Below, piece after piece: positions 1 through 64,000 of a stretch of 64,000 nucleotides of DNA; the stretch's first letter is position 1, and every line of letters starts with the position of its first letter. The notes below the pieces were generated by a model. The model ran no database searches, was not told the origin of the DNA, and worked only from the letters and a program-made list of their open reading frames with translations. The stretch is from Sphingobacteriales bacterium 44-15 (lineage in GTDB: Bacteria > Bacteroidota > Bacteroidia > Chitinophagales > Chitinophagaceae), in the NCBI GenBank assembly GCA_001899685.1, contig MKWG01000043.1, forward strand, positions 533,498 to 597,497, read 5' to 3'. Both the position numbers and the translations under genes were made by a program.

Positions 1-1
1 A

Positions 2-454
2 ATAACCAAGAGCAGTGAAAAGCTGGTTATTGCCGGAAGTAATCTTTACAGGGCAAAAGCCCTACGCGGCTTTAAAGAAAAAATGCTGTTTGGAAAAGAT
101 GTATTATTTACCGGGCATATTTCCAATGCAGAAATGAATAATATTGTAGGCTCTGCTCTTGCAATGGTCTTTGTTCCGGTTTTTGAGGGCTTTGGTATTC
201 CTCCGCTCGAAGCCATGCAATGTAATATTCCTGTAATTGCATCCAATACTACATCTGTGCCCGAAATAACCGGGGATGCAGCGTTATTGGTTGACCCCTA
301 CAATATTGACGACATTGCGCGGGCAATGATCAGCATCAAAACTGATGAAGCGTTGCGCGATGCATTAATTCTTAGGGGAAATCTCAGAAAAAGTTATTTT
401 TCCTGGGACAAAACATCAGATTTACTTTGGGATAGCTTTAATAAGATAATGTAA
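2..454 (+). CDS. Glycosyltransferase family 4 / group 1, C-terminal part (5' truncated by window)
   Basis: Frame is open from base 2; motif VPVFEGFGIPPLEAMQCNIPVIASNTTSVPEITGDAALLVDPYN is typical of the GT4 C-terminal domain. Confidence 0.9.
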   Translation: MTKSSEKLVIAGSNLYRAKALRGFKEKMLFGKDVLFTGHISNAEMNNIVGSALAMVFVPVFEGFGIPPLEAMQCNIPVIASNTTSVPEITGDAALLVDPYNIDDIARAMISIKTDEALRDALILRGNLRKSYFSWDKTSDLLWDSFNKIM

Positions 455-503
455 GGATAATACCTGTTACAGCATAAGTAAAACTAATCGGCAAAACTTT
501 ACT

Positions 504-920
504 TTACTTTTTGATGGTAAAGATTCCATGATCTGATGTGTCGGTAAGATTTTTAAATTCGCCGCTAATCGTTGTTCTGTTATCTAATAATTTTCCTTGC
601 AGAAGATAATAACAATGATTTTCGAGATAGTAGACCGACAAAAATACACTATCACAGGTATTTCTATACCCTCCAAAGGTCACTGCTTCCCCTTTAGGAG
701 TAAGACTTCCTATGGCAAAGTTATTGTCTTCTAATTGATAAGTGAGTACCGAGGAAGCCCCTGTAGATGCAACACTGGTACCGGAATAAGTACCTTTAAC
801 GTCGCAATTAGTAGCTTCAGAAGGTGTAGTATTTTCCTTTTTGCAACCAGTAGCCTGTATTACTGCTATAGTAACAACAACTGTTACAAGAGTGATTGAA
901 GCAATAAATGTTTTTTTCAT
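504..920 (-). CDS. Hypothetical lipoprotein
   Basis: 138 aa ORF with N-terminal hydrophobic segment followed by Cys (ATGCKKEN lipobox-like). Confidence 0.6.
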   Translation of the reverse strand: MKKTFIASITLVTVVVTIAVIQATGCKKENTTPSEATNCDVKGTYSGTSVASTGASSVLTYQLEDNNFAIGSLTPKGEAVTFGGYRNTCDSVFLSVYYLENHCYYLLQGKLLDNRTTISGEFKNLTDTSDHGIFTIKK

Positions 921-1143
921 TTTTTTTATTATTTAGGGTAAATACCAAACAGAAAAACTTAAGTCTTATTTCTAACTTTACTATTTTATAAAATATTTTG
1001 AGATTTGAATTACTTTAATAAATGTTTAAAATATTGAAATTATAACGTCCGTACCTATATCACAAGATATAGCACTAAGGTAATAAAAAAAATATTCTCA
1101 GTAATATTACGAACGCCGGCGGCAAACCCTGTTTACTACTCAG

Positions 1144-1419
1144 CTATAACAACCTTATCACCCCCCAATAATCAAGCAGCAGCACCGAACAAAAAAAGAA
1201 AATGAAGAGTATCAGCGCTATTTCAAATGTTTTCTTCATTACATTTCTCATTGCTGATCTCAGGAGTATTCCTGCCGTGACATGTATAAGAATACCTAAT
1301 GAGATAACCGATAGACCCAGGAATAAAAACTGACTTAGAGAAAAGGTCGCTATCGCCATACCGGCCAATATCAATAATGAGCCGGTTGCTTTCAAAGGGG
1401 AGTTTAGATACTTAACCAT
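1144..1419 (-). CDS. Small hypothetical membrane protein
   Basis: 91 aa ORF with about three hydrophobic segments. Confidence 0.5.
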   Translation of the reverse strand: MVKYLNSPLKATGSLLILAGMAIATFSLSQFLFLGLSVISLGILIHVTAGILLRSAMRNVMKKTFEIALILFIFFFCSVLLLDYWGVIRLL

Positions 1420-1589
1420 AGGATACGTTCTCTTTAGATTAATTGAGTTGAATATTCAAAATTATTCAACCTTTATTCTACTTTCGCCGGAGCAGAACAA
1501 TCTTTGGCAGAATTTTATCCTACGCTAAAGAACAGAAAAAGAAATCAGAAAAAAATTTACATAAGTTAACCGGGAAGAGAGAAGGTTAC

Positions 1590-1635
1590 AGGTTTCACCT
1601 CTCACATTTGACGTTTCACTTATTCACTATTCACA
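1590..1635. repeat. TTTCAC/CTCAC dispersed repeat, copy a
   Basis: GGTTTCACCTCTCACATTTGACGTTTCACTTATTCACTATTCAC. Confidence 0.5.
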
Positions 1636-1645
1636 ACCGCCACTA

Positions 1646-2209
1646 CTATTTCGCAAATTCACCGGTCCACTCGCCATCTTTGTTGAAAATATTCATCCCG
1701 CTATCGGAATCTGTACAGGCAAAGGCTCCGGTCCATTCATCTTTCAGGTCAAAGAAATTATACGTCTTGGAATCTGTCAGCACCATATATCCCACCCATT
1801 TCCCTTTCACATCAAAATTGAGCATGACCATCTGGTCTGCCATAACGCAATACCCTTTATGATTACCTTCTTTATCGAACATATAGTACCCCAACCAATT
1901 GCCGTTTATCAATGGATTGAGACTTAATGAACGAAGCGGGTTAAGCACTTCATTAAAATGGGGATTGATCTTTGTGTTCAGCTTGGGGTTGATCAGTGCA
2001 TTGCTTGCCGGATTGATCGCTGCGTTTGAATAAGGGTTGAGATTCCAGTTAAAAAGCGGGTTGATCTTAAGATTTTTTTCGGGAGAGATACGTTCGTTTT
2101 CAACAGGGCTCAACGTTTTGTTGAGTAACGGATTCCTGTTTGCAGGAAGCTGAGCATATCCCGCAATACAACCTAATATCATTAATGCCGTAAATAAAAT
2201 TAATTTCAT
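1646..2209 (-). CDS. Secreted repeat protein: octapeptide NPxxNxxI-type repeats followed by about 21-22 aa W-x-G repeats
   Basis: Internal start MKLILFTALMILGCIAGYAQ gives a signal peptide; repeats visible in the translation. Confidence 0.75.
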   Translation of the reverse strand: MKLILFTALMILGCIAGYAQLPANRNPLLNKTLSPVENERISPEKNLKINPLFNWNLNPYSNAAINPASNALINPKLNTKINPHFNEVLNPLRSLSLNPLINGNWLGYYMFDKEGNHKGYCVMADQMVMLNFDVKGKWVGYMVLTDSKTYNFFDLKDEWTGAFACTDSDSGMNIFNKDGEWTGEFAK

Positions 2210-2452
2210 AATAGGGTAATTTAATTGCAATACACCAAACAATAAGAGGTTATAAATTACAGGGATGGCCTATAATGATATTGGATCGTACTTTTCTAAC
2301 AGAAAACATCAGGGAATACTGACTAAGATCGCCGGTTTTTCCTTATAAGGCAAAACTAAACACCAGGCAATATCCCCCGATGAAAATATATTGATTATGT
2401 AGTCGCAATTTTTATCAAATACGCTGCACTGACTATCAAATAATAATGTTCT

Positions 2453-3382
2453 TTATAAAGTTTTTAAGACATTATTCATATTCCTTACCGCATCGGCGGA
2501 TTTTGCAAATAAGGCTTTTTCTTCATCGTTAAGGTCAAAATCCACTATTTTTTCCCAGCCATTTCTTCCTATTATCACGGGAACACCAAGGCATATATCT
2601 TTTTGCCCGTATTCCCCTTCAAGATAAACACAACAGGGCAACAAACGTTTCTCATCCCTCACGATCGCCTTTACAAGGTCTGCGCCTGAAGCACCCGGGG
2701 CATACCATGCAGAAGTGCCCAGCAAACGGGTAAGGGTAGCGCCGCCAACCATTGTATCTGCAGCTACTTTTTGGAGTGCTTCCGCAGACAGGTATTTGCT
2801 GACGGGAGTACTGTTATAAGTAGCCAGCCTTGTCAGCGGTATCATCGTTGTATCACCATGTCCGCCGATCACAACACCCTGCAGGTCATTCGGGGAAGCC
2901 GGAATAGCCTGGCTCAGGTAATATTTAAACCTTGAGCTGTCTAATATACCGCCCATACCGATCACCCTGTTTTTGGGCAGGCCACTTGATGTAAGTGCCA
3001 GGTAGGTCATGGTATCCATGGGGTTGCTGATAATAATTATAATAGCATCCGGAGAGTGCTGGAGTATATTCTGTGTAACATTTTTTACTATTCCTGCATT
3101 TATCCCGATCAGTTCTTCCCGTGTCATTCCCGGTTTGCGGGGAATCCCGGAGGTGATCAGTACCACATCACTGTTTTTTGTTTTTGCATAATCATTGGTG
3201 CTTCCCACTATTCTTGTATCAAAACGCAGCAATGCTGCTGTCTGCATCATATCAATAGCCTTTCCTTCTGCCAGTCCTTCTTTAATATCAAGCAAAACCA
3301 ATTCATCGCATAAGGCAGTTCTCGCAATATTATCAGCGCATGTGGCGCCTACAGCGCCAGCACCTACTACAGTTACTTTCAT
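2453..3382 (-). CDS. mdh: Malate dehydrogenase
   Basis: MKVTVVGAGAVGATCADNIA Rossmann motif, ISNPMDTMTYLA, IGGHGDTTMIPL. Confidence 0.95.
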   Translation of the reverse strand: MKVTVVGAGAVGATCADNIARTALCDELVLLDIKEGLAEGKAIDMMQTAALLRFDTRIVGSTNDYAKTKNSDVVLITSGIPRKPGMTREELIGINAGIVKNVTQNILQHSPDAIIIIISNPMDTMTYLALTSSGLPKNRVIGMGGILDSSRFKYYLSQAIPASPNDLQGVVIGGHGDTTMIPLTRLATYNSTPVSKYLSAEALQKVAADTMVGGATLTRLLGTSAWYAPGASGADLVKAIVRDEKRLLPCCVYLEGEYGQKDICLGVPVIIGRNGWEKIVDFDLNDEEKALFAKSADAVRNMNNVLKTL

Positions 3383-3430
3383 TTGTAAATTTTATTTTTT
3401 AATGACCGATTAAATTATGGGCAAAATAAA

Positions 3431-3928
3431 CTATTTAACATACTTCAACAAATCCTCAATAGGCGGCGAGCCTTCAAATGTCTTGAGCAAAGCATATTTT
3501 TTATCATAAATGGCTATAAAAGGAAACACTTTCATTTTGAAATAACCGGTGAAAAAGAACTTCGGATCATAACCCACTGTTATATTTTTATACTGGCTGA
3601 GCCCGTATTTTTCATAAAAATCACGCATCTTTTCAAAGGCCAGTGGTGTTACCATCAGCAACTGGCTATGCTTAAACCCTGATATATGCTGCCTGATCAA
3701 CTCCGTTTCGTGCTGGCAGTGCTCACAATCCGGGCTGAAAACCATTACTACAGTTTTTTTGTTTTTTGGAAGGTCCTTCTTGGTATACCAGGTAGCACTG
3801 TCGGGCAAAAGCACGGAAAATTGAGGTAGCGGATAAAGCGTATAAGCCGGCGGGGGCACAGTATCCTGTTGTGCAAAGCCGGTTGCTCCTAAAAAGCACA
3901 ATATAATCAGTGCCGGTAAATGCTTCAT
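3431..3928 (-). CDS. Secreted thioredoxin-like / TlpA-family protein
   Basis: Signal peptide MKHLPALIILCFLGATGFAQ; VVMVFSPDCEHCQHE CxxC motif. Confidence 0.8.
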   Translation of the reverse strand: MKHLPALIILCFLGATGFAQQDTVPPPAYTLYPLPQFSVLLPDSATWYTKKDLPKNKKTVVMVFSPDCEHCQHETELIRQHISGFKHSQLLMVTPLAFEKMRDFYEKYGLSQYKNITVGYDPKFFFTGYFKMKVFPFIAIYDKKYALLKTFEGSPPIEDLLKYVK

Positions 3929-4071
3929 ATCTAGTGTTTTTTCTTTAAAAGTACACAATCATCAGATAAACCGCTCTTGTTAAAAAAATGTCAGTATAAA
4001 CATCACATTAACATTGTTTGTCAACAATATGTAGATTTGCAGGAGCGTTGTACCCGGGTTATGATGACTAT

Positions 4072-4190
4072 TGCTATGTTAATCGTGAAACGTCAGAAGT
4101 CAAAAGTGAAAACCTCACATCTCACCCCTGCCTCGCCGGCAGGCAGGTTTCACGTCTCACAATTGTTTACGGCACAATAGTCTTAACTTA
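4072..4190. repeat. Small MITE/REP-like element, copy b
   Basis: TGCTATGTTAATCGTGAAACGTCAGAAG...CCTGCCTCGCCGGCAGGCAGG...TTTCACGTCTCACAATTG... Confidence 0.55.
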
Positions 4191-4200
4191 ACACTATAAT

Positions 4201-4650
4201 ATGAAGAAAGTATACTGCCTCTTACTGGTTCTTGGTACCGGCTGCATGACTTTTGCCCAGGTAAATGCAAACAGTGCTCCCGCAAAAGAAATACTGGTAT
4301 TAAAAGAAACCAAATTCGATTTCGGGAAAATCCCCCAGGGTAAGCCGGTTACACATATCTTTGAAGTAGTAAATACAGGCAGTGAGCCGTTACAGATAGA
4401 AAACGTACAGGCTTCCTGCGGCTGTACTACCCCACAGTGGGATCATGACCCGATTGCACCGGGCGCCGCAAAGAAAATCACCGTAGGATATAATGCGGCC
4501 GCAAATGGTCCCTTTGAAAAGACGATAACGATATTCTATGATTCCGGTAAAACAAAACAGCTCTTTATTAAAGGCGAAGTGTGGCAAACTCCTGCCGAGC
4601 CGGCGCCCGCTAATGCAAGTGTTCAATTATTAAAAAATATAAACCGTTAA
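4201..4650 (+). CDS. DUF1573 family secreted protein
   Basis: FDFGKIPQGKPVTHIFEVVNTGSEPLQIENVQASCGCTTP. Confidence 0.9.
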   Translation: MKKVYCLLLVLGTGCMTFAQVNANSAPAKEILVLKETKFDFGKIPQGKPVTHIFEVVNTGSEPLQIENVQASCGCTTPQWDHDPIAPGAAKKITVGYNAAANGPFEKTITIFYDSGKTKQLFIKGEVWQTPAEPAPANASVQLLKNINR

Positions 4651-4653
4651 ATA

Positions 4654-5100
4654 ATGAAAAAAATACTATTCACCTTAGCGGCTTTTGCCGTAACCTCATG
4701 GGCTGTAGCTCAGGACAACCAGGCGAAACCTAAAGCTGAAGACTTTATAAGCTTTAAAGAAAAAAAACATGACTTTGGAAAGATAAAGCAGGGGACGCCT
4801 GTCAATTACGAGTTCGCTTTTACAAATATAACCGACAAGCCGGTGATCATTGAAAATGCGTGGGCTTCCTGTGGTTGCACCACCCCTACAAAGCCTGAAC
4901 AGCCTATAGCAAAAGGAAAGAACAATGTGATCAAGGCCGGTTTTAATGCAGCCGCTGCAGGTCCCTTCGATAAAACGGTATATGTAAAGGTACAGGGTGT
5001 TGATATCCCCCTGGAGCTGAAAATATCCGGTGAAGTATTGAATGCCGACGCCTACGCAAAATATGAAGCTGAGAAAAAAGATAATAAAGGGGGGAAATAG
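4654..5100 (+). CDS. DUF1573 family secreted protein (tandem paralogue)
   Basis: HDFGKIKQGTPVNYEFAFTNITDKPVIIENAWASCGCTTP; starts 3 bp after the preceding CDS. Confidence 0.9.
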   Translation: MKKILFTLAAFAVTSWAVAQDNQAKPKAEDFISFKEKKHDFGKIKQGTPVNYEFAFTNITDKPVIIENAWASCGCTTPTKPEQPIAKGKNNVIKAGFNAAAAGPFDKTVYVKVQGVDIPLELKISGEVLNADAYAKYEAEKKDNKGGK

Positions 5101-5104
5101 GAGA

Positions 5105-5210
5105 TATTAGTGGTAAGGGATAAGTAGTAAGTAGTAAGTGGTAGGCGTTAAAGTCGCCATCACTTTTTGACCCTTCACTTTTCACCTTTCACGTCTCACA
5201 TCCCCCGAGA
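5105..5210. repeat. Dispersed repeat, copy c, with AGTAGTA-type short tandem units
   Basis: GATAAGTAGTAAGTAGTAAGTGGTAG ... CCCTTCACTTTTCACCTTTCACGTCTCACAT. Confidence 0.5.
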
Positions 5211-5243
5211 GCATATTCCAAATTAACACAAACATTCTTGGTA

Positions 5244-5267
5244 AAAGAGCCCGGTACCGGGCTCTTT
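5244..5267 (+). terminator. Intrinsic terminator downstream of the DUF1573 pair
   Basis: Perfect 24-bp palindrome AAAGAGCCCGGTACCGGGCTCTTT followed by a T-rich stretch. Confidence 0.75.
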
Positions 5268-5555
5268 GCTTTTAATCGCAGTTCAGCCTGAGGTTTGCAA
5301 TATTGCCTCTATTGTTTCCTGTATGTTTCTTCCACCAGGTTGTCACAAGGATCCCGGTAAGTCACAACCAGAGAGAATAAGCCAATAAATAATACACTAA
5401 ATGAAAGGAATATTTGCTTCATACAGTTTGTTTTGACGTTTTAAGATGTTATAGAAGACCTGTATTCTTTCATCGGGAAACAGCAAAAATATCATCAATA
5501 AATTTTTTAAAAGTGTTTTAAGAGTTATCTTGAACACTCACCTGCTACAATCAGT

Positions 5556-6572
5556 ATGGAACGGGTAAATATTAAACAGCTTGCAGCAATGCTTAACTTG
5601 TCAATAGCTACCGTATCCAAAGCCCTGCGGGATAGTTACGACATCAGTAAAGCAACCAAGGAAAAAGTCATTGAGCTGGCTGCCCGGCTCAATTATGAGC
5701 CCAATCCCCATGCCAGCAGTTTAAGAAGGAACAAAAGCAAAACGATTGCTGTCATCGTCCCGGAGATAGCTAATAATTATTTTGCACTCGCCATCAATGG
5801 CATTGAATCCGTGGCGGAGGAAAATAGCTTTCATGTGCTGATATACCTTACACACGAGGATTTTGAAAAAGAAAAAATGTTTGCCCGGCACCTGCTCAGC
5901 GGCAGGGTAGATGGGGTGCTTGTATCAATATCAGGCGCTACCACCGACTATGCCCACCTGAGAGCATTGGAACAAAAAGACATCCCGGTCGTGTACTTTG
6001 ACCGCGTTTCGGAAGCGGAAGATGCAAAACGTATAACCACCGACGATTTTGAGAGCAGCAGGCTCGCAACCTCCCATCTTATAACAAAGGGATGCACCAG
6101 GATTGCCCATCTTGCCATATCACAACACACGTCTATTGGTAAAAAAAGAAAAGGAGGTTACCTGCAGGCGCTGGCAGATCACAATATCCCGGTTGATGAC
6201 TCTCTTATAATATATTGCGGTAATTATGATGAGAAAAATGCAGCTTCCATAGCAGATTTGCTGCTGTATAAAAAGTGCGACGGCATATTTGCAGCTGTAG
6301 AAAAATATGCGATCACTACTTATGAACAATGCAGCGCGCTCAATATATCTATACCGCAACAGGTGAAAGTAATAGCCTTTTCCAATCTGCAAACAGCCTC
6401 CCTGCTCAATCCTCCGCTTACCACTATTACCCAGCCTGCCTTTGATATCGGAAGAGAGGCGGCCAGTATACTTTTCAACACACTCAATAAAAAAATTCCG
6501 CCCGGCGATCCGGAGAATATTATATTGAAATCATTGCTGATAGAGCGGGACTCTACCAGTGGTGAATGGTGA
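5556..6572 (+). CDS. LacI-family transcriptional regulator
   Basis: N-terminal HTH VNIKQLAAMLNLSIATVSKALRDSYDISKATKEKV; periplasmic-binding-like effector domain. Confidence 0.93.
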   Translation: MERVNIKQLAAMLNLSIATVSKALRDSYDISKATKEKVIELAARLNYEPNPHASSLRRNKSKTIAVIVPEIANNYFALAINGIESVAEENSFHVLIYLTHEDFEKEKMFARHLLSGRVDGVLVSISGATTDYAHLRALEQKDIPVVYFDRVSEAEDAKRITTDDFESSRLATSHLITKGCTRIAHLAISQHTSIGKKRKGGYLQALADHNIPVDDSLIIYCGNYDEKNAASIADLLLYKKCDGIFAAVEKYAITTYEQCSALNISIPQQVKVIAFSNLQTASLLNPPLTTITQPAFDIGREAASILFNTLNKKIPPGDPENIILKSLLIERDSTSGEW

Positions 6573-6676
6573 AAAGTGAGCGGCGAGAGCCTTTCACGCC
6601 TGCCTGTCGGCAGACAGGTTTGTCATCTCACGTTTATCGTGTGTCGCTATTCACCATTCACTATTGCCCATTCACC
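6561..6676. repeat. Palindromic REP-like element, copy d, between convergent LacI and GH88 genes
   Basis: GGTGAATGGTGAA ... CACGCCTGCCTGTCGGCAGACAGG ... ATTCACCATTCACTATTGCCCATTCACC. Confidence 0.65.
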
Positions 6677-7877
6677 CTCTATCCTTTATAAACCATTCTT
6701 TATACCTGCACAATGCTTCTACAAAATAATAGTCGGCATAGGTAAGCGGTACATCTATTTCAGAGTGATTAGGAAAATGCCCGACATTATGTTCCAATAT
6801 AAATCCCCCGTTCGTTCCCAATTTTGCGCGATAAGCAGGAGAGCTTAAGGAACGCAGCATGACTTCAGCAGCATTTTTATATATCCTGCTTTTTTTAGAG
6901 TCAGTATATCTCGAAAGCTCCAGCAAAGCAGACGCCATTATTGCACCGGCAGAAGCGTCTCTTCTGGCATTAGGAATATCGGGCGCATTAAAATCCCAAT
7001 ACGGTATCTTGTCTGCAGGAAGATTAGGATGATTAAGCAGGAAGTCTGCGATATGGGTTGCCTGTGACAGATATGCTGCATCCTTTGTAAACCTGTACAT
7101 CAGGGTGAAGCCGTATAATCCCCAGGCCTGCCCCCTCGCCCATGCAGATTCGTCTGCATATCCCTGGTGAGTGGCTTTTTTAATTATTTTTCCTGTTTCC
7201 AGGTCATAATCCACTACGTGATAAGAGCTGTAATCCGGGCGGTAATGATTTTTGATGGTAGTGTTGGCATGATTAACCGCAATTTCATTGAATTTCTGAT
7301 CGCCGCCATTTTTTGCAACCCACTCCAGCAACTCAAGGTTCATCATATTATCTATGATCACCGGGCAATTGAAGTTACTGTTTTTATTCCAGGATTGTAT
7401 GGAAGCTATTGAAGGGCGGTACCTTGTAGATAAAGAGGCAGCAGCAGTAAATATTACATCTTTATAATGCTGGTCGCCCGTGATCTTATATGCATTCCCA
7501 AAGCTGCAAAAGATCATGAAGCCCAGGTCATGTGTACCCGTGTTCAGCTTCTCCTTCTCCAGTATACCCAGCCTTTTTTCCGCCTCGGCTTTTAAAGCCT
7601 CGTCTTTTGTTGCTTTATACAACAACCATAATGTTCCGGGATAAAAGCCGCTGCACCACCAGGAGGTTTTACTGGTAATAAGATGCTTTGAGGAATCATT
7701 ATATGTCCTCGGCATCACATCAGGAGGCAGGTCTTTCATCAGGTATTTGTACTGCTCGGCGGCAAACCTGAGATTATCGTCGGCAAGTTGCCGCATGGAT
7801 TGCTTACGTGTTTGTGCTATCCCGGCCAATGCGAGTATGGTACAAATAATCGTCAGTTTGATTTTGGAGATCATCAT
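6672..7877 (-). CDS. Glycoside hydrolase family 88 (unsaturated glucuronyl hydrolase-like)
   Basis: TSWWCSGFYPGTLW, THDLGFMIFCSFG, QGYADESAWARGQAWGLYGFTLMYR. Confidence 0.9.
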   Translation of the reverse strand: MMISKIKLTIICTILALAGIAQTRKQSMRQLADDNLRFAAEQYKYLMKDLPPDVMPRTYNDSSKHLITSKTSWWCSGFYPGTLWLLYKATKDEALKAEAEKRLGILEKEKLNTGTHDLGFMIFCSFGNAYKITGDQHYKDVIFTAAASLSTRYRPSIASIQSWNKNSNFNCPVIIDNMMNLELLEWVAKNGGDQKFNEIAVNHANTTIKNHYRPDYSSYHVVDYDLETGKIIKKATHQGYADESAWARGQAWGLYGFTLMYRFTKDAAYLSQATHIADFLLNHPNLPADKIPYWDFNAPDIPNARRDASAGAIMASALLELSRYTDSKKSRIYKNAAEVMLRSLSSPAYRAKLGTNGGFILEHNVGHFPNHSEIDVPLTYADYYFVEALCRYKEWFIKDRG

Positions 7878-7902
7878 CAGTTTGATATTTAAAAATGCAG
7901 GT

Positions 7903-8955
7903 TTATGTTGACATACGCCGGATCAGCTCTACCGGCGTGATAATAGGCAATTGATCTACCATAGTCTGCTGAGTTCCTTTCAGGAGCTTAAGCAGCTCCC
8001 GTACAATGACCTTTCCCGTACGCCCCGGAAACTGGTCTATCGTCGTAATGGAAGGCGAAGCTATCGAAGTTCTCGGATCATTGGAATAACCTACGATACG
8101 TAATTTTTTAGGTACTGTAATGCCAATTTCCTTGGCAAACTGCAGCGCAGCAAGCGCCGTAAGGTCATTAGCCGCAAATATAGCATCAGGATAAGGAGGC
8201 TTGTTAAAAAGCGCATGCAGCGATTTACGGGCATTCTCCTCATTCAGTTCCTGGTAAAAAATATATTCTTTAAGAACAGGTACATTGTGTTGTATCATGG
8301 CTTTCTCAAACCCTGCATACCGGTCAACATACAGATTACAGCTCAGCGGACCATTAATGAAAGCAACCCTTTTTGCACCCAGCTCCAGCAGGTGAGAAAC
8401 AGCAAGATAGGCTCCCCTGAAATCATCGCCTTTTATAATGCAGGCCGGATAGGGCTTCATGGGAACACGATCATAAAATATCACGGGAATATTGTTCTGG
8501 CTGAGTATGTCAAAGTGGTCAAAGCTGGTTGTAAACAACGTGCAGGACGCTATTACCCCATCCACCCTTGAAGCATATAGAGTACGTGTTAAGTCTTTCT
8601 CCATTTCAAGCTGGTCGTTCGACTGGCAGATGATAAGGTTGTATCCCTGCGCATGCAACTGGTTCTGAATGGTAGTAATGACTTCGGTATGAAAGAACAT
8701 AGATATGCGGGGAACGATCAATCCAATGGTATGTGTTTTATTGGTTCGCAAACCCGATGCCATCACATTACGCTTATACCCCTTTTCTTCTATCATCGTC
8801 ATCACTTTGGTTCTTGTAGCCTCATGAACGTGCGGATGATTATTAAGCACACGGGAAATAGTCGCCGGTGATAAGTGCAGCGCCTCTGCAATATCGTGTA
8901 TGGAATTTTTCCCTTTTTTTTTCTTCTTCTTTGTTTCCATATTCCTGTTCTGCAA
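7903..8955 (-). CDS. LacI-family transcriptional regulator
   Basis: IHDIAEALHLSPATISRVLNNHPHVHEATRTKV HTH. Confidence 0.93.
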   Translation of the reverse strand: MQNRNMETKKKKKKGKNSIHDIAEALHLSPATISRVLNNHPHVHEATRTKVMTMIEEKGYKRNVMASGLRTNKTHTIGLIVPRISMFFHTEVITTIQNQLHAQGYNLIICQSNDQLEMEKDLTRTLYASRVDGVIASCTLFTTSFDHFDILSQNNIPVIFYDRVPMKPYPACIIKGDDFRGAYLAVSHLLELGAKRVAFINGPLSCNLYVDRYAGFEKAMIQHNVPVLKEYIFYQELNEENARKSLHALFNKPPYPDAIFAANDLTALAALQFAKEIGITVPKKLRIVGYSNDPRTSIASPSITTIDQFPGRTGKVIVRELLKLLKGTQQTMVDQLPIITPVELIRRMST

Positions 8956-8981
8956 TGAAACTTTTATCAGTATTTTGTTTA

Positions 8982-10925
8982 TTATTCGGGCCTGATCACC
9001 AACTTTACGGCGCTCTTTCCTGCAGTGCTTCCTGAAAGATTGATACGGTAAATATTATCACCCCATTTTTCTTCTATGCCTTTATCTTCCATCGTGACAA
9101 GCGGAATTTTCTCCACCGTCACTTTCATCTGCACCGGGTTGTATTGCACTAGAAAATTTTTGCCTTCCCCGTTTTCCTGTTTATAATAAATGGCCACCTC
9201 CCCTTCCTTTTTCAGCTTTGCAGGGTAACAGGTCATCAGATGCTCTGTAAATGTTCCTGCTGCCTGCAGGGATATTTTATCTGTCACTTCCACATTTTTT
9301 GTCCTGTTAAGCCTCACGGAACGCTGCCATTGATCAATCCCTGCATTGGCAGGATATGCCCCGGCAATATCCAGCGTCAGCTCAGAGAATTTTTTATTTT
9401 TCTGATAAGAAACACCAGTTGCCTTAAAATTGACGCCCGCCGGTTGGGTGAATCCCTTAATGGTAGGCAGGTTATGATAATCCGAGCAGTTGGACCATAT
9501 TTCATATCGCTTGTTGCTAAAAGTTTTCCCGGTATAGGTTCCTCTCCCCACATCAATAATCACAGGCAGTCCGTCATAATATACGATATAGTTACCAATA
9601 TCATTGTGATTATGGCTTTCATCATTGTTGCCTCCTTTGGCAGCCACAAAAAGTCCCCTGTCGCTGCCTTCCCTGTCTCTTGCGATCATCACCTGAATGC
9701 CGGGCAGCCATACATCAGCGGGCAATGGCAGCGCCTGTGGAGCGCTCCTGTACTCGTCCTGGATAAACAACTCAAAAAGATTCCTGAAATACTGAAAGCT
9801 GCCGATCTCTCCATTCTTTGGTTTGCGGTAAAAAGCGCCGAACTGCATCATACCCGGATCTCCGATATCTTTCCCGAACCGGTAGATCATGCCGGCAGCC
9901 ATTCCCGGCTTAGGATCCGCATCAGCAAAATCAATAAAATATTCTTTACCGATCTGCGCCCTGTAAATAAACCGCGCCATATTCTTTATTTTCTCATTGT
10001 CATATACATACCGGAAAGCATCTTTGGTAGCAAGATTGAGCATAGCAATGTTGTCGTATAACGAAGCTGCTGCCGCTCCCCAATACCCCGGGCCTTCATC
10101 ACACCCGCCATCTTCAGGATATGGATTTAGAAACTGGTCTAACACATGTAAAATCTTATATACCATATCAGCCCTCTTAGCGTTATCTTTTTCCAGCAAC
10201 AGTGCGGTATTGAGCCAGTTGGAGCATATCCACGGGTTCCAGTTGTTCGGCGGCCTGCCATTGGCGTTAGCAGCCATCCAGCCGTGCTGCTTTGTCATCA
10301 GCGGCTCGAATATCCTGTTGTTAACCTCATAATAGATCCTTTTGCGTATTTGCGGTGATACAGCATCAAGCTTATCTCCGACAAAATAATCTACCCATGC
10401 CAAAAAGGTAGCCGTCTCTGCGCTGAACAATTCCACAAACGGCTTTGATACATCCATCAGCCCGGAATATTCTTTTGTACGGGGCAGATGTGCAGAAGCG
10501 CCCCAAAAAGATTCTTCGCAAATAGACCATACGCCATTTATGATAGGATCAATAAATCTTCCCTTGTCCTCATATACTTCTGCCAGCAGCAAAGTGCCAA
10601 GCACCCTCCTCTTCTGAAAGCTTATTTTTTCATAACCGGCCCTTTCTCCTGTTCGCTCTATCAACAGCGAAGTAGTGGCAGGAATAGCGGGCCATTCGTA
10701 GTGAATATACGACTCCGCTTTTTCCAGGTATGCTTTCATAATAGTATCATCCGCCCTGCTCCAGGCTGTCCTGTCTGTAATATGCGGGAAAGGTGTCCAT
10801 TGTTGTTGTGAGATCAGTAGCCGCTGCAACTCTTCCCGGGAATATTTGCCGCTCAATAAATTTGATTCCTGCGCCTTAGCCTGCACCAAAAAAGCCAACC
10901 CAAAGACAAATGCGAATATTTTCAT
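8982..10925 (-). CDS. Heparinase II/III-family polysaccharide lyase
   Basis: Signal peptide; NNWNPWICSNWLNTALL, DESHNHNDIGNYIVYYDGLPVIIDVGRGTYTGKTFS typical of the heparinase II/III beta-sheet domain. Confidence 0.88.
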   Translation of the reverse strand: MKIFAFVFGLAFLVQAKAQESNLLSGKYSREELQRLLISQQQWTPFPHITDRTAWSRADDTIMKAYLEKAESYIHYEWPAIPATTSLLIERTGERAGYEKISFQKRRVLGTLLLAEVYEDKGRFIDPIINGVWSICEESFWGASAHLPRTKEYSGLMDVSKPFVELFSAETATFLAWVDYFVGDKLDAVSPQIRKRIYYEVNNRIFEPLMTKQHGWMAANANGRPPNNWNPWICSNWLNTALLLEKDNAKRADMVYKILHVLDQFLNPYPEDGGCDEGPGYWGAAAASLYDNIAMLNLATKDAFRYVYDNEKIKNMARFIYRAQIGKEYFIDFADADPKPGMAAGMIYRFGKDIGDPGMMQFGAFYRKPKNGEIGSFQYFRNLFELFIQDEYRSAPQALPLPADVWLPGIQVMIARDREGSDRGLFVAAKGGNNDESHNHNDIGNYIVYYDGLPVIIDVGRGTYTGKTFSNKRYEIWSNCSDYHNLPTIKGFTQPAGVNFKATGVSYQKNKKFSELTLDIAGAYPANAGIDQWQRSVRLNRTKNVEVTDKISLQAAGTFTEHLMTCYPAKLKKEGEVAIYYKQENGEGKNFLVQYNPVQMKVTVEKIPLVTMEDKGIEEKWGDNIYRINLSGSTAGKSAVKLVIRPE

Positions 10926-10952
10926 ATAGCTCTTTTATACGCCTGACAATGC

Positions 10953-12362
10953 TTATTTATATTTTAAAAGAAGTTCAGGTTTCTCCTGGTCATGCTGCAT
11001 AGTATAGGGAAGCCGCCATACCTTATCTCCATTTTCATTGCAGAAATAAAGGTAAGATATGGATAAGCTGTCCGGGTTGCCATCAGCCCAGAATGCATAA
11101 AAATCAGGATGGGCATTCAGCGGTCTCCTGGCATAAGAATGATTGCGGGTACTGTTTGATGTCAGATCGCGTTTTTTTATCCAGGTCTTCCCTTCATCTG
11201 CACTTTCCCAAAGCGCTATCTCCCCTCCTGTTCCATATCGTTGCGGCCCCGGCTCCGTAGGTCCTATGATCTGCCATTTATTTTTTCCAATATATAATGA
11301 TCCCATGTCATAATTATGCGTGGAAGTACATACCGGATCAAAGCTCCATTTTTTATCCCTGCGGTGGATAACAGTCCACACACGCGGGTCACCTGACGGT
11401 CCCGGCTGGAAACCTTTACTTATTACCGCAAGGATCACAGGATCGCCATGCTTGTCAAAATTCAAATCATTCAGGTATACCAGCTTTCCTTCAGCCTGAT
11501 AGTCTTTAATGAGCGCATTATTTTGCGGATCGCTCAATGGCGGTTGGATAGCTTTACCATCCATGGTTGTCCAGGTCTTTCCCATGTCGCTTGTCTGAAC
11601 GAGGTAAACATTTGTTCTTTTATCTACATTTCCCCCCGGATGATAGTTAAAAACAGAAACCAGTTTGTCGCCACGAAGATTGCTTACCTGGTAATGTCCT
11701 CCCATACCCGACAACTTCTGATCTTCCGTCCAGTTGATCCCATCGGCGCTTGTTTTCCAATACAATTCCCTTCCTTTTGTATATTTTGTAAAGAGATATA
11801 AAAATCCTTTGCCGGGTACCCACCAGGGCTGGGGATAAGTCATTTCACCGCTCAGAATTTCATCAAAACGGTCAATGCTGTAAGGCTCATGACTTTTAAA
11901 AAGAATACCCGGGCGACTGGTATTCCGTCCGCTGACAAACACCCACAGATATCCTTTACCGTCTATTGACAGCGAAGCGTTATCGTGGGGATCATCCACT
12001 CCTTTTTTATCGTATACGATAACCGGCTTGGGCACGGTTTTCTTTTTATGATCGAAATAAGAGATCATGATCAGCAAATGTCTTTCATCCTGCGCTGTGG
12101 TTCCTCCATATACAAAAAAAGTTTTGTGAACCTGTCTGGAATAGATAGCAACAGGCACATGACTTGAAGTATAAGTGCCGAGCCCGCCTGAATATTTATC
12201 GCCATAAGTGGAAAACTGTCCTAATGTGAACCAGATACCTTTATAGCCATCCGCCTTTGCATTCTGCGCAGAAGCGGTATTATACAACAGGCATATACAA
12301 CAACAAGTCTGGTATATCATCATCCTGAAAAACTTACTTATATCGCGCAGCCTTTTTTTATT
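10953..12362 (-). CDS. BNR-repeat family beta-propeller protein (BNR_4-like, possible lyase)
   Basis: DGYKGIWFTLGQFSTYGDKYSGGLGTYTSSHVPVAIYS..DDPHDNASLSIDGKGYLWVFVSGR; start chosen at internal MNKKRL. Confidence 0.75.
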   Translation of the reverse strand, partial: NKKRLRDISKFFRMMIYQTCCCICLLYNTASAQNAKADGYKGIWFTLGQFSTYGDKYSGGLGTYTSSHVPVAIYSRQVHKTFFVYGGTTAQDERHLLIMISYFDHKKKTVPKPVIVYDKKGVDDPHDNASLSIDGKGYLWVFVSGRNTSRPGILFKSHEPYSIDRFDEILSGEMTYPQPWWVPGKGFLYLFTKYTKGRELYWKTSADGINWTEDQKLSGMGGHYQVSNLRGDKLVSVFNYHPGGNVDKRTNVYLVQTSDMGKTWTTMDGKAIQPPLSDPQNNALIKDYQAEGKLVYLNDLNFDKHGDPVILAVISKGFQPGPSGDPRVWTVIHRRDKKWSFDPVCTSTHNYDMGSLYIGKNKWQIIGPTEPGPQRYGTGGEIALWESADEGKTWIKKRDLTSNSTRNHSYARRPLNAHPDFYAFWADGNPDSLSISYLYFCNENGDKVWRLPYTMQHDQEKPELLLKYK

Positions 12363-12379
12363 CATACCACATTCATGAA

Positions 12380-14295
12380 TCATTTGCCCAATGGCCATTT
12401 GCTTAAAGAAAAGGTAGTGATCTTCCCGGAATAATTTCCCGGTATCAGGCTCACCGCAGTAAAAGCTTTAGTATGCGCAGGAACAGTAAGCTCAAATCCT
12501 ACCAATACTGTTCCCGGGTTAGGCGCATCATACTCCTGCGGCGGGTCAGTGCTCCATGTCTTCATTATGATATTTCCTGACGCTTCCACCTTCAGCAAAA
12601 GCTGTTTTCCTTTTTGTGTGAGCAATATAGTGTTCTTTCCCGTGATCTTCGCATCTGCGGGAGTCAGCATTGTCCATCTTATAGTTGCAGCCGTATCTGC
12701 CGTTTCCATCTCATCGCGAACCACCACGTATTTTTTATCTACTACTGCAATTCCCCTCAAAGCTTTCGACAATGACCCTTTATATATTTCGCTAAGGTCA
12801 GCAGTAGCATTAAGAAATGATGGTGCTGAGGAATAACCCGTAATGGGTGCATATCCTTTCACCAACTGATGCTGATCGTTACGGTTAGCGTATTATGCAC
12901 CTGGTTGGTATAGCGGAATACCGTCCATCGCTGGGCATCCTGTGTTCGGCCAAATATCTGCAGTCCTTTTGATTCGAGCGATTCGTAATTCTGCGCCCCG
13001 AAATCCATAGCCCAGCGAACGCCTTCCGCATCCATGACAAAAGAGCCAATATCCATGTGCGCATGATTTACAGACGCCGAGCCGCCTTTCATGCCTACAA
13101 AAATCGCTGAAGTATCTGTCCATGAAGTACGCATGAGCGCTACAGGAGTTCTGCCGTGGCCTACCCATACCAGGTTTTTGGGTACAGTAATGGTATTCAT
13201 CTTAGCGCCGTCATTCCACAACATGATCCCGGGGAGCAGGCGGTCGTTTACAAATGCAGAAAAATTATTTTCACGCAACCGGTCGCACTCCACCCACAAC
13301 ACAGACGGATCATGAAGCCTGGATGCCAGCCAGAACATGGCAGGCTGTAACCCGCCGCCTTTTTCTCCTGCATCCGAATAGTTGAACGGTCTTCCCGTTG
13401 GCCCGGTCATGTTTTCCAAAAAAACAGCAGTCTGTAAAAACCCGGGGCTTTTACTCAGCCCGAAGTCCCTGCCGAAACGTTTTTCCACAGCAGATAAAAA
13501 CATCACATTAAAGCTTGTACCGTATCCCCAATAACCGTATCCTTCGGGATAGGCGCCATCGGGGGCATATTCCTGCATGGGCTTTACAACAGATCTTATA
13601 GCACGGTTGACTATACTTCTGCAAAGTGCAGGATCATCTTCATATACTGCCATTGCACCGTATGTCATGCCGGCATTGCATACCTGGTTCCAGTTGTGCT
13701 CTGCCCGCAGCCAGCCATTATTTTTCGGGTCGAGCGAAGGAGTAAGCCCTTTTTGAATAATAGCGGTTTTGATGACAGCCCTCGACGCTGCAGAAAGATC
13801 TTTATACAACCAGTCATACCCTATGGATAAGGCCATTGTCATTTCAGCAACATCAAGAAAATGAGAAGGGTTCCAGTCGCTGAAAGCTGAAATAGCCAAC
13901 ATTTCTTTTTCAGCGCGATCAAAATATTTTTTCTCCTGTGTCATACGATAAGCATACGACAGGAAGAAAAGGCGTCTCAACGCTTCCCGTGACTTTCCCA
14001 GTAACCTGCGCCCGATCTTTATGCGTTCTACCGGCGGCTGAGGCAGGATATTATCGCACTCCGCCAGAATAGCTTTATGCATTTGCTCCCACACAGGATC
14101 TGCGGCAATATTATTCCTGACATTTCTCTCCTCACCTTCCAACAACAATATCCTCGGATGATCGCCGAAAGATTCTGTTGGTGCTATAGAATCAGCCTGG
14201 GAAAATAAATTTGCAGTAACGCTGCATTGCAGCAACAATACAATAAGTGCCGAAGAGAAGCATTTTCTCTGAAGTAATCGTCCTGAAATATTCAT
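12380..14295 (-). pseudogene. Heparinase II/III-family lyase interrupted by a single-base frameshift near 12879
   Basis: ORFs 12859..14295 and 12380..12865 join as ...VHNTLTV[N]DQHQLVKGYAPI... if one A is restored (GTA-AC-GAT to GTA-AAC-GAT). Confidence 0.8.
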
Positions 14296-14327
14296 ACGGC
14301 AATATTTATTATAAATGATATATTCCT

Positions 14328-16382
14328 TCAGTGCATAAGCACTGACTTTTCCTGTGATATTTTCTCCTGCAAAGGCATATTCCTGTTGCCTTCGTACATA
14401 TTATCCTCATACCGGCTGTCGTGTGCAGCATACGATTCCAATCCGAAGCCGCCATTATAATGTATGAGGTTATGATCCACCAGGACTTTTTTGGAGCCTT
14501 TGTATAAAAAAGAAACCAGTATGCCGCTACGGTCGTTACCTTCAATAAGATTGTTATGTATGCGGATATCTTCGCTTTCACTGACCAATACACCATAGTA
14601 ACCGTTTCTTGCCACTTCACAATGATCCAGCGAAGCCTGCTTACAATGCTCCAATGCAACACCGCTCCCGTATGGAGAGGTGACAAGTCTGCTATTGCTT
14701 ACCGTTATTTTTTTGCAATGGGTCAGCAGAAGATTGTGCTGTAAAGCTGCTCCGGGTATGACATTTCCTCCGTTTTCATTAAGATCACATCCCGATATAT
14801 GTACGGAATCTGCACCACTGATCAGCACCCCGTTGAATGTGCAGTTCCTTACGGTAATATTTTCCAGCGTGATATTATGCATACCGCCATCTGTGGAAGA
14901 ACGGAATACGATGCCGCCCCTGTTGTAGCGTCCTTTAAAGGAACGGTTACTGTTGGGATCTGTTCCGGGGTTTGTAGCATTAGCGCCTTCGACCACGATA
15001 TTCCGGATGGCTATGTCGTGCATGCCTTCCTCTTTATTCACCATGGCATCTCTCATGCCGGAAGCTGGATCAAGGAATAAAACCGAAGCCGCTCCTTCTC
15101 CATATATACTCACGCCGGAAGGTATCAGAAGTGTTGCCGGCAGGATATGTATACCCGCCTTTATCAATACCTTCCCGCCGGATACAGCAGCTTTATCCAA
15201 GGCTCCCTGCACAGATTGCCCCGGCGAGACTACCACAGCGTCACCAGTATCCGCGTTCCGGTATGCAATACCGGCGCCTGCCACAGACTGCAGGGAGTAT
15301 TGCCGGAGGAGTTTTGGTTTTTCAATTATTTTACTTTTAAACAGTCTTACAGAAGTCAGTATGCTCCGGGCAGCTTTAGTCCTCACCGAATCCGCTGCTC
15401 TCTTTACAAACGGCAGCTCCACTCCCATAGCTTTATAATGACGATATACATATTCATAATCGTCTCTCAGGTTTTTCTCACGTTCTGATATTATGCAATA
15501 GCATTGCTGCTCTTTTCCCAGTAAAAAGCCTGCGGTATATTCAAAGCCCGCGCCTATCCTGTTGTTGCCAATGGAAAACAGATCAACGCCCTGCGTGTAT
15601 GCCACCTGTGCAGCGCCGGCAAATTCTCCCAGGCCTAACTGTACATGTCCCTGGTCGCGGGGGCTTTCCTGGCACTGTCCATTGGGATAGATATACTTAA
15701 AAATACTGCCATTTACAGGCCCGTGCAGGAAATGATCAACCGCATTATCAAACATAGCCCGGTTGTCTGTAAAAACAGCTATCGCCATTATGCTGTGAAT
15801 GATAGCGCCGTCCCAATTACCATTGGCTTCAGGAAAATAATACCGCAGCAACGGGTAATAGACCGTCATCAGCATATTTTCAAATCCGTCGATGTCTTTC
15901 TGCTCCCACCCGGCGCCGGTATATCTCAACAGCTCTGCGGCATTACAAAGCAGGTGCCCGGTCCATGCAGCCAGGAGCTTTGCATCATTATAATCAAAAT
16001 CCCATAGTACCGGCGACCACGCATTTAATATATCCATTGCTTTACGCGCATATTTCCTGTCGGAAGTAATATACCATACCAATGCATAGCTGTAAGCCAT
16101 TTCAGCGCTCCGCGATAATTCATTGCCGCCGATATTAGGGCGTCCGTAAGGTCCGCGAAGCACATGCGCGAATGGCTTTACAACAAAAGGAGTATCGGCT
16201 ATAGCCTTAAGCCTGTCGAAAGCTCCTTTCCAGGGCGCTTCACCTGCCATTACCTTCCGCTTCATTTCGGCAAGGTCTGCAGCATTTTGATTGATGCCGG
16301 GATGCATCATTTTTTGTGCATGCAGTGAAGAAGAAAATAATACCGTTATATATAACAACAGCAGACGGATAGTATACTTCAT
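14328..16382 (-). CDS. Alginate-lyase-family (alpha/alpha toroid) domain fused to a right-handed beta-helix domain
   Basis: N-terminal NELSRSAEMAYSYALVWYITSDRKYARKAMDILNAW..QESPRDQGHVQLGLGEFA; C-terminal PbH1-type repeats (ITLENITVRNCTFNGVLISGADSVHISGCDLNENGG). Confidence 0.85.
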   Translation of the reverse strand: MKYTIRLLLLYITVLFSSSLHAQKMMHPGINQNAADLAEMKRKVMAGEAPWKGAFDRLKAIADTPFVVKPFAHVLRGPYGRPNIGGNELSRSAEMAYSYALVWYITSDRKYARKAMDILNAWSPVLWDFDYNDAKLLAAWTGHLLCNAAELLRYTGAGWEQKDIDGFENMLMTVYYPLLRYYFPEANGNWDGAIIHSIMAIAVFTDNRAMFDNAVDHFLHGPVNGSIFKYIYPNGQCQESPRDQGHVQLGLGEFAGAAQVAYTQGVDLFSIGNNRIGAGFEYTAGFLLGKEQQCYCIISEREKNLRDDYEYVYRHYKAMGVELPFVKRAADSVRTKAARSILTSVRLFKSKIIEKPKLLRQYSLQSVAGAGIAYRNADTGDAVVVSPGQSVQGALDKAAVSGGKVLIKAGIHILPATLLIPSGVSIYGEGAASVLFLDPASGMRDAMVNKEEGMHDIAIRNIVVEGANATNPGTDPNSNRSFKGRYNRGGIVFRSSTDGGMHNITLENITVRNCTFNGVLISGADSVHISGCDLNENGGNVIPGAALQHNLLLTHCKKITVSNSRLVTSPYGSGVALEHCKQASLDHCEVARNGYYGVLVSESEDIRIHNNLIEGNDRSGILVSFLYKGSKKVLVDHNLIHYNGGFGLESYAAHDSRYEDNMYEGNRNMPLQEKISQEKSVLMH

Positions 16383-16394
16383 ATAAACCCCTTT

Positions 16395-17399
16395 TTATTT
16401 GCCGCTCATGGTATACCGTTTCATGCTGATCACTGCGCTCTTACTGCCATTGTTTACAGAATTGAAATAAATATAAGCCCGGTATTTTCCATCGCTGGTT
16501 TCCGCCCAGACTCCTGCTTCCGCTTTTAAATTAATAGCAAAGTCGGGGGCGTTGGAAAGGTCGAGCTTTTCAAAATCAAGGTCATCAATATAAATACCAT
16601 ATTGAGATTGCGCCAGGTTATAATCCTGCAGGTTGAACACCTTCTGTACTTTAGTGCTTTTATTCACACCGGCAGGCAGATCCACTCCCGGCAGGTATTG
16701 CGCATCTGCAGCGGGAGACACCAATGCATGGTTAAAAATGACATCCGGATCTGCATAGTAAACGTATACAAGGTCGATCTTATCCGGATTGGCAGCAGCG
16801 CCTGCCTCATCATATACCTTCATATCGGCGATAGAAATATAGGCTGCGGCTCCATTGCTTACATTGAGCTTGCGTACCATATCCATAGTGGCAATAGTAT
16901 AGGGCCCCATTTTGTAGGAAACGGTCTCGCCATCATCGCTTTTAGCAGAAAATGTAAACGACACCTGCTTACCACGGGCTTCTTCAGGAATGACATAATA
17001 ATAACGAAGCGTCGCAGCGAAGGTATCCACATTATAAGTTACCGATGTAGTATTCCCGCTGGTAACGGAAGGTTCCGCTACCGGCACACCAACATCCTGC
17101 CCGCTGCCATTGGTATAGTAGGCATTGTTTTCGAGATAAGTGCCGTTTGCACCTGCAATAGAAGCTTCCACCTGGGCAGAGACCAGCTTACCTTTTTCAG
17201 GCAGGATCGCCATAGCATAAGCAAACTCTATCTGCTGTCCCACAATATTGGGCCCCAGCGTACGCTTGATCACATCATTCTGCAAAACATCTTTGGGAAC
17301 AGGAAGTGCATACTCTTCTTTTTTACAACCGGCAAGAAACAACCCTGCTGCCAGCGCCGGTAATATTGATTTGCGGAATATTTTTGTATGTAGCATCAC
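16395..17399 (-). CDS. Surface lipoprotein, DUF4466-like
   Basis: Lipobox LFLAGCKKEEY; position directly after SusCD and small lipoprotein. Confidence 0.6.
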   Translation of the reverse strand: MMLHTKIFRKSILPALAAGLFLAGCKKEEYALPVPKDVLQNDVIKRTLGPNIVGQQIEFAYAMAILPEKGKLVSAQVEASIAGANGTYLENNAYYTNGSGQDVGVPVAEPSVTSGNTTSVTYNVDTFAATLRYYYVIPEEARGKQVSFTFSAKSDDGETVSYKMGPYTIATMDMVRKLNVSNGAAAYISIADMKVYDEAGAAANPDKIDLVYVYYADPDVIFNHALVSPAADAQYLPGVDLPAGVNKSTKVQKVFNLQDYNLAQSQYGIYIDDLDFEKLDLSNAPDFAINLKAEAGVWAETSDGKYRAYIYFNSVNNGSKSAVISMKRYTMSGK

Positions 17400-17429
17400 A
17401 ATAATTTTTTGAATTGATTAAGAATTCTT

Positions 17430-17837
17430 TTACCTCGGTTGCACTGTTATGTAAACGGTATAAGGCTTTCTTACCTTACGGTTGCCTGAAACCACCGTAT
17501 ATATTTTTGGATGATCAAGGTCTGAAAAATCCACTTTGCCGGTGATCTTTGGATCAAGCTTGGCATCGGTAACCAGCGTAAACTGCGGGTAAAGATTTTT
17601 CAGATCAGTTCCATACAATACTTCAACATTTATAGTTTGTGCTACCGTATCTATTACAGCAGCTCCATTCCGTACAGTAACAAAGTCAGTGCCCAGCAAT
17701 TCAAAATTGCTCACATAACATTCCGCACGTGTAGTGATCAACAAACCATCTTCATCAACAGGATAATCTTTTTTACAACCGGCAAGCGCGAGCAAACTAA
17801 CAGCAATTGTTATGATATATGTTTTCATTGTAATCAT
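17430..17837 (-). CDS. Small PUL-associated lipoprotein (DUF5018-like)
   Basis: LLALAGCKKDYP lipobox; single Ig-like domain ending YTVYITVQPR. Confidence 0.55.
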   Translation of the reverse strand: MITMKTYIITIAVSLLALAGCKKDYPVDEDGLLITTRAECYVSNFELLGTDFVTVRNGAAVIDTVAQTINVEVLYGTDLKNLYPQFTLVTDAKLDPKITGKVDFSDLDHPKIYTVVSGNRKVRKPYTVYITVQPR

Positions 17838-17855
17838 TTTGGTTAATGTCAGGTT

Positions 17856-19706
17856 TTATCTCCAGGGAGTATTTTGGGTAAGATTGGAATTTCTGTCTCT
17901 TTCGCTCGGCGGTATTCTGAATATATAATCCTGCTGGTATTCACGTTCAGAAGTGTTCTGAAAATAGCGCTGCTGATTGGCTCCCCAGGTATCTTTACGC
18001 CATACCCCTTCACTGCCGGGAGCTCCCCAAACTCTTTCCAATGCCCTCCAGCGGCGGAGATCAAATCCACGCATGCCCTCTCCGAGCAATTCAATAATTC
18101 TTTCCTGCTCTATGGCATTGAAGAAATTTTCTTTATTGTCTGTTTTATCTGCAGCAAGCGGCGGAAGGTTTCCGCGGTGACGAACACGATTGACAAGGGC
18201 GATGGCATCTGCCTGTGGTCCGCTAAGCTCATTGGTGGCTTCCGCATACATCAGGAATACATCTGCCAGCCGCATTACCGGCCATGCAAAGTCACCGTCG
18301 CTCCTTCCCTGCCCTGCATAATCACGAACAAATTTCCGGAAAACATATCCAGAATTGGTACCATCTGTATTATAGGTAGTATACTTTACGCCATCAATAG
18401 TTACCGGTTGCGCCCATGTTTTATAAATAAACGGAACCCAACCTATTGACTTAAGAGAAGCCATCCCTATGCTCATTTCATAATCCCATTCAATAGTTGC
18501 CTTCATCCTGTAATCACGATCTGCATAGCTGTCGGGGTTGACCGCTGAATTAGGAGTTGTACGCGCTGTCGCATCGGAAGAAGGATTCATAGGAATGAGC
18601 GGTGCAGCAAAATCTCCGGTGGTCAGCGACTGGTAGCGGTCGGCAATTTCATAACGCGGAGATACCCAGCATTGCGAACCTTCATGAGAGCGTCCTGCAA
18701 AATCACGCATGAGCTCCTCTCCCTGCCCTGTGCCGGTACCGCCATGGGTAAAGACCATGATCATCTCTGAATTGCCATTGGCTTTCGGTGTGAACAGGTA
18801 ATAATAATTGGGCAGCTCATCTGCTTTCCCCGGTTCAGATATATCACCGGGCTCACCACCCATATAGAGATCAAGCCCATAATTGTTAATAACATCATTG
18901 AAATCTGCTGCGGCTGCTGCATAGGCGGCATCCGCTTCCTGCTGACTGGCAGTAAAGCCTTCCAGCTCCGGCCAGCCAAAATGGTTCCATGATGCCCAGT
19001 ACAATTCGAGCTTACCCCTGAAAGCAAGGGCGGCGGGTTTGGATGCCCTGCCCAGCTCACTGGCGTGATCGGGAAGCTTCTCATAAGCATAAGTAAAGTC
19101 GGCCATGATAGAATCCTTTACCTGGCCGATGGGCAGGCGCGATATATCTGCCACTTCGGAATTATCGTTGATCACACGCCCGATATAAGGAACGTCTCCC
19201 CACATAGAAATCAGCCTGAAATATACCATACCACGCAGCAGGCGTGCCTCACCTACAATTCTTTCCAATCCTTCAACAGAAGAAGGGCTGGCAGTTTCAA
19301 GCATCCGGTTCACATTATCAATAACGTAGTTGGTACGGTTCACGGCTCCATAGAGGTAGCGGAACATTTTATCAAAGCCTGATGCATAACCCGTAGGATT
19401 ATAATTGCCGCCATTATATGCATCGCCTTTGGAAAGGTTGCCGCTGGTAGTGCTGGTACCTCTTGTCCGTACATATTCAGATTGCCCGTCAAGGTAATAA
19501 TCCCTGTCAAAGCAGGGTCTCACTGCTGAATAGGCACCCATTAAGGCAGTAGTAGCATCATCCTCAGACGTCCAGAAATTTGCCGCAGCAAGCTCGGTAG
19601 TTGGTTCCCTGTCGAGCAGATCTTTCCTGCAGGAAGTTTGCATCAATACCAGTAATGCCACGGAAGGCACTAATAATGTATTTCGTATCAGTTTTGTTTT
19701 CGTCAT
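17856..19706 (-). CDS. SusD/RagB-family nutrient-binding lipoprotein
   Basis: LLDREPTTELAAANFWTSEDDATTALMGAYSAV; RLADVFLMYAEATNEL; RGFDLRRWRAL. Confidence 0.95.
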   Translation of the reverse strand: MTKTKLIRNTLLVPSVALLVLMQTSCRKDLLDREPTTELAAANFWTSEDDATTALMGAYSAVRPCFDRDYYLDGQSEYVRTRGTSTTSGNLSKGDAYNGGNYNPTGYASGFDKMFRYLYGAVNRTNYVIDNVNRMLETASPSSVEGLERIVGEARLLRGMVYFRLISMWGDVPYIGRVINDNSEVADISRLPIGQVKDSIMADFTYAYEKLPDHASELGRASKPAALAFRGKLELYWASWNHFGWPELEGFTASQQEADAAYAAAAADFNDVINNYGLDLYMGGEPGDISEPGKADELPNYYYLFTPKANGNSEMIMVFTHGGTGTGQGEELMRDFAGRSHEGSQCWVSPRYEIADRYQSLTTGDFAAPLIPMNPSSDATARTTPNSAVNPDSYADRDYRMKATIEWDYEMSIGMASLKSIGWVPFIYKTWAQPVTIDGVKYTTYNTDGTNSGYVFRKFVRDYAGQGRSDGDFAWPVMRLADVFLMYAEATNELSGPQADAIALVNRVRHRGNLPPLAADKTDNKENFFNAIEQERIIELLGEGMRGFDLRRWRALERVWGAPGSEGVWRKDTWGANQQRYFQNTSEREYQQDYIFRIPPSERDRNSNLTQNTPWR

Positions 19707-19718
19707 GGCAAATAGTTT

Positions 19719-22700
19719 TTAGAAACCCAGTTGAATTACGAGGGAATAAGATTTTACAATGGGATACATATTGTTGGCATTGCCTTCTTTTTCAGGATCA
19801 AGTCCCCTGTAGGAAGTGATCGTTGCCAGGTTTTCAGCAGAACCGGCTATACGTAAGCTTGCAATATGTGCCCTGCGCAATAAAGACTGTGGGAGCGAAT
19901 AACCTAACTGCAGGTTTTTTACACGCAGGTAGCTCATATCATCGAGCCAGAAAGAAGATGCGATAGTATTATTGCCGCTTCCGCCGAGCCTGGGCCATGC
20001 CCCGTCCCGATTCTCCACAGACCATGGATTGTACCAGTGATCCCAGGTGGAAGCATACCTGGAGGTACCGAAGTTGACATTGTTGAATGCATTCAGCCAG
20101 AAGTCCTTCCTGCCGGTAGAACCCTGCACCATGAACGTAAGATCAATCCCTTTCCAGGAAATATAACCATTCAAAGCGCCATAAGTGGAAGGTCTTGTCT
20201 GGTTGATCTTGGGATCTGCTTTCCGGTCATTCTCATCTACCCTGCCGTCTCCGTTAATATCCTTACGCAATATATCGCCCGGCTGTGCTCCCTGGGGAGT
20301 GGCATTGTAAACATCCTGCCATGTTTGCGCAATGCCAATGGCATCGTAATAATAAAGATAATCATAAGGCATATCTATGAACACATTGTTGCCACTATAG
20401 GTAGCGCCCCGCGTCAGCAGCTCATTCCATTTCTCCAGTGTGTTTGAATTGTAGCTTCCATTCAGGCTTAAGCCATAAGTAATATCTTTTCCTATCCTGT
20501 CTTTCCATGAGATGGTAGCTTCTATCCCCCTGTTGCGCATATCGCCTATATTGGATTCAGGAGCATTGTATGCACCGGTAAGAAGAAGAGACATTTGTGA
20601 AGGGCGAAGCATTCCTGTGGTAAGCCTGTCATAATAATCCAGTTCTGCTGTCAGGCGGTTATCCAGGAATCCAAGATCCAGGCCTATATTAAGGACTGAA
20701 GTTTTTTCCCAGGTCAGCGCCTGGTTAATGATCTTCGCATTTACAAATCCTGAAGTCACTCCATTGGCTATGATATAATTGCTTGTGGCCAGTGTGGGCT
20801 GTTGTTCATAACGCCCGATACCGCTATTGTTCCCCAGTCCTCCATAAGATACACGAAGCTTACCCTGTGTAAGAAATTTACTGGTGAAGCTGTTGATAAA
20901 TCCTTCTTCCGTAAAGCGCCAGCCGAGGGCTACGGAGGGAAAGAATCCATAGCGATGCCCCGGCAGGAATTTTGAAGAACCATCCACGCGGAAGTTCCCT
21001 TCAAACAGGTACTTATTATATGCCGTATAGTTCAACCTGCCGATATAGGAGCGAAGCCCTTCCGTGCTGGAACTCCCACCCGTTGACTGTATATCGGTAA
21101 GCGCAGCATCTATCTCGTGCAATGTAGGATACAGCCTGTCATTTCTTGAACTGCCCTGGAACCTGTCGTACCAGTATTCTTCACTGTATACAAACAGTGC
21201 GCTGATATCATGATTTCTCGCAATAGTTGTATGATAATTCAGGCGCCCGTTAAGTATGGTCTTGTATCCTGTATTGGTATTGTTGCTTACGCCGGCATTT
21301 GCGCCCACATACACACGGCTGCCATACGCATTGTTTTGAAAATTAAAAGCCTGGTTAGGCATATTAGCTGTGTAAGCAAACTGGTTGTAATAGTTCAGTG
21401 AATAATCCACTCTTGCTGTCAATCCTTTCACAGGTGTCCAGTCCCAATACATGCTGGCATTAGCTTCCTGCCTGCTCTGCCGGTTCAATTGATTCTGGTA
21501 AAGCGTATAGGGATTATACGCCTGCGGGTCTTCCCCGTAGGCCATTACACCTCCGTAATGACCTGATACCGGGTCATAAGGTGTAATACCGGCAATAGCG
21601 TATTGCATGTCGAATCCCGCAGTATTTGTGGGAGCAGGATCTGTAAAGCCTTCCGCAAGCGCATAGGTATACTTCGACCAGTTACCGTTGAACCGTATTC
21701 CCGTATTCATATTGGACTTCAGCTTGTAATCAAAATTGAAGCGGGCGTTGTACTGATTATAATTATTATTGATCTGCAGTCCCTTTTCATCAAGCATGCC
21801 TACCGAAGAAAAAAAGTTCGACTTGTCGTTTCCCCCGGAAGCTGACACATTATAGTTTTGATAAGCGCCGTTCCTCAGGATAATATCCCACCAGTCGGTA
21901 TTGGGGTAGCGCAGCGGATCCACCATACCCAATGCCATCCACTGGTCAATAGTGCCGTTTTTAAAAAGCTGGTTGGCGGGCAGGGTATTGGTAGCAGACC
22001 TCACCTGCTCCAGGGTAAGCGCCCTGGGATAATCCGCCATGAAATCATAGGCTTTTCTCGGCACTTCGAGGGTCATATTGCTCGTGATGTTAAAGGCTGT
22101 TTTATCAGCGCCTCTACCGGACTTGGTGGTGATCAGTATAACACCGTTTGCCGCCCTGGATCCATATACCGAGGCGGAAGTAGCATCTTTCAAAACAGAA
22201 ATGCTTTCTATATCATTAAGATTAACCCGGTTAATATCCACATCCGGCATACCGTCTACCACCACCAGCGGCGAACTGTTGTTGGCTGTGCCCAAACCAC
22301 GGATAACGAGCTGGGCGCCGTTGGCTCCGGCCATACCGGAGTTTTGCGTAGCCGACAGGCCGGGAACCATTCCGCTCAGGGCGGAGGATACATTAGGCAA
22401 AGCGCGGCCGGTGGTTTTTTCATCAATCTTTACCATGGAAACAGCCCCCACCAAGTTTACTTTTTTCTGTCTTCCGTAGCCTACCACCACCACATCGGCC
22501 AGATCGGCAGCACCGGTGGTCTTAAGCACCACATCATAGTTCGTGCGGCTGTCCACCACCATGGTATAAGGTTCGAAACCCACAGATGAAAAAACCAGCG
22601 TGGCACCCTGCGCGGCGGAAATGCTGAAATGCCCGGAGGCATTTGTCGTGGTGCCTGTATTAGTTTTGCCAACCACTACAGAAACATCCGGCAGAGGATT

Positions 22701-22835
22701 ATCGGATTCGTCTTTAACAGTACCTGAAATCGTTTTCAGTTGTGCAGCAGAAAAAAGAGGAAGAATAAACAGTGACAAAATCAGCCAAAGAACATTCAAA
22801 CCGTTCTTTATCCGCAGATTTGACATCTTAGACAT
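19719..22835 (-). CDS. SusC/RagA-family TonB-linked outer membrane protein
   Basis: GTVKDESDNPLPDVSVVVGKTNTGTTTNASGHFSI; DVVVVGYGRQKKVNLVGAVSMV; start chosen at internal MSKMSNLRIKNG. Confidence 0.95.
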   Translation of the reverse strand: MSKMSNLRIKNGLNVLWLILSLFILPLFSAAQLKTISGTVKDESDNPLPDVSVVVGKTNTGTTTNASGHFSISAAQGATLVFSSVGFEPYTMVVDSRTNYDVVLKTTGAADLADVVVVGYGRQKKVNLVGAVSMVKIDEKTTGRALPNVSSALSGMVPGLSATQNSGMAGANGAQLVIRGLGTANNSSPLVVVDGMPDVDINRVNLNDIESISVLKDATSASVYGSRAANGVILITTKSGRGADKTAFNITSNMTLEVPRKAYDFMADYPRALTLEQVRSATNTLPANQLFKNGTIDQWMALGMVDPLRYPNTDWWDIILRNGAYQNYNVSASGGNDKSNFFSSVGMLDEKGLQINNNYNQYNARFNFDYKLKSNMNTGIRFNGNWSKYTYALAEGFTDPAPTNTAGFDMQYAIAGITPYDPVSGHYGGVMAYGEDPQAYNPYTLYQNQLNRQSRQEANASMYWDWTPVKGLTARVDYSLNYYNQFAYTANMPNQAFNFQNNAYGSRVYVGANAGVSNNTNTGYKTILNGRLNYHTTIARNHDISALFVYSEEYWYDRFQGSSRNDRLYPTLHEIDAALTDIQSTGGSSSTEGLRSYIGRLNYTAYNKYLFEGNFRVDGSSKFLPGHRYGFFPSVALGWRFTEEGFINSFTSKFLTQGKLRVSYGGLGNNSGIGRYEQQPTLATSNYIIANGVTSGFVNAKIINQALTWEKTSVLNIGLDLGFLDNRLTAELDYYDRLTTGMLRPSQMSLLLTGAYNAPESNIGDMRNRGIEATISWKDRIGKDITYGLSLNGSYNSNTLEKWNELLTRGATYSGNNVFIDMPYDYLYYYDAIGIAQTWQDVYNATPQGAQPGDILRKDINGDGRVDENDRKADPKINQTRPSTYGALNGYISWKGIDLTFMVQGSTGRKDFWLNAFNNVNFGTSRYASTWDHWYNPWSVENRDGAWPRLGGSGNNTIASSFWLDDMSYLRVKNLQLGYSLPQSLLRRAHIASLRIAGSAENLATITSYRGLDPEKEGNANNMYPIVKSYSLVIQLGF

Positions 22836-22887
22836 AAGCAATCGTTTTGATTTTAAAAAATTATCATGTTCAAGATCGAAAAAAAAT

Positions 22888-22903
22888 ATGAAATCGTTTT
22901 CAT
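22888..22903. promoter_or_regulatory. LacI-type operator candidate 1 upstream of SusC-A
   Basis: ATGAAATCGTTTTCAT, near-perfect palindrome centred on CG. Confidence 0.6.
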
Positions 22904-22918
22904 AAATGATCAAAAAAA

Positions 22919-22938
22919 TTTACGAAAACGTTTTAGTA
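22919..22938. promoter_or_regulatory. LacI-type operator candidate 2 upstream of SusC-A
   Basis: TTACGAAAACGTTTTAGTAA, palindrome centred on CG, 33 bp centre-to-centre from candidate 1. Confidence 0.6.
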
Positions 22939-23046
22939 AAGTAACGGGACTAAGGGTTAATGTATATAAAAACAGCAGAATAAGCTCCCGAAGATGGTGT
23001 TGTAATAAGTTTTTGAGAATTAAAACCGCGCCCTTACTTTTGCGCC

Positions 23047-23134
<88 letters not shown>

Positions 23135-23154
23135 GTATCAATACAAAAAAGTAC

Positions 23155-23195
23155 AAAACGCTGTAAAATCAAGGTTTTATAGCGTTTTTTGTTTT
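23155..23195 (+). terminator. Intrinsic terminator after tRNA-Ser
   Basis: AAAACGCTGTAAAA-TCAAGG-TTTTATAGCGTTTTTTGTTTT hairpin plus T-run. Confidence 0.65.
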
Positions 23196-23299
23196 GTGGC
23201 TATACCAAAATAGGGCAACAATTCTTATTTCTTCAGTGACCTGTTTCTAAAAATTAAAAACAGATCACTGGAAATCGTAAGCCCTTGTACAGCAAGCAG

Positions 23300-23696
23300 T
23301 TCAGCATTTGAACATCTTGTTTGCAGGCGGTCACAAAACATCCCTGAAACACACCGTTGATTTCCTGCAGTGGAAATACAACGTTTCGGATATAGACATA
23401 AAAAAGATAGACCACGCTTTTGTAGCCGACTATGAATTTTTACCTGCGGAGTGTTCGCAAGTGCAACAACAATACCGCCGTTAAGTCAGGGCTTGCCTAT
23501 ATTGACGCCCAAAACCTTACCCGTAATAATATCGGCATAAGTATTGACGGGCAGAAATGGATTTTTACCAGCAGGCAAAAGACAGACACGGATAGTAATA
23601 TTCCTTTATTGCCAATGGCAGAAGAAATACTGAATAAGTATAGCCGCCATCCTCAATGCCTGAACGAAGGCAGACTTTTGCCAATACTAAGTAATC
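23300..23696 (+). pseudogene. Decayed tyrosine recombinase (integrase) remnant
   Basis: Frame 23432..: GLAYIDAQNLTRNNIGISIDGQKWIFTSRQKTDTDSNIPLLPMAEEILNKYSRHPQCLNEGRLLPILSNQ matches Bacteroidota integrase cores; frame is broken upstream and homology stops abruptly at about 23696. Confidence 0.8.
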
Positions 23697-24402
23697 AAAT
23701 ATCAATATTAAAGATTTCAATAACATCTCTATATCCTCTTCCAATAGGGATAGATACTCCATTCACTTCAACCGATTCTGCCGTGTAGGATTCCAGTTTA
23801 TGAATTGAAATGATAAATGAGCGGTGAATACGTTTAAAAATAATGCCGGGCAAAAGGTCCTCTATTTCATGCGTACTCATTCGTGATATAAATTCATTAT
23901 TTTCAGTGACCACTTTTATATATTCCCGTTGACTTTCTACATACAAAATTTCAGAAAATAAAATCTTCACTTTTTTCTTTTGTACTGTAAGAAACAAATA
24001 ATCTTTTGCTCCATTCATTTCAGATATAGGTTGAATACTGCTGTTAGTAGGTTTTACTTTATTTATAGCAATTAAGAAGCGTTCAAATTCAATAGGCTTC
24101 AGGAGATAATCTGTTACATCCAGGTCAAATCCCTCTACGGCATATTGGTGATAAGCAGTAGTAATGATAACTGCAGGTTTTTTAGCAAGTGTCTTTAAAA
24201 AGGTCATTCCTTTTAGTTTTGGCAGGTGAATGTCTAAAAACATCAATTGCACTTCATTGGTGCGTAACCATTCTGTTGCAAGTATGGCATCCTTAAAGGT
24301 GCCCTCTAATTCCAGAAAAGGTACTTGCGCAACATAGTCCGATAGTACTTTAACGGCAAGCGGTTCATCTTCTATTATTATGCATTTTATTCTGGATTCC
24401 AA
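23695..24402 (-). CDS. LytTR-family response regulator
   Basis: IKCIIIEDEPLAVKVL receiver, MFLDIHLPKLKGMTFL, TDYLLKPIEFERFL, C-terminal LytTR domain ILYVESQREYIKVVTENNEF. Confidence 0.92.
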   Translation of the reverse strand: MESRIKCIIIEDEPLAVKVLSDYVAQVPFLELEGTFKDAILATEWLRTNEVQLMFLDIHLPKLKGMTFLKTLAKKPAVIITTAYHQYAVEGFDLDVTDYLLKPIEFERFLIAINKVKPTNSSIQPISEMNGAKDYLFLTVQKKKVKILFSEILYVESQREYIKVVTENNEFISRMSTHEIEDLLPGIIFKRIHRSFIISIHKLESYTAESVEVNGVSIPIGRGYRDVIEIFNIDI

Positions 24403-24439
24403 TCTTGCTATATTTGTTTTTCTACCAGTATATTGGTTT

Positions 24440-25558
24440 ATGAGTTATTTTTTTGTCACTGGCATTTCGATTTCATTATTTCTGGCTGTAATCCTGTTAA
24501 CAAAGAAAAGGAAGTATACTGCTGATTTTATTCTTTCAGGGCTTTTAATTTTTGCGGCTCAAACTATTTTTCATTCATTTTTATTGGAAACGGGATTGTA
24601 TTTAACTTGTCCAGACTTATTTGTGTTGGGCTTTCCCAGTCCCATAATAGTCGCCGTATTTTTATATTTATATACAAGGTACCAAACCCACAATATTCAG
24701 TTTCAATGGCGGGAGCTTTGGCATTTCCTGCCTGCTGCAGTTATCTTCCTCATCTATACCAATTTTTTCTTTTTAAGCCATTCTAGAAAGCTGGCTGTTA
24801 TGCAATCAGAAGGGGCAGGTTATGAATTTGAAAATTTATTAAGAATAGGCGTAATCTATATTTCTGGCATCGTGTATAGTTTTTTGTCGCTCCGGATTCT
24901 ATTTAAATATCGTAGAAATATCAAAAATGAATTTTCGAATACAGAAAGGATCGAATTCAACTGGCTGGTGTTTCTGATAATCGGGATATTAACAATTTGG
25001 TTGATAGTTCTGTTTGGACAAAGCGAAAAACTAATTTCGACATCATCTACCATTTTTGTGATTTTGCTTGGTTATTTCGGTATCACACAGGTAAATGTTT
25101 TCGGGTCAAAAGTCGCTGCCGTCTCCACTGTGATTTTAATAAATGATGAAAAACAGAAAGGTCCCGATATACTATACCGTCCGGTCAAATACCAATATTC
25201 CAATTTAAGTGAGGACGAATCTTTGCAAATACATGAGCAGTTATTGAAAATTTTAGAAAGGGAAAAGCCATTTTTAAATTCGGAGCTAACCCTGGCGGAA
25301 CTGGCAAAGCTTATTCCTACCCATCCCAATAAATTATCTGAGGTTATCAACAAATATGAGCAAAAGAATTTTTATGACCTCATCAATGAGCGGCGTATTC
25401 AGGAATTTTTCAGACTTTTAAATATGCCCGAAAACAAGCAATATACCCTTATGTCGCTTGCCTTTGATTGTGGCTTCAATTCAAAAGCTTCGTTCAACCG
25501 GAATTTTAAAAAATATACCGGAAAAACACCCACCGAATATCAGAACAGCCAGGGATGA
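24440..25558 (+). CDS. Membrane-anchored AraC-family transcriptional regulator
   Basis: About seven hydrophobic N-terminal segments; C-terminal LAKLIPTHPNKLSEVINKYEQKNFYDLINERRI..LAFDCGFNSKASFNRNFKKYTGKTPTEYQ. Confidence 0.88.
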   Translation: MSYFFVTGISISLFLAVILLTKKRKYTADFILSGLLIFAAQTIFHSFLLETGLYLTCPDLFVLGFPSPIIVAVFLYLYTRYQTHNIQFQWRELWHFLPAAVIFLIYTNFFFLSHSRKLAVMQSEGAGYEFENLLRIGVIYISGIVYSFLSLRILFKYRRNIKNEFSNTERIEFNWLVFLIIGILTIWLIVLFGQSEKLISTSSTIFVILLGYFGITQVNVFGSKVAAVSTVILINDEKQKGPDILYRPVKYQYSNLSEDESLQIHEQLLKILEREKPFLNSELTLAELAKLIPTHPNKLSEVINKYEQKNFYDLINERRIQEFFRLLNMPENKQYTLMSLAFDCGFNSKASFNRNFKKYTGKTPTEYQNSQG

Positions 25559-25727
25559 TAAAAATAGCAATCGTATCAATCCTCATCTAAGGAGTATCAA
25601 CGCTCACTGTATGCTCATTATCAACACCTTATAACGGACAAATCATTTGTGTCATGGTAGCCGTTGAGACCTTGCATTAATATTGCCCGGCTATTTTTGT
25701 TTTGTATTTATTCCTATACTTCAAGGT

Positions 25728-26423
25728 ATGAGCGCAAATAAAAACACAGCAAGAGTGGCAGGTTTTATTTATTTGGTTGTAGTAATTACGGGAATGTTCA
25801 GCCTAGCCTATATTCCTCAAAAACTTATCGACTGGAATAATAGCAGGTTAACATTCAATAATATCACTAATTCACCTACTTTATTCAGATTTGGCCTTTA
25901 CAGCAGTGTGATTTGCTACGTGGGGTTTACCTTTTTGCCACTTTTTTTATACAAACTTTTAAGAAGTGTTAATAAATCTCATGCAAAGGCAATGGTGATA
26001 TTAGCTTTAGTAAGTGTGCCTTTGTCGTTTAACAATTTGCAACATAAATATGCAGCACTAACGCTGACTGAAAAAGAATCTTTTTTACAAGATATTTTAG
26101 TAGAAGACTTACAAAGCAAACTGATGTTTTCTCTTCATCAGTATAATGATGGGATTTTGCTTGCAACAGTGTTTTGGGGTCTTTGGCTTTTCCCGTTTGG
26201 GTTGCTGGTTTACAGGTCAGGCTTTATGCCGAAATTTTTAGGCGTTTTATTGATGCTGGGCTGCATTGGTTATTTAATAAATTTTACCGGAAATACTTTA
26301 CTTGAAAATTACTCCCAAATCGGGATAGGAAAATATATGAGTATGCTTCCGGCAGTTGCAGAAATCGCTACCTGTTTTTGGCTGTTGTTTTTGGGTTTAC
26401 AAATAAAGAGAAATGAAAAGTAA
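25728..26423 (+). CDS. DUF4386-like membrane protein
   Basis: MSANKNTARVAGFIYLVVVITGMFSLAYIPQKLI; multiple hydrophobic segments. Confidence 0.7.
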   Translation: MSANKNTARVAGFIYLVVVITGMFSLAYIPQKLIDWNNSRLTFNNITNSPTLFRFGLYSSVICYVGFTFLPLFLYKLLRSVNKSHAKAMVILALVSVPLSFNNLQHKYAALTLTEKESFLQDILVEDLQSKLMFSLHQYNDGILLATVFWGLWLFPFGLLVYRSGFMPKFLGVLLMLGCIGYLINFTGNTLLENYSQIGIGKYMSMLPAVAEIATCFWLLFLGLQIKRNEK

Positions 26424-26832
26424 AAAATATCAATACGAAGATTTCAAAATCAATGTCAAACTGGTGCTTTCAGCACTTTGGGCTTCCGTGATGTTTCTTT
26501 ACATCTATGGTGACTATTTTGAATTATACGTTCCGGAAAAAGTTGCAGCTCTGCTGAACGGACAAAACATATTGAATACGCCTTACAAATTACTTTTTGC
26601 AACCATTATTTTGACTCTTCCTTCACTAATGATTTTTCTTTCACTTTTGATGAAGCCAAAATGGAATAAAGTTTTAAATATTTCAATTGGCATATTTCTA
26701 ACGCTGTTCACTTTGCTTGTGGGAGTTTCTTCTTTTACTGAATGGAGAATATTTTATGTGATGCTATCTTTTTTAGAAAGCATTATTACATCAATTATCG
26801 TGTGGAAGGCTTGGCACTGGTCGAAGGATTAA
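26413..26832 (+). CDS. Hypothetical membrane protein
   Basis: 139 aa ORF overlapping the upstream CDS by 11 bp; four hydrophobic segments. Confidence 0.65.
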   Translation: MKSKKYQYEDFKINVKLVLSALWASVMFLYIYGDYFELYVPEKVAALLNGQNILNTPYKLLFATIILTLPSLMIFLSLLMKPKWNKVLNISIGIFLTLFTLLVGVSSFTEWRIFYVMLSFLESIITSIIVWKAWHWSKD

Positions 26833-26929
26833 TTATTCAGCTTGATAAAGAATACAACTAAATGAATTTAAACAATCAATGAATTTAAAAACAATTATCC
26901 TCAATATAACATATCTAAAACTTAAAAAA

Positions 26930-27307
26930 ATGAAACTACTTAAAACATCTCTTTTTATTGGATTAATCGTTTTACTTGTAGCCTCTTGCAGAAAATCAGA
27001 TTCAGACACTGATAATACTTATCCTAAACAAGTGAGTATCACCTACAGGGTTAGCAGCACAACAACTAATAGCCTGGTATCAATAACGTATGATAATGAA
27101 ACCGGAGGGCAGACTACTGCTAATAACCCAACATTACCATTCACGAAAACCATCACTAAAACTGTAAACAAAAATAACATTGTAACTCTTGGATATTTCG
27201 TTAATCCTGCTCATACTGTAAAGCTGGAAATTTTAGTCAACAATACGGTTGTAAAGTCTCAGGAATATACCTCACCCAACGCTGCAATGTCATATACTTT
27301 TCAATAA
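26930..27307 (+). CDS. Hypothetical lipoprotein
   Basis: MKLLKTSLFIGLIVLLVASCRKSDSD lipobox. Confidence 0.65.
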   Translation: MKLLKTSLFIGLIVLLVASCRKSDSDTDNTYPKQVSITYRVSSTTTNSLVSITYDNETGGQTTANNPTLPFTKTITKTVNKNNIVTLGYFVNPAHTVKLEILVNNTVVKSQEYTSPNAAMSYTFQ

Positions 27308-27344
27308 AAAGCTTAGAATATTAAAAGCAAAAAAAGTACATATC

Positions 27345-28379
27345 ATGAAAAAATCGTTCATAATTTATTTACCCTTCATCATCTTTGCATTATTCTCTTT
27401 TTCCTGCACGAAAGAAAGGTATATTGATGAGCCTGGAAACTTAGTATCAAAAACAGTTGTTCAGGATTCTACACTACCTTCTATTTTAGTTAACGGTGCG
27501 TTACTACATTCCGAAGCTTTTGGCTCGGAGGACAACACATTAATTATATGTATTCATGGCGGCCCCGGCGGCGACTACCGTTACATGCTTAATTGCAAAA
27601 CCCTCGCAACAAAAGGTTACAGAGTTGTATTTTACGACCAAAGAGGAGCCGGGCTTTCCCAAAGATTTCCCAAAAGATGGTATAAATCTCAAGGCGGTGA
27701 TGCCATTAATAAAATTTTTTATGATGAATTAAAAGGCGTGATAGCTCATTATAAAACATCTGCTTCGCAAAAAGTAATTCTATTAGGGCAATCTTGGGGG
27801 GCTATGTTAGCTACCGGATACACTGGTAAATATCCAAATGAGGTAAATGGTTTAATTGTAGCTGAGCCGGGTGGGTTGAAATGGGATGATGTGGTTGATT
27901 ATATTTCTGAATCCAGGTCTTTCAAGTTATGGAGCGAAAGCTTAAATGATGCTACCTATATAGACCAGTTTATGACTGGCAAAGAAGACCAGCACGAAAT
28001 TTTAGATTATAAAGCTGGCTTAATTGGTTCTGTAAATACAATAGTTGGCGACGTAGGTTCTGATTTAGGTAATAATGCACCTTCTTATGTTGCTTCCCGA
28101 AGCGGTGCAGTTGTTAATGCTGCATCGTATGAATTGGGACAAGATTTCAAGCCCGATTTTTCGGCCGGTATCAATAATTTTTCTACCAAAACACTTTTTA
28201 TATATAGCTCTAACAATAAAGCTTATCCCGATAGTTGGGCGGAAAAGATTTCATCCGCTTATCCCAACAAAGAGATTTTTAAAGCACAGGGAGTAGGTCA
28301 CTCAGGAATGTTCGACCAGGTAAATTTCTGGACAACAACTATGGAACCTAAGATTATTTCTTATATACAATCATTATAA
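27345..28379 (+). CDS. Alpha/beta hydrolase lipoprotein (prolyl aminopeptidase-like fold)
   Basis: CIHGGPGGDYRYM, FYDQRGAGLSQR, LLGQSWGAMLATGY nucleophile elbow. Confidence 0.88.
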   Translation: MKKSFIIYLPFIIFALFSFSCTKERYIDEPGNLVSKTVVQDSTLPSILVNGALLHSEAFGSEDNTLIICIHGGPGGDYRYMLNCKTLATKGYRVVFYDQRGAGLSQRFPKRWYKSQGGDAINKIFYDELKGVIAHYKTSASQKVILLGQSWGAMLATGYTGKYPNEVNGLIVAEPGGLKWDDVVDYISESRSFKLWSESLNDATYIDQFMTGKEDQHEILDYKAGLIGSVNTIVGDVGSDLGNNAPSYVASRSGAVVNAASYELGQDFKPDFSAGINNFSTKTLFIYSSNNKAYPDSWAEKISSAYPNKEIFKAQGVGHSGMFDQVNFWTTTMEPKIISYIQSL

Positions 28380-28387
28380 CAACAGAT

Positions 28388-29071
28388 ATGAAGGCTATTA
28401 CTCTAAAATCTATTATAGCAATTATCGCTATTTCATTTTTTCAAAATGAAATATACGCACAGGCTGTTAATTGGGAAAAAACGTCTAAACAAAACAAAAA
28501 CCTGTTACATGCTAATATAGGAGCAGAATATGGCATAACGGCTGGTTTGGGCTATCATCGCTTAATACCGGTTAAAAGGTTCCCCTTATGGATTGGAGGC
28601 GAATTTTCTATGCCATTAGGAAATCAATTAGCAGATGATTTTAAGGTGAAGTTAGGTGCACAAATAAGGATTGCTGCATATAATTATTTTCAATTTTCGG
28701 CAAGGGTACAGGGTATAGCAAGGCGGTATCATAATCAGTCGGTTACACTTTTCAATTTTGGAAGTGATTTTGCCGGAACGCTGGGCTATTATCGAAAACA
28801 TTGGTTTTGGGGAGCTGAAGCTGGTTTTGATAAAGCCATTGTTACACACTTTAAACACAGTGATTGGTACAAAAATAATATCTATGATAATGTGCAGGAT
28901 GGCTGGTATGAGCCTGCAACCGGGGGCGATTTTTATTATGGATTGCAAGGCGGATTTTGTATGAAAAAAACGGATTTTACGCTGAAAGCCGGAAGAGTTT
29001 TACAGCAGGATTTTAAATCACAGCCATTACTTCCTTTTTATGGGCACTTAGGAGTAAATTTTAATTTTTGA
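28388..29071 (+). CDS. Hypothetical secreted / outer-membrane protein
   Basis: N-terminal signal-like sequence; aromatic-rich beta-barrel-like alternation; starts 9 bp after the hydrolase. Confidence 0.55.
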   Translation: MKAITLKSIIAIIAISFFQNEIYAQAVNWEKTSKQNKNLLHANIGAEYGITAGLGYHRLIPVKRFPLWIGGEFSMPLGNQLADDFKVKLGAQIRIAAYNYFQFSARVQGIARRYHNQSVTLFNFGSDFAGTLGYYRKHWFWGAEAGFDKAIVTHFKHSDWYKNNIYDNVQDGWYEPATGGDFYYGLQGGFCMKKTDFTLKAGRVLQQDFKSQPLLPFYGHLGVNFNF

Positions 29072-29141
29072 AACGATAGATGAGTTAGGATAAAGGTTCA
29101 TTAAACATTCTAAAATCTGATAAAAGGTTAAAAAGTATTTC

Positions 29142-29423
29142 GTGAAAATATTTCTATTAGCAAATTTCTTATTTTTTTCAGCCTTCTGCTTTGCACAAAA
29201 AGGAAGCAAAGCATTACAATTAACTGGAGAAGCAATAATTCCAACCTTGCAAAAACCTTCAGGCTTTGGATTGTCACTAAAAGGATTGTATGGGGTTACT
29301 AAAAATGGGCTATTGACTTTTACGGGCGGTTTCTCTAAATACAACTTGAAAAATGAGGACGGTGCTAAAGAAGTTAAAGTTCGTCTTGTTCCATATCATC
29401 TAAAAAGGTTAAAAGGGGAATAA
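29142..29423 (+). pseudogene. Truncated outer-membrane beta-barrel-like gene
   Basis: Signal peptide MKIFLLANFLFFSAFCFAQ and a short barrel-like segment, ending abruptly next to the tRNA-like fragment. Confidence 0.4.
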
Positions 29424-29426
29424 GGT

Positions 29427-29455
29427 GTTCGACTGTAATCCCTCTCAGCCCGCCA
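29427..29455 (+). repeat. Degenerate tRNA-Ser 3'-end-like fragment (candidate attR)
   Basis: GTTCGA-ctgta-ATCCCTCTCAGCCCGCCA versus tRNA-Ser GTTCGAATCCCTCTCTCTCCGCCA; 15/18 over the last 18 nt. Confidence 0.4.
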
Positions 29456-29552
29456 CCTATCGTTTAATTAGGTAAACTTAAATAAGAAAAGACTGCAAAT
29501 CAACAAGTTGCAGGCTTTATTCTTTTCCAACCTGCCTTACAATTAAACGGAT

Positions 29553-29820
29553 TTATGACTTTTCAGGGTAAGATTCCCTGTCATTGTCATTCACCGATGT
29601 CCGGCTATTATCAGGGATGCAGAAGGTATCAGCACCCCGGTATTCAAACAGTGGCACAATTGCATATATATCACCCCTGTGAAACGGGTCGCTGATCCCA
29701 ACCACCCGGAGCTTACCGCCCGGTTGGCTGCCCCGGGAATTTATATCGCCCGAACCATTTATAATACCTGCCTCTACCCCTTTGCTCATCATCATACTCC
29801 TGCACCTGTCAGCAACATAT
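29553..29820 (-). pseudogene. ApbE-like (FAD:protein FMN transferase) remnant
   Basis: VADRCRSMMMSKGVEAGIINGSGDINSRGSQPGGKLRVVGISDP resembles the ApbE core; rest of the gene absent. Confidence 0.6.
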
Positions 29821-30329
29821 AGAAAAAATTGCGATAAGCAGTAGAAATTCTAATGTCCTTTTTATTTGTAGCACGCAATATATGCAACCATGAAGATTTA
29901 CATTTACTACATCCGGCATTTTAACCTGAAGAAAAAGATTATGCCTCACACCCTTTCAGGAGAGGCTCAGCATCTATTCACAATTTACTTTTTCCTGCCG
30001 TGTAGGGTTATCATTTAGATGCTACTTAATAAACTTGAAAAAATCTATTTCCCGGCACTGTCTGTACCAGATTGAAGATGATCTCAGAGCACCTGATATG
30101 ATCGAATTAGGATAGTGAAAATTTACTTTATGCAATAATATATAAAGCCATTACCCGGACACCGCTCGTGTACAGGGTATGTTGGGCTCCGGTTGACTGT
30201 ATATTGTTGCCGGTCGCCGGAGGTAGTCCAAACCCCTGGCTTTACATAACTATAGCCGGATTTAGTTATGCTTAAAATATTTTTATTCAGGAAATAACCC
30301 GGTGGTTCTAAAGAAGAAGGCAGCAAGCC

Positions 30330-31508
30330 TTAATCATAATGTTTATTCTTTACACACCTGAAGCCGGTGTGTTCCAGTCCGGTGTCCGGGCTGCTCTTCA
30401 TGCGGCGCGCTGCACGATAACCACTGCAGTAACCGTCGTTACATAAAAAGCTACCGCCCCGCAGGCTGCGTTTTAATGTGTAGGGTTCCTGCGAATCGTA
30501 TGACTCTTCAGGTCCCTGCGGGTTTACAATCAGCTTTCCTTCCAGTTGTTTATAATAGTTGCTATTGTATAAGTCGCTGCACCACTCCCATACATTGCCT
30601 GCCATATCGTATAAGCCATAGCCGTTGGGCCGGAACGATCTTACAGGAGCCAGTTTCAGGAAACCATCTTTACGGGTGTTCAGGTAGGGAAATTTTCCCT
30701 CCCAGCTATTGGCTTTGGGGGTTCCTTCATTTATATGCTCGTTGCCCCAGGGATAAATATTATTGACCAGTCCGCCGCGGGCGGCAAACTCCCATTCAGC
30801 TTCTGTTGGCAGCCGTTTGCCGGCCCATTTGCAATAGGCCTGTGCATCGTACCAGCTTACCTGCACCACCGGGTAGTTATCTTTCCCTTCGATGCTGCTG
30901 CCGGGACCTTCGGGGTGCTTCCAGTCGGCGCCTTTTACCCAGCTCCACCACTGGCTGTAATCATTTAGGTCAACAGGTCTGTTTGATTGCCTGAATACCA
31001 GTGAGGCAGCCACAAGCAGGCTGTCAGGCGGTTTAGGAGTACCTGGCGGTAATGTTTTTTTCAGCTCGTCCCAATCAGGCTTTTTTTCGGCAGTAGTTAC
31101 ATAACCTGTGGCTTCAACAAATTTCCTGAATTGAGCATTGGTCACTTCGGTGACATCAAGATAAAAAGGAGAAATCCGCACCTTATGTTTGGGATACTCA
31201 TCAGGAGCGGCCTGGTCATTATCGCCGCCCATATCAAACTCTCCGCCGGGTATCAGCACCATACCCGCCACAGTGCTGTCCCGTCCGGATGCTACCGGAG
31301 AAATATCGGCAGGGGCAAAGCGTGCAGGTGTTTTCATGCAGGAATGAATGGTATCCGGCTGGGGAGAATCAGTCCTGACCGGAGCCGGGTGTGCATTACC
31401 GGAACAGTTAAGAAGATCAGCCAGGAAAAAAAAGGAAAGGATTTTTACGGACAAAAACAGCAATTTCTTCTTTTTAAAATGCTCCCGGATATTGTGAATC
31501 TTACTCAT
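30330..31508 (-). CDS. Formylglycine-generating enzyme (FGE-sulfatase / SUMF1 family)
   Basis: GMVLIPGGEFDMGGDN, LPTEAEWEFAARGG, GLYDMAGNVWEWCSDLY, active-site-like Cys pair GGSFLCNDGYCSGYRAARR. Confidence 0.94.
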   Translation of the reverse strand: MSKIHNIREHFKKKKLLFLSVKILSFFFLADLLNCSGNAHPAPVRTDSPQPDTIHSCMKTPARFAPADISPVASGRDSTVAGMVLIPGGEFDMGGDNDQAAPDEYPKHKVRISPFYLDVTEVTNAQFRKFVEATGYVTTAEKKPDWDELKKTLPPGTPKPPDSLLVAASLVFRQSNRPVDLNDYSQWWSWVKGADWKHPEGPGSSIEGKDNYPVVQVSWYDAQAYCKWAGKRLPTEAEWEFAARGGLVNNIYPWGNEHINEGTPKANSWEGKFPYLNTRKDGFLKLAPVRSFRPNGYGLYDMAGNVWEWCSDLYNSNYYKQLEGKLIVNPQGPEESYDSQEPYTLKRSLRGGSFLCNDGYCSGYRAARRMKSSPDTGLEHTGFRCVKNKHYD

Positions 31509-31568
31509 TAAATAATTCTAATAGTTACGATTAATCAGATGATTATTACCCTGATGCAGGTATAAGGT

Positions 31569-31641
31569 AAGGTGCCGACTGGAATTGAACCAGTGTAACA
31601 GCTTTTGCAGAGCTGCGCCTTACCGCTCGACCACGACACCT
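31569..31641 (-). tRNA. tRNA-Cys(GCA)
   Basis: Reverse complement AGGTGTCGTGGTCGAGCGGTAAGGCGCAGCTCTGCAAAAGCTGTTACACTGGTTCAATTCCAGTCGGCACCTT; anticodon GCA. Confidence 0.95.
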
Positions 31642-31853
31642 TATTTTTTATCAGCACGATAAACTGCATCGAAATTTATATGGTTGTACAAAACCATTTA
31701 CCTTTTTATAGCAGGAGGAATGGTATACAAAAAACAGGCCCTCATAGATATGAAGGCCGCTACCAAAACTAACTGCTTATGAAATCGTTTTTTACAATAT
31801 GGTGAGAAATATCATCTCAGCGTATCCAGTGCAAATGTAAATCAATACTATTA

Positions 31854-31872
31854 GTCTACAAAATTTATAGAC
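31854..31872. promoter_or_regulatory. 19-bp palindromic operator candidate, copy 1
   Basis: GTCTACAAAATTTATAGAC; TACATTTG -7-like box at 31890..31897. Confidence 0.6.
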
Positions 31873-31917
31873 TATATATTTTTTACACGTACATTTGTAA
31901 AACTTCAAACGATATAT

Positions 31918-32235
31918 ATGCGATCCATCATTAAAAATATATTTTGGGTATTGCTCACCACAGTGCTCCCCGCAAATGGTGAGAGATCTTTTCAGGGACA
32001 CGCTGTAATATCAGGCACGGTGCTGCAGGAAAACCTGAAGCCGGTTGAAAAATGTTACCTGTACATCATCCCCGGAGAAGAAGAGGCTATCAGCGATAAA
32101 GATGGGAAATTTACTATAAACACCTGGCAGCCCTTTCCCCTGACGATTAATGCAGAGCATATCCGGTATAAAAAACAGGACATAAAAATTGACAAACCTG
32201 CAAAGGATATTATTGTGAAGCTTGAACTCAAATGA
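31918..32235 (+). CDS. Small secreted protein with carboxypeptidase-regulatory-like domain
   Basis: VISGTVLQENLKPVEKCYLYIIPGEEEAISDKDGKFTINTWQPFPLTINAEHIRYKKQDIKI. Confidence 0.7.
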   Translation: MRSIIKNIFWVLLTTVLPANGERSFQGHAVISGTVLQENLKPVEKCYLYIIPGEEEAISDKDGKFTINTWQPFPLTINAEHIRYKKQDIKIDKPAKDIIVKLELK

Positions 32236-32332
32236 CCAAAGCGGGTTTGCCTGCTACAGGCTCAGGTAAACAGCAGGATGATGCATAAACAACGGAGTTG
32301 ATGTATTTGAGAATATAATAATAAAATTAATT

Positions 32333-32351
32333 GTCTATAAATTTGATAGAC
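32333..32351. promoter_or_regulatory. 19-bp palindromic operator candidate, copy 2, overlapping the -33 box of the SusC-B promoter
   Basis: GTCTATAAATTTGATAGAC; TTTG 32342..32345, 20 bp, TATATTTG 32366..32373. Confidence 0.65.
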
Positions 32352-32413
32352 TAATAACACCTATATATATTTGCACATCTTTTTAATCCAGGTACTTTCT
32401 TTTAATTACTATT

Positions 32414-32521
32414 ATGACCGAAAGGATAACATACGATTTCCATTCAACAGCGACTATCCCGGGCGTTATTGACAGCCTGGTGTCAGGCAGCGAACGATGT
32501 CCCATGCATGGGACCAAATAA
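32414..32521 (+). CDS. Short leader ORF (35 aa) upstream of SusC-B
   Basis: MTERITYDFHSTATIPGVIDSLVSGSERCPMHGTK, starts about 41 bp after the predicted -7 box. Confidence 0.3.
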   Translation: MTERITYDFHSTATIPGVIDSLVSGSERCPMHGTK

Positions 32522-32625
32522 CAAAACAAATAATGAATTGTGTAGTCAAATCACACTGGCAGCTTTTACTGACCATCAGTCCGGTTGAGTTGTAAGCACT
32601 AATAAAGCATAGCTAATATAATAAT

Positions 32626-32662
32626 AAAAAAAATGACCGGCATCGTTGCACCGATGCCGGTC
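32626..32662 (-). terminator. Minus-strand-oriented intrinsic terminator in the SusC-B leader
   Basis: 11-bp perfect stem GACCGGCATCG/CGATGCCGGTC, followed on the minus strand by ATTTTTTTT. Confidence 0.6.
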
Positions 32663-32692
32663 TGGAAAAATAAAAGGCTTTAGTTGGATATA

Positions 32693-32711
32693 CAGTTTGC
32701 AATGCAAACTG
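32693..32711. repeat. Palindrome CAGTTTGCaatGCAAACTG in the SusC-B leader
   Basis: 8-bp perfect arms, 3-nt centre. Confidence 0.6.
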
Positions 32712-32744
32712 CAGGGCCTATTTTTTAACCATAACACAAATATC

Positions 32745-35700
32745 ATGAAAAAAGTACTATATATTAGTTTAGTACTAACAATAATAACACCTTTTTACAG
32801 TAAGGGACAGAATGAACCTAAACCTGTCATTAACTCTATAGTAAAAGGCCATGTGGCCGATTCAGTAAGTAAGCTTCCTTTGGCCAAAGTGTCTGTTCAG
32901 ATCAAAGGAATAACCAATGGTACCGCAAGTGATAATAACGGTGCATTCACTTTGTATACGGCTCAAAGATTTCCGTTTACCGTAGTGATAACCAGCGTTG
33001 GCTATGAAGCGAAAGAAGTAATAGTCTCAGGCTCTCCGATTAATGTATTGCTGAAGCCGGTTTCCGGCCAGTTGGAGGATGTGGTGGTAGTGGGGTACGG
33101 TACGCAAAAGCGGAGTGATCTCACCGGCGCCGTTGCGTCCATTCCTACCCAGGCATTGACCCAACAGGTCAGCTCTTTTGAACGTGTTCTTCAGGGCTCG
33201 GTATCAGGGGTACAGGTAACCCAGGTCTCCGGGCAACCGGGAGCGGCTGTAAGTATCCGCATACGGGGTGGCAATTCCATTACTGCCGGTAATGAGCCTC
33301 TGTACGTTATTGACGGGTTTCCCATTTATAACGATAATAATGATGCCAGCGCCGGCGTAGCCAGTGGCCCAAACATCAATGCGCTGGCCGGTATAAATCC
33401 AAGCGACATTGAATCAATAGATATCCTAAAGGACGCATCGGCTACCGCCATTTACGGCTCCAGGGGAGCCAACGGCGTGGTAATAGTAACTACCAAACGT
33501 GGTAAAGCCGGCAGAAATGTTGTAAGCTACGATGGTTCTTATGGCGTGCAACAGGTTAGCAATACCGTTGATGTGCTTACAGATTCCAAACAGTGGGCGT
33601 TGTTAAAGAATGATGCCCGTGTAAATGCCGGAAAAGCGCCCTACTATACCGATGAACAGATAGCGCAGCTTTCCGGGGGAACAGATTGGCAAAGCGCCGC
33701 CTTTAGAACCGCTCCTGCTCAAAATCATCAGCTAACGATATCGGGAGGCGATGATAAAACCCATTATGCTGTTTCAGGAAATTACTTTAAACAGGAAGGC
33801 GTATTGCTGAACACGAATTTTGAGCGTTTTTCCGGCCGTTTAAATTTTGACCGCCAGGTATCATCTGCCTTCAAAGTAAGCGCCAATTTTACGGCAAGCA
33901 AAACAAGCGCCAAAATAGCCGACAACAGTCTTGTGAGCTTTTTACTGCTAATGCCTCCAACCGTATCCATAAGAGATGCTAACGGTGAATATACCTATCA
34001 GAGCGAGTTTGAAACACCATTAGGTAACCCTATTGCCACTCTGGCAGAAGAAACCAATCAAAGCAACACCAACAGGATATTAGGCAATGTATTCGGAGAA
34101 TACCAGATCATAGACGGCCTCACAGCCAAAGTTTCCATTGGGGCGGATATTATTAATAATAAAGAGAACCGGTATATCCCGACTACGGTATACCAGGGCG
34201 CCAACACCAATCAAACCGGGACGGCAGCCGTTGGAGCCAAGGTAGCATCGTCATGGCTTAATGAAAACACTTTAACATATATAAAGAAGCTTGGAGAAAA
34301 TCATCTCCTTAATGCCGTGGTAGGTTTCACACAGCAGGCATTCCGGGCCGAATATGTTACTGCCGGTTCACAAGGCTTTAGCACAGAGCAGTTAACTTAT
34401 AATGACCTTGGCGCCGGTGTTGTTTACACGAAACCCACTTCAGGCTCATCCGAGTGGGCGTTGAAATCATTCCTTGGAAGGGTTAACTATACGCTTAATG
34501 ATAAATATTTATTTACCATTACTGCCCGTGCAGATGGCTCATCCCGGTTTGGGGAGGATCATAAATGGGGCTATTTTCCATCAGCAGCTTTTGCCTGGAA
34601 TCTCAGTAAAGAAAACTTCATAAAACTGCCTGAAGCTGTTAACAGTTTAAAACTTCGCATAAGTGCGGGATTGACAGGCAACCAGGAGATCGGGGTATAC
34701 CAGTCGTTAGCTACACTTGCAAATAACAACTATTTTTTTGGAGGCAATGCAGTGATCGGCTACTCTCCTAACCGTATTGGCAACTCCGGTTTGGGCTGGG
34801 AAACTACGGCGCAATATGATGCAGGTATTGATATTTCTCTGTTCAATAATCGTGTTACGCTAACGGTAGACGGATACTACAAAAAGACCACAGACCTATT
34901 GCTGGATGTGCCTCTCCCCTATACTACAGGGCAGGCCACCGCCTTACAAAACTATGGAACAGTCTCCAACAAAGGACTGGAATTTGCGCTGAATACCCGG
35001 AATATCCGCGGGGTTTTTAACTGGAATTCAGGACTGGTTTTGTCATTGAACCGAAACAGGATACTGAGCCTGGGCGATGGTGTTGAAAATATTATTTCGG
35101 GTGTGAGCATTGCCCAGGTTGGCCAGCCGTTAGGCTCATTTTATGGTTTAAAAACCAATGGGATCTTCCAACTGACTGATGACATTGCCCACCTGCCGGT
35201 ATATTTAACCAAAAATCAGCCCGGCGACCAACGTTACATAGACAAAGATGGCGACGGTACTATTACCGCTACAGGCGACCGTTTTCTTATAGGCAATGCC
35301 CAACCCGGGTTCCTCGGAGGGTTTACCAATAATTTTTCATACAGGAGTTTTGACCTGAATATCTTTTTCCAGGGGTCGTACGGCAGCAGGATATTTAACC
35401 AGAATAAACAGCAGCTGGAAATATTGAGCGGGCAGCAAAATGCATCGGTAACCGCTTTGGACCGGTGGACACCGCAAAACCAGGAGAATGTAATACCCCG
35501 GGCTTATGAAGATCCGGCGGCAGTAAATTCAGACCGTTATATTGAAGACGGCTCTTACCTGCGCCTGAAAACCCTGGTGCTCGGTTATACGCTTCCATTA
35601 AGATTTGTGTCAAGAGCCTATGATACCAGGATCCGGTTTTATTTCTCTGCGCAAAACCTGGTAACCTGGACCAAGTATACCGGTTACGACCCCGAGGTAA

Positions 35701-35795
35701 GCAGGAACGGTCAAAGCACATTGACACAGGGCATTGACTATGCAGTTTACCCCAATGCTAAATTATTTACGGGAGGCGTAAATATCACATTTTAA
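32745..35795 (+). CDS. SusC/RagA-family TonB-linked outer membrane protein
   Basis: GHVADSVSKLPLAKVSVQIKGITNGTASDNNGAFTL; DVVVVGYGTQKRSDLTGAVASI; start at MKKVLYIS. Confidence 0.95.
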   Translation: MKKVLYISLVLTIITPFYSKGQNEPKPVINSIVKGHVADSVSKLPLAKVSVQIKGITNGTASDNNGAFTLYTAQRFPFTVVITSVGYEAKEVIVSGSPINVLLKPVSGQLEDVVVVGYGTQKRSDLTGAVASIPTQALTQQVSSFERVLQGSVSGVQVTQVSGQPGAAVSIRIRGGNSITAGNEPLYVIDGFPIYNDNNDASAGVASGPNINALAGINPSDIESIDILKDASATAIYGSRGANGVVIVTTKRGKAGRNVVSYDGSYGVQQVSNTVDVLTDSKQWALLKNDARVNAGKAPYYTDEQIAQLSGGTDWQSAAFRTAPAQNHQLTISGGDDKTHYAVSGNYFKQEGVLLNTNFERFSGRLNFDRQVSSAFKVSANFTASKTSAKIADNSLVSFLLLMPPTVSIRDANGEYTYQSEFETPLGNPIATLAEETNQSNTNRILGNVFGEYQIIDGLTAKVSIGADIINNKENRYIPTTVYQGANTNQTGTAAVGAKVASSWLNENTLTYIKKLGENHLLNAVVGFTQQAFRAEYVTAGSQGFSTEQLTYNDLGAGVVYTKPTSGSSEWALKSFLGRVNYTLNDKYLFTITARADGSSRFGEDHKWGYFPSAAFAWNLSKENFIKLPEAVNSLKLRISAGLTGNQEIGVYQSLATLANNNYFFGGNAVIGYSPNRIGNSGLGWETTAQYDAGIDISLFNNRVTLTVDGYYKKTTDLLLDVPLPYTTGQATALQNYGTVSNKGLEFALNTRNIRGVFNWNSGLVLSLNRNRILSLGDGVENIISGVSIAQVGQPLGSFYGLKTNGIFQLTDDIAHLPVYLTKNQPGDQRYIDKDGDGTITATGDRFLIGNAQPGFLGGFTNNFSYRSFDLNIFFQGSYGSRIFNQNKQQLEILSGQQNASVTALDRWTPQNQENVIPRAYEDPAAVNSDRYIEDGSYLRLKTLVLGYTLPLRFVSRAYDTRIRFYFSAQNLVTWTKYTGYDPEVSRNGQSTLTQGIDYAVYPNAKLFTGGVNITF

Positions 35796-35821
35796 CTATC
35801 GCATTAATAATCTTTATTATC

Positions 35822-37282
35822 ATGAAGAAGCTATTTTATTTATTCGCTGTTACGTTGATCCTGGTGTCCTGCACTAAGCTGGAGGAAACCCCAGATTCAA
35901 TTTTAACAACCGGACAATTCTATAAAACCCAGGCAGATGCCATCGCTGCGGTAAACAGTATTTACCAGGCTGCATTAAACCCCGGCGGACTTAAAATGTA
36001 TAACCGCCTTTTCCTCCAGGTAATCGAATACCCGACCGATGACGTTATTGCCGGGCAACGGGTTACCGAAATAGCCGCCAGGGAATTGTCTGCCATGACA
36101 CAATCCACTTCAAATCTCCGGATCGAACAATTATGGCAGCAGCATTATACTGCCATTGACCGTGCCAATATTGCTATCGACAACATTCCATCTATTGATA
36201 TGGATCCCACACTGCGTACCAGGCTTGTGAACGAAGCTAAGTTCCTGCGTGGCTTACTCTATTTTAATCTGGTAAGACTGTGGGGAGAAGTGCCTTTGAT
36301 CCTGCACCAAACCACATCGCTGGGCAAGGATGCCATACAGGTAAAAAGAGATTTGACGGAAAATGTGTATGCACAGGTCATTGCCGACCTGACCGATGCT
36401 GAAAAACTGCCGGCAACGTACGGAGCAGCAGATGCCGGCCGGGCCACCGGTGGCGCCGCTAAAGCCATTTTGGCAAAATTATATCTTACCAGAGAAGAAT
36501 GGGGGAAGGCATCTTCCAAAAGCCTGGAAGTAATACAAGGCCCGTATGGATATGCGTTATTTGACAAGTACGCAGATGTATTTAATGTAGCCACTAAAAA
36601 CGGCAGGGAGCATATTTTTTCAGCCCAGTGCCAGGGCGAGGGAGGCAATGATCAGGGTAACCGTATGGGCACTTCCTGCACACCTGTAGGTATTCCCGGT
36701 ATTGCCGCCGCCGGAACGGATGAGCCTACTGAAGACGCTTACAACATTTTTGATGCCAATGATACCCGCCGGGATGTTACGTTTTTCACCTCCCTGGTAA
36801 GTCCCAAAGATGGTAAAACTTATACATTCGCTCCGCATTTCCGTAAATACTGGGATCAATCAACCATTACCAACCCTACCAAATCAAACCAGAATGTTCC
36901 GGTGATACGCTTTGCGGAAGTATTATTGATTTACGCAGAAGCCCTGAATGAGGAAAATCATGGTCCTACCCCGGAAGCTTACAATGCTATTAACCAAGTG
37001 ATCAGAAGAGCCTATGGCAAGCCGGTCAATATACCGGATCCTACGGTTGACCTGGCTGCTTTGGATTACAGTAGTTTCAAAGAGGCGGTTTACTTACAGC
37101 GACGTAAAGAGCTGATGCTTGAATTCCAGCGATGGTTTGACCTGGTCAGGACTGGGCGCATGATCACCGAAACGCATAAAGTAGGCAAAAGCAACGCATC
37201 AGAAAGAAATTACCTGTTGCCTGTGCCGCAACATGACATTGATCTGAACCCGGCATTGCTTCCCAATAACAAGGGATGGTAG
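35822..37282 (+). CDS. SusD/RagB-family lipoprotein
   Basis: LILVSCTKLEETPDSILTTGQFYKTQADAIAAVNSIY; RFAEVLLIYAEALNE; RRKELMLEFQRWFDLVRTGRM. Confidence 0.95.
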   Translation: MKKLFYLFAVTLILVSCTKLEETPDSILTTGQFYKTQADAIAAVNSIYQAALNPGGLKMYNRLFLQVIEYPTDDVIAGQRVTEIAARELSAMTQSTSNLRIEQLWQQHYTAIDRANIAIDNIPSIDMDPTLRTRLVNEAKFLRGLLYFNLVRLWGEVPLILHQTTSLGKDAIQVKRDLTENVYAQVIADLTDAEKLPATYGAADAGRATGGAAKAILAKLYLTREEWGKASSKSLEVIQGPYGYALFDKYADVFNVATKNGREHIFSAQCQGEGGNDQGNRMGTSCTPVGIPGIAAAGTDEPTEDAYNIFDANDTRRDVTFFTSLVSPKDGKTYTFAPHFRKYWDQSTITNPTKSNQNVPVIRFAEVLLIYAEALNEENHGPTPEAYNAINQVIRRAYGKPVNIPDPTVDLAALDYSSFKEAVYLQRRKELMLEFQRWFDLVRTGRMITETHKVGKSNASERNYLLPVPQHDIDLNPALLPNNKGW

Positions 37283-37400
37283 CGCAATATCATACATACA
37301 ATATGAACGGATGCTTCATCAAACAATATCAGGAAAAAAAACAGGAGCAACCAGGAGCGCCGGAAAAATGGGTAGCTGCATTAAAAGCCCCGGTTCCTGG

Positions 37401-37477
37401 TGTTATGTCAAACGTGAAACGGCAGGCAAGTCTCACCTTTCACAAAAAAATACGAAAAATTATCGTTGACATAGCAC
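37401..37477 (+). repeat. Small MITE/REP-like element, copy e (77 bp)
   Basis: About 90% identical to 43181..43257; terminal inverted repeats TGTTATGTCAA / TTGACATAGCA. Confidence 0.75.
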
Positions 37478-37528
37478 TACGGCGCCAAACCCATAATATA
37501 ATCCCTGAACATTATAATAATTATCATA

Positions 37529-38887
37529 ATGAAAACAAAAGCGATAGTTCTGTATAGCCTGCTTATTCTTGCAGGATATGCACGGGTAAATGCCCAGGCT
37601 TCAGCACCACAGCGGCCGCCCAATATTATTCTCATCCTGGCAGACGACATGGGCAAAGAATGTATCGGCGCTTACGGAAGCACCTATAACACGCCCAATA
37701 TAGATCAGCTTGCGCGGGAGGGACTGAAATTTAATTACGGATTTTCTCAACCATTATGCACTCCTTCACGGGTACAATTAATGACCGGGCAATACAACTA
37801 TAAAAATTATGTAGAATTTGGATACCTGGATCCCTACCAGAATACCTTCGCCCATTTAGCAAAAAAGGCGGGCTACGTAACCGCTATTGCCGGGAAATGG
37901 CAATTAGGTTTCAACAATAAACTGCCTGCACATTTTGGGTTTGATCATTATTGCCTCTGGCAGTTGTCTTACAAACGAAGTGACGGAGAGCGTTATGCCA
38001 AACCGCTTATTGAACGAGATGGTGTAACACTCCCATCGTCCAATGACGATTATGGCCCGGATATTTTTACAGATTACCTGCTGAACTTTATTGAACAGAA
38101 CAAAGACAAAAAGTTCCTGGCTTACTATCCTATGGCCCTGGTACATGATCCATTCCAATCTACTCCCGACAGTAAACGCTGGAACGATGATGTCCCGGGA
38201 AGATTTAAGAATGACACCGCTAACTTCAGGGATATGGTGGCTTACAGTGATAAAAATGTGGGCCGGATCATCGGGAAACTAAAGGCCCTGGATTTATACG
38301 AGAATACCATTATCATTTTCACCGGCGATAACGGTACCGGCAGGGCTATTATCACCCCATTAAAAGACGGAACTACCATTAAGGGCGGCAAAGGGCTCAC
38401 GGTAGACCGCGGAGACCGTGTCCCCCTGATCGTGAACTGGGGAACAGGACGGTATGTCCGGCATGAAACAGATGATCTGGTGGATTTTACAGATTTCCTG
38501 CCTACCATCGCCGACGCTATCGGGCAGCAGATCCCTAAAGCGTGGGATGCAGACGGCAACAGTATCTACCCACAGATAAAAGGTGAAAAAGGACATCCAC
38601 GGAAATGGATCTTTACGCACTATAATCCGCTTCATTCTGAAGAGATCAATAAGCAGGCTGCCCGCTTTTTCCGCGATCACCGCTATAAGCTCTACCAGGA
38701 TGGACGGTTTTACGACCTGGTAAAAGATCCGGAAGAAACCAACCCGGTTGCTGAAGGCAATGGTACACCGGAGGCCGAGCTGGTACGCAAAACATTTAAA
38801 CGGGAATTTGCCAAACTGCCCGCATGGAAACCCGGCGACCCGGGTAAGCCAAAGCGGGAATACCCCGGGCTGGAAATTAAAAAGTAA
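37529..38887 (+). CDS. Secreted Cys-type sulfatase (S1 family)
   Basis: PNIILILADDMGKECIGAYG; FGly motif CTPSR in QPLCTPSRVQLMTGQ. Confidence 0.93.
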   Translation: MKTKAIVLYSLLILAGYARVNAQASAPQRPPNIILILADDMGKECIGAYGSTYNTPNIDQLAREGLKFNYGFSQPLCTPSRVQLMTGQYNYKNYVEFGYLDPYQNTFAHLAKKAGYVTAIAGKWQLGFNNKLPAHFGFDHYCLWQLSYKRSDGERYAKPLIERDGVTLPSSNDDYGPDIFTDYLLNFIEQNKDKKFLAYYPMALVHDPFQSTPDSKRWNDDVPGRFKNDTANFRDMVAYSDKNVGRIIGKLKALDLYENTIIIFTGDNGTGRAIITPLKDGTTIKGGKGLTVDRGDRVPLIVNWGTGRYVRHETDDLVDFTDFLPTIADAIGQQIPKAWDADGNSIYPQIKGEKGHPRKWIFTHYNPLHSEEINKQAARFFRDHRYKLYQDGRFYDLVKDPEETNPVAEGNGTPEAELVRKTFKREFAKLPAWKPGDPGKPKREYPGLEIKK

Positions 38888-38976
38888 TAATATAACTGCC
38901 CGCTGTAACTACATTCGGTTGTCGCAGCAACTCTGGTGCAGAGTAAATGTATATGACAATATCTAAAACACGCATT

Positions 38977-41316
38977 ATGGAATCGAAACTAAGGTTCACT
39001 ACGAAAAAAGTATATACATCGCTTATAATTATAATAGCGGTAATTCAGGCAGGCTACGCACAATACAGTCCGCAGCAACCGTTTAAAGGCGTTATGGGCA
39101 AAACGCTTGAAGAATCTGTTCCTTACAAAATTGAATACAATAAAAAGGCGGCGCCCGGAGCTCCCAATGTGGTATGGATACTGATTGACGATGCCGGTTT
39201 TGGCGCTACCAGCGCATTTGGCGGATTAGTAGAAACACCTAATATCGAAAAGCTGGCCAATAACGGGATACGTTTCAGTAATTTTCATACAACAGCTATC
39301 TGCTCGCCAACAAGGGCGGCCTTATTAACCGGCCGCAATCATCATTCGGTTCACGTAGGTATGTTAACTCCCGCTGCAAAAGATTTTCCCGGATACGACA
39401 CACGGATGCCTTTTGAAAAAGCAACCATCGCGGAGATACTTCGCGAAAACGGGTACAATACCTTTGCCGTTGGGAAATGGCATTTAACACCGGTAGCAGA
39501 GAATTCGCAGGCCGGGCCGTTTAACCGCTGGCCCACAGGCAGGGGGTTTGATCACTTTTACGGTTTTCTGCCGGGAGCCACAGACCAATGGCATCCTGAA
39601 TTATGGGAAGACCAGACCAGGCTGGATATTGAGCCTAATACCACTCACCTGAACCAATTGCTGGCGGATAAAGCTATAAAGTACATTGCCAATCAAAAAT
39701 CAGCAGCTCCCGATAAGCCTTTCTTCCTGTACCTGGCAACCGGCGCCACTCATTCGCCGCACCAGGTGGCTAAAGAATGGATCGATAAATACAAGGGCAA
39801 ATTTGATTTTGGTTGGGATAAGTACCGCGAATCAGTTCTTGAGCGCCAGAAAAAGCTCGGTGTTATTCCCGCCAATGCCATATTGCCTCCAAGGAACCCG
39901 GGCGTTAAGGCATGGGATTCCCTGTCGGCCAAAGAGAAACAGGCATTTGCTCATTTCATGGAAGTATATGCGGCCTTCTATTCCTATACCGATCATGAAA
40001 TTGGCCGTATCGTAAACTATCTCGACCAGATTGACCAGTTGGACAATACGCTGATCGTATTAGTGCTGGGCGATAACGGAGCAAGCAAAGGCGGCACCCA
40101 AACCGGAACTGTTAACGAAGCCATCAACCAGCTAAAAGGCGAAGCAAAGATAGATGCTATTCTAAAGTCCCGCGATATCATCGGCACAGATGAGTCAAAC
40201 ACCGATTATCCCGTGGGATGGGCAATGGCCGCAAACACACCTTTTAAATACTGGAAAACAGATGCTAATTCCGAAGGCGGTACACACAGCCCGCTGATCA
40301 TTTACTATCCAAAAGTAATTAAAGATAAAGGCAGCGTGAGGAACCAGTATGGCCACGTAATTGATATTTTGCCAACTACACTGGAACTGGTACACGGGCA
40401 GATCCCCGAAGTGATCAATGGCTACAGGCAGGATTCCGTTGAAGGAACGAGCCTTGCTTATGCGGTCAGTCAGCCCGCGGCTTCATCGCGGCATACTGTA
40501 CAGTACTACGAAATTTCCGGGTCAAGGGCAATCTACAAGGACGGGTGGAAAGCTGAGACCTGGCATACCCAGGGTGCAGGTTTTGATAAAGACGTATGGG
40601 AGCTTTACAACCTGGATAAAGATTTTAACGAGCTGCACGACCTGGCGTCCGGCCGGCCTGAAAAGCTGCAGGAGCTGCAACATGTATTTGACGAAGAAGC
40701 CCGTAAATACAACGTTTACCCGTTAAAGGACTTTACAACGGCTAAGCTGGCCCAGGGCCGCAGCATTTACAGCTATCAATCAGATATTACACTTTATCCC
40801 GGAGTAGATAACCTGGTAGGCGTAAGCACACCGGTCTATAACGGAAAATCATTTGTTGTAACGGCAGAAACAGTCATCCAATCAGGAAAAGAAGAAGGTG
40901 TTCTGTTTGCTATAGGCGGAGAAAAAAGCGGTATCAGTCTCTTTATCAAGGATGGCAAATTCCAGTATGCCCACAAGGCCGACAACAAAACTGACTACCT
41001 CATTGCCGATAAACCCATCCCCACAGGAAGGGTCAGCTTTAAGCTGGAATATAATTTTACCAATGCAGGCGGGCCAAACGATATTGCCGGAACAGAAACC
41101 ATTTTTATCAATGATCAGAAAGTCGGGCAAAGAAGTCTCACCAAAAAGCAGGCCCGTATTGTAAGCTCCAATCGCACTGATGGAACAGATGTGGGCCGTG
41201 ATCTGCACAGCGTTGTATCTGATAAATATCAAAGCCCGTTCAACTTTACCGGGAAGATCAGGAAAGTAACCATCAAATTTTTGCATGACTCAGAAAGCGC
41301 AGCTTCTGACGATTGA
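38977..41316 (+). CDS. Arylsulfatase (Cys-type, AtsA-like) with C-terminal extension
   Basis: APNVVWILIDDAGFGATSAFGG; FGly motif CSPTRAALLTGRNHH; start chosen at MESKLRF. Confidence 0.93.
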   Translation: MESKLRFTTKKVYTSLIIIIAVIQAGYAQYSPQQPFKGVMGKTLEESVPYKIEYNKKAAPGAPNVVWILIDDAGFGATSAFGGLVETPNIEKLANNGIRFSNFHTTAICSPTRAALLTGRNHHSVHVGMLTPAAKDFPGYDTRMPFEKATIAEILRENGYNTFAVGKWHLTPVAENSQAGPFNRWPTGRGFDHFYGFLPGATDQWHPELWEDQTRLDIEPNTTHLNQLLADKAIKYIANQKSAAPDKPFFLYLATGATHSPHQVAKEWIDKYKGKFDFGWDKYRESVLERQKKLGVIPANAILPPRNPGVKAWDSLSAKEKQAFAHFMEVYAAFYSYTDHEIGRIVNYLDQIDQLDNTLIVLVLGDNGASKGGTQTGTVNEAINQLKGEAKIDAILKSRDIIGTDESNTDYPVGWAMAANTPFKYWKTDANSEGGTHSPLIIYYPKVIKDKGSVRNQYGHVIDILPTTLELVHGQIPEVINGYRQDSVEGTSLAYAVSQPAASSRHTVQYYEISGSRAIYKDGWKAETWHTQGAGFDKDVWELYNLDKDFNELHDLASGRPEKLQELQHVFDEEARKYNVYPLKDFTTAKLAQGRSIYSYQSDITLYPGVDNLVGVSTPVYNGKSFVVTAETVIQSGKEEGVLFAIGGEKSGISLFIKDGKFQYAHKADNKTDYLIADKPIPTGRVSFKLEYNFTNAGGPNDIAGTETIFINDQKVGQRSLTKKQARIVSSNRTDGTDVGRDLHSVVSDKYQSPFNFTGKIRKVTIKFLHDSESAASDD

Positions 41317-41341
41317 TTAAAAAACTTTTAAAAATAAACAA

Positions 41342-43180
41342 ATGAGAGAACAACTGACACTACACAGCACATGGATCAAATTGTTGCTTTTTGCCTTTGT
41401 TGTACTAAGTACGCAGCAAAGCTATGCACAGGATGACCAGCCATACCAGGGCGTAGCGGGGAAGACCCTGGCCGAATCAAAGGAATGGTGGCCTAAACAA
41501 GTAAAAGCGCCAAAAGGGGCTCCCAATATTGTATGGATCTTATTAGACGATGTAGGCTTCGGCGCCTCCGGTACTTTTGGCGGGCTGATCAACACTCCTG
41601 TTTTCGACAGCCTGGCCAACAACGGGATCCGGTACACCGATTTCCACGATGCCGGCATATGCGCTCCCACGCGGGCAGCTTTGCTTACCGGCCGTAACCA
41701 CCACTTTGTAACTGAAGGCGGATTTTCACATAAAAGCAATTCTGCCGGTTTCCCGGGATGGTTCGGGCGCATACCGGCCAAAGATGGTACTATCGCAGAA
41801 ATACTGCGTTCATACGGTTACAATACCTTTGCCGTTGGCAAGTACGGTTTAACACCGGATGAGGAAGCTACAGATGCAGGGCCCTTTGATCGCTGGCCTA
41901 CCGGGAAAGGCTTTGAGCATTTTTTTGGATTTCTGGAATCGGCCACAGATCAGTATAAGCCAAACCTGGTTGAGGACAACACGCACATTAAGCCCGACGG
42001 CAGGCATTTAAATGCCCAGATAACCGATAAGGCCATTGAGTATATCAGCAAACAAAAAAAAGCGGCCCCGGACAAACCGTTCTTCCTGTATTATGCTCCG
42101 GGAGCAACCCACACTCCTCACCAGGTAGGTAAAGAATGGAGCGACCTTTATAAAGGAAAATTTGACGAAGGATGGGATGTGTACCGGGAAAAAACATTAG
42201 CCAATCAAATTAAACTGGGACTTGTACCGGCAAATGCCAAACTGCCCGACAGAAACCCGAACGTGAAAGCATGGAATACCCTGAGCGCTGATGAAAAACG
42301 TCTCTATGCCAGGTTTATGGAAGTTTATGCCGGATATTTAACGTATACCGATCATGAGATAGGCCGGGTGATCAACTACCTGAAAAGTATTAACCAGTTA
42401 AACAACACGCTCATATTCCTCATTATTGGCGATAACGGCGCTACCAAGGAAGGCGGCTTTTATGGGGCTATTAACAAAAATCCCATCCGCAACTATTCCG
42501 GCGATTATTTCAAAGAGAATCTGGCTGATATTGATGTAATAGGCACCCCTGAAGGTCATCATACCAGTTACCCTATCGGGTGGTCGCAAGCTGCCAATAC
42601 ACCGTTTAAATACTGGAAAAATGATGCCAATGCCGAGGGCGCTACACATACACCACTGGTTGTCTTCTATCCCGATAAGATCAGGGAAAAAGGCGGTATA
42701 CGTAATCAATATGGCCATGTTATAGATCTGCTGCCCACCACGCTGGACTTTATCGGACTGAAAGCACCGGCAGAAATACGTTCGGTAAAGCAGGATACCC
42801 TGCAGGGCATTTCCTTATACTATTCGGTATTTAATAAGGATGCTTCTTCCCGGCATAATACCCAATATTACAGCATATTCGGATCCAGGGCCATCTATCA
42901 CAACGGCTGGAAGGCGGGTGTTTTTTATCATCCCACTCAAATTGATTTCCTAAGAGATCATGACGCGGCGCTTACTAATAAATATGATAACGACCAGTGG
43001 GAATTATATAATCTCAATAGCGACTTTAATGAGCGGACAGATCTAGCAAAAAAATATCCTCAAAAGCTGGAAGAGCTTAAAAAAGTTTTCGAAGAAGAGG
43101 CAAAGAAAAATAACATCTATCCCCTGATCGGTTGGGATGATATTTACCAGGGCAAGGTTCACAAAAACTTTGCGGACTAA
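41342..43180 (+). CDS. Arylsulfatase (Cys-type, AtsA-like), paralogue lacking the C-terminal extension
   Basis: APNIVWILLDDVGFGASGTFGG; FGly motif CAPTRAALLTGRNHH. Confidence 0.93.
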   Translation: MREQLTLHSTWIKLLLFAFVVLSTQQSYAQDDQPYQGVAGKTLAESKEWWPKQVKAPKGAPNIVWILLDDVGFGASGTFGGLINTPVFDSLANNGIRYTDFHDAGICAPTRAALLTGRNHHFVTEGGFSHKSNSAGFPGWFGRIPAKDGTIAEILRSYGYNTFAVGKYGLTPDEEATDAGPFDRWPTGKGFEHFFGFLESATDQYKPNLVEDNTHIKPDGRHLNAQITDKAIEYISKQKKAAPDKPFFLYYAPGATHTPHQVGKEWSDLYKGKFDEGWDVYREKTLANQIKLGLVPANAKLPDRNPNVKAWNTLSADEKRLYARFMEVYAGYLTYTDHEIGRVINYLKSINQLNNTLIFLIIGDNGATKEGGFYGAINKNPIRNYSGDYFKENLADIDVIGTPEGHHTSYPIGWSQAANTPFKYWKNDANAEGATHTPLVVFYPDKIREKGGIRNQYGHVIDLLPTTLDFIGLKAPAEIRSVKQDTLQGISLYYSVFNKDASSRHNTQYYSIFGSRAIYHNGWKAGVFYHPTQIDFLRDHDAALTNKYDNDQWELYNLNSDFNERTDLAKKYPQKLEELKKVFEEEAKKNNIYPLIGWDDIYQGKVHKNFAD

Positions 43181-43257
43181 TGTTATATCAAACGTGAAAC
43201 GGCGGGCAAGTCTCACCTCTCACAAAGCAACACGAAAAATTATTGTTGACATTGCAC
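43181..43257 (+). repeat. Small MITE/REP-like element, copy f (77 bp)
   Basis: Begins directly after the sulfatase stop codon; about 90% identical to copy e. Confidence 0.75.
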
Positions 43258-43503
43258 CAGATTATCTGCATGATCTCTTTTGCATCAACCTTCTACGCAT
43301 CCCATCTGAATGTAATTGCTTGAGAAGATACAGCAATAAGTCTCTTTTATCCGGAATTACGCCACGGCACGCCAATCAGCGATCCCTGGGCATGAACTAT
43401 TTATGCATTCAATAAACTTAAAAAATTTACGTTGAATATCAAATATTTAGGATTTAAGCGGTATTATAATAATTATTAATCAAAACAAAAATCCTGGCTT
43501 AGC

Positions 43504-45612
43504 TTGCGGATCACTTTCAATTTCACAATGAGCAGGTATTTTATAATCTATGTAACTATTATCTTGTTTAGCTGCAACATAGCACATGCGCAGGTAGTTT
43601 TAAGCGATACCGTCAAAAGCCTTGAGGAAATCATTATTATTAAAGAAAAGCAAACCAAGGATTCAAGATCAGGAGCTGTAAAGCTGAGCCACTCGGATAT
43701 TTTATTAATTCCAAGTTTGCTTGGATCAAATGACCCTTTAAAAGCATTGCAAACCCTGCCCGGGATTATTAATGGCGGAGATGGTAATGCAGGACTGTAT
43801 GTGAGAGGCAGTGATCCCGGGCAAACGCAAATATTATATAACGGCATACCGGTATATAACCCCAATCATTTATTCGGGCTGTACTCTGTTTTTAATCCCA
43901 ATAGCATTGGCAGCATAAGTATATACAAATCTGCCCCGCCGGCATGGTACGGAGATCGCCTGGCAGCTTTTGTGGACGTAGAGAGTAACTGGAAAAGACC
44001 AGACTCGGTGCGGCTTAATCTTGATATAGGATTACTGGCAAGTAGTATAGGACTCAAAACCCCGGTCTCAAAAAAAACATTTGCAGACCTGCAGATACGA
44101 AAATCATACATGAATTACACTGTCTGGCCTATAGTAAGCTCCATGACTAAAAAAGGGCGGAGCTATGATAAGATCAGGTATGACTTTTATGATCTTAACA
44201 TAGGTATAAAGCACCAGCTTAATGATAACAACAGCCTGTCATTATCATTATATAACGGTGAAGACCGGTTTCACCTTGCCATTTCAGACAGCAGTAACCA
44301 CCATGCCATGCAATGGGGCAACCTGCTTGCCGGTCTGCAATGGAATGGTTATTTTAAAAACCAGGTATCGCTGGTAAGTAAACTTTACTATACCGGATAC
44401 AAGTTTAGCTTCGGAGTGACTCTTGGAGATATTTATGCCAGGATCATTAACCGCATTCAAACAACTGGGTTTGAAAATAAATTGACAAAGCAATGGAAAG
44501 ATCACGTTCTTAATGCAGGTATTTCTTTTAAATATCATACTATAAGTCCGTACAACACCACCTCAGATATAAACGGAGAGCCCAACACCGGGGATAATAT
44601 ACTGACACAACATGCTTTTGAAACAAATTTCTTTATAAATGATGGTATAACGTTCTCACGAAAGTGGTTTACCAATATAGGGATCAGGTATACGCAGTTT
44701 AATTATAAAGGAGACAGGGACAGTACTATCAACAGGAAGGCTTATCGCTGGATAGCTCCTTCTTTAAGCCTCCGTTATACAATTACCAACGAGCTGTTTT
44801 TAAGGCTTGGCGCCAATATTAGCTATCAGCCACTGCATTTAATTCCCGTAAGCACGAATGCTTTACCTATTGATTTCTGGATTGCAGACAATGAATTAAT
44901 GAAACCTTCAACAGCAAAACAATTTTCATTAGGCATATATACACAGCACAAAAAATCATACGAAGCCTATCTTGATTTGTTTTACAAACGCATGGACCAT
45001 CTAATGGAATACACCGGTTACTTTTCACAGGAACAGCATGATGATATTACCCGCCAGTTTTATTACGGTAAAGGAAACAGTTATGGCGCCGAAATATTAT
45101 TAAAGAAAACCAGCGGAAAGCTTACCGGTAGCATTTCATATACATTCTCACGCAGCTTACGGCAATTTGCAATGATCAATGATGGTAAGCAATTCCCATT
45201 TAAGTATGACCGTCCCAATCAGCTCGTCATTACCGCTCATTACACTTTAACAGAAAAGGTAAGCTTAAGCGCTTTATTTACATTTTGCGACGGCAGCACC
45301 TACACGCCGGAAATGGCAAGATATATGATAAGGGATAATGTAATAACCGAATACGGAGATTATAACAGTAACAGAATTGCAGCATATCACCGGCTGGATC
45401 TTTCCCTGGTGTATAAAATGAAGCCTCTCGGGAAGTTTAAGCAGGAAATGAATTTCTCTGTTATAAATGTATACAACCACAAAAATGTTTTGTACAACTA
45501 TTATAAATATTCAGGAGAATTATCAGGCAGCCACCCTTATATAAAAAGCGAGATGAGAGATATATCTGTGCTTCCGATTATACCGAGCGTGGTGTACAAA
45601 TTAAGTTTATGA
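43504..45612 (+). CDS. TonB-dependent receptor
   Basis: Plug domain NDPLKALQTLPGIINGGDGNAGLYVRGSDPGQTQILYNGIPVYNPNHLFGLYSVFNPNSI. Confidence 0.92.
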   Translation: MRITFNFTMSRYFIIYVTIILFSCNIAHAQVVLSDTVKSLEEIIIIKEKQTKDSRSGAVKLSHSDILLIPSLLGSNDPLKALQTLPGIINGGDGNAGLYVRGSDPGQTQILYNGIPVYNPNHLFGLYSVFNPNSIGSISIYKSAPPAWYGDRLAAFVDVESNWKRPDSVRLNLDIGLLASSIGLKTPVSKKTFADLQIRKSYMNYTVWPIVSSMTKKGRSYDKIRYDFYDLNIGIKHQLNDNNSLSLSLYNGEDRFHLAISDSSNHHAMQWGNLLAGLQWNGYFKNQVSLVSKLYYTGYKFSFGVTLGDIYARIINRIQTTGFENKLTKQWKDHVLNAGISFKYHTISPYNTTSDINGEPNTGDNILTQHAFETNFFINDGITFSRKWFTNIGIRYTQFNYKGDRDSTINRKAYRWIAPSLSLRYTITNELFLRLGANISYQPLHLIPVSTNALPIDFWIADNELMKPSTAKQFSLGIYTQHKKSYEAYLDLFYKRMDHLMEYTGYFSQEQHDDITRQFYYGKGNSYGAEILLKKTSGKLTGSISYTFSRSLRQFAMINDGKQFPFKYDRPNQLVITAHYTLTEKVSLSALFTFCDGSTYTPEMARYMIRDNVITEYGDYNSNRIAAYHRLDLSLVYKMKPLGKFKQEMNFSVINVYNHKNVLYNYYKYSGELSGSHPYIKSEMRDISVLPIIPSVVYKLSL

Positions 45613-46439
45613 TGAAAATATTGTTTTCTCTGCTGATCATAATATGCTGTACCGCCTGTAACAAAGCGGTAAACACCAAAACCTTCGCGCCTAAGTTTGT
45701 TGTTGAAGGCTGGATTGAAAATGATGATTTTCCCGTGGTCAAGCTTACTCATAATCTTCCTGTTGATGCGGTACTTGATTCCGCCCAGTTAGAGGAAATT
45801 GTTATTCGTTGGGCGAAAGTAGAAGTACAAACAGACGACGCCTCCGAAATATTGACCCTTGTAAGAGATAAAAATATATTTCCATACTACATTTACAAAG
45901 GCACACAATTAAGGGGAAAAACCGGCAAAAAGTATAAGCTGATCGTGACGTATGCGGAAAATGTATTAACAGCAGAGACCAGCATACCCGGTAAGCCACT
46001 CATTGATAATGTAAACTTTTATAAGGTAGACGACAGCTCTTACCAGGTAAATCTTTCCTTTACCGATAATGCCGGCAGCAAAGATTATTATCGCTTTTAC
46101 ACAAAACCAGACAGCTCAGCACTATATAGCCCTACTACTCCCGGCGGTTTCAGCGATGCGTTATTTAATGGCAGGAGTGTTTCCTTTCAGTTGTTCCGCA
46201 ACCGTTATTCCAATATCTCGCCTTATACCGGAGCTTATTTTCATTACGGTGATAAAGTGAATGTAAAGCTGACAAACATGGACAGTATAAGCTTTACCTG
46301 CTGGGAAGCAATAAGCAGGGAAACCGCACGAATACCTTTTTTGAACAGTGGCGGCGATATACCATCCAATATCAGGGGAGCGGCTTTAGGAATATGGTAT
46401 GGCGCAGCTTCCAGCGTTCATACAGCCATTGCATATTAA
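45609..46439 (+). CDS. DUF4249-family lipoprotein
   Basis: 4-bp ATGA overlap with the upstream TonB-dependent receptor; KFVVEGWIENDDFPVVKLTHNLP; CCTACN lipobox. Confidence 0.75.
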   Translation: MMKILFSLLIIICCTACNKAVNTKTFAPKFVVEGWIENDDFPVVKLTHNLPVDAVLDSAQLEEIVIRWAKVEVQTDDASEILTLVRDKNIFPYYIYKGTQLRGKTGKKYKLIVTYAENVLTAETSIPGKPLIDNVNFYKVDDSSYQVNLSFTDNAGSKDYYRFYTKPDSSALYSPTTPGGFSDALFNGRSVSFQLFRNRYSNISPYTGAYFHYGDKVNVKLTNMDSISFTCWEAISRETARIPFLNSGGDIPSNIRGAALGIWYGAASSVHTAIAY

Positions 46440-46440
46440 A

Positions 46441-46464
46441 AAAGGCAGTCCGGGGACTGCCTTT
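46441..46464. terminator. Bidirectional terminator hairpin between convergent genes
   Basis: AAAGGCAGTC-CGGG-GACTGCCTTT between 46439(+) and 46483(-). Confidence 0.75.
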
Positions 46465-46482
46465 CAGATCAAAAAAATCTTC

Positions 46483-47799
46483 TTATTTAAACTTGTCAGT
46501 GAAATCTTCGTAATCTGCCTTCAGCTCTTCAAACCCGCTGTCACTAAAAGTTTCAAAATCAATTTTAGAGCCATCTCCAAATACTAATATCGCGTCTACG
46601 TAAGGATCAAGCTCACAGTATTCGCTTCCGTCAGACAGTGGCAAGCAATATTCTTCTCCGTATTTAACGGCATATTCCAGAGAAGAAATAATTTCACTGG
46701 TCTGTGTATTCACTACTACCGCTTTCGTGTATTTCTGCATCACCTCCGCTTCATTTCGTGCATCGCGCACGTTCGCAGTATCCTGGGCCTGGTAGTATTG
46801 TTTTTCAGCTGCAAAGTATGCCGGAGTGTCATACTCCACATTGCCAAAATAATCATACCAGTCAGGATATTCAATATCCTGCCTGTTGGCAACATATTGG
46901 TCAATATCCGCCCACATAGCAATTTTTATATTCCCAATAGTAATAAGCGAATTGGCTGAGCTCAAAATATCATTTACTTCTTCTGCATCCTGCAACTGCT
47001 GAAGATTAAAATTTTTGTTGTTGCTGTTAACTGCAAATTCAAAGATCTGGGCATCTGCCTTCTTTATGCTCAATACTTCGTCAACGATATTATTTTCATT
47101 TTTAAACACATTGCTGAAACTATATTCGTCCATCGTTATTTTAGTATCGGTAGTTTTAGGCAGCCCATCGCTATAATATGCATGGGTAGAAGAAAGCGTT
47201 AATACGGTTGCCGACCCTACTTTTAAATCGCCTGAGATTTCAGAAGGAAGCTCATAAGTATCCTCACCGTTAGCGGATGTTGCCTGTATACCACTGCTTT
47301 TATAAGTAAGCGTTAAATTAGCGTCGTTAACCGTGCCATTTTTCGCAGAAGGGAATATGAAACTCAGCCTGTCTGATGAGGCAGCCTTATCCCATTCTTT
47401 GGTTGAGGAATTATAAGTAAAAATGCCGTAAAGCTCATTTAATCCTTTTTGCCGCTTTGAAGGCTTGTTGATCTCTGCTACGGCTTTTAACACTGCGCCA
47501 ACTTTTTTTGATTTCCTGCTTATATTCAGCATCTGCCTTGCTTCGTAGTTTATGTCCGGGGTATTTAAATCGCCTAACGCCTCCAACACTGTTACAGCCT
47601 GCAAATCAGGAACATTTTCAATTTTTTTGATAAAATCCCTGCCTTCTTTCTCTAAAAATGCCTTATTATTTTCAACAGAGGCTTTGTTATAGGGAAGTTC
47701 AAACAAATCGGTAGTGTCTGTGGTTTCATCTTTGCTTTTTTTACAACTGAAAGCAAACAGACATACACCAAGCACTAACACTAACTGGTAGATTTTCAT
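46483..47799 (-). CDS. Hypothetical lipoprotein
   Basis: MKIYQLVLVLGVCLFAFSCKKSKDE lipobox; 438 aa ORF. Confidence 0.7.
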   Translation of the reverse strand: MKIYQLVLVLGVCLFAFSCKKSKDETTDTTDLFELPYNKASVENNKAFLEKEGRDFIKKIENVPDLQAVTVLEALGDLNTPDINYEARQMLNISRKSKKVGAVLKAVAEINKPSKRQKGLNELYGIFTYNSSTKEWDKAASSDRLSFIFPSAKNGTVNDANLTLTYKSSGIQATSANGEDTYELPSEISGDLKVGSATVLTLSSTHAYYSDGLPKTTDTKITMDEYSFSNVFKNENNIVDEVLSIKKADAQIFEFAVNSNNKNFNLQQLQDAEEVNDILSSANSLITIGNIKIAMWADIDQYVANRQDIEYPDWYDYFGNVEYDTPAYFAAEKQYYQAQDTANVRDARNEAEVMQKYTKAVVVNTQTSEIISSLEYAVKYGEEYCLPLSDGSEYCELDPYVDAILVFGDGSKIDFETFSDSGFEELKADYEDFTDKFK

Positions 47800-47920
47800 T
47801 GAATGTCAATTTAAAGATTACAAATAAGTACAAAAATAACTAACGCCGTAACGTTAATATAATTATATACATATTTTATTTTTTGATACTATTTCGGAAT
47901 AAATAAGAGCTCCTGCCTAA

Positions 47921-48274
47921 AGCCTTCCTGGTAAGCTTTTCTACCTGTCCGCCGTTTCTGATGTACAGGGTAATTTTTCCATTGAAGCGGAAAGAGGATC
48001 CACCATTGAGTTTTCTTATGTAGGCTATGCCAAGCAAACCATAAAAGTGGGAGCGCAAACCAGTATCGATATTGTAATGCAGACTGCGGAAAACAAGCTG
48101 AATGAGGTGGTTGTAGTAGGTTGTAATACGCAAACCAGGCACAACCTTAATAGCGTATGGAATTGCCAGCTTCAAGATAACCTGCAGCCGCCCCAAAGCG
48201 ATTATAGCTTTACACCCGGAAAAATTACAGGTATCCGGCTAAAATGTATTAAACATTATATAGTAAGATGGTGA
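47921..48274 (+). pseudogene. SusC-type N-terminal domain remnant
   Basis: VSDVQGNFSIEAERGSTIEFSYVGYAKQTIKVGAQTSIDIVMQTAENKLNEVVVVGCNTQTRHNLNSV in one frame; no barrel downstream. Confidence 0.75.
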
Positions 48275-48289
48275 CAATTATTAAAGTTT

Positions 48290-50659
48290 TTATTTCAGCC
48301 TAAGCTCTATATCCACTATTTGTTGATTACGAATAATACTAAGCGACATTTGACCTTTCCAGTTTAGTGACTGGTAAATATCTATTAGTGCATGTATATC
48401 TGAAACGAGTTTTCCGCCCGCTTCCCGGATAACGTCTTTTGCTCTAAGCCCCGACATGAACAGCAAACTTTTTTCAGGGGCATTCATGACCACCACACCT
48501 TTTTCATCAGGCAATCCATACGCAGAGCGGTCCCCGAGCCCATCTACTGATTTTACTTTTCCTCCCAGAAAATCTACTATGATTGATCTGTCAGCCAGCC
48601 CGGCGTCTATAATCAGCAAAGGGATCTGCGGTTGCATAGCAAGTCTTTTCAATTCCGGGCTTTGAACCCCAAACTTATCCATTGGAAAATTTTTGAAGCC
48701 CAATATAAGAGCAGGCGACCTGTTGCTCACCCTGTAATCCCCATTTGCAGGATCTACGAATAACGGATCTCCTGCCATACTATGTGCATCAGTGCCATTT
48801 TTCCTGGCATTTTGCAGGGCAGTTGTATCGGGAAAGAGATTATAATCTACTTCCTTTCCCCAATCGGTTATTTGTATGGGAGCGTATTTCTTCATTACTA
48901 TATTTTTTCTGAAAACATCACCGCTATTTTTGAACCAGACATGGGGGTGAAAAGAATTGTTGATCATAATATTGTTTTCTACAATCCTGTAAAAACCTTC
49001 TCTCAATTTCAACCCGCCATTAAGGCAAAGATTATTGTAAATATGGTAATTGGAGGATCCGTCGTCCAGATCAACATCCCAGCCATGATCGCACCTGAAA
49101 CGATTATTCCTGATAATGGTTTGCTTCCGGGCATCCAGCAGTATAAGTTCCGGGTGTACTGCCACAAGGCTATCCATGTACCTTCTGTCCGGCGCCCAGT
49201 AACGGTCACGCCCCCACGAATTAAAAGAGCCATGGTCTCCTGTTTCACGTACCGTATTGAACACGTCATTGTATTCGAGCAAATGCCCCCCAAAACACCC
49301 GTCGCCGATATTAATGCCTGCACGGGAAGTATTGTAAATTGTATTATGACTTACCGTAATTGAAGAAGCAATTTCAATTTCTACTCCGGTAGCCTGCTTT
49401 TCAATTTCTCCCAGATCATGCAGCAAGTTGTCGGAAACGACACAATCCTGCGGATAATTATCCGTTTTGGGGCCCGGCGTTTTATCCAGCGAAGGGTAGG
49501 GAATATAATTTTCATACCCGAATGAAGCGGAACGAACTGCTTTTACATCCCCGATAAAGCAAACGGCATTGGCGCCGGTATTGTAAATATGGCAACCTGT
49601 AATAGTATCTTTTTTATTATAATTACTCAGCATAACTGCATTTCCACCAATACCTTCAAATATGCAATCTGCTATTTTACAACCTTCCGTACCATCCATT
49701 AGTATTGCCCCTCCGCGATAAATCGTCCAGTCACTGCGCAGCAAAGGCTCTTTTGTATCCATAAAGGTTCTTTCATTATGAGCAAAACGGATACCTTCAA
49801 TCTTAACGTTCTTTAAAGGCCTAACCGCCGTACCATGCAGCTCAATACTGTTTTTCAGATGAGATACTTCAATAACAGCATTATATAGCCTGGTATCATC
49901 ATGGGGATAATAATAGAGCACATGTTGTTCCCCATCAAGATACCATTCTCCCGGCGCATCCAGCTCCTCAAAAATATTTTCTACAAAACGATATTTTTTA
50001 TGCATTTTATTCGGACGGTTATTTTGCCAGCCGCCTTCCAACTGCACATTCCCGGCTGTGTCTGCACCGGTTATCCGGTAATGAAAGCCACCCCATTCGT
50101 AAGCATGCAATGCATGCACATATCCTCCTTCAGGATGTTTCCACTCCTTCACCCGCTGTTGCGACAATGCATCAGCAGCAGTGCCATGAAATACCCGTGC
50201 CGTGGAGTCGTAATCAGGATAGCGGGCAAGCACCTGCAATTTACCATCCACATACAGCCGTTCGAATACTATACCTTCCGGGACAACAGCTTTAAAAATA
50301 CCGCCCCGATAAGGTTGCCACTGCAACTGCAGGCGACGCCCTGCACTTATGGTAACCTTTTCACTTTTATAAGCCTGAATGCTTAGAGCAATGCCGTGAA
50401 ATGATGCTGCATCAAGATTAATTGTTGCAGGCAAATAATACACACCTTCTCTTAACTCAATACTCACTTTCTTATCAGCTTTATTCCTGGCATATTCCAA
50501 TGCATGCGATAAACTTAAAAAGGGCTTAGCTATGGAGCCGTCATTTTTATCAGTGCCCTGAGGCGATACAAACAATCTCAACTGCGCCATAGCAGATATA
50601 CCGGGAATAAAAAAGCTTAGAATCAGAAAAAGAACTCTTGTGATGATGTGCATATACAT
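48290..50659 (-). CDS. Secreted right-handed beta-helix carbohydrate-active enzyme candidate (GH141-like) with C-terminal PDZ-like segment
   Basis: LFVSPQGTDKNDGSIAKPFLSLSHALEYAR; many PbH1-like repeats; C-terminal LLFMSGLRAKDVIREAGGKLVSD..; start chosen at MYMHIITRV because the upstream codons lie in repeat g. Confidence 0.7.
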   Translation of the reverse strand: MYMHIITRVLFLILSFFIPGISAMAQLRLFVSPQGTDKNDGSIAKPFLSLSHALEYARNKADKKVSIELREGVYYLPATINLDAASFHGIALSIQAYKSEKVTISAGRRLQLQWQPYRGGIFKAVVPEGIVFERLYVDGKLQVLARYPDYDSTARVFHGTAADALSQQRVKEWKHPEGGYVHALHAYEWGGFHYRITGADTAGNVQLEGGWQNNRPNKMHKKYRFVENIFEELDAPGEWYLDGEQHVLYYYPHDDTRLYNAVIEVSHLKNSIELHGTAVRPLKNVKIEGIRFAHNERTFMDTKEPLLRSDWTIYRGGAILMDGTEGCKIADCIFEGIGGNAVMLSNYNKKDTITGCHIYNTGANAVCFIGDVKAVRSASFGYENYIPYPSLDKTPGPKTDNYPQDCVVSDNLLHDLGEIEKQATGVEIEIASSITVSHNTIYNTSRAGINIGDGCFGGHLLEYNDVFNTVRETGDHGSFNSWGRDRYWAPDRRYMDSLVAVHPELILLDARKQTIIRNNRFRCDHGWDVDLDDGSSNYHIYNNLCLNGGLKLREGFYRIVENNIMINNSFHPHVWFKNSGDVFRKNIVMKKYAPIQITDWGKEVDYNLFPDTTALQNARKNGTDAHSMAGDPLFVDPANGDYRVSNRSPALILGFKNFPMDKFGVQSPELKRLAMQPQIPLLIIDAGLADRSIIVDFLGGKVKSVDGLGDRSAYGLPDEKGVVVMNAPEKSLLFMSGLRAKDVIREAGGKLVSDIHALIDIYQSLNWKGQMSLSIIRNQQIVDIELRLK

Positions 50660-50683
50660 GTCTTTTTTGTGCCCAAATACTAA

Positions 50684-50820
50684 TGCTATGTCAAACGTGA
50701 AATGTGAGGCGTGAAACATTCTTTCACCTTTATCTCCTGCCTGCCATGCCTACGGCAGGTAAACCAGTAGGCAAGTCTCACTTTTCACGATAACACGCAG
50801 ACATAGTTGGCTTGACTTAA
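50684..50820. repeat. Small MITE/REP-like element, copy g
   Basis: TGCTATGTCAAACGTGAAATG...CTGCCTGCCATGCCTACGGCAGG...CAAGTCTCACTTTTCACGATAACACGCAGACATAG. Confidence 0.6.
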
Positions 50821-50822
50821 CA

Positions 50823-52280
50823 CTATTTTTCTTTCTTTACATTTTTATTCAATTGCTTTAGCAGCAACTGTGTCTTTGGAGAAATGCTGCCGTCCTGGTA
50901 AATCTGCACATTCATAATGGGAAGGTTTTTTCTTTCAATCGCCATTCGAACAATATGTGTTAAATCATCAACAGAAAGCAACGGATCGGGAATATCTTCA
51001 TTCGGTTGCGTGTGCGTCCAGTCCCCGGGCTCCAGCAGCCCACAAAATGTCGCCCTGAGCCCTTTTTGCGGACCTGCAGTAAAATAGCCATCTCCACCTA
51101 TAGTAAGGTATTTAGGTGTAGCTGCATTGGGAGTGATGCCTAACTCTCCTCCATAAAAATCCTGGAAATCTGTAAATCCCGGATAGATCCAGGAATTGTA
51201 TCCTACAACAATATTCTTATTCTTCTGCTTCAAAACAGCGGTCATCTTTTCAAAGGGCGCATTATACGGGTAAAGCGTCATCCCGTCATCTATCCACACT
51301 CCTGCAATCTTGCCGCCATAGCGTTCTCCTATCTCTTTATAAATGGAAATTAAGCTATTGAAATAGCCTGTTGATTTGACTGAAGACAACATAGTTTCTT
51401 TTCGCCAGCCTAACCGGTCAATTCTGAAATTGCAGTAGATAATTAAATGTATGCCATATACCTCCAAAGCATCTGCCAGATCAGCTATCAGATCTCTTTG
51501 TGTGGTATTTCCAGGCAGCAGGCTGTCGAGTGCCGCCAGCGGCCCGGGAAAAGTCTGCAGCGCCCAGCTTGTAGTGAAAACAATAAAATCTGCACCTGTT
51601 GATTTTACCATTGCGGCAAAAGCATTTACATTAAAGTCATCAACTGCTTGTTCATAAGATTTTGCACTACCTCTTCGGGGCTGGCTACGGGCATTCCAAT
51701 GAATAAACAGACCATACTTTGCTTCGTTTAGCCATAAGGGTTCGCCCCGCAGGGACTCCGCTTTAAGATGCTCTTGTTCCCATACCGGGACCCTGGCAAG
51801 TTCAAGAGAATACAGGCTGATCGCAGCGCTTGTATCGGGGAATTCGGCTGTAAGGTGAAGCTGTTGTATCCCTGTATCCAATGCTAAGGTTGAAGCGAAA
51901 AACAACTTATCCCAACCCTCGCTCTCCCTCTGCAATTTTACGCTTCCCCGGGAAGAAGATAGCACAAAGGTCACTTCATGATGGCTGGCAACCTTCAGGG
52001 ATCGCTTAATTTCCATTAGCATGGCAAATTTGTAATTGCCCTGCCCGGAAATATGCACTGTCCATGTAAACGACTGCTGCGAATTTCTCCAATTTTCTAC
52101 GGCAAATATCTTGGGGTTTTTATCAAGATCCTGGTAAGGGTGGCTGGCTAATCCACCGCTAAGCATAGCCATGGCAGCAGGCAGCTCGCATACCTGGTCT
52201 TTTTGAGAAAATATAATTTTTTGCCCTGTAGCATGATGGTATCCAAGCAGAACCAATACAAGGAATACATTCCTCTTCAT
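50823..52280 (-). CDS. Alpha-L-fucosidase-like protein (GH29)
   Basis: LWLNEAKYGLFIHWNARSQPRRG; VKSTGADFIVFTTSW; GKIAGVWIDDGM. Confidence 0.8.
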   Translation of the reverse strand: MKRNVFLVLVLLGYHHATGQKIIFSQKDQVCELPAAMAMLSGGLASHPYQDLDKNPKIFAVENWRNSQQSFTWTVHISGQGNYKFAMLMEIKRSLKVASHHEVTFVLSSSRGSVKLQRESEGWDKLFFASTLALDTGIQQLHLTAEFPDTSAAISLYSLELARVPVWEQEHLKAESLRGEPLWLNEAKYGLFIHWNARSQPRRGSAKSYEQAVDDFNVNAFAAMVKSTGADFIVFTTSWALQTFPGPLAALDSLLPGNTTQRDLIADLADALEVYGIHLIIYCNFRIDRLGWRKETMLSSVKSTGYFNSLISIYKEIGERYGGKIAGVWIDDGMTLYPYNAPFEKMTAVLKQKNKNIVVGYNSWIYPGFTDFQDFYGGELGITPNAATPKYLTIGGDGYFTAGPQKGLRATFCGLLEPGDWTHTQPNEDIPDPLLSVDDLTHIVRMAIERKNLPIMNVQIYQDGSISPKTQLLLKQLNKNVKKEK

Positions 52281-52362
52281 ATAGTTTGAAGATTATTGTA
52301 AAAACATCATATTGATTGATCACCGGCAAATGAACAGCCGGTGATCAATCAATAGTATCATA

Positions 52363-53814
52363 TTACTGGTAGGTAGGATTCTGGGGAATATTATTATTGG
52401 TAATCTCATTATCCGGAATATACCACGTATTATTATAAGCGCCTATGGGGTGCACAAGATCGTCTCCCCGGATATCCTGTATCCTGCTGAGGGTATTCGT
52501 TCTTTTTAAATCATACCAGGTACTTCCTTCAAGATGTAGTTCCCATTTTCTTTCCATCAGCACAGCGGCTCTGAACTCATCTTTTGACAGTCCCGACAAA
52601 TCGGGAACTGCCGCGGGATCTGATTTGTTGATCCTTGCCCGCCACCTTATTTTATTGATATACTGATATGCATTACCGGGTCCGTTAATTTCATTTTCGG
52701 CTTCAGCAGCGATCAGGTACATCTCTCCCAATCGCAGAAGGGGTATGGTATATTCAAGCTTCCCGGCATTACTGGTTATTACTCCCTGATCTATCCAGTC
52801 GAGGTTGACAAACTTTTGGAAGAATGGGGCAAGTGTACCGCTTGGTGCGGCATAATTTTCCTTTATTCCCCATGCTTTCCTCTGATCGCCGTTTGGAAAG
52901 CTATTGATGAACCATGCAGCAGGAGTGAGAATATACGTGTATCCCGGCGCCGTTGCGCTATTCGACATCAAAGGATTTCCTCCTACACCCGGCTGATAGG
53001 TTTGTTCCCAAATACTTTCTGACGTATACGAAGTGTGATGGAAAACATCTGCATAATCATCTTTTAGTGTGAAGGTGCCTGAATTGATTACTTCCAGGGC
53101 CTTGTCTCTTGCATCTGCATAGTGCGCTGTTTGGTTAAGAGGATTGCCTGCCATAGTTAAATATACTTTGGCTAGCAGCGCTGTAGCCACGAGCTTGTAT
53201 ACCCTTCCTATAGTTGGAGCATCCTTCGGTAAATTGGTTTCAGCAAATTTCAGATCATCAATGATCAGGTTGTATACATCCTGTTGTGGACTTCTTCCAA
53301 TCTGTACATTTGTCAGATCTTCAAGCGGATCGGTACGTAAAGACACATCACCAAACAATTGCACCAGTTGAAAATAAGCATAGGCTCTTAAAAAACGGGC
53401 TTCCGCTGTATAACTATTCTTTTGCGCATCCGTCAGAATGGTGGCGTTTTCAATTTTCTTAATAATAAAGTTCGCATCCTTCACGATTGCATAATGATTG
53501 GACCATAAGGCTCTGACATTATAAAAGAAAGGCTGATGATTGTTCTGGTAAACCGGCAGTCCCTGCTCATACGCCCCGGAAACAGTACCGATAATATCGC
53601 TGAAGCTTTCGCGGGACAACCAATTGTTCGCACCAAGCGTTGAAGGGATTGTCCTGTAGATGCCTATCACCGTCAACTCATAGGCAGACGGACTGGTATA
53701 AAATGCATCAGGACTGACGAAGGTCTTTGGTTTTTCCTCCAGTATTTTTTTGCACCCCGAAAGTAGGGCTATGAAAGGAATGAAGCAAATAAGTATATGA
53801 AAAACAAGTTTCAT
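52363..53814 (-). CDS. SusD/RagB-family lipoprotein
   Basis: ALLSGCKKILEEKPKTFVSPDAFYTSPSAYELTVIGIY; LLRLGEMYLIAAEAENE. Confidence 0.95.
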   Translation of the reverse strand: MKLVFHILICFIPFIALLSGCKKILEEKPKTFVSPDAFYTSPSAYELTVIGIYRTIPSTLGANNWLSRESFSDIIGTVSGAYEQGLPVYQNNHQPFFYNVRALWSNHYAIVKDANFIIKKIENATILTDAQKNSYTAEARFLRAYAYFQLVQLFGDVSLRTDPLEDLTNVQIGRSPQQDVYNLIIDDLKFAETNLPKDAPTIGRVYKLVATALLAKVYLTMAGNPLNQTAHYADARDKALEVINSGTFTLKDDYADVFHHTSYTSESIWEQTYQPGVGGNPLMSNSATAPGYTYILTPAAWFINSFPNGDQRKAWGIKENYAAPSGTLAPFFQKFVNLDWIDQGVITSNAGKLEYTIPLLRLGEMYLIAAEAENEINGPGNAYQYINKIRWRARINKSDPAAVPDLSGLSKDEFRAAVLMERKWELHLEGSTWYDLKRTNTLSRIQDIRGDDLVHPIGAYNNTWYIPDNEITNNNIPQNPTYQ

Positions 53815-53831
53815 TGTAATCAGTTTATCAA

Positions 53832-56800
53832 TTAGAAATTAATTTTCACACCTCCTGTCACAGCTTTTGTAGCAGGATAGTTCCCACGATCCCATCCGTT
53901 TATGGTCGCACTTTGCCATGCCGCTTCCGGATCATAACCGGAATACTTCGTAATGGTTATAAAATTCTGTGCACTGATATAAAGCTCCAGCGAAGCTATC
54001 TTCATGCGGTTGGTAAAGGAAACCGGGACATTGTATGACAGCGTAATATCTCTCAAGCGGACATAGGAGCCATTTTCCACCCACAGGCTGTTGGCATAAT
54101 CACGAATATCATTCCCGCTGTTAGCGCTCGGCTTATCAAACATATTTGTACCTTTTCCTGCCTGCCACCGGTTGTCATAAGCTTCCTGAGTAGGCGTCCA
54201 TTTACCGTTGAGTGTGATATTATATTTCCTGAATTCATTAGCAATATCATTACCATAAGAACCCACAAACAAAAAAGATAAACCAAAGTTTTTATAAGAG
54301 AAGCTATTTCCAAATCCAAAAGTGAACTTAGGTTCAAAATGGGTGAGCACAATCCTGTCATTACCATCTACCACGCCGTTGCCGTCTGTATCCTGGAATT
54401 TATAGTTGCCGGCTTTTTTTGTCGGTTCACCATTAGCTACTGCATCAGCATCACTTTGGTATACGCCTATCACTTTATATCCATACAATTGCTGCATAGA
54501 GTTACCTATCAGCATAGGGAACCAGTTTCCCCCGGTACCTACTTCCTTGTAGGTAATGGGATTACCCAATGCATCTTTTCCGAGATCAATCAACCGGGTC
54601 TTATTACTGGTAAGGTTGAATGTGGAGTTCCAATTCAAACCATTACCGGTAAGTATTGCCCCGTTCAGCAAAAATTCAAAACCTCTGTTACCGGTTTCGC
54701 CCACATTTTGCAATACACTTCCGAAGCCTGTATTAGGCGGCAGAGTTACATCAAGCAGCAGATCAGTGGTTTTTTTGCTGTAATAGTCTGCCGTAAGTTG
54801 CAATCGCTCATTAAATAACCCCAGGTCAAGCCCTATATCAAACTGGCTGGTGGTTTCCCATCGCAGGGATTTATTTTCCAGGCGGCTTGAATAATAGGTT
54901 GTCGTAGCAGTATTGTTAAACGTAACGCTGGTCGTGGATAGTTGCCCCAGTGTCTGGTAAGGTGAAATAGCCTGGTTACCCGATTTGCCATAGCTCACCC
55001 TGAGTTTGAGATTTGAAACAGCCCTAGCATTTTCCATAAATGACTCCTTTGAGATCCTCCATGCTACAGCCCCTGAAGGGAAAAATGCGTATTTATTGTT
55101 CTCGCTGAATTTTGATGAGCCATCATACCTGCCGGTCAGTGTGAGCAGGTATTTCCCGTCGTAAGCATAGTTGATACGCCCGAGATAAGATAATAATTTC
55201 GAATCGGAATAAGTGGAATTAGTATTAGACGGTTTCACACTGGCTGCTGCCAGATTATTATCCAGGTAGATATCAGTAAGGAATCCGGAAAAAGTACCGC
55301 TATTCAAACCCTCTGATCTGTTTTGCTGATAAGTAATCCCGGCCAGGGCGTCGATATTATGTTTACCTAATTGCTTCTTATAGGTGAGGAGGTTTTCATT
55401 AACAAATGCTGAGGTATTACCATAATTCTTATACGCCCCTCCATTGACATATAGACTCAGAGTGCTCGGCGCATAATAGTCTGATTTGTTCCAGCTATTA
55501 TCCACACCGGCGCTAAGTCTTACTTTGAGATCAGAAGTTATAGCATAAGTCAGCACGGCATTTCCTATCACCCTGAAAGAGCTGTTAGGCCGATATTCTT
55601 CTTTTGACATGGCATAGGGATTGGTTTGCCCCCAGGACACACCGGTAAAGATGGTATATTTCCCAGTGGCATCATATACGCCTTGTGTAGGCGGCATGAC
55701 CATTGTGGTAAAAGGAACACCTCCTCCACCATCGGCATTGAAATAATTATTCTGAAAATAGTCGGACTGCTGTAAAGAGAGGCTAATATTCGCTACAAGC
55801 TTTTCGCTGATCTTCTGATCAAGATTCCCCCGGAAAGAAAAACGCTTAAACTTAGAGTTTTGTATAATCCCATCCTGATCGTAGTAGCCAACTGAAGTAT
55901 AGAATTTTGTACCGGCAGTACCACCCGACAATGAAATATCATGATTTTGCACCGGTGCGCTCCGGTACACAAGATCCTGCCAGTCTGTGCCTTTTCCTTT
56001 GAGCGAATCAATTTGTGCATCCGTCCATACCGCAGGCATTCCGTCATTTGCAGCTACCTCATTTTGCAGTGTGGCAAATTCCTGCGCATTAATAAGATCC
56101 AGTTTCTTTCTCAGCGACTGTACACCATAATAACCGCCGTAAGATACCCTTACTTTCCCTTCATTCCCCTTTTTGGTGGTGATCATAATGACGCCGTTCG
56201 CACCTCTTGATCCGTATATAGCCGTTGAGGAAGCATCCTTTAATACTTCCACTGTTTCTATATCGTTGGGATTAAGCTGGGCGGTCAAACCATCCAAAGG
56301 AAGACCATCAACTACGTACAAAGGATCATTGCCTGCCTGTATAGAATTCGTACCCCGGATTTTTATGGATACTCCCTCTCCTGGCTGACCTGAACGTTGT
56401 ATCACCTGCACTCCCGAGGCCTGTCCCTGGAGGGCTCCGGCTACATTAGAGACGCCTTTTACCTGTGTAACTTTCTCGGCCGATACCGAGGATACAGCGC
56501 CGGTGAGATCGGACTTTTTTACCGATCCGTAGGCAATTACCACGACTTCGTCTGTCTGCTTATCTTCAGATTTAAGAACAATATTCAAATCTGCAGTTCC
56601 TTCTGCAACTACCTCCCGGGTAATATATCCTACAAATGAGATTATCAATGTACCCCTGTTGCCAGGAATATTAAGCGTAAATCTGCCATTTATATCCGTA
56701 CTTGTGCCCGTATTCGACCCTTTCAGCCTGACCGAAGCACCGGCAAGGGGCTCTCCGGCAGTGTTGCCGACTCGTCCCCGTACCTGGATGGTCATTTCTG

Positions 56801-57125
56801 CAGACGGCTGTAGCGGGGAAGGAACATCAATCTTTTTGGCTGATATTACTACAGTCTGAGCCACAATGGAATATTCAACGGGAATATTCTGGAAACACTG
56901 ATCCAATATTTGGCGGAGAGTGGCATTTTTAACGGAAAGATTGACCCTGGGCACATCACGCAGCAAAGCAGTTTTATAGAAGAAGCTGTACCCTGTTTGC
57001 TTCCTGATTTCTTTGAGCACTTTTGGGATTGTAGTGTTTTCTACAGAGAGTGTTATATTCTGCGAAAAGCCCGTTGCACTTACATGCAGGCATAAAGCAA
57101 ACAATATAATCGCAGTTAATTTCAT
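53832..57125 (-). CDS. SusC-family TonB-linked outer membrane protein with N-terminal STN signalling domain
   Basis: ITLSVENTTIPKVLKEIRKQTGYSFFYKTALL..NLSVKNATLRQILDQCFQ; VVVIAYGSVKKSDLTGAVSSV; start chosen at MKLTAIILF. Confidence 0.95.
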   Translation of the reverse strand: MKLTAIILFALCLHVSATGFSQNITLSVENTTIPKVLKEIRKQTGYSFFYKTALLRDVPRVNLSVKNATLRQILDQCFQNIPVEYSIVAQTVVISAKKIDVPSPLQPSAEMTIQVRGRVGNTAGEPLAGASVRLKGSNTGTSTDINGRFTLNIPGNRGTLIISFVGYITREVVAEGTADLNIVLKSEDKQTDEVVVIAYGSVKKSDLTGAVSSVSAEKVTQVKGVSNVAGALQGQASGVQVIQRSGQPGEGVSIKIRGTNSIQAGNDPLYVVDGLPLDGLTAQLNPNDIETVEVLKDASSTAIYGSRGANGVIMITTKKGNEGKVRVSYGGYYGVQSLRKKLDLINAQEFATLQNEVAANDGMPAVWTDAQIDSLKGKGTDWQDLVYRSAPVQNHDISLSGGTAGTKFYTSVGYYDQDGIIQNSKFKRFSFRGNLDQKISEKLVANISLSLQQSDYFQNNYFNADGGGGVPFTTMVMPPTQGVYDATGKYTIFTGVSWGQTNPYAMSKEEYRPNSSFRVIGNAVLTYAITSDLKVRLSAGVDNSWNKSDYYAPSTLSLYVNGGAYKNYGNTSAFVNENLLTYKKQLGKHNIDALAGITYQQNRSEGLNSGTFSGFLTDIYLDNNLAAASVKPSNTNSTYSDSKLLSYLGRINYAYDGKYLLTLTGRYDGSSKFSENNKYAFFPSGAVAWRISKESFMENARAVSNLKLRVSYGKSGNQAISPYQTLGQLSTTSVTFNNTATTTYYSSRLENKSLRWETTSQFDIGLDLGLFNERLQLTADYYSKKTTDLLLDVTLPPNTGFGSVLQNVGETGNRGFEFLLNGAILTGNGLNWNSTFNLTSNKTRLIDLGKDALGNPITYKEVGTGGNWFPMLIGNSMQQLYGYKVIGVYQSDADAVANGEPTKKAGNYKFQDTDGNGVVDGNDRIVLTHFEPKFTFGFGNSFSYKNFGLSFLFVGSYGNDIANEFRKYNITLNGKWTPTQEAYDNRWQAGKGTNMFDKPSANSGNDIRDYANSLWVENGSYVRLRDITLSYNVPVSFTNRMKIASLELYISAQNFITITKYSGYDPEAAWQSATINGWDRGNYPATKAVTGGVKINF

Positions 57126-57265
57126 AATCCTTAGGATTAGTACAGGTGGAAGCATCCGCTTGCCCCACTTGTGGGCATCGTTAAATTGCATAGTTTTGTG
57201 TGAGTTTTTGGTTAAACAATAAGCGTTTCTATCAATGTATGTTTACTTGTTTTTCCAGACTTTCA

Positions 57266-57300
57266 GCGGGAGCGTTCCCATCGCTCCCGTTTTTTTTTGA
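57266..57300 (+). terminator. Plus-strand-oriented intrinsic terminator upstream of SusC-C (antisense orientation)
   Basis: CGGGAGCG-TTCCCAT-CGCTCCCG followed by T9 on the plus strand only. Confidence 0.65.
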
Positions 57301-57338
57301 AAACCCAAGTTTGTTCCAATATTTAATAGCCTGAGACT

Positions 57339-58505
57339 TTATGCGCTTGTAATAACTACTCTTTTATTATCAAGCCAGTATTTCACACCTGCAAGCCTTA
57401 ATATCTCCATTACCTCAGATAAGGTTGCTTTACGCGGAATAGAGCCATTATAAGTTCCCTTAGGCACGTCTCCTTCAAAACTCACTTCTACATCATACCA
57501 GCGGGACAATTGCCGCATGATATAAGGAAGTTCATCGTCATTAAACTCTATAATACCGTTTTTCCACGCGATCTCCTTATCAATATCCACTTCCTTTACA
57601 AGGAGCTTCCTGGTATTCTTTTGCAACGCAGCCTGCTGGGAAGGAACAAGAAGAGCATTTTCTTCTCTGCTCTTTACTTTAACGCTGCCTTCTATAAGCG
57701 TGGTTCTAATCCAGCTTTCATCCTCATACGCCATGATATTGAAATGAGTGCCCATCACTTCAACCTCCATATTATCATCCGTTTTTACCTTAAAAGGTTT
57801 AGCAGGATTTTTTGCAACTTCAAAATAAGCCTCTCCGGTAAGGTATACGATGCGCTCTTTGCCAGTAAACCTTGTAGGGAAGCGCAGGGAAGACGCAGCA
57901 TTCATCCAGACTTTGCTGCCATCGGCCAATACCAGCCTGTATTCTGCCCCACGGGGAATATTAAGAGTATTGTATAATACCGGGCTATTGCTCTCCGATA
58001 AGGTATGATAAACCAACTGCCCGCTCTGCGTATTGATTTTTGTCCCATCTGCTTCTTTAAGCTCTCCCGTGCCGGTTGAGTCCAGCGTAACGACAGAGCC
58101 ATTTGCCATTACAAGCAAAGCCTTGCTGATCCCCGGTAAGAAATCGTTAACTTTTACACTGTCTTTTGCCACCGAAACAGCAACCGTTTGAACCGGTTTA
58201 TGACGCATCCATACGGGGACGAAACAAGCGATCAACAGAGCCGCCGCTGCGCCATAATACCACCATTTTCTTTTGAATGCACTTTTTCCTGACAGCCGGG
58301 TATTCTCCCCTGGAGACTGATACCCACTTTGACGGAGATTGTTCCAGGTATCTTCTTTTAACTTTTGTAATTGTATACTGGAAATATCATCCATCTTGCT
58401 CCATTCAAAAGAGAGATACCACTGTTCCAGCCATAGCTTTTCTTCAGGAGTACATTTTCCGGCATTGTATTTTTTCAGGAGTGATTTCAGGTATTCTGTT
58501 TTCAA
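57339..58505 (-). CDS. FecR-family anti-sigma factor
   Basis: NTLNIPRGAEYRLVLADGSKVWMNAASSLRFPTRFTGKERIVYLTGEAYFEVAKNPAKPFKV. Confidence 0.95.
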   Translation of the reverse strand: MKTEYLKSLLKKYNAGKCTPEEKLWLEQWYLSFEWSKMDDISSIQLQKLKEDTWNNLRQSGYQSPGENTRLSGKSAFKRKWWYYGAAAALLIACFVPVWMRHKPVQTVAVSVAKDSVKVNDFLPGISKALLVMANGSVVTLDSTGTGELKEADGTKINTQSGQLVYHTLSESNSPVLYNTLNIPRGAEYRLVLADGSKVWMNAASSLRFPTRFTGKERIVYLTGEAYFEVAKNPAKPFKVKTDDNMEVEVMGTHFNIMAYEDESWIRTTLIEGSVKVKSREENALLVPSQQAALQKNTRKLLVKEVDIDKEIAWKNGIIEFNDDELPYIMRQLSRWYDVEVSFEGDVPKGTYNGSIPRKATLSEVMEILRLAGVKYWLDNKRVVITSA

Positions 58506-58555
58506 TGCTTTTTATAAACATAAACAGCTCAAAGCGCGGGAGGTACTATATATTT

Positions 58556-59152
58556 TTAAAAAATATCAGAAAAAAAGAGCAGACATAACGTTGAATAATG
58601 AAAATTGCTGTCAGCCAGGCTTTTTCTAAGCCTGCTTAATGCATTGTGAAGTTGATTCTTAATGGTTTGATGCGATAGCCCAAGCAGCGTAGCGATTTCT
58701 GCGTTAGTCATATGTTCTTCTCTGCTTAAAAGATAGATCTGACGCATTTTTTCAGGCATAGATGACACCTGGAGGGCGATAAATTGCCGCAATTCTTTAC
58801 TGCAATAATTATCAAAAAGATTCTGCTCTTGTTCAGAAGGATGAAACGGCATTTTCATGAGCTTTATAAGACGATTATTATCCTTCTCAAGGAAATTAAA
58901 AATCTTATTTCTCAAAGCCGTGTACAGATATCCTCCTATGGATTCATTAATCCAGACCGCTTCTCTGTTATTCCAAAGTGATAAAAAAACATCCTGTACA
59001 ACATCCTTTGCATCTTCTGTTGAGCGAAGCCGGCGATAAGCAATCCTGAACAAATCATCCCAATATTTGTCAAACAAATGACGAAACGCCATTTCATCGC
59101 CCTCTTTTGAAGCAGCAAGCAGTTGACCATCGTTTTGATATTCGCTTATCAT
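58556..59152 (-). CDS. ECF-type RNA polymerase sigma factor
   Basis: AFRHLFDKYWDDLFRIAYRRLRSTEDAKDVVQDVFLSLW; MTNAEIATLLGLSHQTIKNQLHNAL. Confidence 0.94.
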   Translation of the reverse strand: MISEYQNDGQLLAASKEGDEMAFRHLFDKYWDDLFRIAYRRLRSTEDAKDVVQDVFLSLWNNREAVWINESIGGYLYTALRNKIFNFLEKDNNRLIKLMKMPFHPSEQEQNLFDNYCSKELRQFIALQVSSMPEKMRQIYLLSREEHMTNAEIATLLGLSHQTIKNQLHNALSRLRKSLADSNFHYSTLCLLFFSDIF

Positions 59153-59505
59153 AACACAGCTCTCATAAAGGTAGATATTCTTTTGCTACAATAAATGAAA
59201 TGTGATAAACCTGATTGCAAATTCCATCGTTGCCGGGTATCCTGTAATCTTCCCTTGCATAGTCCCCGCGTGTCAGGCGCCGGCCCTATCAGATAACGTA
59301 GATAGTAGTGTTGTCCCGGTAGCAAGAAGTCCCATTCCTGAAAGCCATTGCTGCCCGGTAGCGACAAGAACATACCGCCAATATTCTCCAGAGTGCTTCA
59401 TAAACGGTTGAATAGTGATGCCCTGCATTGCCCTTTGTACCGGCAACAGACCGGCTAACTCATCTCTCCACTGCTCAGCTCCGGCAGCACCATGCTTTTA
59501 AACCG

Positions 59506-61425
59506 ATGAAAGCTTTTTTCTATCCCGCTCCTCTTTCCTTTTTCAATACATTTGCCCTAAACTTCTCCGGATTGAAGCATTTAAAAGCAGTTAATAAGTA
59601 TTTCAGGAAATATAAGTGGCGTTTTTTGCTGGGCATCCTGTTCGTGATCGTTTCAAATTATTTCGGTATACTGGCGCCGCAGGTTACGGGGTATGTGATG
59701 GATAAGGTGCAGGACAAGATGCAGCCGCTGGCAGGGGTGGCATCAGGGTATAATAAAGCCGCTGCGCAGGAGTATGATCCGCTGGTAAAGCTTTTCATCA
59801 AACAACTGGAAGAACAGATCAGCGCGCACAGCTTCACCTGGCTGGTGATGATCTGCGGGCTGACCTTACTGGCATTTGCCCTCCTGAGAGGATTATTCAT
59901 GTTCTTTATGCGGCAGACCATCATCGTGATGAGCCGGCTGATAGAATATGATCAGAAGAATGAAGTATACCGGCATTACCAGCAACTGGATACCTCTTTC
60001 TACAAAGTACACAGCACCGGCGACCTGATGAGCCGTATGGCTGAAGATGTAAGCCGCGTGCGCATGTATACCGGACCGGCAATGATGTACTTCTTTAATC
60101 TTGTGGCACTGATAGGGCTGAGCCTCTTTTACATGGTAAGAAAAAACCCCGAACTAACCTTATATGTGCTGGCGCCTCTGCCCATACTTGCCGTAACTAT
60201 TTATATTGTCAATACCATCATTCATAAAAAAAGTGAAAACATACAGGCACAGCTCAGCAGTCTTACCACCAACGCGCAGGAGTCTTACTCCGGCATAAGG
60301 GTCATTAAATCATTTGTGCAGGAGAAGGCTATGGAGCAGTTTTTTGAAAGCAACAGTGAAGCTTACAAAAAAAGCGCAGTAAACCTTGCTAAGATCGAAG
60401 CTATTTATTTTCCTTCCATCGGGCTGCTGATAGGGTTAAGCACACTGCTTACCATTATGATCGGCGGGTTGTATCATATCCGAAACCCTGAGCAGATCAC
60501 TATCGGGACCATTGCCGAGTTTGTAGTGTATATCAATATGCTTACATTTCCCGTAAGCTCTATAGGATGGGTGGCAAGCATGATCCAGCGTGCTTCCGCT
60601 TCCCAAAAAAGGCTGAACGAGTTTTTGGAAACAAAGCCTGCTATACTCAATCCCCCTGCCCCGGTAAAAGCAACACTGAAAGGGCATATTCATTTTGATA
60701 AAGTAAATTTCACTTACTCCCATACCGGCATTAAAGCATTAACTGATTTTACCCTCGACATACCCCGCGGCAATAAAATTGCGGTGATAGGAAAAACCGG
60801 GAGCGGTAAGTCTACCATTGCCCAGTTGCTTTTAAGAATGTACGACCCGGACAACGGCAATATTTTTATCGACGGCATAGATCTGAAAACAATGGACATC
60901 CGTGAACTGCGCAGGCAGATCAGCTATGTACCCCAGGATGTATTTCTTTTCAGTGATACCATTTCCGGCAATATCCGTTTCGGGCTGGATGCCGCTACAG
61001 ACGAAATGATCCGTAAAGCAGCCCGGCAGGCCAGCGTGGAAAAAGAGATCAATCACTTTCCCAACGGCTTTGAAACGCTGGTTGGGGAGAGAGGAGTAAC
61101 GTTAAGCGGCGGGCAGAAGCAGCGGATATCCATTGCCCGGGCAATGATAAAAGACCCGGGGATCGTGATATTCGACGACTGCCTGAGCGCCGTGGATGCG
61201 CGTACGGAAAAGGAGATCATCGCTAACCTGTATGAATACCTGCAGCATAAAACCGCGGTGATCATCACCCACCGCATATTCAGCCTTTTCAATTTCGATA
61301 CCATAATCGTCATGGAAGAAGGGCGGATAGTGGAGCAGGGGACGCACGAAAGCCTGCTGGCGCTCAATGGCCGGTATACCGAAATGTACCTCCGCCAGCA
61401 GGAACAGGAGGAAAAAGAGGGCTAA
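59506..61425 (+). CDS. ABC transporter, fused permease/ATPase (MsbA/lipid-type exporter)
   Basis: Walker A GKTGSGKST, signature LSGGQKQRISIARA, Walker B IVIFDDCLSAVD; start chosen at MKAFFYP. Confidence 0.95.
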   Translation: MKAFFYPAPLSFFNTFALNFSGLKHLKAVNKYFRKYKWRFLLGILFVIVSNYFGILAPQVTGYVMDKVQDKMQPLAGVASGYNKAAAQEYDPLVKLFIKQLEEQISAHSFTWLVMICGLTLLAFALLRGLFMFFMRQTIIVMSRLIEYDQKNEVYRHYQQLDTSFYKVHSTGDLMSRMAEDVSRVRMYTGPAMMYFFNLVALIGLSLFYMVRKNPELTLYVLAPLPILAVTIYIVNTIIHKKSENIQAQLSSLTTNAQESYSGIRVIKSFVQEKAMEQFFESNSEAYKKSAVNLAKIEAIYFPSIGLLIGLSTLLTIMIGGLYHIRNPEQITIGTIAEFVVYINMLTFPVSSIGWVASMIQRASASQKRLNEFLETKPAILNPPAPVKATLKGHIHFDKVNFTYSHTGIKALTDFTLDIPRGNKIAVIGKTGSGKSTIAQLLLRMYDPDNGNIFIDGIDLKTMDIRELRRQISYVPQDVFLFSDTISGNIRFGLDAATDEMIRKAARQASVEKEINHFPNGFETLVGERGVTLSGGQKQRISIARAMIKDPGIVIFDDCLSAVDARTEKEIIANLYEYLQHKTAVIITHRIFSLFNFDTIIVMEEGRIVEQGTHESLLALNGRYTEMYLRQQEQEEKEG

Positions 61426-61540
61426 ATCCTTTGCCTGTAGCGAATTATAAGAGTTTTGGTTAAAATTTTGTCAATTCAAAAACAATTTTATCTTTGTCAA
61501 TCATAAAAACGGATAAGTTAAACTATTAAAAAAAATTACT

Positions 61541-61972
61541 GTGGCGTACGACAACAATGACAAAAGAATGGAAAGTGTGTATAGCAAAAGAATCCGTGCC
61601 GGCAAAAGACGGACCTATTTTTTTGATGTTAGAAGCACACGCAACCAGGACTACTATCTGACGATTACTGAAAGCCGTAAACGCTTTAATGACAATGGTT
61701 ACGACAGACATAAGATTTTCCTTTACAAGGAAGACTTTAACAAGTTCATTAAGGCGCTGAATGAAGCAGTAGATCATGTAAAAACAGAACTGATGCCTGA
61801 CTTCGACTTTGACGCGTTTAATCATGACACACCTTTAGCGGAAGGCGAGGATATTGAGGCGGGAGAAATCGAGGAAGTAGATGCTGTGACCGACTCTGAA
61901 GTGAATGCAGGCCCGGCTCCTTCGGCAGTTGCCCAGGATAACGGCGCTGATGAAGAAGTGGATAAATGGTAA
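61541..61972 (+). CDS. DUF3276 (PUR-alpha-like) protein
   Basis: VYSKRIRAGKRRTYFFDVRSTRNQDYYLTITESRKRF; GTG start. Confidence 0.88.
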   Translation: MAYDNNDKRMESVYSKRIRAGKRRTYFFDVRSTRNQDYYLTITESRKRFNDNGYDRHKIFLYKEDFNKFIKALNEAVDHVKTELMPDFDFDAFNHDTPLAEGEDIEAGEIEEVDAVTDSEVNAGPAPSAVAQDNGADEEVDKW

Positions 61973-62008
61973 CTCGAATCTGATCCGTCAGCTTTATAAA
62001 TAATAAAC

Positions 62009-62036
62009 AAAGACCCCGGCAATACCGGGGTCTTTT
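62009..62036 (+). terminator. Intrinsic terminator
   Basis: AAAGACCCCGG-CAATA-CCGGGGTCTTTT. Confidence 0.8.
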
Positions 62037-62041
62037 AGTTA

Positions 62042-62100
62042 AGACATTCTCACGTTTGTCATTTATCGTCTGTCGCCTCACGTTTATCATTTGGTACACC
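62042..62100. repeat. Dispersed repeat, copy h, between convergent DUF3276 and pgi genes
   Basis: TCTCACGTTTGTCATTTATCGTCTGTCGCCTCACGTTTATCATTT shares TTTATCGTSTGTCGC with copy d. Confidence 0.5.
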
Positions 62101-63753
62101 CTACCCGGCTATCATACTTTTATACTTATTGATCAGCCCGTTGGTAGACGAATCATGGGAGGAAACTTCAGTTTCTGCTTTTAATTCAGGCAATATCCTG
62201 TTGGCCAATTGTTTGCCAAGCTCCACTCCCCACTGGTCAAAGCTGAAGATATTCCAGATCACCCCCTGAACAAATATTTTATGCTCGTACAGGGCGATCA
62301 GTTGCCCCAACGTATATGGCGTGATCTTTTTGATAAGGAAGGAATTGGTAGGCTTGTTGCCTTCAAAGACTTTAAAGGGAGCTACCTTTTCTTTCTCTGC
62401 AGCGCTCATGCCCGAAAGCTCTGCATCCACCTCTTCCCTTGTCTTGCCATTCATAAGCGCTTCCGTTTGTGCAAAAAAATTGGACAACAGCTTTTGATGA
62501 TGATCGCCTATCGGGTTGTGAGAAATGGCAGGGGCAATAAAATCGCAGGGTATCAACACAGTTCCCTGGTGGATCAATTGGTAAAACGCGTGCTGACCGT
62601 TAGTGCCGGGCTCTCCCCATATCACCGGGCCGGTAGCATAGTCCGTATCAATACCATTGCGGTCTACATGCTTGCCATTGCTTTCCATATTACCCTGCTG
62701 AAAATATGCAGGGAAACGGTGCATGTATTGATCGTATGGCAAAATTGCCTCCGTTTGCGTTCCAAAGAAATTGGTGTACCAAAGCCCCACAAGCGCCATG
62801 ATCACAGGAATATTTTTTTCAAAGCTTTCATAACGGAAATGATTATCCGTAGCATGCGCGCCCTGCAGCAGTTTCTCGAAATTATCGTACCCAATGGTAA
62901 GCACTATAGACAGGCCAATGGCGCTCCACAGGCTGTAGCGGCCGCCTACCCAATCCCAGAACTCAAACATATTGGCTTTATCAATGCCAAAAGCTACTAC
63001 TTCCTTTTCATTGGTGGATAGGGCTACGAAATGCTTTGCTACAGCTTTTTCGTCTTTGGCAGTATCCAGGAACCAGCGTCTTGCCGTATGTGCATTTGTC
63101 ATGGTTTCCTGGGTGGTAAATGTCTTGGAAGCAATAAGGAACAGGGTTTCCTCCGGTGTTACCAGCTTCAGCTTTTCTGCAATATGTGTACCGTCTACGT
63201 TGGAAACAAAATGTGCTTCTATGCCTTCTTTCCAGTAAGGCTTCAGCGCTTCAGACACCATTACCGGGCCGAGATCGCTCCCGCCAATCCCTATATTGAC
63301 AATATACCTGATCTTTTTACCGCTGTATCCCTTCCATTCCCCGCTGTGCACCTTTCCTGCAAATGCGTTCATCTGGCTGAGCACTCTCTGCACCTCCGGC
63401 ATCACGTCCTGCCCGTCTGTTATCACCGGCGATCCTGATACATTCCTCAACGCGGTATGCAGTACGGCCCTGTTTTCTGTCTGGTTGATCTTTTCACCGG
63501 AAAACATTGCCTCAATAGCCTCTTTCAGGCGGCATTCTTTGGCCAATGACAGCAAAGCTGCCAGCGTTTTATCATCAATAATATTTTTAGAGTAGTCAAA
63601 CAGGATATCTTCAAGCCGGATAGCATGTTTGTCAAACCTCTGCGGATCGGATTTAAACAGATCTTTGATCTTTATGTCTTTCATTACCTGGTAACAGGCT
63701 GTCAGTTCTTTCCATGACTTTGTTGCTTGCGGGTTAACTGTTGGGAATGCCAT
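62101..63753 (-). CDS. pgi: Glucose-6-phosphate isomerase
   Basis: [51 protein letters not shown]. Confidence 0.97.
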
Positions 63754-63886
63754 AGCTGATGATTTATTTCAAAGATAGGGGTTTCAGTTTACCCCATAGA
63801 CTCAAGGCATCTCTTGCATCTACAGCATACATACCCCATACCTTATGCCATATACACCTTATACCTCATGCCTTCCCCTTCATCCC

Positions 63887-64000
63887 TCACAACCGCACCA
63901 CCTCACCCGTTCTCACAGATTCATCGCAGGCGAAGGCGATCCTCAGGCTGTTCACGGCATCTTCCATGTGATCGGTGAGATCCGCACCAGTGGTAATGGC
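63887..64000 (-). CDS. Gfo/Idh/MocA-family oxidoreductase C-terminus (truncated by window)
   Basis: Minus-strand reading AITTGADLTDHMEDAVNSLRIAFACDESVRTGEVVRL*. Confidence 0.65.
   Translation of the reverse strand, partial: AITTGADLTDHMEDAVNSLRIAFACDESVRTGEVVRL

Follow-up and report, generated by a model that had tools for sequence, protein, structure and literature searches.

CymR, a member of the Rrf2 family, is the master repressor of cysteine metabolism in Bacillus and Staphylococcus, and to our knowledge it carries no four-Cys cluster of the kind described below. IscR and NsrR belong to the same family and hold a Cys-bound Fe-S cluster; NsrR operators are odd-length palindromes with an 11-1-11 layout, and IscR activates transcription at suf in E. 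coli, where it is docked beside sigma at the -33 region. Cys-type sulfatases are activated by the formylglycine-generating enzyme (FGE). In PULs of the SusR, HTCS or ECF-sigma type, a SusC/SusD pair occurs with carbohydrate-active enzymes. Family 2A encapsulin (SrpI) with a cysteine desulfurase is induced by sulfur starvation and has been described mainly for a cyanobacterium (PMC8049743).

The locus analysed here lies in a 64-kb window (the whole stretch of DNA under analysis) of Sphingobacteriales bacterium 44-15. The genome belongs to the Chitinophagaceae. The locus resembles the PULs above in its SusC/SusD pair with carbohydrate-active enzymes, here sulfatases, and differs from them in that its operator is a global one for sulfur, a local regulator is missing and the operon has no glycoside hydrolase. 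The genes and RNA elements are as follows.

30330-31508, minus strand: FGE/SUMF1-type formylglycine-generating enzyme (Pfam PF03781, E=4e-84)
31569-31641, minus strand: second, divergent tRNA-Cys (GCA)
31737-31758, minus strand: terminator-like hairpin with a T-run, between promoter and tRNA-Cys (from folding)
31918-32235, plus strand: small CarboxypepD_reg-like protein, 105 aa, with homologs downstream of operators in loci L061, L092 and L134 of relatives
32414-32521, plus strand: possible leader peptide, MTERITYDFHSTATIPGVIDSLVSGSERCPMHGTK
32635-32662, plus strand: strong 11-bp hairpin in the susC 5' UTR
32745-35795, plus strand: SusC (start at ATG 32745 preferred to TTG 32646)
35822-37282, plus strand: SusD
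37529-38887, plus strand: sulfatase 1 (CTPSR)
38947-41316, plus strand: sulfatase 2 (CSPTR)
41342-43180, plus strand: sulfatase 3 (CAPTR)

The three sulfatases are all of the CxPxR type and are therefore expected to depend on FGE. Neither a glycoside hydrolase nor a regulator turned up among the genes from 31.9 to 43.2 kb; for the regulator, the preliminary description had already stated this of its "PUL-B". Since no glycosidase accompanies the three FGE-dependent sulfatases, and with a maturase and a sulfur operator present, this gene set is likely a sulfur-scavenging locus; in the simplest reading its function would be the release of sulfate from sulfated glycans in sulfur starvation. The hairpin at 31737-31758 is a possible attenuator. 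The hairpin at 32635-32662 has a T-run on the minus strand and could end an antisense RNA. A separate PUL at 46-59 kb of the window contains SusC/SusD, fucosidase-like and beta-helix proteins and an ECF sigma/FecR pair (57-59 kb), and no sulfur operator was found in it.

Two 19-bp palindromes, at 31854-31872 and 32333-32351, had been described as matching each other at 16 of 19 positions, and this was confirmed, with all pairs but one palindromic in each when the centre is set aside. When the joint pattern was searched in the window with up to 3 mismatches, 4 strand matches were obtained against 0.11 expected, and none of 100 shuffled sequences reached 4. The conserved unit is longer than the 19-mer, namely a 23-bp operator with the pattern TAGTCTAY-N7-RTAGACTA. 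The operators and the promoter elements around them are listed below.

31852-31874, strandless: operator 1, TAGTCTACAAAATTTATAGACTA (19-bp core 31854-31872; PWM 35.6 bits)
31859-31861, minus strand: -33 TTG within operator 1
31832-31839, minus strand: -7 box TACATTTG of the canonical operator 1 promoter, 12 bp after the 23-mer, towards tRNA-Cys and FGE
31890-31897, plus strand: -7-like box TACATTTG, 15 bp after the 23-mer, with no -33 TTG, towards the gene at 31918
32331-32353, strandless: operator 2, TTGTCTATAAATTTGATAGACTA (19-bp core 32333-32351)
32342-32345, plus strand: -33 TTTG within operator 2
32366-32373, plus strand: -7 box TATATTTG of the susC operon promoter

The -7 boxes earlier reported at 31890 and 32366 were both found, together with the TTTG at 32342, 20 bp ahead of the second box. 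The proposal that one regulator controls the gene at 31918 and the SusC/SusD/sulfatase operon held in part. Operator 2 has a canonical promoter for SusC/SusD and the three sulfatases, but the best promoter of operator 1 faces tRNA-Cys and FGE, two genes missing from the preliminary description which lie in the direction of its minus-strand promoter. The 12-bp gap between operator 1 and this -7 box, likewise new, is exactly the canonical distance. For the gene at 31918, the 15-bp spacing and the lack of a -33 TTG speak against it as a target, while homologs of the small gene recur downstream of operators; the box at 31890, with its off-consensus spacing, appears to be a weaker or secondary promoter. 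The small secreted CarboxypepD_reg-like protein recurs between the operator and tRNA-Cys or sulfur genes (window, L061, L092, L134).

The same geometry was seen across loci. In 28 unique promoters, TAnnTTTG began 11-13 bp past the operator, at 12 bp in 19 of them, and the control had no such peak; this -7 consensus is the one mapped in Flavobacterium (PMC9723704). At the place of the -33 element within the operator, 24/28 promoters carried TTG on their own strand and 1/28 on the opposite one (sign test, 2e-7), the operator being symmetric save where the -33 would fall. The distance from operator to -7 box is constant because the -33 TTG is built into the operator. In several loci, a second form of the operator lay over the -7 box or the start site.

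Further copies, whose absence would have spoken against a shared regulator, were present both in this genome and, conserved, in relatives. Sites in the own genome were used when they had 0-2 mismatches or a promoter context, and weaker ones were not counted because the reversed control was richer than the motif at three mismatches; looser matches (up to 2-3 mismatches) were rejected as mostly chance, the reversed control giving more of them. Six perfect GTCTAY-N7-RTAGAC sites occur in 6.0 Mb: two in the window, three on contig 38 ahead of a TonB receptor gene and one on contig 15 ahead of a PhyH-SDR gene pair, with a family 2A encapsulin and its cysteine desulfurase cargo about 3 kb downstream of the last. 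A pair of sites with two mismatches on contig 7 adjoins a cystathionine-lyase-like gene and a SusC/TlpA operon, both of which also carry SAM riboswitches, and on contig 2 a site with two mismatches immediately precedes the gene of a YeiH-type (PF03601) transporter. A weak operator of 11.0 bits lies over the start site of the own sulfate-assimilation operon (cysH, cysD, cysN, cobA, reductase, cysG).

Among 61 relatives, the strict 23-mer gave 34 forward matches, all of a single family, and its reversed pattern gave 0, and a further motif scan gave 27 stretches, nearly all from Bacteroidota and in majority from Chitinophagaceae. Genes adjoining the sites, mostly named from their translations with selected ones confirmed, were cysH, cysD, cysN, cysI, cysG, siroheme synthase, OAH sulfhydrylase and peroxiredoxin, as well as sulfatases, TonB receptors, tRNA-Cys and the family 2A encapsulin with cysteine desulfurase cargo. 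Conserved copies thus stand at functionally linked genes in other genomes, and these sequence comparisons support the view that both palindromes are operators in a genome-wide sulfur regulon of one regulator. In a strict scan across the phylum the exact 23-mer was present in 3/247 other genomes, so that no phylum-wide regulon with this exact operator is claimed; two of the three lie outside Chitinophagaceae: in one the site precedes the same peroxiredoxin gene, in the other a Cupin_8/JmjC-like gene, which also follows an operator in L072. A fatty-acid hydroxylase/sterol-desaturase-like gene was seen after operators in L050, L058 and L092 (Pfam-confirmed in L092), for which a link to sulfur lipids is possible.

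The regulator had been called unknown. A protein of the Rrf2 family encoded outside the locus is now a strong candidate from synteny, co-occurrence and enrichment.

Contig 11, 120096-120494, minus strand: Rrf2-family candidate regulator, 134 aa

The candidate scored above the Rrf2 cut-offs (PF02082, 119.6 bits vs 30; TIGR00738, 106 vs 73) and has four conserved Cys in the arrangement C-X8-C-X2-C-X4/5-C (PCVSL..Y.RC..C-DE..C). Its assignment to the family by sequence is firm. Rrf2 genes in relatives were gathered without regard to the motif. The 15 loci so chosen held 10 operators of at least 14 bits against 0.05 expected, and 32 control loci, of which 30 were tRNA-Cys pattern loci, held none of that score. 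In sister genera, Rrf2 was found at the head of sulfate-assimilation clusters with operators, namely in G034 (L133), G016 (L134), G032 (L135) and G019 (L132); the own ortholog on contig 11 adjoins dapB, as in G019, and this dapB-Rrf2 synteny links both genes. This Rrf2 (at least 112 bits) was present in 15/15 motif-bearing genomes and the motif in 0/22 genomes without this Rrf2 (Fisher, 0.0004, relatedness ignored). The strict motif was absent from many genomes carrying this Rrf2, and the own Rrf2 gene lacks both an operator and neighbouring sulfur genes. The regulator of the operators is probably this Rrf2-family protein. The genome encodes a second Rrf2 on contig 43, next to hemerythrin/RIC-type genes; it was taken to be NsrR-like and left aside. 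A literature search, in which most subscription papers were out of reach, turned up no useful account of an Rrf2-controlled sulfur regulon in Bacteroidota.

The candidate resembles CymR in the Rrf2 fold, with sequence matches to PDB 2y75 and 3t8r, in a sulfur/cysteine regulon with operators at cys and other sulfur genes, and in the likely occlusion of promoters. It differs in its operator, its phylum, its targets (sulfatase PUL, tRNA-Cys) and its four conserved Cys, and its 65 bits lie far below the equivalog cut-off of 195 (NCBIfam NF047409). By sequence it would work like CymR without being filed as CymR. With IscR and NsrR it shares the Rrf2 winged helix and a Cys-rich loop, and with NsrR also the odd-length palindrome of 11-1-11 layout as operator; its regulon, in contrast, is sulfur assimilation rather than Fe-S assembly or NO, and its scores fall far below their equivalog cut-offs (63 vs 207.6 and 43 vs 182). 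Its four conserved Cys are possible cluster ligands, at a spacing other than that of IscR. A further likeness to a known system is that operators precede the shell and cargo genes of family 2A encapsulin, both in this genome and in relatives; that system was described mainly for a cyanobacterium, and the regulator put forward here is a proposed one.

The operators, their common regulon, the promoter geometry and the Rrf2 synteny are present in the DNA as such, and from them we infer that Rrf2 binds and that it represses instead of activating, as well as the signal it answers and the part of the locus in scavenging. With good confidence, we propose that a cysteine/sulfur-responsive Rrf2 repressor occludes the -33 element at both operators. 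When sulfur or cysteine is plentiful, an Rrf2 dimer on the 23-bp site would cover the -33 and block sigma-A RNA polymerase; in starvation it would be released and two divergent units would be transcribed, the left one with tRNA-Cys and FGE and the right one with SusC/SusD and the three FGE-dependent sulfatases. Candidates for the effector are cysteine, Fe-S state, O-acetylserine and a CysK partner. The left transcript would read through the terminator-like hairpin at 31758-31737 to tRNA-Cys and FGE. The products of the locus would take up sulfated glycans and strip sulfate from them for assimilation.

Repression by occlusion suits the finding that regulator and sigma share the same bases. The same regulon and the same Rrf2 protein could also work by activation, docked next to sigma at the -33 region, which we consider unlikely: the operator is centred at about -36 and its distance to the -7 box, which varies very little over the 28 promoters, is also expected of a class II activator, but the embedded -33 TTG explains that distance, and operators over the -7 box or the start site in several loci fit repression only. 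Quite unlikely, in our judgement, is a sulfur regulator of another family, with Rrf2 as a mere neighbour in cys operons. The lack of Rrf2 autoregulation and an Rrf2 clade wider than the strict motif would agree with it, but on inspection of ORFs Rrf2 was the sole recurring regulator in operator-bearing clusters, the lone HTH gene in L134 resembles a toxin-antitoxin insertion, and operators were strongly enriched in loci chosen by Rrf2.

The SusC/SusD genes downstream, and the ECF sigma/FecR pair of the neighbouring PUL, would suit a reading in which the palindromes are local sites for a PUL regulator that responds to a glycan, of the SusR, hybrid two-component or ECF sigma type. We hold this to be very improbable, since the same operator stands at tRNA-Cys, cys and encapsulin/desulfurase loci, none of them glycan-linked, and neither a regulator gene nor a glycoside hydrolase was found in the 31.9-43.2 kb interval; the regulon serves sulfur and not a glycan. 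That the palindromes are chance inverted repeats of an AT-rich stretch has practically no probability left. The core is indeed AT-rich, but the counts in the window and in relatives refute a chance origin, and the position of the operator relative to promoters is conserved. The Rrf2 repressor thus stays the preferred reading.

A further layer of control may lie in the leaders. Short ORFs with adjacent Cys codons followed 10/28 promoters vs 3 in the control, some of them extreme, such as ...HCCCCCCC in L182. Cys-rich short leaders (RCCCRQATY, CCCC, CCCCCCC) were noted just downstream of operator promoters in L004, L038, L056, L059, L066, L084 and L182. One also precedes the own OAH-sulfhydrylase gene (L100, about 17050-17105), whose 5' region contains a SAM riboswitch. 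The susC leader is structured (z -2.75), and the small ORF within it has a single Cys (RCP). In addition to operator control, attenuation at Cys codons is plausible.

The genome has a housekeeping tRNA-Cys on contig 15 besides the divergent second copy in the window, and divergence is also seen in those tRNA-Cys copies of relatives that lie near operators. A second tRNA-Cys gene under the sulfur operator was observed in the window and in L061, L067, L092, L095, L149 and L033. U33 was lost in 6 of 16 operator-near tRNA-Cys and U73 in the same 6, with the cloverleaf kept, and a seventh (L053) parsed poorly; those away from sites had U33 and U73 in 22/22, a comparison biased for U33 because the housekeeping search pattern contained T33. 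The tRNA-Cys of the window retains both bases and, by its sequence, looks functional. Only tentatively, as a rather doubtful idea, we suggest that in Chitinophagaceae a second tRNA-Cys class is driven by the sulfur regulon, and that those of its members which lack U33, a base for decoding, and U73, a base for Cys identity, may be non-translating RNAs, for example ones that sense cysteine supply or act as decoys or processing signals for it. If true, operator, tRNA-Cys and Cys-rich leaders would form a three-layer cysteine control not described before.

In conclusion, a family of Bacteroidota gains a sulfur regulon with a readable operator and a named candidate for its regulator, in which a tRNA-Cys gene becomes a member of a nutrient regulon. 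The prediction is that some sulfatase PULs would be switched by the need for sulfur and not by a glycan, which would alter the reading of sulfatase loci.
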